Origin: Tachypleus tridentatus
Taxonomy: Eukaryota; Arthropoda; Merostomata; Xiphosura; Limulidae
DNA: 64,000 nt
Assembly (NCBI RefSeq): GCF_004210375.1
Contig: NC_134828.1
Location: forward strand, 25,102,400 to 25,166,399
Direction of reading: 5' to 3'
Shown here: in pieces, positions 1 through 64,000 of the stretch
How positions within the stretch are numbered: position 1 is the first letter of the stretch
Layout: each line of letters begins with the position of its first letter
Position numbers and translations under genes: made by a program
The notes under the pieces: model-generated
Database searches by the model: none
Seen by the model: the letters and a program-made list of their open reading frames with translations, nothing else
Told to the model about the DNA's origin: nothing

Positions 1-740
1 TTTTGGCTGCTGATCATGAAAATCACATCCAAATTTGCCCATCACGTACCGTTTCATCGAAATCTTTAGTTTCACCAGGACATTACTACAATGGAAAAAC
101 GATAACAGGGTAACTGAAATCCGTCAATGCTTGCTGACTACTGTTGGACACTGCAACGTGATGCATCGGACATTGAATACAAACGAAAATCAGGAGCAAA
201 ACACTTTTAATTATGTTGAACTTAATAGCGTATTAGAAACATAAACGCAATTAAATACGTTATGGCCGGTAAACAATTAACTGTCTATTTCTCAGAGTTC
301 CTATGTGATGAAGCAAAACCAAAACTATATTTGTGCACACCCACCAGGTACCTGTCACAATCAGCAAAAACTTTTCAAGAAATTGTTGTGCAGATTTATT
401 TTTGCTAAACCTACGAGTATCGAAACTAGATTTTTCGCGTTTTGAGCCCTGAGACTCACCGTTGAGCTATCTAGTGACCAAAACGAACAAACAGTGCTGT
501 AAGGATACATTAATAATCCAGTAGACGTTTCATTTAAATAGTTAATTACGTACTATTTCACCAAACCTAGCAACTACAATCTAGTTACAAAAAATAAAGA
601 AACTGTAATTTTATATCAAACTATCGCGCCCGCGTTAAGTCTAAATAAATAAATGTAAATAAAATTCTTGCTCGTTGCTGCCTATAAAAAATTCCTTTCT
701 TTTGGTCTAATATAACATATAAGGTAATTTTTGATAAATA
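1..740. other. intergenic, no gene recognised
   Basis: AT-rich sequence in which I see no exon, no recognisable element and no RNA gene. The short open frames here have no family resemblance. Confidence 0.5.
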
Positions 741-1015
741 GGCCCGGCATGGCCAGGTGGTTAAGGCACTCGACACTTAATCCGAGGGTCGCGAGTTCGA
801 ATCCCTGTCACACCAAACATGATCGCCCTTTCAGCCGTGAGGGCGTTATAACGTTACGGTCAATCCCACTATTTGTTGGTAAAAGAGTAGCCCAAGAGTT
901 GGCGAGTGGTGGTGATGACTAGCTGCCTTTCCTGTAGTCTTACACTGCTAAATTAGGGACAGCTAGCGCAGATAACTCTCGTGTATTTGCGCGAAATTCA
1001 AAGACAAATAAATGA
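741..1015 (+). mobile_element. tRNA-headed SINE (family A), near full length
   Basis: It begins with a tRNA-like head (GGCCCGGCATGGCCAGG) that holds an A-box-like segment and the B-box-like GAGTTCGAATCCC. The body shared by all family A copies follows (ATGNTCGCCCTTTCAGCC, CAATCCCACTATTNGTTGG, AGAGTAGCCCAAGAGTTGG, CTGCTAAATTAGGGAC, GCGCGAAATTCAAA). It ends in an A/C-rich CAAATAAATGA tail. The head looks derived from a tRNA with a CGT anticodon. Confidence 0.93.
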
Positions 1016-1337
1016 ACAGGTCTTCAATAATGTGCCTTAATCAAAAGTTTAGTTTATAAAAACATAAACAAAGAAAAAAATATTTCTGTGAGCAAAATAA
1101 CTTTTAAGCAGTGTAAACCAAAGATAAATTTAACGGAAATAACTTGTATGTATAATTCTATATAACATGACAAATATATCTAAAATAAGATGAAATACAG
1201 GGTTTAGTAAGATGCTAATAATCACAAATAATACATCAATTGAAAGGTGAGCTCATCAAATATTTATGTATTTTTTGACTTGACAAAAGTGAAATTTTCT
1301 ACTTTTTTTCGACACTTAATTATTGTCTTTTTGCCCT

Positions 1338-1462
1338 TCCCCCGCTAGTTCAGCGGTAAGTCTACGGATTTACAACGTTAAAATCAAGGATTTGATTTCC
1401 TTCGGTGGGCTCAGCAGATAGCCCGATGTGGCTTTGCTATACGAAAACACACACACACATTG
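1338..1462 (+). mobile_element. short tRNA-headed SINE (family C)
   Basis: The head CCCCCGCTAGTTCAGCGGTAA is followed by GATTTACAACG, a B-box-like GATTTGATTTCC, GGTGGGCTCAGCAGATAGCC and GTGGCTTTGCTATA, and ends in an ACACACACAC tail. The same unit recurs at 13809 (+), 20279 (-) and 39789 (-). Confidence 0.85.
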
Positions 1463-2383
1463 CTTTTTTTAAAAATTTAATTTCTGGTCTACTTTTGCAT
1501 CGTAGTCGGCCTGACAAGCTCTGTTATTAGCCTAAAGGCCTCGTAGGCGCTAGATATGGAAGTGTAGTATGGTTAACATAATATTTCATCTAATTTTATT
1601 AACATTGTGCTAGCATTCATTGCCCCAAGAAAACTAACTGATAAATGACTTACATAAAACTGATAATAATTAGAATTTCCTAAGTAGTTCATATCATAAT
1701 AATCGTTATTCATGGATTATTGATTTGTTGCATCCCAGCTAGCTCATGGTATTAGGTGAAAAGTCTTATCGATACTAGCTAGATACGGCAGATGCAGTGT
1801 AGTTAATATTATATTCTTCTTTATTTTTGTCAAAGAGTTGTTAGAATTCTATCTATCATCAATAACTTTCTATTATTTCTTTTGTGTTAGTTTGCAAATT
1901 TAGTATAAATAGCGTTATTGTTTACTTATCAACTTTCATAACGGCATCATTATGTTATAACTAAAATGTATTACCCGTTGCTCATAGTGACACTTCAAAC
2001 CACACTGATGATAAATGCTCATACACCGTACTTAAGTTACCCAAATAGAAAAACAATCTTATGTGAAGTAACGTATTTATCAATATAAATTAATTTATTT
2101 CTTAATTTTTAAAATTTAATAAATATATTTAATCTGGTCTTTAAATAAAATGAATACTGGTAATGATGTTTTAAGTATTTTGTAAACACCCGACACCTAC
2201 ATTAAAATACTATAAACAAATAAAAATGCAATCGTCTGTTTTTTTGGAGGTTTTTTTTTCTCGGGCTTAACTTCAGACGTCAGAACTTTGGAAGGAAGTA
2301 CTTGATTTCTAAGTTAGAAACTAAGACTTGTTACTTTTTCTATTTCAACACTAATATATACAAATAAGACTCACTTAATAAGA
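1463..2383. other. upstream region of SYCP3
   Basis: AT-rich region with no recognised element. It should contain the SYCP3 promoter and 5' UTR, but no single TATA box or initiator stands out. The start codon context at 2384 is AAGAATGT, with a purine at -3. Confidence 0.4.
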
Positions 2384-2734
2384 ATGTCGCGTAAAGGACA
2401 AAAGAAATATACGATAGAAAAAGAAAATACGAATGTAAACAACTCAAATAAAAGTGAGTTCTGCACTGAATCGCTCTTAATTGGAGGAATGAGTCCATTA
2501 AGGTTAGGACTAGATTCGGATCATAATGGAAATTCTACCAGTACTATAACAACAATATATCCGCAAAATAATGAGACAATAAAACGCCATGGAATGGATG
2601 TTGACCAGAATGATTCAGGAATTGGAAATCCAGCAGATTTTAGTGGTGATCTCTCAAAACTTTTAGAATGTTTTGGTGCAGATATTAACAAAAGTGTCGT
2701 AGCAAAGCGCAGAAGACTCGAACAGTACACACAG
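2384..2734 (+). CDS. SYCP3: SYCP3 exon 1 (residues 1-117)
   Basis: It starts at ATG 2384 and ends ACACAG before the strong donor GTAAGTAA. It encodes the variable Asn/Ser/Thr-rich N-terminus and the start of the conserved domain ([16 protein letters not shown], then [11 protein letters not shown]). It ends in phase 0. Confidence 0.95.
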
Positions 2735-5700
2735 GTAAGTAAATAGTATTTGCCTAACTTTAGGCCTAAACTAACAAAGCTAGAAATAACTACCCAAAGG
2801 TAATTTGTAGCATCCTGAATATTCTAATTAGCAAATTATTACTATAATAGTTTTCTTTTAATGTTTTATTGGTAACCTTAAGCTGAGTTAACAGACTTGA
2901 GCACTGATTTGTTACTATTTACTAATTTTATTTGTACTGCAAAGCTTTCTTTTATCTATCTCTGTATTTACATATACGTGAACATGGAGAAACTTCTGTT
3001 ACACCCTTTCAATATTGCGAAATATTTTTAATAATAGCTCATATAATAATTAGGCCTAGCCATTATATGTAACAAATGTTAAGATTGGAAATAGAAAGCA
3101 CGTAGCAAATGAAAAGTTGATCAGTAAACATGTTTCTTCCATTTTTTATATATAATAGAGCAAAATAGCCTGAATATGCAATTGAAATTTTAAAAAGGTA
3201 TGGAAGGTATAATTAAGCAAGATTACAGGTACTGCAGTGAACTTGATTACTCAAACATTAGCTATAGATAGGCCTAACGGTAATTACTTGTTGCTCGCGA
3301 ATGACTAAAGTATTTTAAACTTTACTTAACTTTAAAAAATGCATTTAATAACACCATGAATTCAAAATACATTTCTTCATTGAAACACATGCCATAAATT
3401 GAAGAAACCATTTAACAGTGATAGCATTGACACATAAATTACTAATTTGCAATTTTTACATAAAATGAGACCCTGAGATGGCGAAAGCTGCAGAATGTGA
3501 AATAAAAACCTTTAATACACCGAAAACACTTTAATATACCTTTTAGCATTGAAATAACTTGAACGTAAAAGATAAAAATAAGTCTTTTAAAGTTACACCT
3601 CAAAATGAAAGTAAAATACTATCATTATATAAATATTTATGTACAGGCAGCATGGCTATAATACACTATAATAGATACACAAATGAATGTAAAGCCCTTA
3701 AATCTAAATGTTAATCTAAACATTATAAATAATTACGTATACAGACAGTACAATGAAAATCTTAATCCTAAACATAAATACTAAAATGAATTAAAATGCA
3801 TACGTGAATATACAGATTATACAAAATACACACACAAATTCATCGTAATGTACAATTTAATGGAAGAGCGGTAGAGCCTCAACAGCAATTTCGAGTTGAT
3901 ACTGGTACAATTCATTTAATGGGGAGCTAGCTATCTCTTCGTTGATTACAAGTGAGTTTGTCACAGCTGAAGTTATTTAATGTCTTCGTAAAAATATTAA
4001 TGGCCAATGTTAATCCACTGAAATTAAACGGTTTGTAATGTTCGAAATCTATAAACATTCTTGGTCACACATCTGTAGTTCTACCATTAATAAGTGTTAA
4101 TCAGTGTTATAGTTTCTGGAGTTTTATAGTGTACCAACTGTAGCAAACCAACAATATATATATTGTCTTTTGGTGAGGCGCGTTGGTTTATAAGCAGGAG
4201 GCGATATTCTAGAAATTTTAGCTAAAGCAACAATACTCGTATTTGCATATACACATAGTACGCTGTTGATTGTAACACTTGAGAATATTCTACAACTTTT
4301 TTGAATAGGCGGGAATTCGTAATACACATTTAACAGCATAAGATACATGCATTTCTAAATATATGTATATATATTTAACTTAAACAAACATCGATATTAA
4401 ATATATAATAGTAATTCCATTATATTTCAAATAACGTCTTATAGACCAGTATCCACATTTAGATTTGTGCCTCAAAAACCATAAAATCTTGATAAAATTC
4501 CTATATTCTCATTAAAAGGTTGCACTTTGGTTGTGTTTTTATTGATTTATTTATTTTGTGTTGGATGGCGCTCGTAAAATGTTTTTGTTTTTTTTTGGAA
4601 TTTCGCACAAAGCTACTCGAGGGCTATCTGTGCTAGCCGTCCCTAATTTAGCAGTGTAAGACTACAGGGAAGGCAGGTAGTCATCACCACTCACCGCCAA
4701 CTCTTGGGCTACTCTTTTACCAACGAATAGTGGGATTGACCATCACATTATAACGCCCCCACGGCTGGGAGGGCGAGCATGTTTGGCGCGACGCGGATGC
4801 GAACCCGCGACCGTAAGATTAGGAGTCACACAACTTGACGCGCTTGGCCATGCCAGGCCTCTTTTAAAATGACTGTGTAAAGTTTCATATATACATATGT
4901 GAAACCTTATACACGTATAACAGTATTTCGGTTAACCGGTAAATAATGGTCAGACACCATTGAAAAGCAGAGACAAAAGTAATTGATTATTCTAACGTAG
5001 GTAATATCATTTTTTTTTTCTTATTCGCGGGCCAACATGTGAACAGAGAGAATCGCATAAAATTATAAAACTAATGACATTGATTATAGGATTAATGTGC
5101 CAGCATTTCAGAAAACCCAAAATAAAAGACATTTTTACATTAAAGTATGAATAGAGAAAAGTGCTTATCTTATGAAATCTATTTTGGGGTAGATTTTGAA
5201 ATACCATGGATAACATTTTACTTTTAAATTGTGTGTACCATGTTCAAATCAGATACTGCTTTACCAGTAAAAACTATAAAGCACACATAAAAGTGGTACT
5301 TTAGAAATAAATATGCGTTGGAAACAAATTACACGGGTACTTGTCATTTTTCATTTGGTTCTGAGTTCAGATATAAGTGTCATGCAGTTAAGTTTCCACA
5401 CACAGTTCACTGTACACGCATTCAGAAAAATTCATAATTTACTGGGAAAAAAAAAAGTGAAGATACTTAGCTATTCTTTGGTAGGAAGTCATCACCAAAT
5501 GATTATAAAGAGTTTGTTTAAATGATATTGTTGTAAAGCTATAAGACCAATTACACTAAACTGAATGATACTCATTATAAATGTATTCTGACAACAAAGC
5601 TACTTATGGAAATAATGACTGTTATATTAATTAAGCATTCGAATTAAATCAAAAGATTTTTTTTCACATGCAGATTTTTTTTCCATTAATATGTATATCC

Positions 5701-8700
5701 GTATCAATTTATTAAAGTGAAAAGGTGTCAGGCAATTATCATTTGTTTTGTATAGTGACCAGTAAAACAATTAGCAATAAATCGCTTTGGTATCCTACTG
5801 GTGTACACTAAGGACTGCCCCTTTTAGTTTTTGGTGCCTCAGTTGCTCTCCCCAGAGTTCAAATATCTAGTCACATGTAAAGTTACCTACTGGGTGATTC
5901 TGCATGAGAAAAGTACAAATATCATTTTTCTCAACTTGGTGTCTTGGAACGGGGCATTCCAACAAATGGACATGGACATGAGGTAAGACAGTTCATCTGT
6001 ACTCTCATGTCATAGTTCTTCAACTTTTTGATCCAATGTACAATCATCCCTTCTAGATTTTTAAAGTTGATGAGCCATCTCGATATTGTGTGATCCACCT
6101 CGAGGATGAACTTTCTTATTACAAGTTGTGTTGGTTGTACTTCATAAACACTACACCTGCAAACAATTCTTTCTACCTGTTGGCATTCAGAAGTGACGAG
6201 AATGGTTTGTATACATGAACATTTGTTCATTAACATCCTAAAACTGTAACATCATTGGTTTGACTCTGTTATCCGTGGCATCATAATGCAGTAGAACTCA
6301 CAAACCTGACATGAATACACCAGGTACACTTATAAAGCATGTTTCTAGGAGATGATATATGCTTACAAACCTAATATGAATACACCAGGTACACTTGTAA
6401 AGTATGTTTCTAGGAGATGATATATGCTTACAAACCTAATATGAATACACCAGGTACACTTGTAAAGTATGTTTCTAGGAGATGATATATGCTCACACAC
6501 CTGACATGAATACACCAGGTACACTTGTAAAGTATGTTTCTAGGGTATGATATATGCTCACACACCTGACATGAATACACCAGGTACACTTGTAAAGTAT
6601 GTTTCTAGGGTATGATACATACTCACAATCCTCAATCCACTGAAATATGCCACAGCTTTAGTGAGAATGAACAATGCTATAGAAATATTTGAAAATTTGA
6701 CTGATACTGTGATGCAAACCCGAGAAAACTCCAAAGTTTTTGTCTCATCGTGAGTTGCAGCTGATCTTAAAGTGCTGTAATATTTTTATGGTCAGTCTAC
6801 CCACTATATGAACAAGACATTCAACTACTGTATGCATCAGCACGCACTTTCCAGGTTTTAACTTATTTACTATAATAGGAACACATATACCAGGCATCTT
6901 TCCAATTGTACCTTTTAAGTGTAACCTCCATTTTAACTTTTAAAAAATAGTAAGAGTCTTGCACAAACCAAAGGTCATGACTCAGAAATCAAACAATACA
7001 TCCAATGTGCTGAAATAAATTTTAGTTCTGCTCTTGTCATGGAGGTTCTAGGTTGTAGTTGTAGGCCAAGTCTAGAATGTTAAAAGTGTTGGACAACTTT
7101 CAGCACATTTAGACATTCGTCTATTCCTGGCAATGGAAAGACATCAGTATGAATCATAGTATCCATCTGAAAGTGATTAACGATAGACAGTCACCAATGA
7201 ACCATATACTCTCAGATGATTATAATCCTATCGATTAACATCCAGCTTTAGTTATATCCTTAGTACTTCAGAGAAGCCAACAGGGTGGTTCTTTAAAAGG
7301 ACTTACATGGTTTGTTTCTCTGTTGCTGTGAGGGATTGTTGATCTCCCCAGTCAGCTACGGTCTTTAACAAATACGTATGTAGCTAGCAGATCACATAGA
7401 CTCTGGCACTGAGTTGAATTTAGGATGTTGCCTTAATCATTAACTAGCAAGCTTAGGCTTGGAACAGAATATTCATTTTTGTGACTGTTTCCGTGGGAAA
7501 CTAGATAGTCGATTGGCCATAACTAAAGAGGAGGACTGGGATTTTGTCTTCTAAAGGATATGTTACAGTTCATGGTACTGCTGCCTGCTTTCCAGACAAG
7601 ATACTGTGTATTTTGTGCATTGGTTCAACAGCCACAGCCCATGGCAACACTTGGTCTGGTCCTAATAACCACAGCCTTCTGTGCATAAATGTACTGCAGA
7701 AGCTCTCTGCCAAACCCGTACAACAGGTGAATTGAGTTTCGGTACTACTGTTTTTTCTGCCAGATAAATATGTGTTATTTTATCTACTGTTGTTTTGCCT
7801 TTAATTATAAATTAGTTGTAGACTTAGTTTTTTTACTCTTGTCTACTTGATTCATTGAGTTCTACATATTAACATAGACGATACTACTCGTGTCTTATAA
7901 TTATGAGATTGCTTTTTTCTCTATTTTGATTAGTTTGATTTTAACTAATACTGATAATTTATAGATCATGTTGAAACATAATGAAATCATTCAGTTGTAA
8001 TTGCCAATAGGGAAAGAATATAAACAGGAATTTTCATCAGATGGTTAATGAAAGACTGGTTGAGATGGTAGTAAGATTTTTGGTTAGTATACAAGAATAG
8101 AAACAGACCCTATTGCTTTTTAACTAGAGTAGTCTTAGGTTGAGAGGCTGTATAGGCACTATTCTTGTTTAAAAGAAATATATTAGGTTGATGAATAATT
8201 CGTGAGCGTTTTTAAATAATTTCATTCAAGCATTACATGCAAGACTATACAATACTTCAATGCATGAACACATTACACCCAAAACATTTATTATGATACT
8301 TTATTTCATGTAGTACCTAGGTATATAGTATGCATTGTTTTAAACGAAATTGCAAGAAATTAAATGCGAAAAGCAGATGGTGTCGAAAATGCTCGATTTT
8401 GTCCACTTGACATTCCATTTAATGAGCTGAAAATGAAAGCAAAAATTAAAGACATATGAAAATCAAACACACCATCTATTAGAGCAAAAAATTATCTTCC
8501 AGATGACATGAAATATCTTGCGAAAGCGTTTCATTTATGAATATATTTTGTTAACTTGATAAAACGCTCACGAATTATTCCTCAACCCAATATGTATATG
8601 ATACAATAATGTAATCGATGTGTATGAAGGTATCCTGGCAAGTTAGTTGATAACACACACTGCATGGTAATTAATTGAAACAATTTCCTTTTAACGAATT

Positions 8701-10798
8701 TTAACAATGAAACCAATATATAAGTCTCATTTTTGAAAATCCCGGTTAACTTTATAACTATAGTTCGCTAAAACGTGAAATAATGCTAACGACCTTACCT
8801 CCACAAGGCAAAAGCAGTAGTTTTGTATACAGAGATTGAAAATAGTATGCATTATTCAAGGCAACAGAATGGTAGTAAGATTGCATTAACATTTATTAAA
8901 CTTGTAGAAATTGTGTTTCTTAAAACGAACTTATATGTATGTGTAAACGTGATTTTATTACACAAATTATTTTGCAGGACACCATGAAGGCAACAACCAA
9001 AAGAGTTTTTGAAATGACAGAGACTCAGGCTACAGAACGGAGAAGACTGATAGGAGAATTCCATAAACAACTGAGCAACTTGATACAGCAAGGAGAAACT
9101 GAGTTAGAGAAAGCCAAGGATGCGGAAGATCGGTTGCAGGTAAGGTTTCACTAGTATACATAGGAAGTGATAGTAGTTAGTGAAGCTGTTTCCTGGCATG
9201 CTGATATAGGTCATTATGCATGTCGACCTTAGATTGGTTGGTAGAGACGATTACATAGTAATTGCATTAAGGGCTGCCAGAGGGCGCATTGCACGACTGG
9301 CAGACATGGCAGTGGAATGTCAGAGATGATGATGTCATAGTTCCAAAAACTGAAAACACAATCATGATGATTTTATCACAGTGTCTCAACGTGTGATTAT
9401 GACCTCAATGTCCAGATTTTATTATGTTAGAACTAAAACCATTATTTTAACACGTATTATAACAGTGTGACACATGTCAGTTTTATCAAATGCAATTTGA
9501 ACAAGATATTATAACAGTAATTTACTTTATATAATTTTATAATTATCCATCCTTCAGTATAGATAAAACACTTGACTAATTCAGTGGTTCTCTATTCAAT
9601 CATATTTTATACATTTCCTTCCCTTTCATGTGAAAGTGACTTATTATTCGAAAAAGGAAACTTATTTAATTTGCAAACTTGCTACAATATTACTGTTTCA
9701 CTAGCTTGTCTTTATGTTACCCATGTAACTATGATTTTTATTGTTCTTCACAAAATGTTTCAATTTACACATGTTACTTTATAGTTTTAACATATATAAG
9801 TTTTACAAAACCAGATAGTAGAATTTGTTACTAAAGGTAGTGTTTTTGTAGATAGATGGGGTTGTTAGGCAGATTGTGTTGAGCTATGTCATCATCTTTA
9901 GTGACATCAGTGTCTCCCCCAGTTGCACGAGATCGATACATACGTGGGACTCCCTGGCTACGTGCAACAGGAGTTCCCCCTTAAATACTGGTGGCTCTCT
10001 CTGGACTTATGGAAGGATTATAATTAAATAGCAATGTTACATTTTTCCAAAAGTGACAAAATGTGAATACCACCTTCTTTGTTACAGAATGGTTTATGCG
10101 CGTGGTTCATGTCTATTAAGTTTCTTTTGTCGAACTTCGTGCAAAGTTACTCACCTTGTGTGACCGAATATATTACAGAATCTTTATTAATGTTTTTTTT
10201 TTAATTTAAAACTTCCATTTGTATGTATAAACAGAAGTTGATTCAACAACAACAGAAACATCAACAACAAATTAGAATTTCTCAGAGTCAACGGCTAAAG
10301 ATTTTGAAGCAACTAGGCGAGCAGTTTTTCCAGGTATGTATGTTTTCATTTTAGACTTCAGTGTCATAATATAAATACAAATAACATGCACCAATTCTAG
10401 AAAGCGATTTCCATGTAGTTACCGAAGTGAGGTATTCCATAACATTTTTCTTCTTGAATGTATACGTGGAGTTCGTCACGGATTCCCCCCCCCCTCCGTG
10501 TGAAATACAGTTTAAATTTCGTTTTTTCCGAGACTTCCATTACACTAAAGTACACATTTTTGCTACAGTGTTTATAGAACATTTTTGTATGTATTTGGTT
10601 GAGGTCTTGCCAATGAATTCAATTAAAGAACGTTTTCAGGGTATAGAAGAATTAGAGAAGAGACACATTGATCAGTACTCATCTGTCCAGGTAGAACTGA
10701 GGAAAGAGATGGCTCTTCTCCAAAAGAAGATTTTAATGGACACTCAGCAGCAAGAGATGATTAACGTTAAAAAGAGCCTCCAAAGTATGTTGATGTGA
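2384..10798 (+). CDS. SYCP3: SYCP3, synaptonemal complex protein 3 (four coding exons)
   Basis: Exons 2384-2734, 8978-9139, 10235-10333 and 10640-10798 have GT/AG borders and phase-0 introns. They join into 256 residues; the human protein has about 236. SYCP3 forms coiled-coil tetramers that assemble into fibres and build the axial/lateral elements of meiotic chromosomes. What identifies it: an acidic N-terminal region, then GADINKS with [10 protein letters not shown] (residues ~96-117), then a Gln/Glu/Lys-rich helix with [11 protein letters not shown] and [12 protein letters not shown], and a C-terminus reading [17 protein letters not shown] and KSLQSMLM, nearly identical to the vertebrate tail as I remember it. 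The first ~90 residues are diverged and Asn/Ser-rich. KGQKK and KRRR could serve as nuclear localisation signals. The Cor1/Xlr/Xmr family also contains FAM9 and the Xlr proteins, but the tail fits SYCP3 best. Confidence 0.95.
4581..4860 (-). mobile_element. tRNA-headed SINE (family A), near full length
   Basis: Reverse orientation: the tail (TTTTTTTTGGAATTTCGCAC) comes first on the + strand. The body follows (CTAGCCGTCCCTAATTTAGC, CAACTCTTGGGCTACTC), and the head ends TTGGCCATGCCAGGCC. The head is the ACGCGCTTGGCC variant, also seen at 30388, which marks a subfamily. Confidence 0.93.
6301..6625. repeat. 65-bp minisatellite, five copies
   Basis: Five head-to-tail copies begin at 6301, 6366, 6431, 6496 and 6561, exactly 65 bp apart. 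Each carries ATGAATACACCAGGTACACT and GTTTCTAGG. Copies 2 and 3 are nearly identical to each other, and so are copies 4 and 5. This pattern suggests stepwise duplication. It lies inside SYCP3 intron 1. Confidence 0.95.
8183..8590. mobile_element. mariner-type MITE, 408 bp
   Basis: The ends are inverted repeats of about 30 bp: TTAGGTTGATGAATAATTCG at the left matches the reverse complement of the right end, TTGGGTTGAGGAATAATTCG. Both continue into TGAGCGTTTT. TA dinucleotides flank both ends (8181-8182 and 8591-8592), the target duplication of Tc1/mariner elements. The interior is degraded, with no long open frame, so this is a deleted non-autonomous copy. Confidence 0.9.
8978..9139 (+). CDS. 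SYCP3: SYCP3 exon 2 (54 residues)
   Basis: Acceptor TTTTGCAG, donor CAG|GTAAGG, phase 0 on both sides. It encodes helix-forming sequence ([19 protein letters not shown], then [11 protein letters not shown]), collinear with the start of the SYCP3 tetramer helix. Confidence 0.95.
10235..10333 (+). CDS. SYCP3: SYCP3 exon 3 (33 residues)
   Basis: Acceptor ATAAACAG, donor CAG|GTATGT, phase 0. The Gln-rich segment [19 protein letters not shown] and the following [11 protein letters not shown] match the middle of the SYCP3 helix. The exon is short and easy to miss by open-frame scanning. Confidence 0.95.
10640..10798 (+). CDS. SYCP3: SYCP3 exon 4 with stop (52 residues)
   Basis: Acceptor CGTTTTCAG, stop TGA at 10796-10798. 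It encodes the most conserved part of the protein ([22 protein letters not shown], ending LM). The open frame running upstream to 10427 is intronic and shows no resemblance to SYCP3. Confidence 0.95.
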
Positions 10799-10960
10799 AA
10801 CACGTCTTTTATTTCAAAGTTTACTCATACGGAGGCGAACATTGACCACCAGGTTAGTTCCAAAGTTGGTGTTTGACACGATTCACTTTATTGGTCAGTT
10901 TTATCAGTTATGTTACAGAAGTGGCTCGTGTTTTTTTGTTTTCGTATGAACTGAAAATAC

Positions 10961-10966
10961 ATTAAA
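10961..10966 (+). terminator. possible SYCP3 polyadenylation signal ATTAAA
   Basis: An ATTAAA hexamer lies about 160 nt after the stop codon, followed by a T-rich stretch (TTTTTTTTCTC). I found no AATAAA closer. The position fits a short 3' UTR. Confidence 0.45.
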
Positions 10967-11115
10967 CGTTTTTTTTTCTCAAGTTTGTTGTTTATCCGTA
11001 AGTATGAAATTTTATCATATGAAAAACAGTAACAGCTACGTGTTTAATTAAACGTACATCAAAATTAGAGAACATTTGAAATATTGAATGTAAAAAATAT
11101 TTTTCTTGAGAACAG

Positions 11116-11362
11116 ACAGCTCGGCTAGGTACTGAGGGCACTCGACTCGTGGACTCGAATCTCCGTCAAACCAAACATGCTCGCCCTTTCAGCCGTGGAG
11201 GCGTTATGAAGTTACAATCAATCTCACTATTCGTTGGTAAAGGAGTAGCTCAAGAGTTGGTGGTGGATAGTTATCATTAGCTGCCTTCCCTCTAGTCTCA
11301 CACTACTAAATTAGGGACGGATAGCTATCGTGTATCTTTGCACAAAATTCTAAAAGAACAGA
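11116..11362 (+). mobile_element. diverged tRNA-headed SINE (family A)
   Basis: The head is degraded (CGGCTAGGTACTGAGGGCAC) and lacks part of the D-arm region. The body is clear: CATGCTCGCCCTTTCAGCCG, CTCACTATTCGTTGGTAAA, CTACTAAATTAGGGACGG. Confidence 0.85.
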
Positions 11363-11427
11363 AAGCTGTCTTGTTTTAAAATTTAGTTATGGCTATCTTA
11401 GTAGATATTATTTGGGGCACAGTTTCG

Positions 11428-11630
11428 CCCGACGTGACCAAATGATTAACGTGACGGACTGGAAAGCCGAGGATCCATGGTTCGCGTTTAGAATCATGCT
11501 CTACCCTTTGGAGTTGTGGGTGCGATTAGAATAAGCCAAGAGTTGGCAGTTGTTATCTGGCAGTCTTCCTTCTGTTAGCTTGTAATTAGGGACGTCTGTG
11601 CACAGATAGCAACTGTACGTCTTTACCGGA
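11428..11630 (+). mobile_element. diverged tRNA-headed SINE, family A/B relative
   Basis: The head CCCGACGTGACCAAATGATTA carries a different anticodon region (GACTGGAAAGCC). The body is shortened but recognisable (AAGCCAAGAGTTGGCAG, TAGGGACG, GCACAGATAGC). It is a separate, older copy 66 bp after the previous one. Confidence 0.65.
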
Positions 11631-12036
11631 AGATAGAAAACAGCGAACCTTTGTTAGTTAACTCCATCACTTAGTCGTCATAAATCATAGACGTGAGAAA
11701 TTAACTAAACCAAAGTAACTTATTTAACTCTTATACTGAAGATGGATGTCAGTGATAACAAGAAAATCGATTCCATCAGTTTCTAATTAAAATGAATTCA
11801 TAAGAATAATATTAACTTTATTTTTAGTCTATAATTCAAATAAAATCCAAACCAGATATAAGAACAGACAGAAAGAAGAACAAAGAATAGCAGCACAAGG
11901 TTTACTACTACGTTATTTTGATATCTTGACAAATTATTACATTCATTTCATAAAGCAAATTATTGTCACGAGGTGGCAAATCAACGTATTAACTATATTT
12001 CTAGCAGTCAGTCTTTCATTGCACAATTCCTACACA

Positions 12037-12310
12037 GGCCCGGCATGGCCAGGTGGGTTAAGGCACTCAACTCGTAATGTGAGGGTCGCTGGTTCGAATC
12101 CCAGTCACATCAAACATGCTCGCCCTTTCAGCCGTAAGGGCATTATAATGTGACGGTTAATCCAACTATTCATTGGTAAAAGAGTAGCTCAAGAGTTGGC
12201 GGGGAGTGGTGATGAGTAGCTGCCTTCCCTCTAGTCTTACACTGCTAAATTATGGACGGCTAGCACAGATAGCCCTCTAGTAGCTTTGCGCGAAATTAAA
12301 AAAAGCAAAC
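12037..12310 (+). mobile_element. tRNA-headed SINE (family A), full length
   Basis: GGCCCGGCATGGCCAGGTGG head, B box GGTTCGAATCCC, complete body, and an AAAAAAGCAAACAAAT tail. Confidence 0.93.
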
Positions 12311-13544
12311 AAATCTTCAGTAACGTTTTTCTTCTTGCATGTATGTGCGTGTGTGTATTATGAAACAAGTTTTCACGTCTTAATCTTGAAGAGTTAACTT
12401 TAATACCACATGTCATTTTTAATCCAGGAACTTTTCTAACAGCCTTGATCGCTGCAGCCAGTATTTCAAGTCACGCAGATACCACGTGATCCCGCCATCA
12501 CACCTTGTTCAGACTTCAGCCACAGATCTTCTATCGTTTCTCGCCTGTTGCCCAAGATTCTGACGATTAGTCAGATGGTATATAATACACCCTTGTAAGA
12601 AATATCAAGTCCGTTCTCAAGGCTAACCGGTATGCATGATACCCTCCATACAGCCTACACTTAACTTTCATTCCTGGTAAGATTAAACATTACTTTCGTG
12701 GGTGTGGTTGAAGATAAACAATAGTTTCTAAGCACCCTTGTTTGTCCATCAAGCCCCTTGTTAAATTTAAAAATAAAACTGTGACAAGTAAGCGACTAGT
12801 TTTTAAAATTAGTGTCAGTTTTTATATTCACTACGATTTCTATTAATACACTTTAAACATGTGTTTATGTAGTATATCTTCGTTTGTTTTTATGTGTACT
12901 TTATATGGTAATCTTTGAACACAACTATTTTTAATTATATAGACAAACGAAAGGCAGCTAGTTAACAACACCAGCTACTGTCAAATTTTGAGTTACCATA
13001 TGATTATTAAAACATTAAGTTTTGTTAACATGAATGAGGTGTTTTAACCAGTTTAATCTAAAGAAAATCACTGGTGTAATTGTACAATACTACTGGCTAG
13101 ATCATCATTTGGTGATGGCCACAGGCACGTGACAGCATCCTGTATAATTGGTAGATAGCCCACAACCCGTATGTAACTTCGTTTTTCATAAAATATTAAA
13201 ATACCTGAATACTGGACAGGTGAAATGAAACCATCCTGGTTTATTGTCATATGAGTATAAAATATGTGTTTAACTTTAAAAAATGTAACGTGCTTAGGAA
13301 ATACAACTGTACTTTACACGTTAAATATAGGTCAACATTCCGTCTCACCTCAGAGTAAAACTGAATTCTGTTACTATCACAATTTTATTGTTACGGTTTG
13401 ATCTTAATAAAACAAAGCAATCGTTTTCTAGTTCTTAGCTTTAGTTAAGTATATGAAAACTAACAAAACAACCACAACTATGTGACGTCCTGCTTAGTTT
13501 GTGGACAACGTACGAACAATCACATGAATGGCTGATCCACAAAT

Positions 13545-13770
13545 ACACGGTCCCGTCACATTAAACATGCTCGTGGAGACGTTATGATGTTACGGTCAAC
13601 ACCAACTACTGTCAAATGACTCGTTGGTAAAAGGGTAGCCCAAGCGTTGGCGGTGGGTGATGATAACTAGCTGCCTTCCTTCTTGTCTTACGCTGCTAAA
13701 TTAGGAACGGCTAGCGCAGATAGCCCTCGTGTACCTTTGCGCGAAATTTAAAAAACAAACAAACAAATAC
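13545..13770 (+). mobile_element. SINE (family A), damaged 5' end
   Basis: It is recognisable from GGTCCCGTCACATTAAACATG onward. Part of the segment between CATGCTCG and the GACGTTATGATG body is missing. It ends CGCGAAATTTAAAAAACAAA followed by CAAACAAA. Confidence 0.85.
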
Positions 13771-13808
13771 GCGACTACAATATATAAGTTCTACTGTCGT
13801 TACGTAGT

Positions 13809-13936
13809 GCCCCCCGCTAGTACAGCGGTATGTCTCCGGATTTACAAAGCTCAAATTAGGGGTTCGATTCCCCTCGGTGGGCTGAGCAGATAGCCCTTTG
13901 TGGCTTTGCTATAAGGAAAAACACACAAACAAACGT
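13809..13936 (+). mobile_element. short tRNA-headed SINE (family C)
   Basis: Clean copy: CCCCCGCTAGTACAGCGGTA, GGGGTTCGATTCCCCTCGG, GTGGGCTGAGCAGATAGCCC, and an ACACACAAACAAAC tail. It follows the preceding family A copy by only a few dozen bases. Confidence 0.9.
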
Positions 13937-14044
13937 TACGTAGCTAGTGTATCGATGACACGTGCTTTTTTTAAAAAAATATTTTAGAAATAAACTGTAA
14001 CGAAAGGTGTTGAAACGTTTCATATTGTGTATGTAGATGTGCAA

Positions 14045-14288
14045 CTGTTTGTTTTCGAATTTTGGACAATGCTACATGGAGGCTATCTGCGCTAGCCGTC
14101 CCTAATTTAGCAGTATAACACTAGCGGAAAGGAAGCTAGTCATCATCTCTTATCGCCAACTCTTGGGCTGCTATTTTACCAACGAATAGTGGGATTGACC
14201 GTCATATTATAACGCCCACACGGCTGAAAGAGCAAGCATGTTTGTTGTGCCGGATTCGAACCCACGACCTAACCACCTGGCCATATTT
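14045..14288 (-). mobile_element. SINE (family A), head incomplete
   Basis: Reverse copy from TTTGTTTTCGAATTTTGG through GCTAGCCGTCCCTAATTTAG to CGAACCCACGACC and CCACCTGGCCAT. The anticodon-stem part of the head is deleted. Confidence 0.88.
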
Positions 14289-14342
14289 ATATAAGTATAA
14301 TAAAAGTTGGCGACAGAACAAGACAGGTTTTACATCTGCCAT

Positions 14343-14632
14343 TTAAGTTTTATTTTATGGACATTTATTTTAGAGTGATTGCGAAAAGCTACAAGATAAC
14401 AATCTCAACGTATCCCTCCGTAGTTTGAAACTGAAAGACTAGAGGGAAGACTGTTAGTCAAATCTTAAAACTGCTCTAATCTGACCAGATAGTGGGATTT
14501 GGCCGTCACTCTTATAGCGCATACATGGCTCCAAACTGCGAATCACATTATGTGACAACGGGACACAGACCATGATATATCTGATTCACGGTTCGGGAAC
14601 AATAACTGTTATGTCACGCCCAACCAATTATT
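14343..14632 (-). mobile_element. diverged SINE (family B)
   Basis: Reverse copy of a second body type, marked by AGTGGGATTTGGCCGTCACT, CTTATAGCGCATACATGGC and a head ending TGTCACGCCC. Related copies at 33608, 45345 and 54065 share the 'TTTGACCGTCACTCTTATAA' block in place of the family A block. Confidence 0.7.
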
Positions 14633-15433
14633 TTTAACATATTACTATTTAAAATATAGCGAATAATGAAAACGTAATTATAATAACCCGGTTGGGTGTT
14701 TTAAAATGAAGCTACGAAATTAGTTTTCAAAAAGTTATTCTAAAGTAATTGAGATATAGCCTATTACACCAATATACTTTAAAAACCTGTTTTATGCGAC
14801 ATTACGTCCTAATAAGGTTGAAAACACCAACAAATATTTCTCAAGTGCCATACAAAAAATTTGGTAAATCACTTAATATTATTTTAACCTTTAAAAGAAT
14901 ACCCTGAAATGACACTATTTTGGAAGATTCGTTTTTTTGTTTTTGAAAAACACTGCAGTAGTATTCTATCGATTTTTTATATCATAATTTGAATTAATTT
15001 TTCACACGAATAAGGTTTGTACCGTTGTATTTTATTGTTTTTTTTAACGTCATTTTTTAACCATTGTAAACGGAGGTTGATTTGAATATACAGACATACA
15101 CGCATAGAACAGAAATCAGTGACACGTTTCTTAGAGGCAGTGGGCTGATAAATGTATCCTTGTGAGCCTACGAACCATTTTAAAAACTGGTAATTTTAAT
15201 TTGACGGTACCCGAGTTCGTAATTAGAAGTCGTATTAGTATCAGTTTTGTTTTCTGAAGAAACAAGATAAAATATCTAATACTTTAAAACTAGATTCTTT
15301 GTGACTCGTCCAAGTTTTTGATACGATTACTTTTACGTTTAGCATTATTTACGATTGACTTTATTATTAACATAAACCCAACAAAAGCGTAGTTAGTGAA
15401 ACAAACGTATCACTCAAGAGAACTCTAGGTTTT

Positions 15434-15710
15434 TTGTTGTTTGTTTTCCGAATTTCGCGCAAAGCTACACAAGAGTTATCTGCGCTAGCCGTCCCTAATT
15501 TAGCAGTATAAGACGAGAGGGAAGGCAGCTAGTCATCACCACCCACCGCCAACTCTTGGGCTAATCTTTTACCAACGAATAGTGGGATTGACCGTCACAT
15601 AATAACGCCTCCACGGCTGAAAGGGCGAGCATGTTTGGTGTTACGGGGATTCGAACCTGCGACCCTTAGATTACGACTCAAGTGCCTTAACCACCTGACC
15701 ATGCTGGGCA
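15434..15710 (-). mobile_element. SINE (family A), full length
   Basis: Reverse copy: tail TTTGTTGTTTGTTTTCCG, complete body, B box (reverse) GGGATTCGAACC, head ending CACCTGACCATGCTGGGC. Confidence 0.93.
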
Positions 15711-16585
15711 GAACTCTTGGTTAGTACGTTCTTTCTTGGGCAAGCGTTCTGAAACTGCTTTGAATAGTATTATAACCACACCTCTGTGAAACTTTTCTAT
15801 TATTATTACTAATTCATGATTATATAAGGAAACTTTCCTTCCTCAACATGACAAGACACTTAAATAAAGTATGTTGTCTCTGTACGCTAGTTAACAGAAG
15901 CTGACAAGTGGGCACCGTGACTCACTTAAGAACATAATATTCTTTCCAGGTAAGTGAAGTGTGAATTATATAACCGATGCTAATAACCGTCGGTACTTGG
16001 AGAAACTCCTTAATTACAGAAGTGAGGAAAAACAAGACAATAGTACCTTTTACAAACGCATCACTTATAAACTAGACAAATTTAGCATTACCAGTTTCAC
16101 TTCCACTTGTGTCTGTCGCTGTTCTGTGTCATACAACTTAATTTATTTTGTTATACAAACCATGAGCTACACTAAACTTAACTCTAATTTTCAGCATGTT
16201 ATTTTAAAAAACTTATATAAAACTTATAAATATTTCAAACCTTATCGTGACGAGTCTATTTCAGTTCATGAAGTTTTTCAATAATTCCTTTAGTTAATAA
16301 TTCAAGTCTTACTGTTTTTCACTGATGCCTTTAGTTAATAATACAAGTCTTGTTATTGGTTTCGTTTTTAAAAAGAACTTAGTAAACTAAGAAATTATCA
16401 AATGTTGTATACATGTCAGTATAACAGTGAAATGAAATCAGAGAAGCACAAACTTGTACAAAACAAAAGAACATCAATAGCTTAATATTTAGGTATTATG
16501 ATAACCAAATGTTTACATGATGTGATAGGTTCTGAAAACGTTATGTAGAGAATAAACTAAATAAATATTAATGTAAAAAAATACT

Positions 16586-16732
16586 AACTTTTACCAACGA
16601 ATAGTGGGATTGATCATCATGTTATAACGCCCCCATTATTGAAAGGACGAGCATGTTTGGTGTGACGGGGATTCAAACGTGCGACCCTCAGATTACGAGC
16701 CAAACACCCTAACCACCTGGCCTTATCAGGCC
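16586..16732 (-). mobile_element. SINE (family A), truncated
   Basis: Only the head half is present, from CCAACGAATAGTGGGATTGA to CCTAACCACCTGGCC. The distal third and the tail are absent. Confidence 0.85.
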
Positions 16733-16979
16733 TACGTGGCACTGAGGTGTTTAAATTGGGATGCATCTTTCTGTAGGCATCATCAGCTTGTAAAGAACCA
16801 CAACAATTGGTTTTGTTTTTTGTCATGAAGCAATTTAGTTGCATCTCCAAGGACAGTTAGAGATATTACAAATAATTAGGTGAAACATCTACTTAATCTG
16901 CAAGATTGTAATTTTCTCTCTTTACGCTTCAAGTTCAGAAGTTCTTCATTGGGCGAGTAAAACGTATTTCCTTTTGTGT

Positions 16980-17250
16980 GGGCCCGGCGTGGCCAGGTGG
17001 TTAAAGCACTCGACTCGTAATCTGAAGGTCGCGAGTTTGAATTCCCTCACACCAAACATGCTCGCCATTTCAGCCGTGAAGACGTTATAATGTGACGGTC
17101 AATCCCACTATTCCTTGGTAAAAGAGTTTGCGGTGGATAGTAATGACTAGCTGTCTTCCCTCTAGTCTTACACTGCTAAATTAGAGACGACTAGCGCAGA
17201 TAGCCCTAGTGTAGCTTTGCGCGATATTCAAAACAAATCAAACTAACCAG
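16980..17250 (+). mobile_element. SINE (family A), full length with small deletion
   Basis: Head GGGCCCGGCGTGGCCAGGTG, body complete except for loss of the GTAGCCCAAGAG block, tail CAAAACAAATCAAAC. Confidence 0.9.
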
Positions 17251-17524
17251 CAATGATAGAAATCCAATAAAGGGTACAAAATCGAGTGCTTACACCAAAT
17301 ACCTCACAATGTCTCAACTTCAAACAAACTAAAACCCTCTAATCTACCATTTCACCATTTATCAGATGTTAACATAGATTTTGCGAGAACATTTTGAAAC
17401 AAACCTCCAAAGTAGCATACTTTCCAGATTATATATAAATTACTCAAAGATTAAAAAATGTTTACAATATTTTTTATTTACATTTTCCTTCTTAATACCA
17501 TCTAATGCAAACATGAAGTAAACA

Positions 17525-17720
17525 ACCGGGTTAGAGACACAAGGGTCCGCGCGTAGTAGCCATTAACTGTTGGTCAGAGGTGGGGCAAACAGTCAGCCAA
17601 CAAGACGTAATCTTAAACAAAGATCAGGATTAGTTGTCACTTCTACAATGCACCCACAGCTGAAAATGAGAATCACGAGCTCGAACCGTGAACTTTAAGA
17701 TAAGCAGTTTAGCTTGGTAT
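17525..17720 (-). mobile_element. possible very old SINE relic (family B)
   Basis: Weak resemblance to the reverse body and head: CAATGCACCCACAGCTGAAA, then GAGCTCGAACC. Only the B-box-like part and the CACCCACAGC block are convincing. Confidence 0.4.
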
Positions 17721-20167
17721 TTCAGAAATATAAAGGTTGTATGTGTATTGAGTTCTAAATGAATTTTTCTTTACCACACAAAAAGTTCGTTTTTTTTTTC
17801 ATTTAAATTTTAATTCAACAAAAAACAGCGAATTGTAGATGTTATCTGTAATCCACCCTTAACAAAGACAGTATCTTTAATTTTTAATTATATTAACACA
17901 ACACGTCAGTTGTTAAAGTATTAATATGTTCTGCATTTCACAAACTTTTATTTTTGCCCTAAATTTCGTTCATTTCTCTTCAATATAAAATTAGAGAATA
18001 GCTACCTACTGATATAGTGAGAACATGAAAAAACATAATGAGCTAAAGATATAATGCAATAACCTAGCACAATATCAACAGTTAAACTTACACGTACAGG
18101 TTTCGGAAACAAAATCGTAACATGTAACGTTATCTACATGATTATTACTAGAACAACAAAAGACGTGATACATTGCATATTAGTACTCGTACTCAATACA
18201 CTTCGATTCCATATTAACACAATCTTTTACTAATTACATTGTACTAAATACAAAATGGTAAATAAAATTTACACATACACTTAACAATATTATTATATTG
18301 TGTACATCATTTATAGCAGCATATGACAGTGCAGTACGGACAATGGGACACATATGTATGTATACAACATTGGCAAACGAGAGAACCACTTTTGGACGTG
18401 CCAAACAATAATAAATTATTTTGGGCAGCTGTCACTTAGTTAATGGCTTTTCTGATTATTCTGATGGAAACGTCAGATTTCTTCCCAAATGCAGATACTG
18501 ATTTAAACTTGATCATGCCAAACGAAAGAAAAAGGCTCGTGCCGATGATCTTTTAAGGGCAAATCGTGGAAATTTTAAATAGTTATGACACTGTTTTAGT
18601 TCTCCGCGCTGCAAGTTAGTTCTTCAACGTAACATCACGAAGATTAGTTTTACTCTAGTAATAAACACAGGACAAAAGGCTACAATGTTAGCCATGCTTC
18701 TCCAGACCAGACTCCGAAACTTAAAATATAACCATATTCTGAGTAGTCATGTATATTATTTCTTTTCTAACCCGTTTTTAGCCCAAAGTGTTTATTGTTA
18801 CACTGTATATCTATGTTGTAAAAAATACTTTAAAGTATTTTTATAATTCATATTTTTACTTGAATTTTCGAATACAAAATAATTATGGGTTGATGGTGTG
18901 GGGAAATAATTTAAAGATTAATCTGAAAAATTAATGTTGGCTGTTTTCAATTCCACATACAAGTAGTCAGTCTGCTGTAAAATTATGACTAGAAAAAAAC
19001 TAAAGTCCAGCCTTAGGAAAAAAAAGGGTCTAGTAACATTTATATATAATCAACTTAATAAATAACGGCTTGTATTACTGATCTTAAGAAATATGGTATT
19101 TGCATACTTTAAAACACCACCATGAGTTTCATGTAGTTTACACGTGATAATCAGGTATTTGTGGTTTTTCGGGGCCCATAAGGGTATGTAATATAGTCTA
19201 AGGAAGTCACAACACACTTAAACAACCCCAACAGGTCTCTACGAAAAGTCACATCGGCTCTGGATACGACAGATGTAGCGTGGTTGGTATTATATTATAC
19301 TTTGTTTCCTCCTCTCATGGATTCTTGGAGATATCACACACGACGCATAACATTAAGTTTTAAAACTGAGAAAAAAGAAATTTAAAGTGCTTTCTTCACC
19401 TTACGAAACGAATACACGAAAAATAAATAAATAGACGTGCGAGTTATTTGGGAGTCAAATATATGTTATATCAAACACCAATGTTCCTTTGAGGCATATA
19501 TTACCATCATCCAATACATGATGGCACTACATGCTTGTCTTCAAAAGCTGCATCTGAAACACTCGGTACAAAGACCCTAATTATTTCCTTTGTACCCTTA
19601 AACTCTTGAAACCTGTAGGAAGCTCCTATTGTAACGGTAAAAAGCGATTATTGTAAGGAGTCCAAATATAGGAATCGGTAACATAAAATCATCATCAACT
19701 GTGTGATGCGAGCAATTTATAAAGTTGACTTCTAAATAAACCAGTACTTAATATAGATACCTTAGTACATTGTTCTCCATTATTGATTCATTATTTGGGA
19801 AACCTAGCCGTTTCGAACCGTAGGTTACTCCACTTAAATGTATTTGTTGGATGGGGGGGTCAGAGTACCTAAAGCCATGGGAAGAAGGACCACACCAAGG
19901 AGTAACCTAATGTAATTTTGTTTTATGTGCTCTATTCAGATTCACTTTTACATACGTCCGCGTAATATCTAAACTTTTCAGTATCTCTTGACTGATTAGA
20001 ACCATATCTTCAGTAAAAATAAACAACTTAGACTGTTTACGACAAAAACATAACCTAATGTATCTAACCAAACAAAAGTTTTTGATGCGTTACCATGTAA
20101 AAAGATAAACATGACTCTGGGATAGCAACTGAGACAAAGTAGGACTTTTGGCATGAATTGGTTGTTT

Positions 20168-20268
20168 TGCTGTTAAGCACAAAACTGCACAATGGGCTAT
20201 CTTTGTTGTGCCCATGACGAGTTTCGAAACCTGATTTTTAGCGTTATAAACATTACTTACCGCCGAGT
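20168..20268 (-). mobile_element. short tRNA-headed SINE (family D)
   Basis: Reverse copy: TAAGCACAAAACTGCACAAT, GGGCTATCTTTG, TGCCCATGACGAGTTTCG, then the head remnant. Family D resembles family C but has the body GGGCAGAGCACAGATAGCCC followed by TTTGTGCTTAA. Confidence 0.7.
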
Positions 20269-20278
20269 TAGCGTTTAT

Positions 20279-20395
20279 GATTTCTCATAGCAAAGCCACA
20301 TCGGGCTATCTACTAAGCCCACCGAGGGGAATCGAATTCCTGATTATAGCGTTGTAAATCCGTAGACTTTCAGCTGTACTAGTGAGGGGCCCGAG
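20279..20395 (-). mobile_element. short tRNA-headed SINE (family C)
   Basis: Reverse copy: TCATAGCAAAGCCACATCGG, CCACCGAGGGGAATCGAATT, CTGTACTAGTGAGGGGC. It directly follows the family D copy in the same orientation. Confidence 0.85.
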
Positions 20396-20788
20396 CTACC
20401 GAGTTTTGTTTTGTTTGTATGGAACCTATTATACCACTTATAGTCACAAATTATAATTTAGTTATTAATTATTTTTAATAAGCCCAAAGATATACAACGG
20501 GTATCGAAATCCGGTGTCTAGCGTCGTAAGTGCTGTGCCAATAGGGAATTTTTACTTAGAGTAATATACTTAACTTATTTGTGAAAAAGTTTTCTGATAA
20601 GTCACTAGTTCTGTGCATTCATTTTAAATTAAAAATGACTTCAAGCTTTTGTAACGTATTTGTGAATTCACTTCTCATTTCCTGGACTACGTTCAGGTAC
20701 ACTGCTTCCAAATGACTATTGTACAACCGGCCTATGAATATAACAGGAAATGTCGATTCAGTACAGAGTTTGTTTGTTTTTAGTAAAT

Positions 20789-20794
20789 TTTATT
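20789..20794 (-). terminator. possible NSP-gene polyadenylation signal AATAAA
   Basis: TTTATT on the + strand gives AATAAA on the - strand about 760 nt after the stop codon at 21551. It is one candidate among AT-rich sequence and is not decisive. Confidence 0.25.
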
Positions 20795-20949
20795 TATAAA
20801 TGTTACAAAACTCAATCACGACAATTTTGTGTATTTTTGATAATGTTAATACTTGGCTATTTTCTCATATTATGTACATGGCCTCTAAGAATTGTTCGTT
20901 AGTGATTTACCCAAATATTATCAAAATTCTAGGACTTTCAATGGCGGAT

Positions 20950-20996
20950 AGAGCGCAGATAGCCCAATGTGACTTTGTACTAAAGCAAACACACTT
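20950..20996 (+). mobile_element. SINE tail fragment (family C/D)
   Basis: GCGCAGATAGCCCAATGTGA and CTTTGTACTAAAGCAAACAC match the 3' end of the short SINEs; the head is absent. Confidence 0.5.
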
Positions 20997-21550
20997 TTGC
21001 TACGCTAAACGGTGGCTTAGTAGCAAGTCGGAGTTTCCAGCAGTAAAAATCGATACAGACGATGGGCAGAGCATAGATTTATCATAGTTTTAGCTAATGT
21101 TTGCGATATCACTTATTTTGTTGTTTATCTTTGAATAGAAGCAAAAAATGACCCCTTCTAGGTGCTACATGAAAGCCCATGGTTTGTTTGCTGTTTTTAT
21201 ATTGTACGTAAGCGAACGAACAACAAACTATTTTTTTCAGTACAGTGTGACCATAACGACATGGTGTCTACTGATATCTGAACATACTTAGCCACATAAA
21301 TCAGCGAAGTAGTGCAGTTTAGGGCTAAATGAACAACTAGACTGGCGATTCAAATTACATAATTCTACAGCACAGAATTCTCTCTCTCTCAGGAGTGTTT
21401 TTGTTGTTGTTTTTAAATCTAGAAACGAAACAGTTTTAAAAATATATCTGGTATTAACAACAAACTAAGGCCGACTAATCCACACTATCTAGTCAGTTCC
21501 AGCCTGACTTTCTCAACAAAGTTTTTTTGCGAAACGGATGTGAATATTAT

Positions 21551-22090
21551 CTAACTAGGCTCACGATTCTGTGACAGTAGCGTCAGGATCTGTTCGAGTT
21601 TTAAGTACCTGTCTTTTGAAAAGGCTTTTGCCCCTTTACTTCCCCAAAGAAACTTTAAATGAAATTCGGTTCTGAACAAATCCAGCAACTGATCGTCGTA
21701 TTTCACGTTTTCAGTAAGGGTTTCACACTTTTTTTGATACTTATGGAGTTCTTGGACTATCGTTCTACCCGTCTCCAAATGGTTCAGTAACATTTGAAGA
21801 CCATAGTCTGCAGTGGTGTGTTCCCATGGCAATAGTGGACTGAGTACTGGCTCAGCTTCTTTGCTATTGGTTTCGATTTTTTCAGATTTATCAATTTGCT
21901 TTATCATTTCTAGATGGCGCTGCAAAATAGAGATCAAGCAAACCAGATACGGAATGCAAGAGTTTGAAGCTTCGGTTTCAGAATTTATTTCAAGAGATTT
22001 TAAAAGTGGACGCATTTTACTTTCGTAGGTGAAAGCATTCTCTGTAAAGTTTTGACGTACTAATAACCACGTATCCTGTAATCGGGATAC
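21551..22090 (-). CDS. NSP gene exon 9, end of Cdc25-like domain and stop
   Basis: Acceptor TTTTTTCCCTAG, stop TAG at 21551-21553; 179 residues. VSRLQDTW, LRPLLKSLE-like sequence, NHLETGRTI, FRTEFHLKFLWGSKGAK and LEQILTLLSQ match the end of BCAR3/SH2D3C as I remember it. Vertebrate relatives end a few residues later (EL-type tail), so the C-terminus is complete. Confidence 0.95.
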   Translation of the reverse strand, partial: VSRLQDTWLLVRQNFTENAFTYESKMRPLLKSLEINSETEASNSCIPYLVCLISILQRHLEMIKQIDKSEKIETNSKEAEPVLSPLLPWEHTTADYGLQMLLNHLETGRTIVQELHKYQKKCETLTENVKYDDQLLDLFRTEFHLKFLWGSKGAKAFSKDRYLKLEQILTLLSQNREPS

Positions 22091-25000
22091 CTAGGGAAAA
22101 AAGAAAAAGATAGAAATTTATATACAATTTTATATTAGTATATATAATATGCGACAGATGGCGGCACTAAAAACAAAAGCATTTTGTAAAATAATAAGTA
22201 AAATCTTACTATTAAATAACAATTTCACTTCAAAATATTCCGAGTATGAATACTAACATTGCTCAAAAAAACAACAACAACTACAACAACCTTCATAAAA
22301 GAAGTGTGTAAAAGTTTTTGCTTTGAGCTAAAAGTTTCACAATGAGCAGTCTACACTCTCCACCGCGGAGAATTGAACTCTGGATTTTAGTAACACAAGT
22401 TCTTAAACTTACTGCCGCCCAGTGAAACAGTGGTATGTCTGCAGGCTCGCATCACTAAGAACTGGGTTTCAGTACCCGTGGTGGGCAGAACAGAGTGCTT
22501 ATTTCAAAACAGTCACTTAAACTTACCACTAATCCACCGGCGAACAGGCAGGATTAAACTTAATATCATGAATATACTTCTAGTTCTCACGTTTATATTG
22601 TTTGAACACTAAATACAAACTCTCCAGAGGCCACTCGCAAATGTCTTGTAAAGAAATATCCATTCTTTTTTGAAATAATCTAATAATTAGGAAGATTTAC
22701 TTACAATTTACAGGTCGCGGGATCGAAAATCGACGAACATGCTCACCCTTTTTAGACGTAAAGGGAATATGATGTGGTGATGATAGAGAGCAGCCCAAGG
22801 GTTGGTGTTGAACAACTGTCTTTTTCTCTGGCCTATCACTTCAAAATTAAGGGTGACTAGCACTTGTGTGGCTTTGCGCAAAAATCACACACACTCACCT
22901 TTCTGAATTATATTCAAAATTGCTTATAACAAAACTGAACATTTAAATCTAAATATTCACAAGCATTAGGATTGATATCTTTTACAACAACTCCCAATGG
23001 CTCAGCAAAAATTCCGAAAGCTAAATATTTGATTTCTTTATCCACAGTGGGCACAGCACAGACAGTTCATTATGTAGTTTTGCGCTTAACCATAAACAAC
23101 TTTTATAACGTTCACTAAATTCAATTTTTATTTACCTGTTCATTATAATAACTCGTATCAAAGTTATTATTTGAAGATCCAGCTAGCTTCAGATTAAAGA
23201 TAAACAGAAAATAAACATTTATTACAACTGATTTTTCTGTTTACGCTGTAGTTCTAAATTAGTGGTCATACACTTTATATACTTTGTATAGCTTTATTAC
23301 TTTCTCTACATGTTTGTTATCGTTGACGGCCTGGCATAAGGGCGTTCAGCTAGTAACTTGCTGGTAGCGGGTTCGAATCCCAGATCCACTAAATAAGTTC
23401 GCCCTTTCAGCCGTGGAGGCGTTATAATATTGCGGTCGATCCCACTATTCGTTGGTAAAAGTGTAGCCCAAACGTTTGTACCGCGGTGGGTGGTGATGAC
23501 TTGCTGCCTTCCCTTTAGCCTTTTCACTGCTAAATTAGGGACAAGCTCATGCAGAAAGCCCTTGTGTAATTTACGCGAATTTCCAAACAAACCAAACCAT
23601 TTCTCCGGTCTTGGCTGGTGCTCCATCAGTTGTCACACCAATTTCGTGAAATCCAATGAAACACTACTACACAGTCGTACTGTCTCCTCGAATTGAGCAC
23701 ACCCAGTTGTCTGTCCCTTCACGGAACCCATGCCGATTAGTTCCTCTGCGATATAAAACGATGACGACACACCACGAACAAATACTAGTACCTTTGCTGT
23801 TGAACAGATGTCATTCGACTCGTCTGCTGCCAAAGAGAAGTAGACAAAGTTGGCTGCTTTGTTTGTAAGCTGCCTTGTCACGTCTGCTGAGAGGTGTGAA
23901 ATTCTTCGTTGAACTGTCATACGATTCAAAGCCACCATCTGTAGCTTGCGAACTGCTTCCGGACACAATGCAGTAATCATACATTGTTTGACAAAATCAC
24001 CATCACTGACCTCACATGCTGCACCTAAATCTGCTGATTGCTTTGAGAAAACGTTCTGCTGGTGATTCAGCGACCGCCGCAGAGATTCAATTGTTCGTTC
24101 ATCACCGACAACGTTTGGAAATCTTTATGCTTCGACTCATAATGACGCTTTATATTGGATACCTTCGCCACTGCTACTGTTGAATGACACAGCAGACAAA
24201 TCACGTTCTTCTGTTGTTGAACAAAACAGTATTGCGCAGTCCAATCATCATGAAACTGCCGGTTTTCGTCGTCAACTTTTTTTTTACGATTAGCTGCCAT
24301 TTTTGTTACGAAATAATATCAAAATAGGGCTCGTAAGTAAATCTCGAAGAACAATTGAAACGCGTGAGATTTCGTAATTACGGAAATATTACGTCATTGC
24401 GCCAATGATTAAATGCCTATGCATTTACGAGATTCGCTTATTAAATTTTCTTTATCGCTCAACACAAATATGGAACCATCCAGTATCTAATCTAATGCAT
24501 ATTCTTCTGTAGCGCTTAACCTTCGCGCGGGCGCGAACTCTCTGTTTGACTTTCCCATTGGACATCGCGGGCCACTCGGCGACTCGTTGCGGGCCGGACT
24601 TTGAGCACCACTGTGACTAGAGGGTAGCCCACAGAGATTATACTTCCGCCACGCAGCGTTAAGTATATTCGCTTTTCAAAAAAAAACAACACGAAAATGT
24701 GCCCGTATGCCCGTCGTTACCAACGGACAAGGGTCATTTCTGGAAGAACAATGAGACATAATACTTTAAATATGTCAACAAAGTTTCATCAAAATCATAT
24801 TGCTTTTGACTGAGTTACAGCGTAAGAACATTGCAAAAAATCGCCTTCTTCCTAAGAGATAGGAACAAATTTCTTTGGATATTCGTGACCTTGCCCCTCC
24901 AAAAACTAACTACTTCTAAGCTGCATCATGGTCCAAATGTATGCTAACTTTCATCGAAAGCCATTAAGTCGTTTTGAAGAAAGCTTGCTGGGAAATACAG

Positions 25001-28000
25001 TCAGAAGTGAAAACCTATCCTTTCTTAGCCGCAGAGGTAGTTTTACTCGTCCAAATGATAAGAGAAATATATATATTCACCAATTTACTCAAAACAGTAT
25101 TGGTTTCATTTTATGACTAAATGATCTTTACATCTACAAAGAGTAGAGACTTTATCACGTGTTACAGTGCCTGTGTTGAATCCTTGCCTTTTGAGGGATG
25201 TAGTTCTTTAAAGTTCTAACCAGCCATGATTATGGCAGCTGATTTAATTATCACTAAAAATAAATGGCTATGAAAGAAAACATTAAAGTACCTGTGGTAG
25301 TGAGAGACCTTTCATGACCCCTGAAAACCCATAGAGATTCCCTAAAGATGTCTTGGAATTGACTGCTACTTCGATCCACTTACTCACCAGCTGAGCTCTT
25401 TCCAGTGGTTCTTCAATGGTTAAGACTGTTGCTGCTACAAGGTATTTCGTGCATTCAAATCTGTATGGAAAATCGATTTTCAAAATGTGCAACTTAAAAT
25501 ATATATCTGTTAAACAGTGCCGATATCTTAATACCTTTTTAAAATTACAGATATTTACGCTGTGTATATAATAACCAGTTTTAAGAACTTATAATAATTT
25601 TAATCTGTTTTATGTTGATTCTTTTTGTCAGTTTGTATGAGTATATTTTTAGTCTAATAAAGTGATGTTCGTTTGTTTGTTTGGAAATAAGCGCAAATCA
25701 ACGCAATACGTTATCTGTGCTCTGCCTACCACAGGTATTGAAAGTCGGTTTCCAGCGTTAAATTTTACAGACATACTCATGCGCTACTTGGGGGTTAAAG
25801 TCATGCTTAAAAAAGATAGTAACTAAACTAATAAGTGGAAACTGTTTAAAAAAAGAACAAAAAATAATGGAAATGCTAAGAATATTTTAACTAAAAATTT
25901 AGTATTCTTGTCGATACATTTAGCCTGGCATGGCCAGGTGGTTAAGGCACTCGACTCGTAATTCAAGGGTCGCGGGTTCAAATCCCCGTCGCACCAAATA
26001 TGCTCGCACTTTCAGCCGTGGAACGTTATAATGTGATGGTCGATCCCACTATTCCTTGGTAAAAGAGTAGCCCAAGAGTTGGCGGTGGGTGGTAATGACT
26101 AGCTGCCTTCCCTCTAGTCTTACACTCCTAAATTAAGGACAGCTAGCGCAGATAGCCCTCGTGTAGCTTTGCGCGAAATTCAAAACAAATCAAACCAAAC
26201 ATTTATTGCTGTGTAATGACCTATTTCTGAAAAAATCGCAAATCCTTACCTTTCTAGGATATCTTTTCGTAACTGTTCTCCTTGGGGTAAGGTCAAGAGT
26301 TCCAAGCCATTTTTGACCCCTAATCCAAGATCGTGGTTTCCAGTATATTTAAATACATCAAAGTCATTCTTACTAAGGTGAATAGCCAGTAGCTTTGGTC
26401 CATTTTCCTTTAACAAAGAGGTTATTTTGGCTTTTACTGAATTATCAAGTGGTTTATTTTCAGAAGGTAAGAGAACAGTGGAGAATGTTGAGAGACAAAA
26501 CGTGGAAGGAGGTTTCATGTCTGGTATAGTAAATTTTCTAATTTCAATAGTGTTTTTAATGTTACTACCTTTTTCATCCTGGATGATTTTATTGGGACAT
26601 TTTATTCCATCTTCATCATCGTTGGAGAGTTTCTTAGGCGTAAGAGGGGGCACAGCATTAACAGGTTTTCCAGTCTGTTGGCCTGGGTCTGTGGTATACA
26701 TACTAATGGGTTTCTCAGTGTGATGAGAAACTTCCGTTTCCGCGTTTTTCAGTTTCGAAAGTAAAACGGGTTTGGCTGGTAGCGTTTGAAACTTCTTATC
26801 TGTCGTTAGGACACCTTTTTCAAAATAATTGTCAGAGATTTGTTGCGAAAATATTCTCGGATTTTGAGTATATTTGATGGACGGAATTCGACTAGGCTTA
26901 GGAGGAGGTTTATCATTACTGGATAAGTCCCGTTTTGGATTTGACAGAGAACACTCAGCTGAACTAACGTTGAGAGTATTACAAATCCCTGATGTACAAG
27001 CAGGTGAGAGAATTCCTGTTGGTCTGTTCTGTGGCTGTTCTTTATTTGACCCATGTTGCCTGGTTTTGGCGTCTTCAGTGTCCGGGATACTGGGAAGACT
27101 CAATGTCTGCTCAGATTTAGTTGGTCCACGATGAGAATAACTGGAAGCCAAAGAACAAAGATCAACAGGTGCACTTTGGTGTTTATCTAGTGGAGCTTTT
27201 TTAGGAGGTAAACGTGGAGCGTTATTAGAATTCTGGTACTCAGGTTGGGGCTGCTGGTACAGTTTTTCACGACTTTGAGCTGATAGTACAGGATGTGCAT
27301 TTTCTGAAGTCCTAGCTACCGGATGGATGAGCACTGCATTTAAAGACGACGACAAAACTGTTTTGTTCTCCATTAGGTAAGTTACTAGTTCAGTAATGGA
27401 GTTGTAATTTTTATCAGCAAACTGGTACACGAGCCTTTGTTGATGTTGGACCTGTGAAAATATATGCACGTTGATTATTTAATCTATATATTATTCAGCT
27501 AATCTATCATAAAAATCCACGTTTTTAATGTGATATCTCCTAAAATGTAGTCAACGATACGACACTCACACCTAGTTAATGCGTATAAACCATTCCTATT
27601 CACTTCTTCATAATTTGTCATTTGAAAGAAATACTAACAAAGAATGAGACGTTTTAAAATTATGCAGGTGCGCAAGTCATATTTATTTTGGCGCAACACA
27701 ATCTCAATACCTTTTTTAAAACTGGTTATAAGTATCAACCACGTACTCTTTTTTTTTCACAAGTTGATGCGTTTTAAATTTCACCTAGTTCATGTCAGAC
27801 TTGTACGTGGCTGATATGTGTTTGTTTATACAGTAAGGCTAACCATGCGACAATAATGGTTAAAGAATAAAAAAATAAAATGTAACCTTCTCAATGACGA
27901 AGTGGAGTGGATGGTCATTCCAACGACAGGTTAAAACGAAACTTCCATCTCGAGAGGTTTGGTCTCGAACAAGGAAATCTCCATCCTCACAGGTCAGCTG

Positions 28001-31000
28001 TTCTGCTCTGTGGCGTGAAATTGACCCATGGTACCAGGTACAGTTATGGAGACAGTCGTTTCTGACGTTATAGTCTGAAGCGACACCCGTGTGTGACCTT
28101 CCAGTATCCCGTACGTCATCAAGGTTCTCCTTCAGAGGTGAAAAGAAGGGGCCGTCATTTAGTCATTCTGAAATCTGGTTTAATAAGAGTAAGAGGGCTG
28201 TTCAAAAAATACGCGGACTGACGTCATAAAACAAAATGTACTTTATTTAGAAGTTACAGGTCTGGGACCCCTTCAAACTACTCTCCTCCCCAACGCACAC
28301 ACTTATCCCAACGGTGTTTCCACTTGTTGAAACAGTCCTGGTACGCTTCTTTTGTAATGTCCTCCAGCTCCTTCGTCGCATTTGCGTTAATCTCGGGAAT
28401 CGTCTCAAATCTTCTTCCTTTCAAGGGTCTTTTGAGTTTGGGGAACAAGAAAAAATCGCAAGGAGCAAGGTCAGGTGAGTAGGGGGGTGGGGAAGAACAG
28501 TGATCGAGTGTTTGGCCAAAAAGTCACGAGTTCTGAGGCACAAATTTCGCAGCAACGCGGTGCATCTTCAATTTTTCGGTCAAAATCTTGTAACAAGATC
28601 CAACTGATATCCCACACTCTTCAGCAAGCTCCCTGACAGTCAGACGTCGAGTTGCCCTCACCAGGGTGTTGATTTTGTCGACGTGTGGGTCGTCAGTTGA
28701 CGTGGAAGGACGTCCAGGACGCTCATCATCTTCAATGGACTCTCGACCATCCTTAAAACGTTCATGCCACTTGAAACATGCTGTAGGCTTCATAGCAACA
28801 TCACCGTAAGCCGTGTTAAGCATAACAAAAGTTTCAGTCGCAGATTTTCCAAGTTTAACACAAAATTTCACAGCAAGTCGTTGCTCCTTCAGGTGATTCA
28901 TTCTGAAATCCGCCAAACGAAAAAATCGCACTTCACTTAAAACCGCGTAGCTAATACACAAATGAAGATATCTGCAATCGGGAAATGGCGTCGTAATCAG
29001 CTGATCTGTGCGAATCTAGCGAAACCAAGCGGATTCCCCTGGAACCAAGTGGAGCCGCGCAATTCAAACAGTCCGCGTATTTTTTGAACAGACCTCGTAT
29101 AGCCCAAAAGTCAAATTCCGTAAAACAAAAACATTAAGCCTTATTTTTATCGTTGAAATTAATATCACCTTCCCTTTTGTGCAAGCAATCGATAGAATTG
29201 AGACATTTGATCAAAACAATACAATAAATATATATTCCTCAAATTTCAAGTTAATTCTCTTTCAAAATATTAATTTTCTGTAACTTTTTGTCTATTTTAT
29301 CTTTATTAATAAATTTTAAAATTAATCATTTCATTGTCAGTATATTTTTGGAATTTTTTTCTTACTTCTTGCAAACTTATTTAATTATTTAGAGGCGTGG
29401 GGTGGGAGAGAGACGAACTCCTGGATACAGTTGTTGAGTTTTCCGGAAAAACTGAATGGCTTAAGCCACCGGAAAGTCTGTGGACTTACAACGCTGAAAG
29501 TCAGGTTTCGAAACTTGCGGGCTCAGAACACAGAGAGCCGAATGTGCAACTTTGAGCCTAATGACAAATCTACCGGATATTTTATTTTGCTTCAAGTAAT
29601 TGCCATTCTATAACTATAAATCTCACACAAAACTATTGACTTGTAACTAAGTTCTTGTCGTAACTTCCAAGACACACAGGACCAGTGCTTCTTAACTCCG
29701 GTTGCAAAAGACGCGAGAGTATGAGAATAATTACCTATTCTCAGTCACAGATTAGCTTCCAACTAACAGGTGGTACCATTCTTACAGCCATGTAGACTGG
29801 AACAAGCGGACTGAAGTGAATTGCTCAAGACATGCAGAGTTCTAGCCTCAAACTCACTAATCCACTCTTCCAAACTTAATGCACGAACATATAATGTGAG
29901 AAAAAATGTTTCGTTCAAACGAAATTGGTTATTGTATTCTATCGTCTTAATAACTGAAATTACAATTTTCAACATGAAAGGCACCGCGCGAGTTAAATGG
30001 CCAGTGACCCTTAAGATTCAGTAGTTTTCGGCTACTGACCACAAGAAAAGCAGTCGACGGCATAAAACATCTGTATGCCTCCGAGTCCAATAATAGGATC
30101 GGACTGTATCTTTTATAACGCAACCACACCTCAAAGTGCAGAATATGTTCGTTGATATCACATCTCCAGTCTCGGACTCTTCAATCTGCTAACCACAAGG
30201 TTACCACTGGCTCCTTATCGCCTACAGACAACACATTAACATAACAGAATCAAAGTTCAAAAACAAACGGAAACACTAGATAACCGTTATCACAGATCTA
30301 GGTTATTGTTTTGATTGTTTGTTTTTGAATTTCGCGCAAAGCTACTCGAGGGCTATCTGTGCTAGCCGTCCTTAATTTAGCAGTGTATTGTTTGTTTGTT
30401 TTGGAATTTCGCACAAAGCTACTCGAGGGCTATCTGTGCTAGCCGTCCCTAATTTAGCAGTGTAAGACTAGAGGGAAGGCAGCTAGTCATCACCACCCAC
30501 CGCCAACTCTTGGGCTACTCTTTTACCAACGAAAAGTGGGATTGACCGTCACGTTATGACGCCCCCACGGCTGGGAGGGCGAGCATGTTTGGCGCGACTC
30601 GGGCGTGAACCCGCAACCCTCAGATTACGAGTCGCACGCCTTAACGCGCTTGGCCATGCCGGGCCCAAGTTAGGTTATATCAACCATTCCTACGTAAAGT
30701 GGTAAATATTTGTTGTAACTCACAAATCTGACGAAGTTCAGGAGACTTACAACACTAAAATGTGATGTTCAATTCACCAAGGTGAATAGGTTGTAGGCAG
30801 CGTAATGTATAGCTTTTGCTTAAAAAGCACCACATCAGATAACTGGGGGAGGGTGTTACTGATAACTAAATCTTACAAACAAAGTTATAAATTACTGAAA
30901 ACATGACCGTATTCCGAGTGATAAGACACCACGGACCATCCTTTAAGACTAAAAGCACCCAGTTATGAACAGAATCAACAAATTGGTTTTCAAAATTGCA

Positions 31001-34000
31001 AGTGGTAAAACAGTTCTACATTTCCAGATGCTAAGGAACAGTTCATATTCAAACTTAGAAATATTTGGAAAGTTCACAATGACTGAATGAAACGAAGGGT
31101 GTACGTGTGTTTCTTATAACAAAGCCCTGTCAGGCTAAATACTGTGTGCACCCAAGGAAATGAAACACATGATTTTAACGTGTCCCAATGGGGAACAGAA
31201 AACAAAGGAAAGGAACTGCTTAACAAAATAAAAATAAATAATATTTCATATATTGCCTTTTTAGTAGTATTATAAGTTGAATATTTTTATATCAAGGCTA
31301 TTGAAATAGAGTAACTAACAAAAGTCTAATCGTATCATTATTAAAACACGACGTAAATATAAAAGAGTTCCTTAAAGTATATACGAGAATATATTCGATT
31401 TCATTCCAAAAGGTTCGCGACTGTTTGGCTCTCAATACTCTCAAATTTGCCACCCTCCTGTGGGTTAACAGGGTTATAAACACTACAAACTAAGTTTCGA
31501 TACCCGCGAAGAGCAGAGCATATGTAGCCCATTGTGTTGGCTTTGTAATTTACATTAGATTGTTTGTTTGTTTTGGAATTTCACGCAAAGTTACACGAGG
31601 GCTATCTGCGCTAGCAGTCCCTAATTTAGCAGTGTAAGACTAGAGGGAAGTCAGCTAGTCATCACCACCCACCGCCACCTCTTGGACTACTCTTTTACCA
31701 AAGAATATTGAGATTGACCGTCATATTATAACGTCTTCACGGCTGAAAGGGCAAGAATGTTTGGTGCGACGGGGATTCGAACCCGCGATCCTCAGATTAC
31801 GAGTCGAGTGCCCTAACCACGTGGCCATGCCGGGCTTTATACATTAGAACAAACCCCAAACTATTATTAATCTGTTAGTACGTGTCACAGAAAACTATCA
31901 GAACAAAATGCCAAGTGAAACGTTCATCTATGTTATAGAACGAATTTCTATTCGTCATGGTTTTAGTTGTTGTTGTTGTTGTTGCTGCTGCTGCTGCCTT
32001 GTTTCACTTTTGAAAATGAAAATAAGTAGGAACGCTTGTACCTGTAACATTAATGTGGGACTACATCTGGCCCCGTTTTTTGGGCGTATTTCAGCATCTT
32101 TATTTATCCATTGTTCACAGAACGTGTGTTCCTAACATTGTGTTATTACATCTAGCCCCATTTTTGGGGCGTATTTCAGCGTCTTTATTTATCCATTGTT
32201 CACAGAACGTGTGTTCCTAACATTGTGTTATTACATCTAGCCCCATTTTTGGGGCGTATTTCAGCGTCTTTATTTAATTATTATTTACCTGGTTTAAAAA
32301 ATCAGAATCAGAAGCAGCTTCCACACTTACGTTGTTCTTAATTCACAATTCAACGTTTATGTACGTTTGGTTGTAGAGGTTGTAATGGTATCTCACATAT
32401 ATCTGCCTTTTTTTTTTTATATCAAACTAATTTTTTCATATTTGCGGCAAAGGAGTTGGTTTGGTGTTTTATGGTGCAAAGCAACTAGGCTATCTACGCC
32501 AGAAAAAAAAAAAAAGAGAAAAAAAAGGAGGGTGGTAAATTTTATTTATTACAAAGGTGGAATATCTCCAGGCAGACTGCCCGTTTTAATACAGTTGTCA
32601 TCAAGACAAATGCGCAACCTCTATATAAGCGTGGTTTTTAGTGAGAAATAATGTGTTGAAGTATGCGAACAAGCAACCTGTGATTAGTATTTGGAGTAAG
32701 ACTTTTGACTTTCTGATACGAGGGCAAATAATTGTGGTTTGAGTGGGAAAAGGTTGAAAAATTAACGTGTAAACACCGGTTCAAAATTATAATAAAAACG
32801 TGCAACTTAAAGATGACAACTTTCGGCCATAATTGTTTATATAAAAACATACATCCAAAACAGTCATTAAAAAGAAGATGGAACATGATGCTGAAAACCT
32901 TAACTCACGAGATGAAAATGCTTGTGCATTACTGAATTACAAACTTCCTTCAAAGCATGAGTTGTATGGCCAAGAAGACATCGTTGTAGACGTTTAACTG
33001 TAACACAAGAGTTGTTTTGGTGAAATAGCCCAAGTGAGAACACTTAATATGTCGAATGTAGAATCAATATTGTTTGAAATTAAGCACAAAGCTATTCGTG
33101 GGCTTTCTGTGCTCTGCCCATCACGGGTAACGAAACCCGGTTTCTAGCGGTGTGAGTCCGCACACATACTTCTGTGCCACTGGGGAGCACTTTGAAAGCT
33201 GCGGATAGATCTTCACCAAAATTGGTATGGATGTTCTTTAGGTCCATGCTGGGGATACATACAAATTTCCAGTTTTGTGGTTGGTACGGTGTTTTTTTTT
33301 AACCACTACTTCGTTCCGTGTTGATAGACTATCATCAACTTTGCCATGAAGGTTTGTTAGGTCTATTCATAGAAACAAACTTGCTGTTTCCCACTTTGCG
33401 GTTTTATGAGCATTTTTTAGTTTGTTTTTTTTCAATTGCATGTAAGGGAACCTTTCACGTCTTAAGATAACATTTCATTAATCGCGAATTAATATAACTT
33501 CTGCCCAGGGGACGGGTACTCCAGCTAGTTATTTATATACAGGTATTTTCGGTTAGTCAAGAAATGTCACTTTATTATGTTTGTCCAATGGTTTTAAGCT
33601 CAAACAAGTTCTTGTTTGTTGATTTCCGCGCATAGCTACCCAAGGGCTAGCTGTCTCTAGTTCACACTAGAGGTAAAGTGGATAATCAACACCACCAAAC
33701 TCCAACTTGTTGGCTACCCTGATCAGATAGTGAGATTTGACCATCACTCTTGTAACGTACCCACGTCCTTAAAGTGCTGAACGTTTTATTTTGTAGCAAG
33801 TCGCGAACCTCGGACACACAGTTCGGCATGCTGACCAATGGGCAGCGCTCGCTTTCCAAAATTTCACACATACACTTTGGATCAGCGCCTTGGGTAAGAT
33901 AAACTGCACACAGTTCACGTTAACCAAGAACTATTTGTTTTCTAAAAGATACATGTGTATAAATGTAATTACAGTGCCGTTCACCAAATTTTATGTTGTA

Positions 34001-37000
34001 CAATTGTCTTTATCCTAACAATATTTCACCCATGTCGTTTTTTCTTAACATGAGCATTACATTACAATAAGTACCTCTTAAAATATCCTCCTAACACCCT
34101 AAAAAAAAACAAATTGTGTACCTATGATCCAAGCACGTAAACTTGTCAAAAGGCTTAATGTTGTACATCCGTCATAGTTAATAAATACAATATACTGAAA
34201 AAAAAAACACACCAAAAGATGGCAGAAACCACCTTTGCTTGATAATAACAACTTACCGAAGATGTCCCTGAAGTGTTGGCGTAGACGACCTCTTTATTTT
34301 CTGTTGTCGTGGTTGTCACCAGAGGGACTCTGAAAGCATTGACGGTTTAGTTAACTGAAATCTGTTACTGATATTTATATTACATTAGGCCTAAAGTTCA
34401 GTGATTATTACTGTTATGTGATCATATTACTTATTCCAAACTTTATACACAGTGACGTAAATCAATACCGCCTGTATATATTTCGCTCGACCTCTGGCAC
34501 CTGATATGATAAACAGTGAAATCAAAGTGCACTGTGGGTAATGTTCTTACTACAGACATCTAAGAAGTAGGCGTAAAGCTACTCGTTCGAGATTACTGTA
34601 TATATTTTCACTGGAACACTAAATATTATCGAGGGAATACACTATGTACCTTAAAACAATGGGTGCAAAAAATGTACTGAAGTAATAAAATACAGGTGGC
34701 GTTAAAAGAGTAGAGACAGTGTGTTGTCTCTGGTACACACAAAGTTAAACATCCATAAGAAGCAAATAGATCTACTTTTGTTCCTACTCAACTGGTCTTG
34801 TAAATACTTTTAGGATATAAAACTAAAAAGTGAATTTTTGTATATTAAATACTTAAAAGCATATTGCAGAGTTGTTTTCGTTGATGTTGTTGTTCTAAAA
34901 TTCTAGAAGACCCTGTGTTCTATTTATTTTAACGCTAAAGTCCTTTTATTTTCCTTTCATAATAACTCATAACAAACAACGTTTGAAATCAGACGTATAT
35001 TTCTTAGTTGTTGGTAATATTTACAACAGATGTAAACAGATCGTAGAGTATAAGCAGAGGTTTGAGTCCACCCAAACAAATCCCCCGGACACATTACCGA
35101 GTAGTACAATGAATAAACTCTTCAACATCTCCCTTTCTTCAGCTCCTAATTCTCACCTACGTAACAGTCAGAACCTCCCATACAAATAAAAAGGAACTCT
35201 CAAGAAAGCATCTTCTCATAACGTCTCAAACAAAAAAATATTTTCACTAGTCAAACACTTGTTTCTTTCATTGTCTAGGTAATTTGGAATTATGTACTAC
35301 CACAATTAATGGTATTTTCCGTTCAGACTTTCCAAAGCTTACTACTATAAAGTTTTAAGTAAGTAATGAAATGTTAAAATACTTATTTTATATTGTATAT
35401 CTTTAGATGGGACAAGGTCAGGGTTAACCACGTGCTGTTTATCAATAAATGTTGCATTAAATGATTTGACGAATACATTCTCACTTTATATTTCGGATTG
35501 AAATATTAGTTTATTTGGTTGTATAAGGGAGCATTTTTTGCCATCTCCATTGATCTGTTCGTTTCTATTTTAAAATATGTTATATTTTATCCTTTGAAAA
35601 TTAAATTTTAGCGAGACACTAAAAAATGTTTAAAAAATCAAAAATCACCATTCGATTTTTTTCATAAAACTAATGTTCATTTTGCATTTTTAAGTGTGCG
35701 ACAAAAACCAACACAAAAACAACACATACCGATCAACGTGAGAGAACAGGTTTAACATGGTAAAAAAAATAATTTACCCATAATACACTATGTCTTGTCG
35801 CTCGGCGATTGCCTTTAGACACCATACAAAAGAGCTAACGTAAGAAAAGTCAGAAGGAAAACAGACTGTACTATTTAATTAAAAACTTCTTTAGTGTACG
35901 TAACTTATTTATTTATAAAATTATCTTTAAAATATACCTCAAATAAATAATATATTCTTACAACATTTAGCTTATAGCTAAAACAAAATTTGTTGGTTTA
36001 AACCTAAAGTCACATTGGACTATCTTCTGTGTTCATCATGGACAATTGAACCTTTCCTTTTAGCGTTTCAAGTCCATAAAAACTTACCACTGTCCCCAAC
36101 GAGGAACTGAAAGAGAGTACACTTTTATAGTTCAAATATTGGCCACAGTCAGTAATTTCTGTTAAAAATATAGTTTTCTCAGTATTAACTTACTGAAAAT
36201 TATTTTTGTAATTAGCCAAAAAAAAAAAAATCCAAAAAGATGCTCAATCAAAAATTGGTTTTAAGCTTTAATGTTCGAGTAACTATATTTAAATTTCCGA
36301 ACTATCAGGGGGGGGTTCTAACCAAAAGGGAAATAAATCCGGGTCCAAACATATATTGTAGCAGATTCACTGTTATAAATTTATTTTAATATCTACGTTT
36401 GTTTCAGTTTAACCCACGTAACGTATATTGTTAAATGTGTTCTGGGCAAGTCCCGTCTGTTCTCTAAATTTATAGAAGATTCTCAAGTGTAAGAATCAAC
36501 AATATACATGTTTTACGAAAACACTAGCGTATCTTCGAATATTGTTGGACCAACTGAACTTCCGAAAATTTCGCTTGAAAGTTTTTAAATCGACGCGCCA
36601 AGAGGCAGTAATAAAATATTGTTTGGTAGCTACAGTCAGTATACTATAAGCCTCTGAAGCTATAATTGTGATAAACACTTAACTGATCGGAAAACCACAG
36701 ATATTTGACGAGAAACGTTTATAAATTTCGAAAATCACGAACCGTTCAACTTCACAGAACTAAACATTGGACGTTATTATTTCCGCGAAACCATCGCATA
36801 ACTTTAGCAGAAAAAACTCACGTGCGAAGAATAGAGCTAGCTAGCATTCCCGTTAAGTGAAGTGTATCTGTGTATTAATATAAAGCAATTTGCTCGTCGT
36901 GAACCTTGACCGTTGATAAATTATTTAATTCCAGACCAGACAGAAGACTGAATTCTGTTTGTGAGAAAGAAAACTGTGTTTATTAATCTTGTTGGCAAAT

Positions 37001-40000
37001 ATAAAATTCATAGATGTCTAAATTCAATTAACTTCCAAATTAAAAACTCCAACTATTTAAAATTGTAATACGTAACACAATAAATCGGAGACTCGTCCGA
37101 GATACGTTATAATATGCAACAATATGATCTCTCTTGTACAAGTACATTTCTGAAAATTTCCATTATGTTCTTTCAGAGTTCCCCAGCGGCTCAGCGGTAA
37201 CTTGAAACCTTAAAAACAGGGTTTAGATTCCCGTGGTTGGCACTGCACCGACAGCCCATCGTATCGCTTTTTTTTTGACACAAGAAAAACAAAGAAACCA
37301 GTATTTTTGGAATATGTATACATAATCATATATATACAACTTACTTCCAAACTGTATAAAGGGATTGACTGTTATTCTTATAACCCACCCGCAGGTTAAA
37401 GTGCAGAAAATATTTTACAATATCGCCAGTTCTGAAATTCAGCGCAGATAACCCTCGTGAAGTTTGGCACGAAATTCAAACCAAACCGAAATTTAGAACT
37501 CCGTCACAGAACAACTACGCCCCCCCCCTTCCGTTAATTTAAAGAAAAGAACAAAAAGTAAAAAGTTTCATAACGAAGGTTAATTCAATTACAACAACAA
37601 AGAGGATTGGCTACCTATATGGCTACTAGTTCTATGGAATAATATGCGTACCTCACGGACTCGTTGGATATTTGAAAAGATCCTTTGTCTGAACAATACT
37701 CAGAGGAACTTTCCGTATTGAGTGGACAATTTTCTGATCCTTTAACAGTAGGGGGATTTTTAACTTCTTTTATAACACTAACGCTATCCGGGCTAGTCTT
37801 GGCTGTGGTCCCCAAATCGACAGAATCTACAACATTCGTTCTTTCACAGGGCTTTTTTGAAAGGTTTGCGTTGAATATCTGTTGTTCTTTTTCAATATTT
37901 CCTCTGACCGATAAATTCTTCCTCGGCAAAGGAGGTACACTGTTGTTGATTACCTGTTGCTGCTGTTGTACATCTTCCAACTGTTTACTACTCGAAATTT
38001 TTCTTGGTAAAGAGGGCGCTTTATTTTCCGATGTCTGAAATTTGACCACAACCCCTCTCTCTACACTCAAAGAGGTCTTCAGGGGCAAAGAAGGAGCCGC
38101 AGTGGGTTGATCCACGTTGTTATTTACACCGAGTAAACTATCAGAAGATTTCCTGGTCAGGAAAGGAACAGTATCACAAGATGTCTGTTTGTCCTCTCCG
38201 ACTGTGCTATTGGAAGATTTTTTAGGGAGAGACGGAAGGTTGGAGTAGGTTACGCACGAGTTTTGTTCAACCACGTGTCTTGTCACATTATCAAGAGGAG
38301 GTCTGGATAATAAGGCGATACGTCCGTTTTCAAGTTTTTCTTCGCTAGAGGTTGCTTCTTCCGTGCCTGTTGAAGGTTTCCTGGATAAAGAAAATGAATG
38401 GATCACCGCTTGGTTACCTTCCTTTGTCGAATTCCACGAAGCTCTGTTTTTACATGTATTAGACGTCCAGCTCTCCCTGGGGCTGCTGTCGCAAGACCGA
38501 CTTTTTCTAATACTACCTCTCGGTGCCCCAGTTTTATTTCGATGACCTAGATAGAAAAAAAAATGAAAATTATATCGGTCATTTTGATACACATACTTTT
38601 GGTTCTCTTGACCTCACACTGAACGTAAAAAAACTCAGTTTAAGCAGTTTAGGAGTTTAAAAAAATCAAAACCTTCGGAACAATGTTGGTTTTAAAAAGT
38701 TAGATTTAAAAAAAATGTTCGTTTGTTGAGAGAAATAATACTGAGACTAAATAAGCCTGGAACAACCTGGTGGAAGCAAGTTCGAATGCCGTCACCGAAC
38801 ATGCACGCCCTTTCAGCTTTCGGGACATTATTACGTTAAAATCAATCCAACTTTTCTTTAGTAAAAAAAAAAAAAAAACAGCCCAAAGAATTAGCTAGCC
38901 ATCCCTAATTTAGCAATGGAAGACCTACAGGGAAGGCAACTAGTCATTACAATCTACCGCCAGCTCTTGGGCTATTCTTTTACAAACGAATAGTGGGATT
39001 GAACGTAACATTATAACGCTCCCACAGCTGAAAAGGTGAGCATGTTTGTTGCGACGGGGTTTCGAATCCGCGACCCTCAGATTACGATTCAAGCGCCACA
39101 ACCATTTGGCTACGCCGGGCCTAGCAGTTTGTGGTTAATATTCGTCTCCTTTCTATACTAGCGCTTTTAAATCATGGATGATTAACTCAGGTTATTGTCG
39201 TGAAACTTTTCGCGATACTTGAAAAAATAATAATAAAAAAATTGAAAGCGTGTGTAATCTTTAACTTGAAGGGCTATTCACAGCTGTTCTTTAGGAGGTA
39301 CTTTAAGAAACTCAAAACCTTTTTAAAACATATTGTAATGTCTTCACGTAACTAAGCGCTTCTTCTTGACGTACTGTATTTTTCGTTCAATCACAATAAT
39401 TACCATTTACGTTGTATTGCTTCTCCGAAAGGGGGCTGAAGGCTGCCTGGAAAAGACATCTGTTTTAATCACTTCTACCATTATACATTAGTAGTAATAG
39501 TGGTGGTAGTTGTCTGTGTTGGTCAGTCAGCCAGTAGACACTAAAATAACGTTACATAAAGGACGCTTAACGTTGCGATTTGTCCTGTCGTGAAATCAAT
39601 ACAATGTGCGCGCGCCATCAATCACGAGAACTGTGCTCTCTGTAGGCTACAACGCAGCGTGACTTATGAACTTCAAAAGCAAGAAATAAAAGTATTTTTA
39701 ATATTCATTTTGGTTGTATTTACTCTTTGAACAGAATGTTTTCGGGTGCCTGCGGAAAGTACATCTAGTTATTGAAAATTATTCTAACACCCAACGTATC
39801 TGCTGAGCCCATCAAGGGGAATCGAACCATTGATTTTAGCGTTGTAAATCCGTAGAATTACCGCTGTACTAGCGGGGTCTGTAATCATCGACGACGTACA
39901 GCTAAACTTAGCGAGTTTAAAACTATCCCATGTGTTGTTCCTTATATTAACACTTAAAAATACAATAGATGCAAAGTTTGGTACTGCAGCCATAAACACA

Positions 40001-43000
40001 AAACACAGAGATTTATACTGCATCTATAGTTTCTACACACGGATATAAGTACTGTATCCATGTTTACCAAATATAGAGCTGAATACTATATTTATAGCTA
40101 CTAAACACAGAGATAAATGTCGTATCTACAGTTTTTAAATACAGAGTTACAAACTATATATCTAACTTCTTAACACAGAACTCAAATTATATCTGTAGTC
40201 TCTAAGCAACACGAAATAAATGCTTTAAATATCATGAACCACAGTAGTGGTTCATAATAGGAATCGCCTATTTGATTTTCTTTATCATAATCTAATATTG
40301 TTCCGCCAGTTTACAACAAATATTGATTCGAGTGTTGTATTAAATCCTCGTAATGTTACTAAATGCACCATTGCACATTATGTAGTGTAGTTTAAGTTTA
40401 TTTGAGTATTTATCAAATAACAGAGGTTGTAGAACTAACCATTAACACCCAATCGTTTTAATGTGCACTTCTGGTTTATATGGAGTCTCGTAATCTACTA
40501 CATGCATACGTATATAGCTACGAGCAGGCCGTGAATGTAATTTAATGTTTATATGGTAAACATGATGCACGTACCATAGCGATTATTAATTTACTGTTGC
40601 AACTGTACTGGTATTACGTATCATTTTGTTTATGTTTATGGTTTCTACCTTTTCGAACAGGACCACTTTTTCTTTTCTTTTTTAATCACTGCATGACTGA
40701 TTTCGTCCCTATTACACGAACGTCTGTCTCCTACAAAAGAAATATTTAAGCCATAGTTTAAGAGATAACATCAAGCTCAGTTTCGAGCACCGGATCGATA
40801 ATCACGGTAATGGCTGATTGTAAGTGTAACATTACAGCCAGTACTTCGTTATTGAAAAACTTATAAACATTGTGAACAGAGTAGCCATCCTTGAAGCTAA
40901 TTACAGGGAAAGGCGAGAATCGTGCAAGCAGGAGATGGGAAAGTGAGGGGAAAATTTTGTAGTTATATATTTTACCAAGAAAAACATTAGTTTTAGGTAA
41001 AACATGCGGCAGTAACGACTCAGGTTGTAGAATCATCACGACCAAATCTCCGAAGATATTTTTGTCCAGCTTGGGCATCAAAATGGGTAAAACAAAATAT
41101 GCGACATAGCTAACTACTTAACGAAAATTTACTGTACAAAGTTTATCAGCGTTATAAGTGTAACTGCCAGTTTTCATTTCCTTCCTTTAAATCGCACGCT
41201 CATTCCTTTTTTCTGAGCACCTTTTTGTTGTTGGATATCATGACCTTTTGTCTATATAAACCAACAAAACACAAGAAGTGTTTTAAAAAAATTTGAAAGT
41301 GATAATCGATAGTATTCAATAAGATCGCAAACCTGCTATCCGGTACAGTCCTATACTTCACAGAACAAGCAAAGTTATTTAGAAATGTGTGTGTAGTCTT
41401 CCTCTTTAAAATAGTGCTGATAACTTACTTTATAATAACGCCACGGAATCTAGATTATCAGTTTTTTGTCATCGTCAGCATGCATTCGGTACATCCTTAT
41501 CAAGAATCATTCTTTATTTACGCTAATTGCTTAAGATAATATCACATGACAATAAACTCTTTTTATTAGGAAGAATTTCATAAAACTTGGCAAATCTGTA
41601 CCTAAGAGTTGACAATGAATAATAATCATCTACCCGCATGATTATTTTGAAAATTTGAGCTAGAAACTGCTAACTTAGTTTACTTGACTTAACCGATACT
41701 GAAATCTGATATGTGAAATAACAGTCCAGTGGAGCACATCCAGAGAAAATATGCATTAGTTTGGATTATCACAGTCGAAGCTACAGCAAGTTGAAAATTG
41801 CTCAATTGTCTCTCCTGTTTATTATACATGCAGGTTGTTTTACCCACAAGACACACTATCGCTTGTCTTAATTTGATATTTTCGTCGCAACAACACAACA
41901 GTGCAGATGATCAAATATTAAGTTGCCACATTTTCATTACGAAATATTTAAAATATAATAAAATGTTTAACCCATACTTTTAAATCTTACATTGTTTTAT
42001 ATTTACTGACGTCAGAAATATTATTTTATCTTCATCTCACCAAACATGCTCGCCCCCTTTTAACCGTGGGGCGTTATAAAGTTATGGTCAATCCCACTAT
42101 TCGTTGGTAAAAGTGTAGCCCAAGAGATGGCGGTGGGTGATGATGACTAGCTCCCTTCCCTCTAGTCTTACACTGCTAAATTAGGAATGGCTAGCGCAGA
42201 TAGATTTCATGTAGCTTTGCGCGAAATTACCATGACAACGAAATTTTTTATCGATGTGCTGGAACATTTCTTTTTCGTGCATAATTTATGAACAGTTCAA
42301 TGTAACTTTTTATACCAAGATGGTTGAAATAATTATTCGCTTTTATTCTTAAAGTTATATATACACCTGTACTTTGTGTTGAGATTCTTGGAGCTGGTTA
42401 TACAAGTAACTCGTACCTATGATGTTTTTGATTCCTTGACATCAGGAAGGTTTTTCGTGTAGAACTATGTCGTGCGTCCGTTACGCTAAACTTACATTAA
42501 ACGTTCGAATACTATATTTATGTAACTTACGTCGCTAAATTCAGAATTGTGCTTTTTGACGCGTGATATACATGGGGTTCCGAAATTGGGGCCCACACGA
42601 ATGTGTTAAAGGGGAAGTTACGAAAACACAAAACATATAAAACTTAGATATTCAGTTTCTGTAGATCCATGGGGTGAGGGCTAGAGACAGAGAGAGGGGC
42701 GTTTGGGGGACTTTGGCTGAGAAAGTTTAGGGGGCCCCTAGTGCGAGTTACATAACAGATGAGACTGATTCAGAGAGATAGTATAAAAATAATTTAACTT
42801 ATAATTCTACAGTTCTAAACCTTATAAAAGCTTCCAGTTATTATTGTTAATATAAAGGTTCAGAAGCATTTGTTGAAACAAACGTTTGTATTTTCGCGAG
42901 TGGGATCAAGGAGGACTGTCCAGTTCCTGTACCATCCTGGCTGACCAGAATATTATATGAATCTACAAATAGAAACGTAAATCATTTAGCGAGTTAAGCT

Positions 43001-46000
43001 ACGTTAATAATACTACAGTATTAAACAGCTGCAAGCAAAACGTAAAAAACTTTTAACAGACTTGAAAACCAGTGGGTTTTTTTTATATTAGTGTGATGAT
43101 TAAATTACATCAATGTAATAAATGAAACTGGAGAGTGCTATGTTTCAAGAGCAGATAAATTAGACCAAAATTAAAAAAAAAAAACATTTTTATTTCTTGC
43201 TTTTGAAGTTCACATGTTGTTGCGTTGTAACCTACAGAGTACATAATTCTTCTCATGATTGATGGCACGCGCACGTTTTACTGACGTCACGACAGTAGAA
43301 ATAGCAAAATTAAGCATCCTTTATGCGAGGTCATTTTAGTGTCTACTGACTGACTGACAACAGCTACTACCATTATTAGTATTACTAATGTATAATGGTA
43401 CGAGTGGTTAAAACAGATGTGTCCTTCTGGCAGCCTTCGACCCCCTTTCGGGAAAATTAGTTATGAATTCTCAATAAGTTAGGCCTACGAAAATACTGGC
43501 ATACTAATCAGTGATGTCGAGAAAACCCACTTGTAAAGAAATATATATACGTAAAAACGGCTCGTTTGGGTTGAGAAAAGTTTTTACGTAGAGGAGCGAA
43601 CAATGTTTCGACCTTCTTCGGTCATCGTTGTCTTTGTGAACCTGACAATGACCGAAGAAGGTCAAAACGTTGTTCACTCCTCTACGTAAAAACATTTCTC
43701 AACCCAAACGAGCCATTTTTACATATATATTGGCATACTAGTTTCAAATTCAAAGATCAAGGTTATGTACTTCAAAAATTTCATGCGCAATACAGTGTGC
43801 GTAAACAAGTATATATATGTTCATATGTAAAGATATAAACTAATGTATCACAAATTATCTGAATATATACTTACGTAGCATAGCAACAGAAACGGCTGAC
43901 TGAACAGTGAAACAATAATAAATCAGAACTGGAATGTTCAATTGATCAAAATTAGTTTATTTCTTACAAAAGTTTGTTTCCTTAGATGTATATCGACACT
44001 TAACATCTGTTTTTGTATTAATCTGAGTAAAAATATGATATTTTGTCGTTGTTTTTATGGGAAAGATTGTGATACGTTAACCGTGATTTACTTATGAATT
44101 TTATTACATTTATTTGCAAGTAACATTGAGTAATGTGGGTGTTTCAATACAAGTGATATTGCTGTATAGATTGGTATTTGTAGTAGAAATCTGTTAAAAA
44201 GTACTGTGTCAGTTTATTGCACACTTGGTTGTCAGAATATGTTTTTGATCATATTGCTACTTATGTTGATAATTCTACTAGGAATATGTTAATCCCTGTG
44301 TCAGTTATCAAACGTGCAGCTTAAATGTAAGAGTTGAAATCTGTCATCTCCCTTAAACAGTGAGCACAATATAAGCGATGAATTGGTTATAAATATCACG
44401 TTACAGTCAATTATCATAATACGTAGTTCTCGTCCGCCCAGAAAATGCGCGCGCATCTTACTATCTAAATGCGCATGCGCCAACAAAATTTCAACTGAAG
44501 TGGGCAAAAGGAAGAAGTATAACTTCAGATATTTTGTGCAACACATGAAAGTTTTGAGAAAGCACTAATTTTAAGTCGAAAAATAACATTATAAGTTTAT
44601 TTACTTTTAATAATAAGCGTAGTAGAAATGTATCTCGGAACGACTGGCATAGGTATTAACACTTTTATTGATAAGCAGATTTCGACCTTCCTAGGTCATC
44701 TTCAGATTAACCTGAAGATCAATAAAAGTGTTGATACCCATACCAGCCGTTCTGAGATGCATCTTCATTCCAAGTAGGTTTCTCGTCATCAAGAAGCAGA
44801 GTAGAGTTTAGGCCTAACTAAAGTAAAGCAATAAATGTACAAAAAAATTACTGTGTTCATTTCTCTCTGTTTCTCGTATAGACCGTATTAAATAAAAGTT
44901 TAATTAATGTTAGGTCTAAGGCAAATGGTCTTGGATATTTCAGTGTATACGATTAGAATTATTATGTACTATTCTAGAAGTCCTGTACTTAAGGAGTACT
45001 GTTGTGATAAGGACAGTAACTTGACCACAAAAAATTTAAGGGTGTCTGCTAGTCAAATATAAAACTTCCAATAAAAGTTATTAAATTGTGTTGAAAAAAA
45101 CAAACAAATCTTACCTTTTTCATACTTATCACGGAGAATGACCAGAGATGTGGCAATGATAGCTCGGTGAGAGCCATTTTTTATTCCAAGGTCCTTTAAG
45201 TCACGCTCTGACAATGACAGCATCTCCTACACGAAAAGACAGTACATGAATTTCATAAAACTTTTATTGGTGTTTTGTTGTTTTTTTCAGTTTGAAACTG
45301 GTATATAAATTACAGAAAAATATTTTTTTTCGAATACAGTAAAAACTACACTAGGATTATCTGTGCTAGCCACTTCTAATTTTTAAAGAGATAAAAGTGA
45401 AAGAGAGGTAGACAGTCCACACCACACACTACTGCGGTAATCGAATAGTGAGATTTGACCGTCACTCTTATAACGCAATTTTGGCCCAAATTGCAGAGAG
45501 CGAATATTGCGCATGTCTAGGGTGAGAGAATAAAAACGAAATTCACGAGCTGAATTAACTTTGTGTATAAATACAGCACTTCGACAGAAACAAAATATTT
45601 ATTTAGTTACTTTAATGTACTTCTCTTTACATACGTGTATGTGTGTATACACATACACAAATAGACGGCTTTACTTACAATTAAACTACCACGTGACATA
45701 GCCAAGATTCAAACTACGTCATCAGTCTTTTACAGGATACTAGTAATTACTACACAGAAGTGTTCTGAAGTCCCGTCCCTCTGAACACTTTGAACGAAAC
45801 TAGGCGTTTTAACATCAACTGTAAGGAAGTAACTGAATACTTAATATACAACGAATTTACGTCAGCGGTGTGAACGTACATTCTTTCAGATACGATTTAT
45901 GTATCAGCACTGATTTACACTAGTTTAAGGTATATTTCAACTTCATACTTCTTAATCAGTGTTCATCGGAGAGTGACTGGCCTATTGATTTCTTTCGACC

Positions 46001-46746
46001 TTCGCCAAAGTCAAATACAACATTCGAGGGCATCACGTTCAAAACAACATCCGGAAATTAGGACGTTAATAAGGAAATCGTTCAGAAACAATAGTTGTTT
46101 TACTTGTATAAAAACACATTTCTTCGTAGTAGCTTTAAATTAAACAAGTTTAGCCTCTTCAATGTTTTTGTTATGTGAAAGATTTGATTCAGCAGAGGGA
46201 CCTATCCACAAACTTAAAGTTTTTACTGGAATCGCAAGTTCTTGCCTTCGTGTTCGCTTGTAAATGTGGCTTGACATAGCCTGGCGAGTCGGACACTCGG
46301 CTTGTATTACGCGGATCACGGGTTTGAAATACGTCAACAAACACGCTCGCTCTTTTAGCAGAAGAGGCATCGCAATGTCACGGTCAATCCTGCTATTCGA
46401 TTGTAATAGTCCAAGAGTTAGCGATAGGTGGTGTTGACTACCTCCATTTCCTCTGGTCTATCGCTTTTAAATTAGTAATGACTGGAACAGCTAGCTCTCG
46501 AGTAGTTTGCACAGAATTCAACACTAAATAAATGAAAACCGATATAGGTTGTTATGGAAATACTGACAGAAGAAGGGGTGTATATCAAGTTTCCTTGTAA
46601 TTCACTAGTTAAGGAAGTAGGGTTCTAAATTTACGAAAATTTCAAACCTCAACTCCACGAAACTTCTGGAACAAGTAGAGGTAGTTGTCCAGCTCCAAGT
46701 GTTTCAACCACTCACTAACGTCCAGATGAAGCTTTCCAGTGGTCAT
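21551..46746 (-). CDS. NSP-family adaptor (BCAR3/SH2D3-like) with N-terminal SAM domain
   Basis: Eight coding exons (46746-46648, 45226-45115, 38546-37652, 34329-34257, 28129-27887, 27451-26250, 25460-25292, 22090-21551) total 3333 nt: 1110 residues plus stop. Order: SAM ~9-70; Ser/Pro-rich region with PxxPxK motifs near 175, 222, 248 and 275; SH2 ~425-522 (WYHG, FLVRD with the phosphotyrosine-binding Arg448); linker with KPPPKPSRIP (~655-664); Cdc25-like domain ~801-1105 (NKPLDNS, GLELLTLPQGEQLR, GNLYGFSGVMKGL, FLWGSKGA, LTLLSQ). In vertebrate NSP proteins this last domain is folded like a Ras exchange factor but binds CAS scaffolds instead, linking receptor and integrin signals to Rap/Rac and adhesion. 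I expect a cytoplasmic adaptor. Whether it corresponds to BCAR3, SH2D3A or SH2D3C cannot be settled here, since those are vertebrate paralogues. The SAM domain is not part of the vertebrate proteins as I know them. Confidence 0.93.
22325..22414 (-). mobile_element. short SINE (family D), diverged
   Basis: Reverse copy: GAGCTAAAAGTTTCACAATG, CCACCGCGGAGAATTGAACT, ACTTACTGCCG. It abuts a + strand copy at 22416, forming a head-to-head pair. Confidence 0.6.
22416..22510 (+). mobile_element. short SINE (family D)
   Basis: CCCAGTGAAACAGTGGTATG, GGGTTTCAGTACCCGTGG, TGGGCAGAACAGAGTGC. The tail is missing. Confidence 0.75.
22700..22895 (+). mobile_element. diverged SINE (family A/B), head truncated
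   Basis: It starts at the B-box region (GGTCGCGGGATCGAAAATC), then ACATGCTCACCCTTTTTAGA, GCAGCCCAAGGGTTGG, TTAAGGGTGACTAGC and GTGTGGCTTTGCGCAAAAAT. Confidence 0.7.
23020..23100 (+). mobile_element. short SINE fragment (family D)
   Basis: CCACAGTGGGCACAGCACAG and TTATGTAGTTTTGCGCTTAA match the body and tail of family D; the head is degraded. Confidence 0.5.
23328..23600 (+). mobile_element. SINE (family A) inserted in a hAT transposon
   Basis: Head CGGCCTGGCATAAGGGCG, B box GGGTTCGAATCCC, body complete, tail CCAAACAAACCAAACC ending at the hAT coding remnant. The hAT sequence stops here, which suggests this insertion or a linked deletion removed its 3' half. Confidence 0.88.
23601..24613 (-). 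pseudogene. hAT transposase relic (BED finger plus start of catalytic domain)
   Basis: On the - strand the element begins at 24613 with the hAT-like terminus CAGTGGTGCTCAAAGTCCGG. From the ATG at 24300 it encodes a BED-type zinc finger (ICLLC, then KRHYESKH) of the ZBED5/GTF2IRD2-like hAT group. The frame then shifts near 24060. The next frame carries FSLAADESND (first catalytic Asp region) and VFVRGV. A further shift near 23640 is needed to read VTTDGAPAKTG (second catalytic Asp). The C-terminal dimerisation region is missing. It is a dead transposon in NSP intron 8, not a host gene. Confidence 0.88.
25292..25460 (-). CDS. NSP gene exon 8, Cdc25-like domain
   Basis: Acceptor CCATACAG, donor CAG|GTACTT, 169 nt. 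It begins with one base that completes the Arg codon split from exon 7 and ends in phase 0. ECTKYLVAATV, RAQLVSKWIEVA and GNLYGFSGVMKGLSLPQ align with the middle of the BCAR3 domain. Confidence 0.95.
25672..25795 (-). mobile_element. short SINE (family D)
   Basis: Reverse copy: tail GTTTGTTTGTTTGG, AAATAAGCGCAAATCAACGC, TGTGCTCTGCCTACCACAGG, AGTCGGTTTCCAGCG, then a degraded head ending ACTTGGGGG. Confidence 0.75.
25921..26200 (+). mobile_element. SINE (family A), full length and well preserved
   Basis: Head GCCTGGCATGGCCAGGTGG, B box GGGTTCAAATCCC, full body, tail CAAAACAAATCAAACC. It sits about 50 bases downstream of the exon 7 donor, in NSP intron 7. Confidence 0.93.
26250..27451 (-). CDS. 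NSP gene exon 7: end of SH2, Pro-rich linker, start of Cdc25-like domain
   Basis: Acceptor TTTTCACAG, donor AG|GTAAGG, 1202 nt, phase 0 in, two bases out. It opens with the end of the SH2 domain (VYQFADKNYNSITELVTYL, ending IHPVART). A ~275-residue low-complexity linker follows, with RLPPKKAP and KPPPKPSRIP; the latter resembles KPPPKPCKVP of BCAR3 as I remember it. It closes with the first helices of the Cdc25-like domain (LPSENKPLDNSV to GEQLRKDILER). Two long open frames on the + strand (26427-26723, 26874-27134) are shadows of this exon. Confidence 0.95.
27887..28129 (-). CDS. NSP gene exon 6, SH2 domain core
   Basis: The acceptor CACCTCTGAAG follows a C/T-rich tract; the donor is the weak AAG|GTTACA. 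243 nt, phase 0 on both sides. It encodes CTWYHGSISRHRAEQL, GDFLVRD (the Arg that holds phosphotyrosine), SFVLTCRWND and HFVIEK. A good branch-site match (TGACTAAAT on the - strand) lies about 28 nt before the acceptor. Confidence 0.94.
28192..29097 (-). mobile_element. internally deleted mariner transposon, 906 bp
   Basis: Near-perfect terminal inverted repeats (CTGTTCAAAAAATACGCGG at both ends, in opposite senses) with TA target duplications at 28190-28191 and 29098-29099. On the - strand the frame from 28961 encodes the N-terminal helix-turn-helix half of a mariner transposase (CFKWHERFKDGRESIEDDER and GRPSTSTDD). It then breaks near 28525 and resumes in another frame with YSPDLAPCDFFLF, which contains the third catalytic Asp, and an early stop. 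The region with the first two catalytic residues is deleted, so it cannot encode active enzyme. It lies in NSP intron 5, 63 nt upstream of the SH2 exon. Confidence 0.95.
29455..29580 (+). mobile_element. short SINE (family D), diverged
   Basis: AAAGTCTGTGGACTTACAAC, CAGGTTTCGAAACTTGCGGG, CTCAGAACACAGAGAGCC. The tail is lost. Confidence 0.55.
30312..30387 (-). mobile_element. truncated SINE tail fragment (family A)
   Basis: Reverse fragment TGTTTGTTTTTGAATTTCGC to TTAATTTAGCAGTGTA. It stops abruptly where the next, complete copy begins with its own TTGTTTGTTTG tail, so the 76-bp 3' end is repeated in tandem. Confidence 0.88.
30388..30665 (-). mobile_element. SINE (family A), full length
   Basis: Reverse copy with complete body and head (CTTGGCCATGCCGGGCC). 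It is the same CGCGCTTGGCC head variant as at 4581. It sits in NSP intron 5. Confidence 0.93.
31455..31548 (+). mobile_element. short SINE fragment (family D)
   Basis: TCCTGTGGGTTAACAGGG head remnant, TTTCGATACCCGCGAAGAGC, ATGTAGCCCATTGTGTTGGC. It is directly followed by a reverse family A copy. Confidence 0.6.
31558..31838 (-). mobile_element. SINE (family A), full length
   Basis: Reverse copy: GATTGTTTGTTTGTTTTGG tail, full body, GGGGATTCGAACCCGCG, head ending GGCCATGCCGGGC. Confidence 0.93.
31965..31998. repeat. GTT/GCT trinucleotide microsatellite
   Basis: A run of GTTGTTGTTGTT passing into GCTGCTGCTGCTGCC, intronic. Confidence 0.9.
32046..32275. repeat. 85-88-bp tandem repeat, 2.7 copies
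   Basis: Units begin at 32046, 32134 and 32219. Each carries TACATCTAGCCCCATTTTT (or a close variant), GGGGCGTATTTCAGCG and, in the first two units, TATTTATCCATTGTTCACAG. Units 2 and 3 are almost identical, while unit 1 is diverged. Confidence 0.93.
33072..33186 (-). mobile_element. short SINE (family D)
   Basis: Reverse copy: GAAATTAAGCACAAAGCTAT, TCTGTGCTCTGCCCATCACG, GAAACCCGGTTTCTAGCGG, ending GTGCCACTGGGG. Confidence 0.85.
33608..33852 (-). mobile_element. diverged SINE (family B)
   Basis: Reverse copy: CTTGTTTGTTGATTTCCGCG, AGTGAGATTTGACCATCACT, CTTGTAACGTACCCACG, GTCGCGAACCTCGGACAC, head ending GACCAATGGGCAGCGC. Confidence 0.75.
34257..34329 (-). CDS. NSP gene exon 5 (73-nt exon)
   Basis: Acceptor AATGCTTTCAG, donor TCG|GTAAGT. 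Only one frame is open, and it is the frame required by exon 4: one base completes the split Arg codon, then VPLVTTTTTENKEVVYANTS and GTSS, ending in phase 0. It joins the long Ser/Pro-rich exon to the SH2 exon. EVVYANT contains a Tyr-x-Asn sequence of the kind that Grb2-type SH2 domains bind when phosphorylated. Confidence 0.85.
36000..36108 (-). mobile_element. short SINE (family D), old
   Basis: Reverse copy: AAACCTAAAGTCACATTGGA, CTATCTTCTGTGTTCATCAT, ACTGTCCCCAACGAGG. Heavily mutated. Confidence 0.5.
37180..37290 (+). mobile_element. short SINE (family D)
   Basis: TCCCCAGCGGCTCAGCGGTA, AGGGTTTAGATTCCCGTGG, GACAGCCCATCGTATCGC, then T- and A-rich sequence. Confidence 0.75.
37652..38546 (-). 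CDS. NSP gene exon 4, Ser/Pro-rich region with tandem SH3-ligand motifs
   Basis: The acceptor ATCTAG adds GT to the G left by exon 3; the donor is GTGAG|GTACGC, leaving two bases. 895 nt, residues ~71-368. A motif of the form [V/A]PxLPxK-x-S recurs every 22-27 residues: PSLPKKSS (175), VPFLTRKSS (197), PSLPLKTS (222), PSLPRKISS (248), PPLPRKN (275). SLSRKPST near 123-130 is a possible degenerate member. These fit the class II SH3-ligand pattern PxxPx[KR], each followed by Ser/Thr next to basic residues. The rest is low complexity (QQQQQ near 264). No folded domain is apparent. Confidence 0.88.
38753..38875 (+). mobile_element. SINE (family A), 3' truncated
   Basis: GCCTGGAACAACCTGGTGG head remnant, AGTTCGAATGCCGTCACCG, ACATGCACGCCCTTTCAGC, ending at a poly(A) run. 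The next copy lies in the opposite orientation. Confidence 0.75.
38876..39122 (-). mobile_element. SINE (family A), tail missing
   Basis: Reverse copy from GCTAGCCATCCCTAATTTAG to CATTTGGCTACGCCGGGCC. It forms a head-out inverted pair with the copy at 38753. Confidence 0.88.
39422..39715 (+). repeat. unclassified ~300-bp interspersed repeat, copy 1
   Basis: It runs from TTCTCCGAAAGGGGGCTGAA to GCAAGAAATAAAAGTATTTT. It matches the reverse complement of 43148-43460 over its whole length (about 80% by eye). Shared blocks include CCATTATACATTAGTA, CAGTAGACACTAAAAT, GCCATCAATCA and GAACTTCAAAAGCAAGAAAT. It has no tRNA-like promoter boxes and no obvious terminal inverted repeats; the A/T-rich end suggests a retroposed element. 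Confidence 0.85.
39789..39877 (-). mobile_element. short SINE (family C), tail missing
   Basis: Reverse copy: TCTGCTGAGCCCATCAAGGG, GAATCGAACCATTGATTTTA, TACCGCTGTACTAGCGGGG. Confidence 0.8.
39995..40212. repeat. degenerate tandem repeat, unit ~43 bp
   Basis: ACACAGAGAT-type blocks followed by TATCTATAG/TATCTACAG-type blocks recur about five times with heavy drift. Confidence 0.6.
42032..42228 (+). mobile_element. SINE (family A), 5' truncated
   Basis: It starts at CACCAAACATGCTCGCCC (no tRNA head) and continues through the body to GTAGCTTTGCGCGAAATTAC. The tail is absent. Confidence 0.88.
43148..43460 (-). repeat. unclassified ~300-bp interspersed repeat, copy 2
   Basis: Reverse orientation relative to the copy at 39422. 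On the + strand it begins after a poly(A) run (AAAAAAAAAACATTTTTATT), i.e. at the element's T-rich end, and finishes at CCCCCTTTCGGGAAAA. A 3.4-kb spacer separates the two copies inside NSP intron 3. Confidence 0.85.
43541..43731. repeat. foldback element A: ~85-bp inverted repeat arms, 22-bp loop
   Basis: Left arm 43541-43625 and right arm 43648-43731 are nearly complementary: TACGTAAAAACGGCTCGTTT pairs with AACGAGCCATTTTTACATAT, and TTCGACCTTCTTCGGTCAT pairs with ATGACCGAAGAAGGTCAAAA. The apex region reads CCTGACAATGACC, then GAAGAAGGTCAAAAC. No coding capacity. Confidence 0.92.
44630..44762. repeat. foldback element B: ~42-bp inverted repeat arms
   Basis: Arms 44630-44672 and 44718-44762 pair (TCGGAACGACTGGCATAGGT with the complement of ACCCATACCAGCCGTTCTGA; ACACTTTTATTGAT with ATCAATAAAAGTGT). 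The loop holds TTTCGACCTTCCTAGGTCAT followed by CTTCAGATTAACCTGAAG, itself a small hairpin. The loop shares its GACC-N6-GGTC core with element A, although the arms are unrelated. Confidence 0.9.
45115..45226 (-). CDS. NSP gene exon 3, second half of SAM domain
   Basis: Acceptor TTTTCGTGTAG, donor AAAG|GTAAGA, 112 nt, phase 0 in, one base out. EMLSLSERDLKDLGIKNGSH and RAIIATSLVILRDKY form the typical end of a SAM domain: the LxLxExDLKxLGI turn, then the long C-terminal helix. Confidence 0.92.
45345..45520 (-). mobile_element. diverged SINE (family B), head missing
   Basis: Reverse fragment: GATTATCTGTGCTAGCCACT, GAATAGTGAGATTTGACCGT, CACTCTTATAACGCAATTTT. It lies about 120 bases upstream of exon 3, in intron 2. 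Confidence 0.65.
46276..46522 (+). mobile_element. diverged SINE (family A)
   Basis: Head TAGCCTGGCGAGTCGGACAC, CACGGGTTTGAAATACG, ACGCTCGCTCTTTTAGCAG, CACGGTCAATCCTGCTATTC, GTCCAAGAGTTAGCG. It lies in NSP intron 2. Confidence 0.8.
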
Positions 46747-46772
46747 AATAAACTCTAAGTCAATGACGGCCT
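46648..46772 (-). CDS. NSP gene exon 2: start codon and first half of SAM domain
   Basis: Acceptor TTTTTCTAG, weak donor GAG|GTTTGA. The first in-frame ATG is at 46746-46744, giving MTTGKLHLDVSEWLKHLELD and NYLYLFQKFRGVE, the first helices of a SAM domain (W at the usual start, then LxNY). The 26 transcribed bases before the ATG, joined to the exon ending at 48589, meet an in-frame TAG without another ATG, so translation most likely starts here. Frame and phase join exactly to exon 3. Confidence 0.88.
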
Positions 46773-48588
46773 CTAGAAAAATATCAAAAATTGCAGACAT
46801 TAATATATAAAGTACCCTTCCCCCAGTGACAGCAAGTTTACATTAATCTATTAATTTTAATTATTTCATGGACTTTACAAAAGTTAATTGTTTTGAATTC
46901 TTGGTTTCACTCAGAACCAAAGTTTTGAATCAATTATTCCGCCCATCAAGAAAAGTAATGTTGAACATTTTAGTCATGGTAAGAGCCGCTCAACTATAAC
47001 ATATGGTAAATCTACATTTTAATTGTTTAAGTTACGTTACAGTTTACCATGTGAATGATACTGTGATTAATTACTTACAATTTAATGTAGAATATCCTGA
47101 TTATGAAATACAGTTTGGTATCAAAATTATTCATATCTGTTCTATCGTCATTTCACAAGTGAATGTTGAGCTTTGTCTGCGTGTACAGCTTTTCAAACGG
47201 GAGGCACTGAAAAGTTTGGTCAGACACCACGGTTCGCAGTATATAGAAGACTAGTTTCATATTTTGTACGCTATTCCCGTAACAAAATCCAAACACGTTA
47301 CACCTTGAACACTTTTTATTTCATTAAAAATTGAAAAAGAATACTGTTTCAGCCAATAAGGATAAAAGTAAAGAAAAAAACCAAACGTGATTGGATAATT
47401 ATATATGCTAATTCTTCCGTGTGCTATTATATAGGAATGATACAAATATTAACTCTTTAATTTTGTTTGTATTGTTTCTCAATTATTGACATCATTTATT
47501 TCCTTGTTTTCTTTAATGCAATGTTTCAATAGACATAGGAAGGTTGTATTTATAACCAAGTTCTAAATACAAAGAGGTTCCAATTATAATATTTATTTTT
47601 TATCTATTACTGACTGGTAATTTCTGTTTCACCCTGTATTTAAGCTTTTTAAAGGAACAACAAATTTATGTAAAAAGAGTAACTTCAAGGGACAATACTA
47701 ACCTCGTTTACAATAGTATTATGATATTTTTAAATAACTGTGAGTTATTTACAATACTTATAAAATCAGATATTCCATTTAAAACTATATCACTTCAATG
47801 AAACTGGTTGACACCATTGTTTTGGTTGTTTAGGTATCATGTAATGAAAAAGAAACATAAGAAAGATAAACAAGAAATTCAACCTTTATGTTATGATATT
47901 TACAAACATTACCAGAACACGTGACTCAGTCATTATATGGATATTATTATGAAAGGAAACACTGTATGGTATTGTAGAGTTCTGATGACCTGATGAGAAG
48001 ACATTTAAAATACCATTTCAATGAATAAGTCAAACCATCACTACATAAACAGTGTTACCACCTGTCTGATACATTGTTTTTACTGTATTACGCACACGCA
48101 CACACCCTGTTTCAACCAACAACCATACAGAATTTTCACTGATAACAATACACTTTTAACTAGTAACAATACACCGTTTTAACTAATAAACCATTCACTG
48201 ATTGTAGTTAGTCCGAGTTAATGACAGTATATGTCATTATTGCTGGTGAAACCATTCATTACCTCAAGGTATAACCACCTACTTGGTAGAGACTATAAAA
48301 ACTGGTGACAATCATGTTCATATATACTGTTATAACATCAATAACCCAAGGTGACCGCTGTTCAAGATGTAATTTCTGGGTTTGTAACAGCCCCTCCATA
48401 CTGAGAACGTTATCGAAACGTTTTGTGCTATTTATATTAGTTGTAACAGTTTTAAAAACTATCTGATATTACTGACGTGATCCGTCAAATTTCAAATCTC
48501 CTGAAACTTAGCAACACGATACCTTTACCGTCATAACTTGTTTACACAATATTTTCAAAGGTTCAACTTACAACTAATACTTACTTAC

Positions 48589-48760
48589 CTGAGCTCTAAT
48601 AACAACGCTTGGTGTAACACCGTATTTTAATCCGTCCTGCTAGTAACGTGCTCCTGGCACCGATAGACAAACATCATGACAAAGTACAACTTACTTGCCG
48701 TTGTTCGCGAGCAGACTTTGTATTCTACCAACAATACAGCGGAATTTCGTAACTTTAGTT
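48589..48760 (-). other. probable NSP gene 5' UTR exon (5' end not determined)
   Basis: On the - strand, AGAGCTCAG|GTAAGTAAG is an ideal splice donor at 48589/48588, correctly oriented and upstream of exon 2. The exon has stops in the frame that joins exon 2 and no usable start codon, as expected for a 5' UTR. The upper boundary given is arbitrary; transcription could start anywhere up to about 49,100. Confidence 0.5.
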
Positions 48761-48970
48761 CACAAGGCGACCACTAGTTACCACCAATGATCACATGAAA
48801 ACAAGAGTGTGACTTCAGTAGTTACCACTTCTGAACCTCGTGTCCTAGTACTGACTTACTTATTCTGGAACTGCAAGCCTCTAGAAACGCGGGAATGAAT
48901 ACCAGTTACTTGTAAAGAATCTAACAGGTGGAGAACGCCTCTATCCACTACTGCCTACTTAGTTAGCCCT

Positions 48971-49037
48971 TGACGTCAGCTGCTACGCCTCAGGCAAGGT
49001 AAGAGCAGGTTGCTACGCTTCCCATGGTAGCAGCAAC
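48971..49037 (-). promoter_or_regulatory. candidate NSP promoter segment with CRE and palindromic motif
   Basis: A perfect CRE palindrome TGACGTCA lies at 48971-48978. At 49009-49037 an imperfect palindrome pairs GTTGCTAC with GTAGCAGCAAC around CCATGG, resembling the X-box bound by RFX factors. The surroundings are more GC-rich than the rest of the window and lie just upstream of the inferred first exon. Confidence 0.35.
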
Positions 49038-49952
49038 ACACAACTTTCTGTGACGCATTAGCGCGTGTCCAAACAAAGTAGTGGTGTCACGGTGGACAAA
49101 ATTAGAGAGTGTCAGTCTCGTGAGCTCGTACGTTACGAGCTGAACTGAGCTCCGATGTATTGTCCTTCGTTTCTTTCCTCTGTGCTGATTCTATTACCGA
49201 CAATCGGACAGACTGTGGTTCGAGACTTGGGTAAACGACCTCTCCAGCGATGTTGCTGCACTCCCCTCCCCCCATTTTTCTATAACTGGCAAGTTCCCGA
49301 CACTGAAACATTTAGCGTTTCTATTAAACTGTTTTTAACTGACTGGTTGTCGTTACATGCGCTTTTATACCAGAGTATCCCAAGAAAACTGTTTATATCC
49401 AGTAATTTATTCTGACCCAACCTTCGTTCAAAGTCTTTGTCCAGATCAAAACAAGCAACAAATTACATTAAGTGTTTTTAACTTCTAAATACAAGCCCCC
49501 ATACTTCGTATGCTGTAAACAAACATTCACTATATAACTGACTGTGGTAAAGAAGACAAGACAGCGAAAACTAAATACAAGTCCACAGTTGTCATGGCAG
49601 ACATTTGCGATATTATTATATAAAACTGACAAAGAGTTTAGTACAGCGACAAGTTTTCTGTTAAAATCATTTTAATTTATAACAAATATTCTCTGTTATC
49701 TTTAAGATTATCGGTAAAAAGTGCTTGAGTTGGTGAACTCCTGTCAACTGACAGTGCTTTATATTGTGTGGACGTTCCTAAAACAAACATTCTTAACAGA
49801 AGATAGTTTCTGTTGTCAATACGTTCCCAAAACGCACTCTTAAACCAACGTAAATTTGTATTATGCGGACGTCACCAAAGTAGACTCTTAATAAACAGTA
49901 GTTTGTATTATAAGGACATCAATAAATTACAAAATGATGTGTGTTTTTTTTT

Positions 49953-50106
49953 CACATCTGTACAGCTCAGTAATGTCTTCTGTTTTAGGCCTAACAAGAC
50001 CATTGCTGGTAACGTTTTTGTAACGCATGTCCTGGTACATAACTAGGCTTCTCTGTATAAAGTTATTCCACATCTATATAACTCGGTAATGTCTTCTGTT
50101 TAGACT
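49953..50106. repeat. two-copy direct repeat, ~116 bp apart
   Basis: CACATCTGTACAGCTCAGTA with AATGTCTTCTGTTTTAGGCC at 49953 recurs at 50069 as CACATCTATATAACTCGGTA with AATGTCTTCTGTTTAGAC. It is an old local duplication. Confidence 0.7.
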
Positions 50107-50837
50107 TAATTGAGCTAATGATAGTTAACAAACTTCGAAACTGTCACTCTCAGTTAAGTTGGTGCGAGATGTTTATTGGGTCTTCTTGTTTATGTAAGAA
50201 AACGTTTTTCCAAACTAAGGCAGACTTATATACTGTAGAAATATACAATAAGTTAAAATGGAATTACTCATTTAATACTAATGATGGTGACCTGGCCCTG
50301 TGTTCTAGATGATGAAAAGCTAGTATAGAGGAGTGCTTATGATAAGCAGTTAGAATAACGCAACGCTTGTCTAATTAAATTTACAAGTACATTATACTAT
50401 TCGAATGGACGAGCTGAGCAGAATCAATTGACCAAAGGACGTCGAAACTGCCCTTTACTTTACCAATAATTATCATCCATTTCTTGTGCAATTACGAACG
50501 CATTCTCACACGGTGCAAATGTACAAGTTTTGTTTATGTCGGTAAAAATAAAACTATGAACTAACTGGTATAAGAGGCCTGTTCTTATTCTTCTTTATAG
50601 CCCTGTAGTTTTAAGAAAACGCGTTTTAACAACATTCCTTTAATGCAGTCTACTTTATAATACATTTACTAACTGTGTAGAAACCGTAAATCATATAGAC
50701 AACTTAAAAACACTACCTGAACGTAACTTACCTTTTCTAAATCAATGTTGTTAAAAAGTGAGGACACATTAATGAAATTCTTATCTACTACAAGATAAAT
50801 GTTGTTCTAATGAATGTTGGTTACAAACAGAAAGAAA

Positions 50838-51191
50838 CAGTGGCGGCGCCAAGGGGGGGGACTTGAGCCCCCCCTCAGCCCCCCAATATTGTTACCTACA
50901 TATATTAATAAAATATGGAAAACACTTCCACTTTTACATATACGCATATTTTTATAAGCAGATTATTTCTAATTTGTAATAATGAATTATTAATCAGAGT
51001 ACGAGTTTCCAATGAAAACTGCATTGAAAACGCAGTTCAAAATAGCACACCTTTCTGAAATGTACCTTGGTATTTACATTATTATAAATTACCATCTATA
51101 CTTCATATTGATGGCATTTTGGGAAGCCCCTCCACAGTTTACCACAGAGTCCCTCAGCACCCCCAACGAAAATATCCTGGCGCCGCCACTG
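50838..51191. mobile_element. hAT-type MITE, 354 bp, with intact 8-bp target duplication
   Basis: It begins CAGTGGCGGCGCCA and ends with the exact inverse TGGCGCCGCCACTG. It is flanked on both sides by the identical 8-mer GAAAGAAA (50830-50837 and 51192-51199), the target-site duplication length of hAT transposons. The interior is AT-rich with C-rich ends (GAGCCCCCCC) and encodes nothing, so it was mobilised by another element. Confidence 0.95.
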
Positions 51192-53529
51192 GAAAGAAAT
51201 CTAAGAGAGTTAGATTTCAAACACAGTAACAAGAAGACAATTCTAGATAGACAGTACAAAGAAGAGTGGATTCTAAGCACATAACACCAAACAATTCGGA
51301 TTTGAAACACAAATGATGAATTAGAAGCTTATGTTTTTTAACGAGATCTCAAAGAAGTCTGTGCTACCTGAAATAATCGTCAGTGAAGATTGTAATCTGG
51401 TATTTAAATATATCATCTTTTAAGAGTTGTGAATTAGGACTATAAAATCAATGTTTCTGTAACCAGAGACAGATTAAAGTGTTTCCTTTAAAAGAAATAA
51501 AAAATAGTGGCTAAAGTTCATTCTGAACCAGGTTATTCTGTATAAATATGAGACCGCCTTTTTCACTCTCGAGACACAAACGTTCGTCTGCACGTTCACT
51601 GGAAATTATGCTGTCTTGGCATCTAAAAACCAAGCCAACTAGAAATTTAGAGGCTTGAAATAATAAGTAAGTTGATAATTAGTTTCTAACAAGGGTCTTC
51701 ATAACCTTCACGTGAAAGAAATTGAGAGAAATTATTTAATTATCCGATTTTTAAAAAAGTCGAAGTTTTACAACAAAACTAAACAAACATTCAGAAGTTG
51801 ACAGGCCGTGAAATTTACCGAACACATTAAAAGTTATTTTAGAATCGTTACATATACAATTTAAACATCATTTCAGTTTCGACACGGCGCGAGCTTTTAC
51901 TGTGGCCCTGGGGTCATGCATGTCTCGTGAAAAATCGTCAACTTTAATGACGTCAATTTGTAGAAATCTGTGGGTATTTTAGAAACCTTGTGATCGTAAG
52001 AAACGATATACTAATTATTTTGTTCCAAGTCTCGAAACAGAAAATGAAAGAGCACTTTAACTGTTGTTTTCTGAAACGCTTGTTCCAGTATGACGAACGA
52101 TCACAGCTTGAAATTCATTACTCAAATCGAAGTCCAACAAGAGTAATTACAGAGTCCCATGTACCATTTTCCCACTGTAGAAGTTTAAAACGTTTTTTTT
52201 TAATATAGGATGACCTAAATTATCAGTCAACAGCTGTGACCGTCGATATACTTCGTACATTACTTTAGCTAAGTCTACTGAAGTGGTTAATATTATTTGG
52301 GTTGACTTTGTGCGCATGACATATGAACAGCTTACGAGTGCCAAACCTAATATTCATATATATGTTTGCTTTAATTAGGAAGTAGACGTTCCAGTATGCC
52401 ACCTCGAATCTAATACCACACACATACATAGCTTTATAATGGCCGCGTGGTGTCCGATATCGATCCAGTGATGTACATTGTAGAACATTCTTCTCAGACG
52501 TCATTGCAAATATTATTTTCATTGTATAAAATAAGAAATGTTCCTTTTTTTGGAATAGCTTTAATAAATAGGGTAAAACCAAATGAACTTTACTAAAACG
52601 CATACACGTTAAGAACAACGAAAACGTTAATCTAAACAATTAAAACAGTGAGAAAAACTTTAATAAAGAAATTTAACAAAATTAATCGAAACAACTGAAA
52701 CGTGCAAACTTGAACAAAGAAACTAAATACTTAATATTTGAATAGGAACAATAAAAACCTACCACTAGAACAAAATAAATAGTTACAAAAACAAATTGGA
52801 GATGTACGTTTTCCACATTCCTTTTTAATGTGTTCAATTAAAAAGTGGATTATGAGATAATATTATGTACGAGTTCTGGTATTGAACGAAAAGCATATTG
52901 GGCAGCGACTTATAAAGAGACTAAAGAATGATCTGCAGTGATAGTCACACACCCCTATTTCTGAACAGGAATTAATATAACAAAAGAAATGCGAGACAAG
53001 GTTTTACAACGTTTCCTAAGTTTCGGAATGTAAACCATAACTACAAAATAAATAGAAGTAATAAAAACTGTGCAGTGGAATAAAAATAATTACATAATAA
53101 AACTCGAATCCTTTCTCTTTCTTAACCTAGATACAGTTTGGTTAAAAAGGAAAATATTCAACAATAGTTCGTTGTTCGTATTTATCATGAAGTGAAAACA
53201 CCCTGGTATACATCACCTTGACGGTAGGTTATATTTCAATACATCACCTTACGAGGTTGTTACCTTCAATAAGTATAACAACACTTCTTGAAAAGGGAAA
53301 TAAATATACACTTTTATCATAAACTCGCTTTCCTTGATAAAATTTCGTTTTTCAATTGGTTAAATATTCCTTACTCGATCTTCCGTCAGTGTTATTAAAA
53401 CGACATAATAATTATTACTTTTAATTATTTGTTTAAGTTTCCACATTTTCTTACAAAATGAAGATTCTTTTTGACGATCTTGTGAACATGACACACAAGA
53501 AGTTTACTGCAGGTTTTTCTACTTCTACT

Positions 53530-53905
53530 GCAACACGACAAAACAGAGCCAACAAAATAAAACTTATCTGTGGTGATTTCTCCACACGAAAACTAAGATA
53601 GAGTGAGAAAACAATGTGGTGCTCATTTGTGCCAGTTTCGCTACATCAAAACTAAGATAGAGTGAGAAAACAATGTGGTGCTCATTTGTGCCAGTTTCGC
53701 TACATCAAAACTAAGAGGGATAACAACAACGAATTGTTTATCTGTGTTAGTTTTGCTGCAACAAAACTTGTACAGAAAACTAACAATGTTCTATTTAGCT
53801 GTGCTAGTTTCGCAACACCAGAACTAAGATAAAGCAACGTACTTACTAGCAAAACTTAAGTGAGAGAACGAACAACGTTTTGTTTGCTTGTGCAAGTTTC
53901 TAGTC
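53530..53905. repeat. ~59-bp minisatellite, about six copies
   Basis: Two copies are identical and exactly 59 bp apart (AAAACTAAGATAGAGTGAGA at 53589 and 53648). Diverged copies lie on both sides, each with AAAACTAAG, an ACAAxG block and GTTTCGCTAC-like sequence. Confidence 0.9.
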
Positions 53906-54064
53906 TTGTAGTAAGGGCTAAATTTGAGTTTGTGTCCCCTATTAAGAGTTTTTAAATGCCGTTGGAGGGTCCTACGAGGGCTATTTTATTAAAATGTGTT
54001 CAGTTGAAAGATACACATATGCGAGAAACGAACACAGAAACGATCTGTTTATTTTAAATTACAG

Positions 54065-54275
54065 TTTTACCCAAGAACTGAGAAATCAGGAGGAAGGCAG
54101 CTAGTCAACAGCACCCATTCCAAACCTTGGACTATTCTTATCTGATCGAGTAGTGGGATTTGATATTAAACCACAGCCACAAAATGTGAAGCACATTTTT
54201 ACGACAACGGGTCGTGAATATGAATCAATTTCACAGTTCGGCCACATTAACCAATAAGCCACGTCCAGCCCCCAA
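54065..54275 (-). mobile_element. diverged SINE (family B)
   Basis: Reverse copy: GAAGGCAGCTAGTCAACAGC, CGAGTAGTGGGATTTGATAT, ACGACAACGGGTCGTGAAT, head ending AAGCCACGTCCAGCCC. Confidence 0.7.
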
Positions 54276-54879
54276 CACAAAAAGAATACTAATAATTATA
54301 AAACGAGTAGAATGAAAGGATAGTTAAATAGACAAACGGACAGATACGTACGCGTACGTATACAAGTCACGTCTTGTGGTTACCACTGGACTTTAGTTTT
54401 AAGAGAGTAAAGCGAATGCTTTACTCAATATACGCTTATCGATAATGTGGTTCTTAAGCAAATACTTATTCAAACCGCAAAAATCGCTTGAATAGATCAT
54501 GACATAATCACTCGTGATACTTAAAAGGGTTTCTTGTTCATATCGAAATAACATGACTAACACCATAACTACGTTAAGCATACCGGTAAGCAAGTCATCA
54601 CGCCTCACGAGCACACACAAAACTCTTGACTGAATCAGCTAGATACGAGTACGGATCATGTATCTGTATATTTTCACGAACTGGATAAGATGAGTTAAAA
54701 ATGAAACAGAACTATTTTCTGGTTACACAAATCTGATTTTGACCTATTCCATTAAAGATATAACGTTACTAATTACAGATAAGATTTTTGACATAACGAA
54801 GTAAACATTTCGATGTATGGATTATTTATAACACTACACCATTCATCAACTGGGTTGCCAGGACGAAGAAGTACTCAAA

Positions 54880-55080
54880 GTCATCATTTTACGTTCGTCA
54901 CCTTTAAATCTAAACAAAAACTGCCTTATATGTGCTACCTTTAAATATGTACAAAAATTAGATGTACAAGGACTGCTTTAGATCTGTCAAGTTAAATCTA
55001 CCAAAGGACTACTTCAGATGTACCATCTTTAAATCTATCCAAAACATTATTTAACTGTGTCAACTCCAAACAACCTTCTG
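54880..55080. repeat. degenerate tandem repeat, ~50-bp unit
   Basis: CTTTAAATCTAxxCAAAA-type blocks alternate with GGACTGCTTTAGAT/GGACTACTTCAGAT-type blocks about four times, ending where the Tc1 element begins. Confidence 0.55.
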
Positions 55081-55089
55081 CAGTACCCA

Positions 55090-56500
55090 CAGTACTTTAC
55101 AAAAGTATTTACCCCTACAAATAATGTCACATTTTGATGAAATACAAATAATGTAAACAGTTTTTAATGAACTTGTTTTTATTCACAACAATGATCAAAC
55201 GTCACACTTAAGTGCGAAGGATGCTGAATGGCAGCAAAACCTGCAAAGAAAATATAAAAATTGAAATTTGATGATTGCACAAGTATTCAATAATCTAAAT
55301 CAGTATGTGGTGGAAGCACCTTTGGCAGCGTTTACTGCTGCAAGTCTTTTTGCACAGATCTCAACCAGCTTTGCACATTGGGATGGTATCATTACTCTTT
55401 TTCCTGGTAAAACTGATCCAATTCTGAAAAGGACATTGAGAATTGTTGATGGACTGTAACCTTCAAGTCTCTCCATAAATTTTCCCACTAGATTTTTGTT
55501 AAGACTTTGACTGGGCCACTTCAGGACATTCATTTCTTTTTTTGAAACCACTTCAGTGTGGCTTTGTTCTTCTGAAATGTGAATTTTTGACCCAGTTTTA
55601 GATTCTTGGCTCAAAAGGTTTTCGTCCAGGATTTAGCTTTTTTTTTTTACCCTCCTTCTTCCCTTCAATTCTGGCTTGTTCTCCAGTCCTTGCTTACGAG
55701 AAGAATCCACATAACTTGGTGCTGACACCATCATGATTAAAAGTTGGGATGGTATTGAATTTAGACCAAAATACTCAATTTTTTATCTCATCTAACCACA
55801 AATCCTTCTACCACATGTCTACAGTATCATTTACAAGCTTTGTCGTAAACTTCGTACAAGATTTAACATGATTATGTTTCAGTAATGTTTTCTGTTTTGC
55901 CACTCGTCCATACAAACCAGCTTTGTGTAGGGACCAGAATATTATCCATGCACGAGCTCTGACAATTTTTCAAAGTCACTGTTGACTTTACAGTGGCATC
56001 CTAACCAGTTTCTTGCTTGATCTGAGCGGCAACTGGATGGTATAATACAAATTCTGCTTCTTAACGATGGACTTCACTGAACTCAAAAGGGATAATCAGA
56101 CTTTGAAGTTTTCTTGTAACCTTTTCCTAATCATTTTTTCTCTACCACTTTGTCCTTGACTTGTCTAGAAAACTCCTGGGTCTTCATGGTTGGTTTGTCG
56201 TGTTACTGTGCGAGTTATGGCTTCAATAGACGTAATTATTTTGAAGTTAAACCACTTTGATTACTCATAGACAAAGACCATTACACTCATTGCGTGACCT
56301 TTCAAATTAATTCCTTGCACCTGAATTCATTTATGCTTGCCATTGCAAAGAGGTTGAATACTCATGTAATTGAGGATATTCTAATTAGATTGTGTTCGTT
56401 CAAAGTTAGAATATCATTTGAAAGTCTCGTGACTGCAAGCCTCAGACGGCAACAAAAAATGGAAACTTTGCAGGGAGAGGTGAATACTTTGACAAAGCTC
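55090..56500 (-). mobile_element. Tc1-like transposon relic, ~1.4 kb
   Basis: The ends are inverted repeats (CAGTACTTTACAAAAGTATT at the left; the right end reads GGTGAATACTTTGACAAAGC). On the - strand the frame from 56187 gives MKTQEFSRQVKDKVVEK, the start of a Tc1 transposase, before a stop. Further downstream are broken pieces of the catalytic core region and C-terminus; the segment ending near 55614-55300 is still open. The overall sequence resembles Tc1-like elements common in fish. It is inactive. Confidence 0.85.
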
Positions 56501-56773
56501 TTATTATATTTCAAATTGCTTGGTTTAAGAAGCTTAAACTAAACAGGTAGAAAACTAAAACATCTTATGCACGTGCATCCGGATCGTTGAGAAACATAAA
56601 TTATACGTATACGACTTAAGAGCATACGTGTACACAATGCTAGCAGTTAGTTAAACAGTTGATTTGCATATGTTTCACAGTTCCCCGTCGCGTAGAGGGA
56701 CGTCCAGATTGCAGCCACAATTTAGTGTCTTTGTTTATTGACCATATGGCAATTTTTACTGTTTAGTAAAATA

Positions 56774-57206
56774 TCAGGTCATCCCATAAGTAATGTCCGA
56801 CAATTTAATACAGAACGTGCATCATCATTTCTGTCTTTGTAGAAGGCTTTAATGACTAGAGTATGTAGTACAACGTGTATAAGAATGTTCAGACAAATAA
56901 AACAAACTAACCCAACTCCACGTTTTCAGATCATTAATCCAATAAACCCTCAAGAAGATAGATGTATCTAAGGAACACATTAGACATATGATGCTTTATG
57001 AGTTTAACAAAGGCAATAGTGCAGCAGAACCTACACGGAACATTCAAGGTGTTTATGGAGTGGAGTCTCTCAATGAAAGAAAATGTCGAAGGTGGTTTCA
57101 GAAGTTCAGATCAGGTGACCTCGGCTTAAATGATGGCAGTACAATTTTACAAAATGTCTACATTGCCATTAACGTGTTACAAACATCTAGACTGGTACTA
57201 CCTTGA
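56774..57206 (+). mobile_element. truncated mariner transposon, 5' half
   Basis: A TA precedes a mariner-like end, TCAGGTCATCCCATAAGTAA. From about 56950 the frame encodes the transposase N-terminus (EHIRHMMLYEFNKGNSAAE, then CRRWFQKFRSGDL), the helix-turn-helix region also found in SETMAR. Coding similarity ends after LND. The catalytic half and the right terminus are not visible. It is a different lineage from the mariner at 28192. Confidence 0.88.
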
Positions 57207-57559
57207 AGTTCTAACTCCCAAAATTCACTGGAAATTAGGGTTAAAAGACAAACAGCAAAAGTTTAAATAACTGTCTGAGAGGTCAGATCTCACTCTACAG
57301 AGCATTTTCTTAGAACCTTTCACGTAAATTTGACACTCAATATTTATAAAAATGAAAACTTGAAAAGTGACATCTGTCCTGTTGGAAGTGATTTTCAATC
57401 TGTATAACGTAACTAGATAGAATGATAGGCGTACAAGACGTTATTCTAATGTTGTAAGACACGACCTCAGACACCCACGTAATATCAGAAACTAATGTGA
57501 CAACATACTTCCGTCATTGAGATTTGGAATTTGCTCCACCGAACTGGTGATTTAAATCT

Positions 57560-57832
57560 TATTTTTGCTTTTTAATTTCGCTCAAAGCTAAACGAGGTTT
57601 ATCTGCGCTAGCCATCCCTAACTTAACAATGAAAGACTAGAGGAAAGGCAGCTAGTTATCACTACCCACCACCAACTGTTGGGCTACTCTTTTACCAAAA
57701 AATAGTGGGACTGACCGTAACTTATAACGCCCCCACGGTTGAAAGGGCGAGCATGTTTGGTGCGATGGGGATGCGAACCCACAACGCTCGGATTACAAGG
57801 CGAGCGACATAACCACCTGGTTATGCCGGGCC
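57560..57832 (-). mobile_element. SINE (family A), full length
   Basis: Reverse copy: TTTTTAATTTCGCTCAAAGC, full body, GGGGATGCGAACCC, head ending CCTGGTTATGCCGGGCC. Confidence 0.92.
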
Positions 57833-57949
57833 GGTGATTTAAACATTAATTGTGCGCATTTCACATTTGCAAGTCAATAAGCGCAACTGTTTGTAAATGG
57901 ACTCGCTACTCGCAATTAAATTATCACATATTAAGACACTTCGAATATA

Positions 57950-58110
57950 TTTGCGTGCTTCAGAATTTTCTCTCAGAGCTACACAGGGACTGCTTTCCAT
58001 AGCATTCCCTAATGTTTTTGTACTGACAGGCAGAGTAGAGGAAAGACAGTTAGTCAAACGGCTCGCACGTGGTGCACGTTTTTGAGCCAGCGGGACGTGA
58101 GCCACAAACC
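57950..58110 (-). mobile_element. old SINE fragment (family A/B)
   Basis: Reverse fragment: AGAATTTTCTCTCAGAGCTA, ATTCCCTAATGTTTTTGTAC, GAGGAAAGACAGTTAGTCAA, then GAGCCAGCGGGACGTGAGCC. The central third is deleted. Confidence 0.5.
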
Positions 58111-58168
58111 TTATGATGTAAAGATCGGATACATTAACAACAATGTCATGAGCGTTCCATTTCTAACA

Positions 58169-58292
58169 GGCTTCCCGATGGCACAGCGGTATGTCTGCGG
58201 AATCACACCGCTAAAAGCCGGGTTTGGATACCAGTGATGGGCAGAGCACAGATCGCCCATAGCTTTGTGCTTAATTCTAAACAAACATTTCC
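58169..58292 (+). mobile_element. short SINE (family D), well preserved
   Basis: GGCTTCCCGATGGCACAGCG, GTATGTCTGCGGAATCACAC, GGGTTTGGATACCAGTGATG, GGCAGAGCACAGATCGCCC, tail TAAACAAACA. Confidence 0.88.
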
Positions 58293-59215
58293 AACAGAAA
58301 CAGAGATAAAACGTGAAGTTTGTCAGCAGTTAATCTGTGTGGACAACCAAAACACATAACAAACACGAACGTGCATCTTTTTACTTGGGACATTAGCTGC
58401 CTCTTTCCATACAATAAACTCTGACGTCATCTATCCTCAATTCGAGTGGCAATTCGAACTGTGTGTTTATGTTAGGCCAAATCTTTTCAAGGTCGAGGCC
58501 TTTAAAACTCATCCGAGATTTTATTAAATGTCTGGTTTAAAGGCTCATAACACTCTTTGCATAGTTGTTCTTAATACGTGATAATTGAATTCCAGTCAAA
58601 CTTTTCTAAAATTAAAAAGAAAATGAAACTTGCGTCTGATGTTTATTTTAATATCGTCATTGTAATTAAAAAGACAGTTAGATGTGTATTACATCTCTCT
58701 AATACGATCCTACTTAAACTGAAATTTCTGCTCTATTCTATAGTTCAATTATTGTGCATTGCTACTAAGTCGTGCAAGAAATGTTCGTAATAACTTGAAA
58801 CGAATACGATAATCGGAATAATATAATGTGTAAGAAATCCTAGATGTCACTGTTAAAAATAATAGACACTTCCGGTTTCAGCAGTTAACTAAAAACCAAA
58901 AACCTCTTTAGACTCCGAAGGATCAAAACTGCTCTTGGGAGAATTTTCAATCTGGAAAGGGTAGAGGATGTAGTCAAACATAGGGATACATGTTTTTTAA
59001 TTTGCTCTCTACGCCCATGGGCCTCTTGAATATACGAGTAGGAGGACACAATTTACATCTCCCACGTCGGTGATAGCCATACACAGGTTCAGTTGTAATA
59101 ATTAAAGTTATGAGACGCTAAAAGTCAAAACACATTTTACACCATTCACACGTCAGTAAATATTTTCTTTTAAAGTAACAAAACTGAAAAGAAAAATACC
59201 CGCGTCACTACTAAC

Positions 59216-59490
59216 AGGCCCGGCACGGCCAGATGGTTAAGGCACCCGACTCGTAATCTGAGGGTCGCGGGTTCGAATCCCCGTCACACCAAAACATTCT
59301 CGCCCTTTCAGCCGTGAGGACGTTATAATGTTACGCTCAATCCGACTATTCGTTGATAAAAGAGTAGCACAACGGTTGGCGGTGGGTGATGATGACTAGC
59401 TGCCTTCCATCTAGTCTCCTATTGCTATATTAGTGACGGATGGCACAGATAGCCCTCGTGTAGCTGTACGTGAAATTCAAACCAAACCAT
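59216..59490 (+). mobile_element. SINE (family A), full length
   Basis: GGCCCGGCACGGCCAGATGG head, GGGTTCGAATCCCCGTC, full body, CAAACCAAACC tail. Confidence 0.93.
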
Positions 59491-59764
59491 TACTAATACG
59501 GTAAACATTCATTGGAAGACAATGCGTGAAAATAAAATATATTATCAACTACACCATGTTTTCCATATCCGGTGTTCTCTCTGTAACATAGACTGTTGTT
59601 CCGAAAAAACAAGTTGGTCGTTCATCAAATGGACTGTTCACATTTGTTCGATAAGACTTCTACTTACTTTGGATGACTGATTTTAACCGCTAGAGATGTA
59701 CGATACGATGTTTCACTACTTATGAAGTATTTTAACCAATGTTTGTTTTTCTTTAGCTACTGGA

Positions 59765-60035
59765 CCCCGGCATGGCCAGGTGGTTAAGGCACTCGACTCG
59801 TAATCCGACGGTCGCGGGTTCGAATCTCTATTTCAAACATGTTCCCCCTTTCAGCCGTGAGGACAGTATAATGTGTCGCTCAATCCCACTATTTGTTGGT
59901 AAAAGAGTAGCCCAAGAGTTGGCGGTGGGTGGTGTTGATTTGTTGCCTTCCCCAAGCCTTCCACTGTTAAATTAGGGGCGGCTAACGCAGATAGCCCTCG
60001 TGTAGCTTTGAGCGAAATTCACAAACAAACTAACT
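59765..60035 (+). mobile_element. SINE (family A), full length
   Basis: CCCCGGCATGGCCAGGTGG head, GGGTTCGAATC, full body with a short deletion after the B box, CACAAACAAACTAACTAA tail. Confidence 0.92.
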
Positions 60036-60544
60036 AATGACTAGGGATAAAGGCAGTAACACCTACTTCCATTAGACTGTTCCATTTCAAACGGTGTAAC
60101 GGGACAGTTATTTTTGTAACAGCATCACAGCACTAGCCTTGGACCTCCGGTTCGCAGCCAATCACAGCAACCATTGAGCCACACCTGCCCCAGTTTAACA
60201 ACGAAAACACGGTGCTCTCAAGTAAGAAATTCAGTTCATTTAGGAATTGCACGTATTTGTAGCTGGATAACACAAACACCATAAAAATACCGTCATCTTA
60301 TCACTTGAAACTATTCCAAATCTTCTAAAGTTTATACGTTCTACATTAATAACTTTCCACATAATACTTTCATAGCACAAACGAGACCTCTCTTTCAAGC
60401 AAACATGCATTTAAAATGATTGAGCCAACATTTAACAACTTTATAAAACATACAAGGCTTAGATTTACACTAAAATGAACGTTGTAATAACCTTACGAAA
60501 CAAATATTATAAGGCTTGGACTGGCACTGAATTAAAGTTGTTGT

Positions 60545-60828
60545 GTTTTTTTTTATTTCGCGCAAAGCTACACGACGGCTATCTACGTTAGCCGTCCTTA
60601 ATTTAGCAGTGTAAGACTAGAGGGAAGGCAGCTAGCTAGTCGTCACTACCCACCGCCAACTCTTGGGCTACTCTCTTACCAACGAATAATGGGATTGACC
60701 ATAACATTATAAACAACCCCACGGCTGAAAGGGCGAGCACGTTTGATGCGACAGAGATTCGAACCCACGACCCTCAGATTATGAATCGAGCACCTTAGCC
60801 ACCTGGCCATGCCGGACCCTGAATTAAA
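60545..60828 (-). mobile_element. SINE (family A), full length
   Basis: Reverse copy: TTTTTTTTATTTCGCGCAAA, full body with a duplicated CTAG (GCAGCTAGCTAGTCGTC), GAGATTCGAACCCACG, head ending GGCCATGCCGGACC. Confidence 0.92.
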
Positions 60829-61405
60829 GTTCTAACAACGTTATATAACAAGGATTATGAATATTAGATTTACACAGAATCAACGTTCTAACAAAAACAA
60901 CTTAACTAACAAGTTACTCTAAAACTATCACTATGGTTTATAAGATGGTTTCCAGTGATTCGTTCTTTGTATTTACTAAAATCAAATCACTGAAAGATGC
61001 AAGTTCAGAATTAAGTAAATATGACGTCATTGTGTCCAAAAATAACATTATAAAACTTTGAACTGTGTTAGTTTTGTTAAAATAAATCGCATGGTTACTA
61101 TATATGAGGATCCCGATAACACGAGCGTCTTCGGAAAACGGATATTCCTCCTTTATTTTTCTCCCGAGATCTGTCTATCCAGATCAAAACATTACCATGA
61201 AATCGTTTTAAAACTCCAACTTGTCAATAAGAGTTGTGAAATTATACCTGATACAGGCTGTTGTTGATTAACCGATCCCGTTTGAAGGTCACTCTCAAGG
61301 TCGATTGGATCAATAGTTCATTCTAGGTTAGAGATATATTCCAGAAAACGATAGCGTGTCGTCAGTTGCTTACAACTGAAAAAGCGCCGCCTTGTTATTA
61401 TTCAT

Positions 61406-61430
61406 TACACACACACACAAAAAAAAAACG
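61406..61430. repeat. CA microsatellite followed by poly(A)
   Basis: ACACACACACACA running into AAAAAAAAAA. Confidence 0.9.
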
Positions 61431-64000
61431 ATAATTTATGTTGCCAGCAAAACTTCACGGTCTTAGCCTCTGCCTCTTCCCATCAATGATGGCCTCGATA
61501 TGGCTAATTTTCCCGGTTCGCTCTGGGGTAGACGTATAGAAAGCAAGGACGTAGGGGGTGAAACTCATGGACCAGATTGGAGCACACTCAGACAGCAAGT
61601 GTAACGTATCTTACACTCATGCTTCGCCCCCTTACATGCCTGTAAATGTAAGTAATATAAACAATTTTTCTTACATTGTATCATGAAAACACATGCTATT
61701 AGCAGAGAAACTTCATGTTTCGGAATTATGATTGAAAACGTCAATCAATCTGAAAAACGTGTGGTGTTCAGGAAGCACAAAGTGAAACACGTTAACTACT
61801 TAGTAGGAAAAATGTGGTGGCGACTAGTTACTAAAATATAAAGATAAAAAATCGATAAAAATCCACAAATGTAGCAGCCATTAATAGAAAGAGAGATTTA
61901 CAACCTATTATGTTAGATGTTTTTCAAAACTGACGGAAAAAAATTAAATTATTAAATAACAAATACATGTTTGGTTTAACAACAGATCCAGAGTTGCGTG
62001 TCCTGTGACGCAATTTCACTCTAAAAAGAGATGGAGAGCTGCGAGTCCTGTGACACTAGGTAAGAAGAGTAAGAAGTGATCTTTTATAAGTTTGATAACT
62101 AGGTGGATCAGTTTGATAAAGGAAGAGGTCACTTTTTTAATGTGTTTATAGAGTTCTAAAGTTAATAAGACGAGAGAGAGAGGACACCAGTCTAATTAAG
62201 ACTTGAGAAAGAGAGGTTAGAACCTAGTTAAACTAAGCTGTCATCTTTTTCTAGCAGGTTGATAAAGTAGTAAGTATGATGAAGAGTGACACTTCACTGG
62301 AATTTAATGGTAGTATCAATAATTTTACTTCTATCAACAGCGAGTTTGAAAGGACAATCTTGAAGGACGAAAACAGTCTCTTGTTGATCATAGGTTATGT
62401 GTTTTAAAGCTCAATCAAACTACCTCATAACGAACTGGTTGTTGGCTTTTTGATAAAAGAAACCGACTTCACCGTTTCCTGTTAAGTCATGTAAAACGTC
62501 ACATCGAATAACCTCGTGCACAAAGTGATGCATGCATATCTAGCCTGTTACGTGTTTGTTTTTTTTCTAACTCGCTTCAATATACTACATTGACGCGTGA
62601 TATGAAAGAAAGAATCTAAGAAAATTAAGGTCATTTTTGGCACAAATCGAGACCCAAACGTATATACAATGAAGGCCTTGTCCTATATGTTTACAAGGTA
62701 ACTAATAATGTTGACGTCATCATATGGAATAGCCTTTTAAGCTGACGTCTCATGACGTCAACTTTTTCAGGTACACAAAAATCATGGAAAGATAACGATT
62801 TCAAAACGAGTTACACAACTGAAGAAGAATACGTCATCAGAACAGGTCATGAAGGTTAGAGGTCATCTACCGATCGATAATGTACTTAAACAAGAAAAAC
62901 GTTCATAAAAGGGTTTCAATTTTAACCACAATTGAATCATAGATGAGGAATACGTACATTTTCTTGGACCCAAAGATTTGTCACCTGAACAAATCATTAC
63001 GTACAAACTTGCTCAACGATCTCTCGCACATATATAACTAAAATCAAATCAAAAGCGTGTTCTTCAATATGGTGTCCTCAGCCGTTTACATGCGTTTTGA
63101 AAGCTTTAGATTTGAACAGAGGTGGCCGAAGCTAACATCACACTCCAAGTTTCCATCCGTAAAATGCTCACCATGTTCATGATTTATTCAGACACAAATA
63201 CGTGGTCTTTTAGATACACAGCATTTACCTCACCGATACGTTATCGCCACGTGCAAATAAATACGCCTACATTTGTCTTCTACATCTGTCCGAAAAGCAC
63301 GCCTCACTGCGCTGTAATCACTTTTATAGCATACAGTAGGAAATGGCTCTGAGTGGTTAGAGTTCAAATACAAGTTGCAGCAAGTATGGATAAAATAATT
63401 ATTTCAAACATGCTTAAGTAATAGGCCTTAAATAACATGAATTACGTATATGTACCATAATGGAATTAATTATGTACATAAATATACGATGATAAATTGT
63501 GTATGTAAAATATATGATAATGATATAAATTATGCATATACATTCTGATGTGAATTATGTATTTAAGTGGTTTGTTTTAACTCAAAAATAAAGAAAGAAA
63601 CTGAAACGACTTCGATTCATCTTCCCACAGTCACTCTTGGTCTTGTATTATAATAACTTCAAAATAAAAACAAACATATGACACTGGCTTTAAAACTCGA
63701 CCTTTATTAGTGTGATAAAAAATCTGGCAAGTATTAAAGAAGAGGTGAGCAGAATTACAGAAACAGAGCGACAAAAACCCCATCTGTGCGTGTTCATTAT
63801 TTCTATAAAATGTCTTCAGTCGGTTCAAGGTCTTCGTTTTTAATTATTTTTAGTGTAGACTCATATAAATAGCTCCCTTTGGATAAGAAATACTTAATAA
63901 ATAATAGCTAAATATCTTATTTTTACTTTCATATAGGAATTCTAATTATTTTTAATTTATGTTGATTTTAAGATTGGTTATATATTAAATACCCATTAAG

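Follow-up and report, generated by a model that had tools for sequence, protein, structure and literature searches.

A predicted NSP-family adaptor gene with an amino-terminal SAM domain in the horseshoe crab

The window, the whole stretch of 64,000 nucleotides analysed here (C4:25102400-25166399), probably contains one NSP-family gene whose protein would consist of a SAM domain, a proline-rich linker, an SH2 domain and a Cdc25-like domain. Taken as a whole and together with the mechanism proposed below, this reading explains the sequence best, and we hold it with good confidence. The NSP family comprises BCAR3 (NSP2), SH2D3A (NSP1) and SH2D3C (NSP3, SHEP1 or CHAT), and CG9098 is the NSP gene of Drosophila. 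As in BCAR3, SH2D3A and SH2D3C, the SH2 domain of the window protein is followed by a Cdc25-like domain, and the Leu/Arg stretch that contacts CAS is kept. Unlike the vertebrate NSP proteins, which to our knowledge have no SAM domain, the window protein has one at its amino terminus, and we know of no other NSP protein with a SAM domain. A search of open-licence papers for BCAR3 or SH2D3C with a SAM domain returned no report of the combination. For NSP proteins of invertebrates, a SAM may already be listed by automated annotation.

The gene model was assembled from eight exons on the minus strand of the window. The first half of the SAM is encoded by E1 (46648-46772, 125 nt, phase 1 to 0), which contains an ATG at 46746, and the second half by E2 (45115-45226, 112 nt, phase 0 to 1); both exons are bordered by an AG acceptor and a GT donor. 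The linker exon E3 (37652-38546, 895 nt, phase 1 to 2) has four P..P.[RK] motifs and is followed by the short exon E3b (34257-34329, 73 nt, phase 2 to 0). E3b provides the change of phase between the end of E3 (phase 2) and the beginning of E4 (phase 0), and in all four paralogues described below an exon beginning in phase 0 was found at the E4 position. E4 (27887-28129, 243 nt) encodes the first part of the SH2 domain, and E5 (26250-27451, 1202 nt) encodes its end, a second linker with three P..P.[RK] motifs and the start of the Cdc25-like domain. The middle of this domain lies in E6 (25292-25460, 169 nt), and its C-terminal CAS-binding part, aligned to SH2D3C and BCAR3 chains of the PDB, lies with the stop codon in E7 (21551-22090, 540 nt). 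The phases were compatible at 7 of 7 junctions, and the SAM exons lie on the same strand as the NSP exons and in phase with them, as the earlier note on this DNA had claimed. From the ATG at 46746 to the stop codon the chain is exactly 3333 nt long.

The identity of the domains was tested by profile and structure searches. When the joined translation of E1 and E2 was compared with Pfam, it matched SAM_1 with an E value of 1.5e-10 (41.7 bits, cut-off 23; profile positions 6-60 of 64) and SAM_2 with 4.8e-8 (33.5 bits, cut-off 20.5). With their AG/GT borders, the two exons were thus confirmed to encode the SAM domain that had been proposed for them. E4 matched the Pfam SH2 profile with 5.6e-13 and carries the sequence FLVRD at residue 454, which includes the phosphate-binding FLVR arginine. 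The downstream exons matched RasGEF with 2.1e-5, the match lying in E6, so that the profile comparison suggested earlier was positive for all three domains. The last three exons were also compared with the PDB and matched the Cdc25-type chains of human SH2D3C (4.3e-36) and BCAR3 (2.1e-35), both of which aligned to the window protein as three ordered blocks.

The sequence search of the PDB with the SAM gave 44 distinct sequences at E<=1, headed by the EphA2/SHIP2 SAM at 8.9e-9. With a profile search against solved structures, EphA2 matched at 1.4e-11 and DGK delta at 1.5e-6. The top chain of this profile list is a SHIP2-EphA2 construct, and the better match came from its EphA2 part. The SAM of EphA2 is therefore the best solved match both with the single sequence and with the profile; the likeness is limited to this domain, since the window gene model, unlike EphA2, has no kinase and no membrane part. 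The SAMs of SHIP2, ANKS1, SASH1 and DGK delta were also among the matches, and in these multi-domain signalling proteins the SAM is likewise a docking module. Among proteins of this kind we know of none that combines a SAM with the NSP-type pair of SH2 and Cdc25-like domains.

The 2.167-Gb genome (205 contigs) gave 19 matches to the Pfam family Coagulin, which is not known outside horseshoe crabs, and none of 14 control genomes gave a match; this fits with a horseshoe crab as the source. To find related genes, the genome was searched with E7 and with the SAM. Four NSP loci were found with E7, the window gene (C4), C1, C2 and C10, and a fifth E7 was not found. Compared to the window copy, E7 was 72% identical in C1, 54% in C2 and 51% in C10, and C2 and C10 were 74% identical to each other. 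Since the identities between the pairs were 45-54%, the loci form two pairs, C4 with C1 and C2 with C10, and we infer that the copies are ohnologues. When the window SAM was used as query, 20 matches were obtained at E<=10, of which the eight with E<=0.021 were exons of C4, of C1, of C2 and of a duplicated stretch in C2. SAM exons linked to an NSP gene were thus present at 3 of the 4 loci, and a full exon model was obtained at 2 of the 4.

In C1, the SAM exons are followed downstream by E3, E3b, E4, E5, E6 and E7, all on a single strand. The lengths of E1 (125 nt), E2 (112 nt), E3b (73 nt), E4 (243 nt), E6 (169 nt) and E7 (540 nt) are the same as in the window, whereas E3 has 889 instead of 895 nt and E5 1120 instead of 1202 nt. 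The junction phases equal those of the window from E1 through the start of E5, and the C1 copy of E3b has AG/GT borders. In E3, 109 of 283 aligned residues are identical between the window and C1. The SAM-NSP arrangement is probably real, because the duplicated gene copy keeps it. C1 itself may be decaying or misassembled, because a frameshift lies within the linker of its E5 (C1:172176256-172177375); the later C1 exons are still conserved. The end of E6 in C1 (C1:172177698/172177699) precedes GC instead of GT.

At the C2 locus, the SAM exons have the same phases and the same strand and lie 78 kb upstream of the C2 SH2 exon. No exons joining the SAM to the SH2 domain were found between them, so that C2 supports colinearity only. 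Long tandem-repeat arrays (LGLDDCLSDNNIQ when translated) fill much of this interval, at about C2:74862000-74928000. The SAM stretch is present twice in C2 (C2:74856457 and C2:75319074), about 460 kb apart and 98.3% identical over 4.9 kb, and no E7 was detected near the second copy; this is either a duplication or an assembly duplicate. Between the SH2 exons of C2 and C10 and the DNA upstream of them no conserved linker exons were found. For C10, no SAM was detected within 45 kb upstream of the SH2 exon, nor genome-wide when the window SAM or the C2 SAM was used as query. One SAM-like match upstream of the C10 NSP gene (E 4.5) was rejected, as it adjoins tandem repeats and is without a second SAM exon.

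The comparison of C4 with C1 also allowed us to estimate the selection on the SAM. Over its 69 codons dN was 0.13, with a pN of 0.12 and a pS of 0.77. As a control, the same gene pair gave a dN of 0.14 for E6, 0.18 for E7 and 0.20 for the Cdc25 part of E5, and values of 0.38 and 0.57 were found for the SH2 exon E4 and the linker E3, respectively. By this comparison, the SAM is among the more constrained parts of the gene, with a constraint similar to that of the Cdc25 part. The differences in E1 and E2 fell on codon positions 1, 2 and 3 in the ratio 15/9/36 (chi-square p 4.3e-5). E2 was identical in 36 of 37 residues, with its silent sites saturated, and E1 in 28 of 41. The protein sequence of E3b appears to be under no visible purifying selection (pN 0.34 and pS 0.26 over 24 codons); its borders and length are kept.

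Whether the SAM-NSP architecture is an old one of animals that was lost in vertebrates, or a novelty of the horseshoe crab, is evenly balanced. An old origin is favoured by the paralogues: provided that the SAM exons of C2 are part of its NSP gene, the SAM is older than the separation of the C1/C4 pair from the C2/C10 pair. Against it stands that the comparison is confined to this genome and that the scans of contigs gave no NSP relative. An E7 alignment gave 105 pattern matches in the genome contigs and 30 in the viral contigs, with no NSP relative among them. A SAM alignment gave 57 and 69, respectively. In the genome contigs the latter scan found one SAM-like locus, in a Gammaproteobacteria MAG, which was 43% identical over query residues 20-66, and none of the pattern matches in the viral contigs was a SAM-like locus. 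The bacterial locus was set aside, as a lone bacterial SAM match is uninformative on NSP genes.

A stronger version would be that SAM-SH2-Cdc25 was the original form of the animal NSP proteins, that its EphA2-like SAM directly couples CAS signalling to receptors and scaffolds that carry a SAM, and that vertebrates lost the SAM as C10 apparently did; we put this forward tentatively and regard it as rather doubtful. If the fusion is true, NSP adaptors would once have been able, or would have become able in this lineage, to reach the CAS complex directly by SAM-SAM contact, besides the binding of SH2 to phosphotyrosine. The genome would then offer a natural experiment, with SAM-containing NSP genes (C4, C1 and perhaps C2), C10 without a detectable SAM and several CAS genes, and domain lists that were built on the vertebrate NSP proteins would be incomplete.

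The start of translation was then examined. C1 conserves both the acceptor at 46772 and the reading frame that precedes the ATG at 46746. In the 9 codons that include this ATG, 4.0 of 5.5 silent sites but only 2.0 of 21.5 replacement sites differ between C4 and C1, and the C2 copy of E1 has no Met before the SAM. To judge from this conservation, the true start probably lies upstream, in an earlier coding exon. The 3333-nt chain of the earlier note is thus reproduced in its length, and its start probably has to be moved. A start exon upstream of E1 was looked for and not found. A conserved block was detected upstream of the SAM exon at 48914-49080, which is 74% identical over 168 columns to C1:172155514-172155674. 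On the plus strand it has a word resembling a splice donor, CAAG/GTAAG, and for this reason it may be the first exon of a divergently transcribed gene. As it looks like an exon of the opposite strand, it was rejected as the start exon of E1.

Besides a long form with the SAM, the gene could produce a short form that begins with a different first exon, located in the intron between E2 and E3 or farther downstream. The in-frame Met codons of the window protein are at residues 10 and 44, and the next one is at residue 510. None is in frame in E3, E3b and E4 (residues 80-483), and hence translation of an intact SH2 domain from the window gene would have to begin within the SAM exons, ahead of them, or in an alternative exon that escaped detection. 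This argument is valid for the window gene only, because E3 of C1 has Met codons at residues 119 and 305. Vertebrate SH2D3C has several first exons and the C10 locus is an NSP gene without a detectable SAM, which both fit with two isoforms. No low-copy conserved coding segment was found on the same strand between E2 and E3, which speaks against a conserved first exon there, although a short one would have been missed. We consider two isoforms a serious possibility, but not the favoured one.

For the function of the single SAM-containing protein, we propose that it is an adaptor with three docking surfaces. Its SH2 domain would bind a phosphotyrosine protein, and its Cdc25-like domain would hold a CAS protein; the latter is suggested by the kept Leu/Arg pair and by CAS genes in the genome, which serve as proxies. 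In the PDB alignment, the sequence NHLATAR of BCAR3 stands against NHLETGR of the window protein, with L1045 and R1049. From this alignment, the i,i+4 spacing and the residue numbering of BCAR3, we take these two residues to be the counterparts of 744 and 748 in BCAR3. All four paralogues keep both the L and the R of this HLxxGR stretch. According to PMC8266394, the BCAR3 mutant L744E/R748E fails to bind Cas. With the CAS_C profile, five matches were obtained at four places of the genome, C5:26491666, C7:151110779, C11:51795463 and C12:49866803. The number of these places is the same as that of the NSP loci.

Together, the four P..P.[RK] sites of the E3 linker and the three of the E5 linker give seven, which would be a possible array of SH3 ligands. 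A Y117-type site ahead of the SH2 domain of BCAR3 is described as conserved across vertebrates (PMC8266394). Unlike BCAR3, the window protein has no Y[VI].F site like Y117, and the motif is also absent from the first 483 residues of C1. The Y117-type site is vertebrate knowledge and was not taken as defining the wider NSP family.

The SAM would be the third docking surface, bringing the adaptor to other SAM proteins or joining it with them. The SAM of EphA2 pairs heterotypically, and that of DGK delta forms polymers. Since the EphA2 SAM is the nearest and E2 is nearly invariant while E1 drifts, we favour a one-sided heterotypic SAM-SAM binding via the conserved basic start of the last helix over the formation of a polymer. 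The earlier note had suggested that the SAM could polymerise and give a multivalent CAS-binding scaffold. This was not supported as stated and is unlikely: the polymer-forming SAM of DGK delta is among the matches (1.5e-6), but EphA2 matches better (1.4e-11), and E2, which contains the basic start of the last helix, is nearly fixed (36/37) with a looser E1 (28/41), which hints that mainly one surface matters.

That the window instead contains two adjacent genes, a small SAM-only gene and an NSP gene that begins with an undetected exon of its own, is very improbable: it would fit with the 6.6 kb that separate E2 from E3, with 12 AATAAA words in this interval against about 7.6 expected from the base composition, with a stop about 20 codons into the unspliced reading beyond E2, with C10 lacking a detectable SAM and with the C2 SAM exons lying 78 kb away and having a second copy without a detected E7, but it is opposed by the phase-1 donor of E2, common to C4, C1 and C2, which matches the phase-1 acceptor of E3, common to C4 and C1, by the missing Met codons in E3-E4 of the window gene and by the lack of another conserved coding segment between E2 and E3. 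The AATAAA words and the early stop would also be compatible with a transcript that contains the SAM exons alone.

Some open frames of other character lie among the exons of the single SAM-NSP gene. Two of them are on the minus strand in the intron between E6 and E7, at about 24070-24318 and 23636-24124, and near them a Pfam match to a Spin-doc-type zinc finger was observed, which probably belongs to a transposon-derived gene. Another minus-strand open frame is located just upstream of the SH2 exon at 28281-28523; by its motif, it resembles a piece of a mariner transposase.
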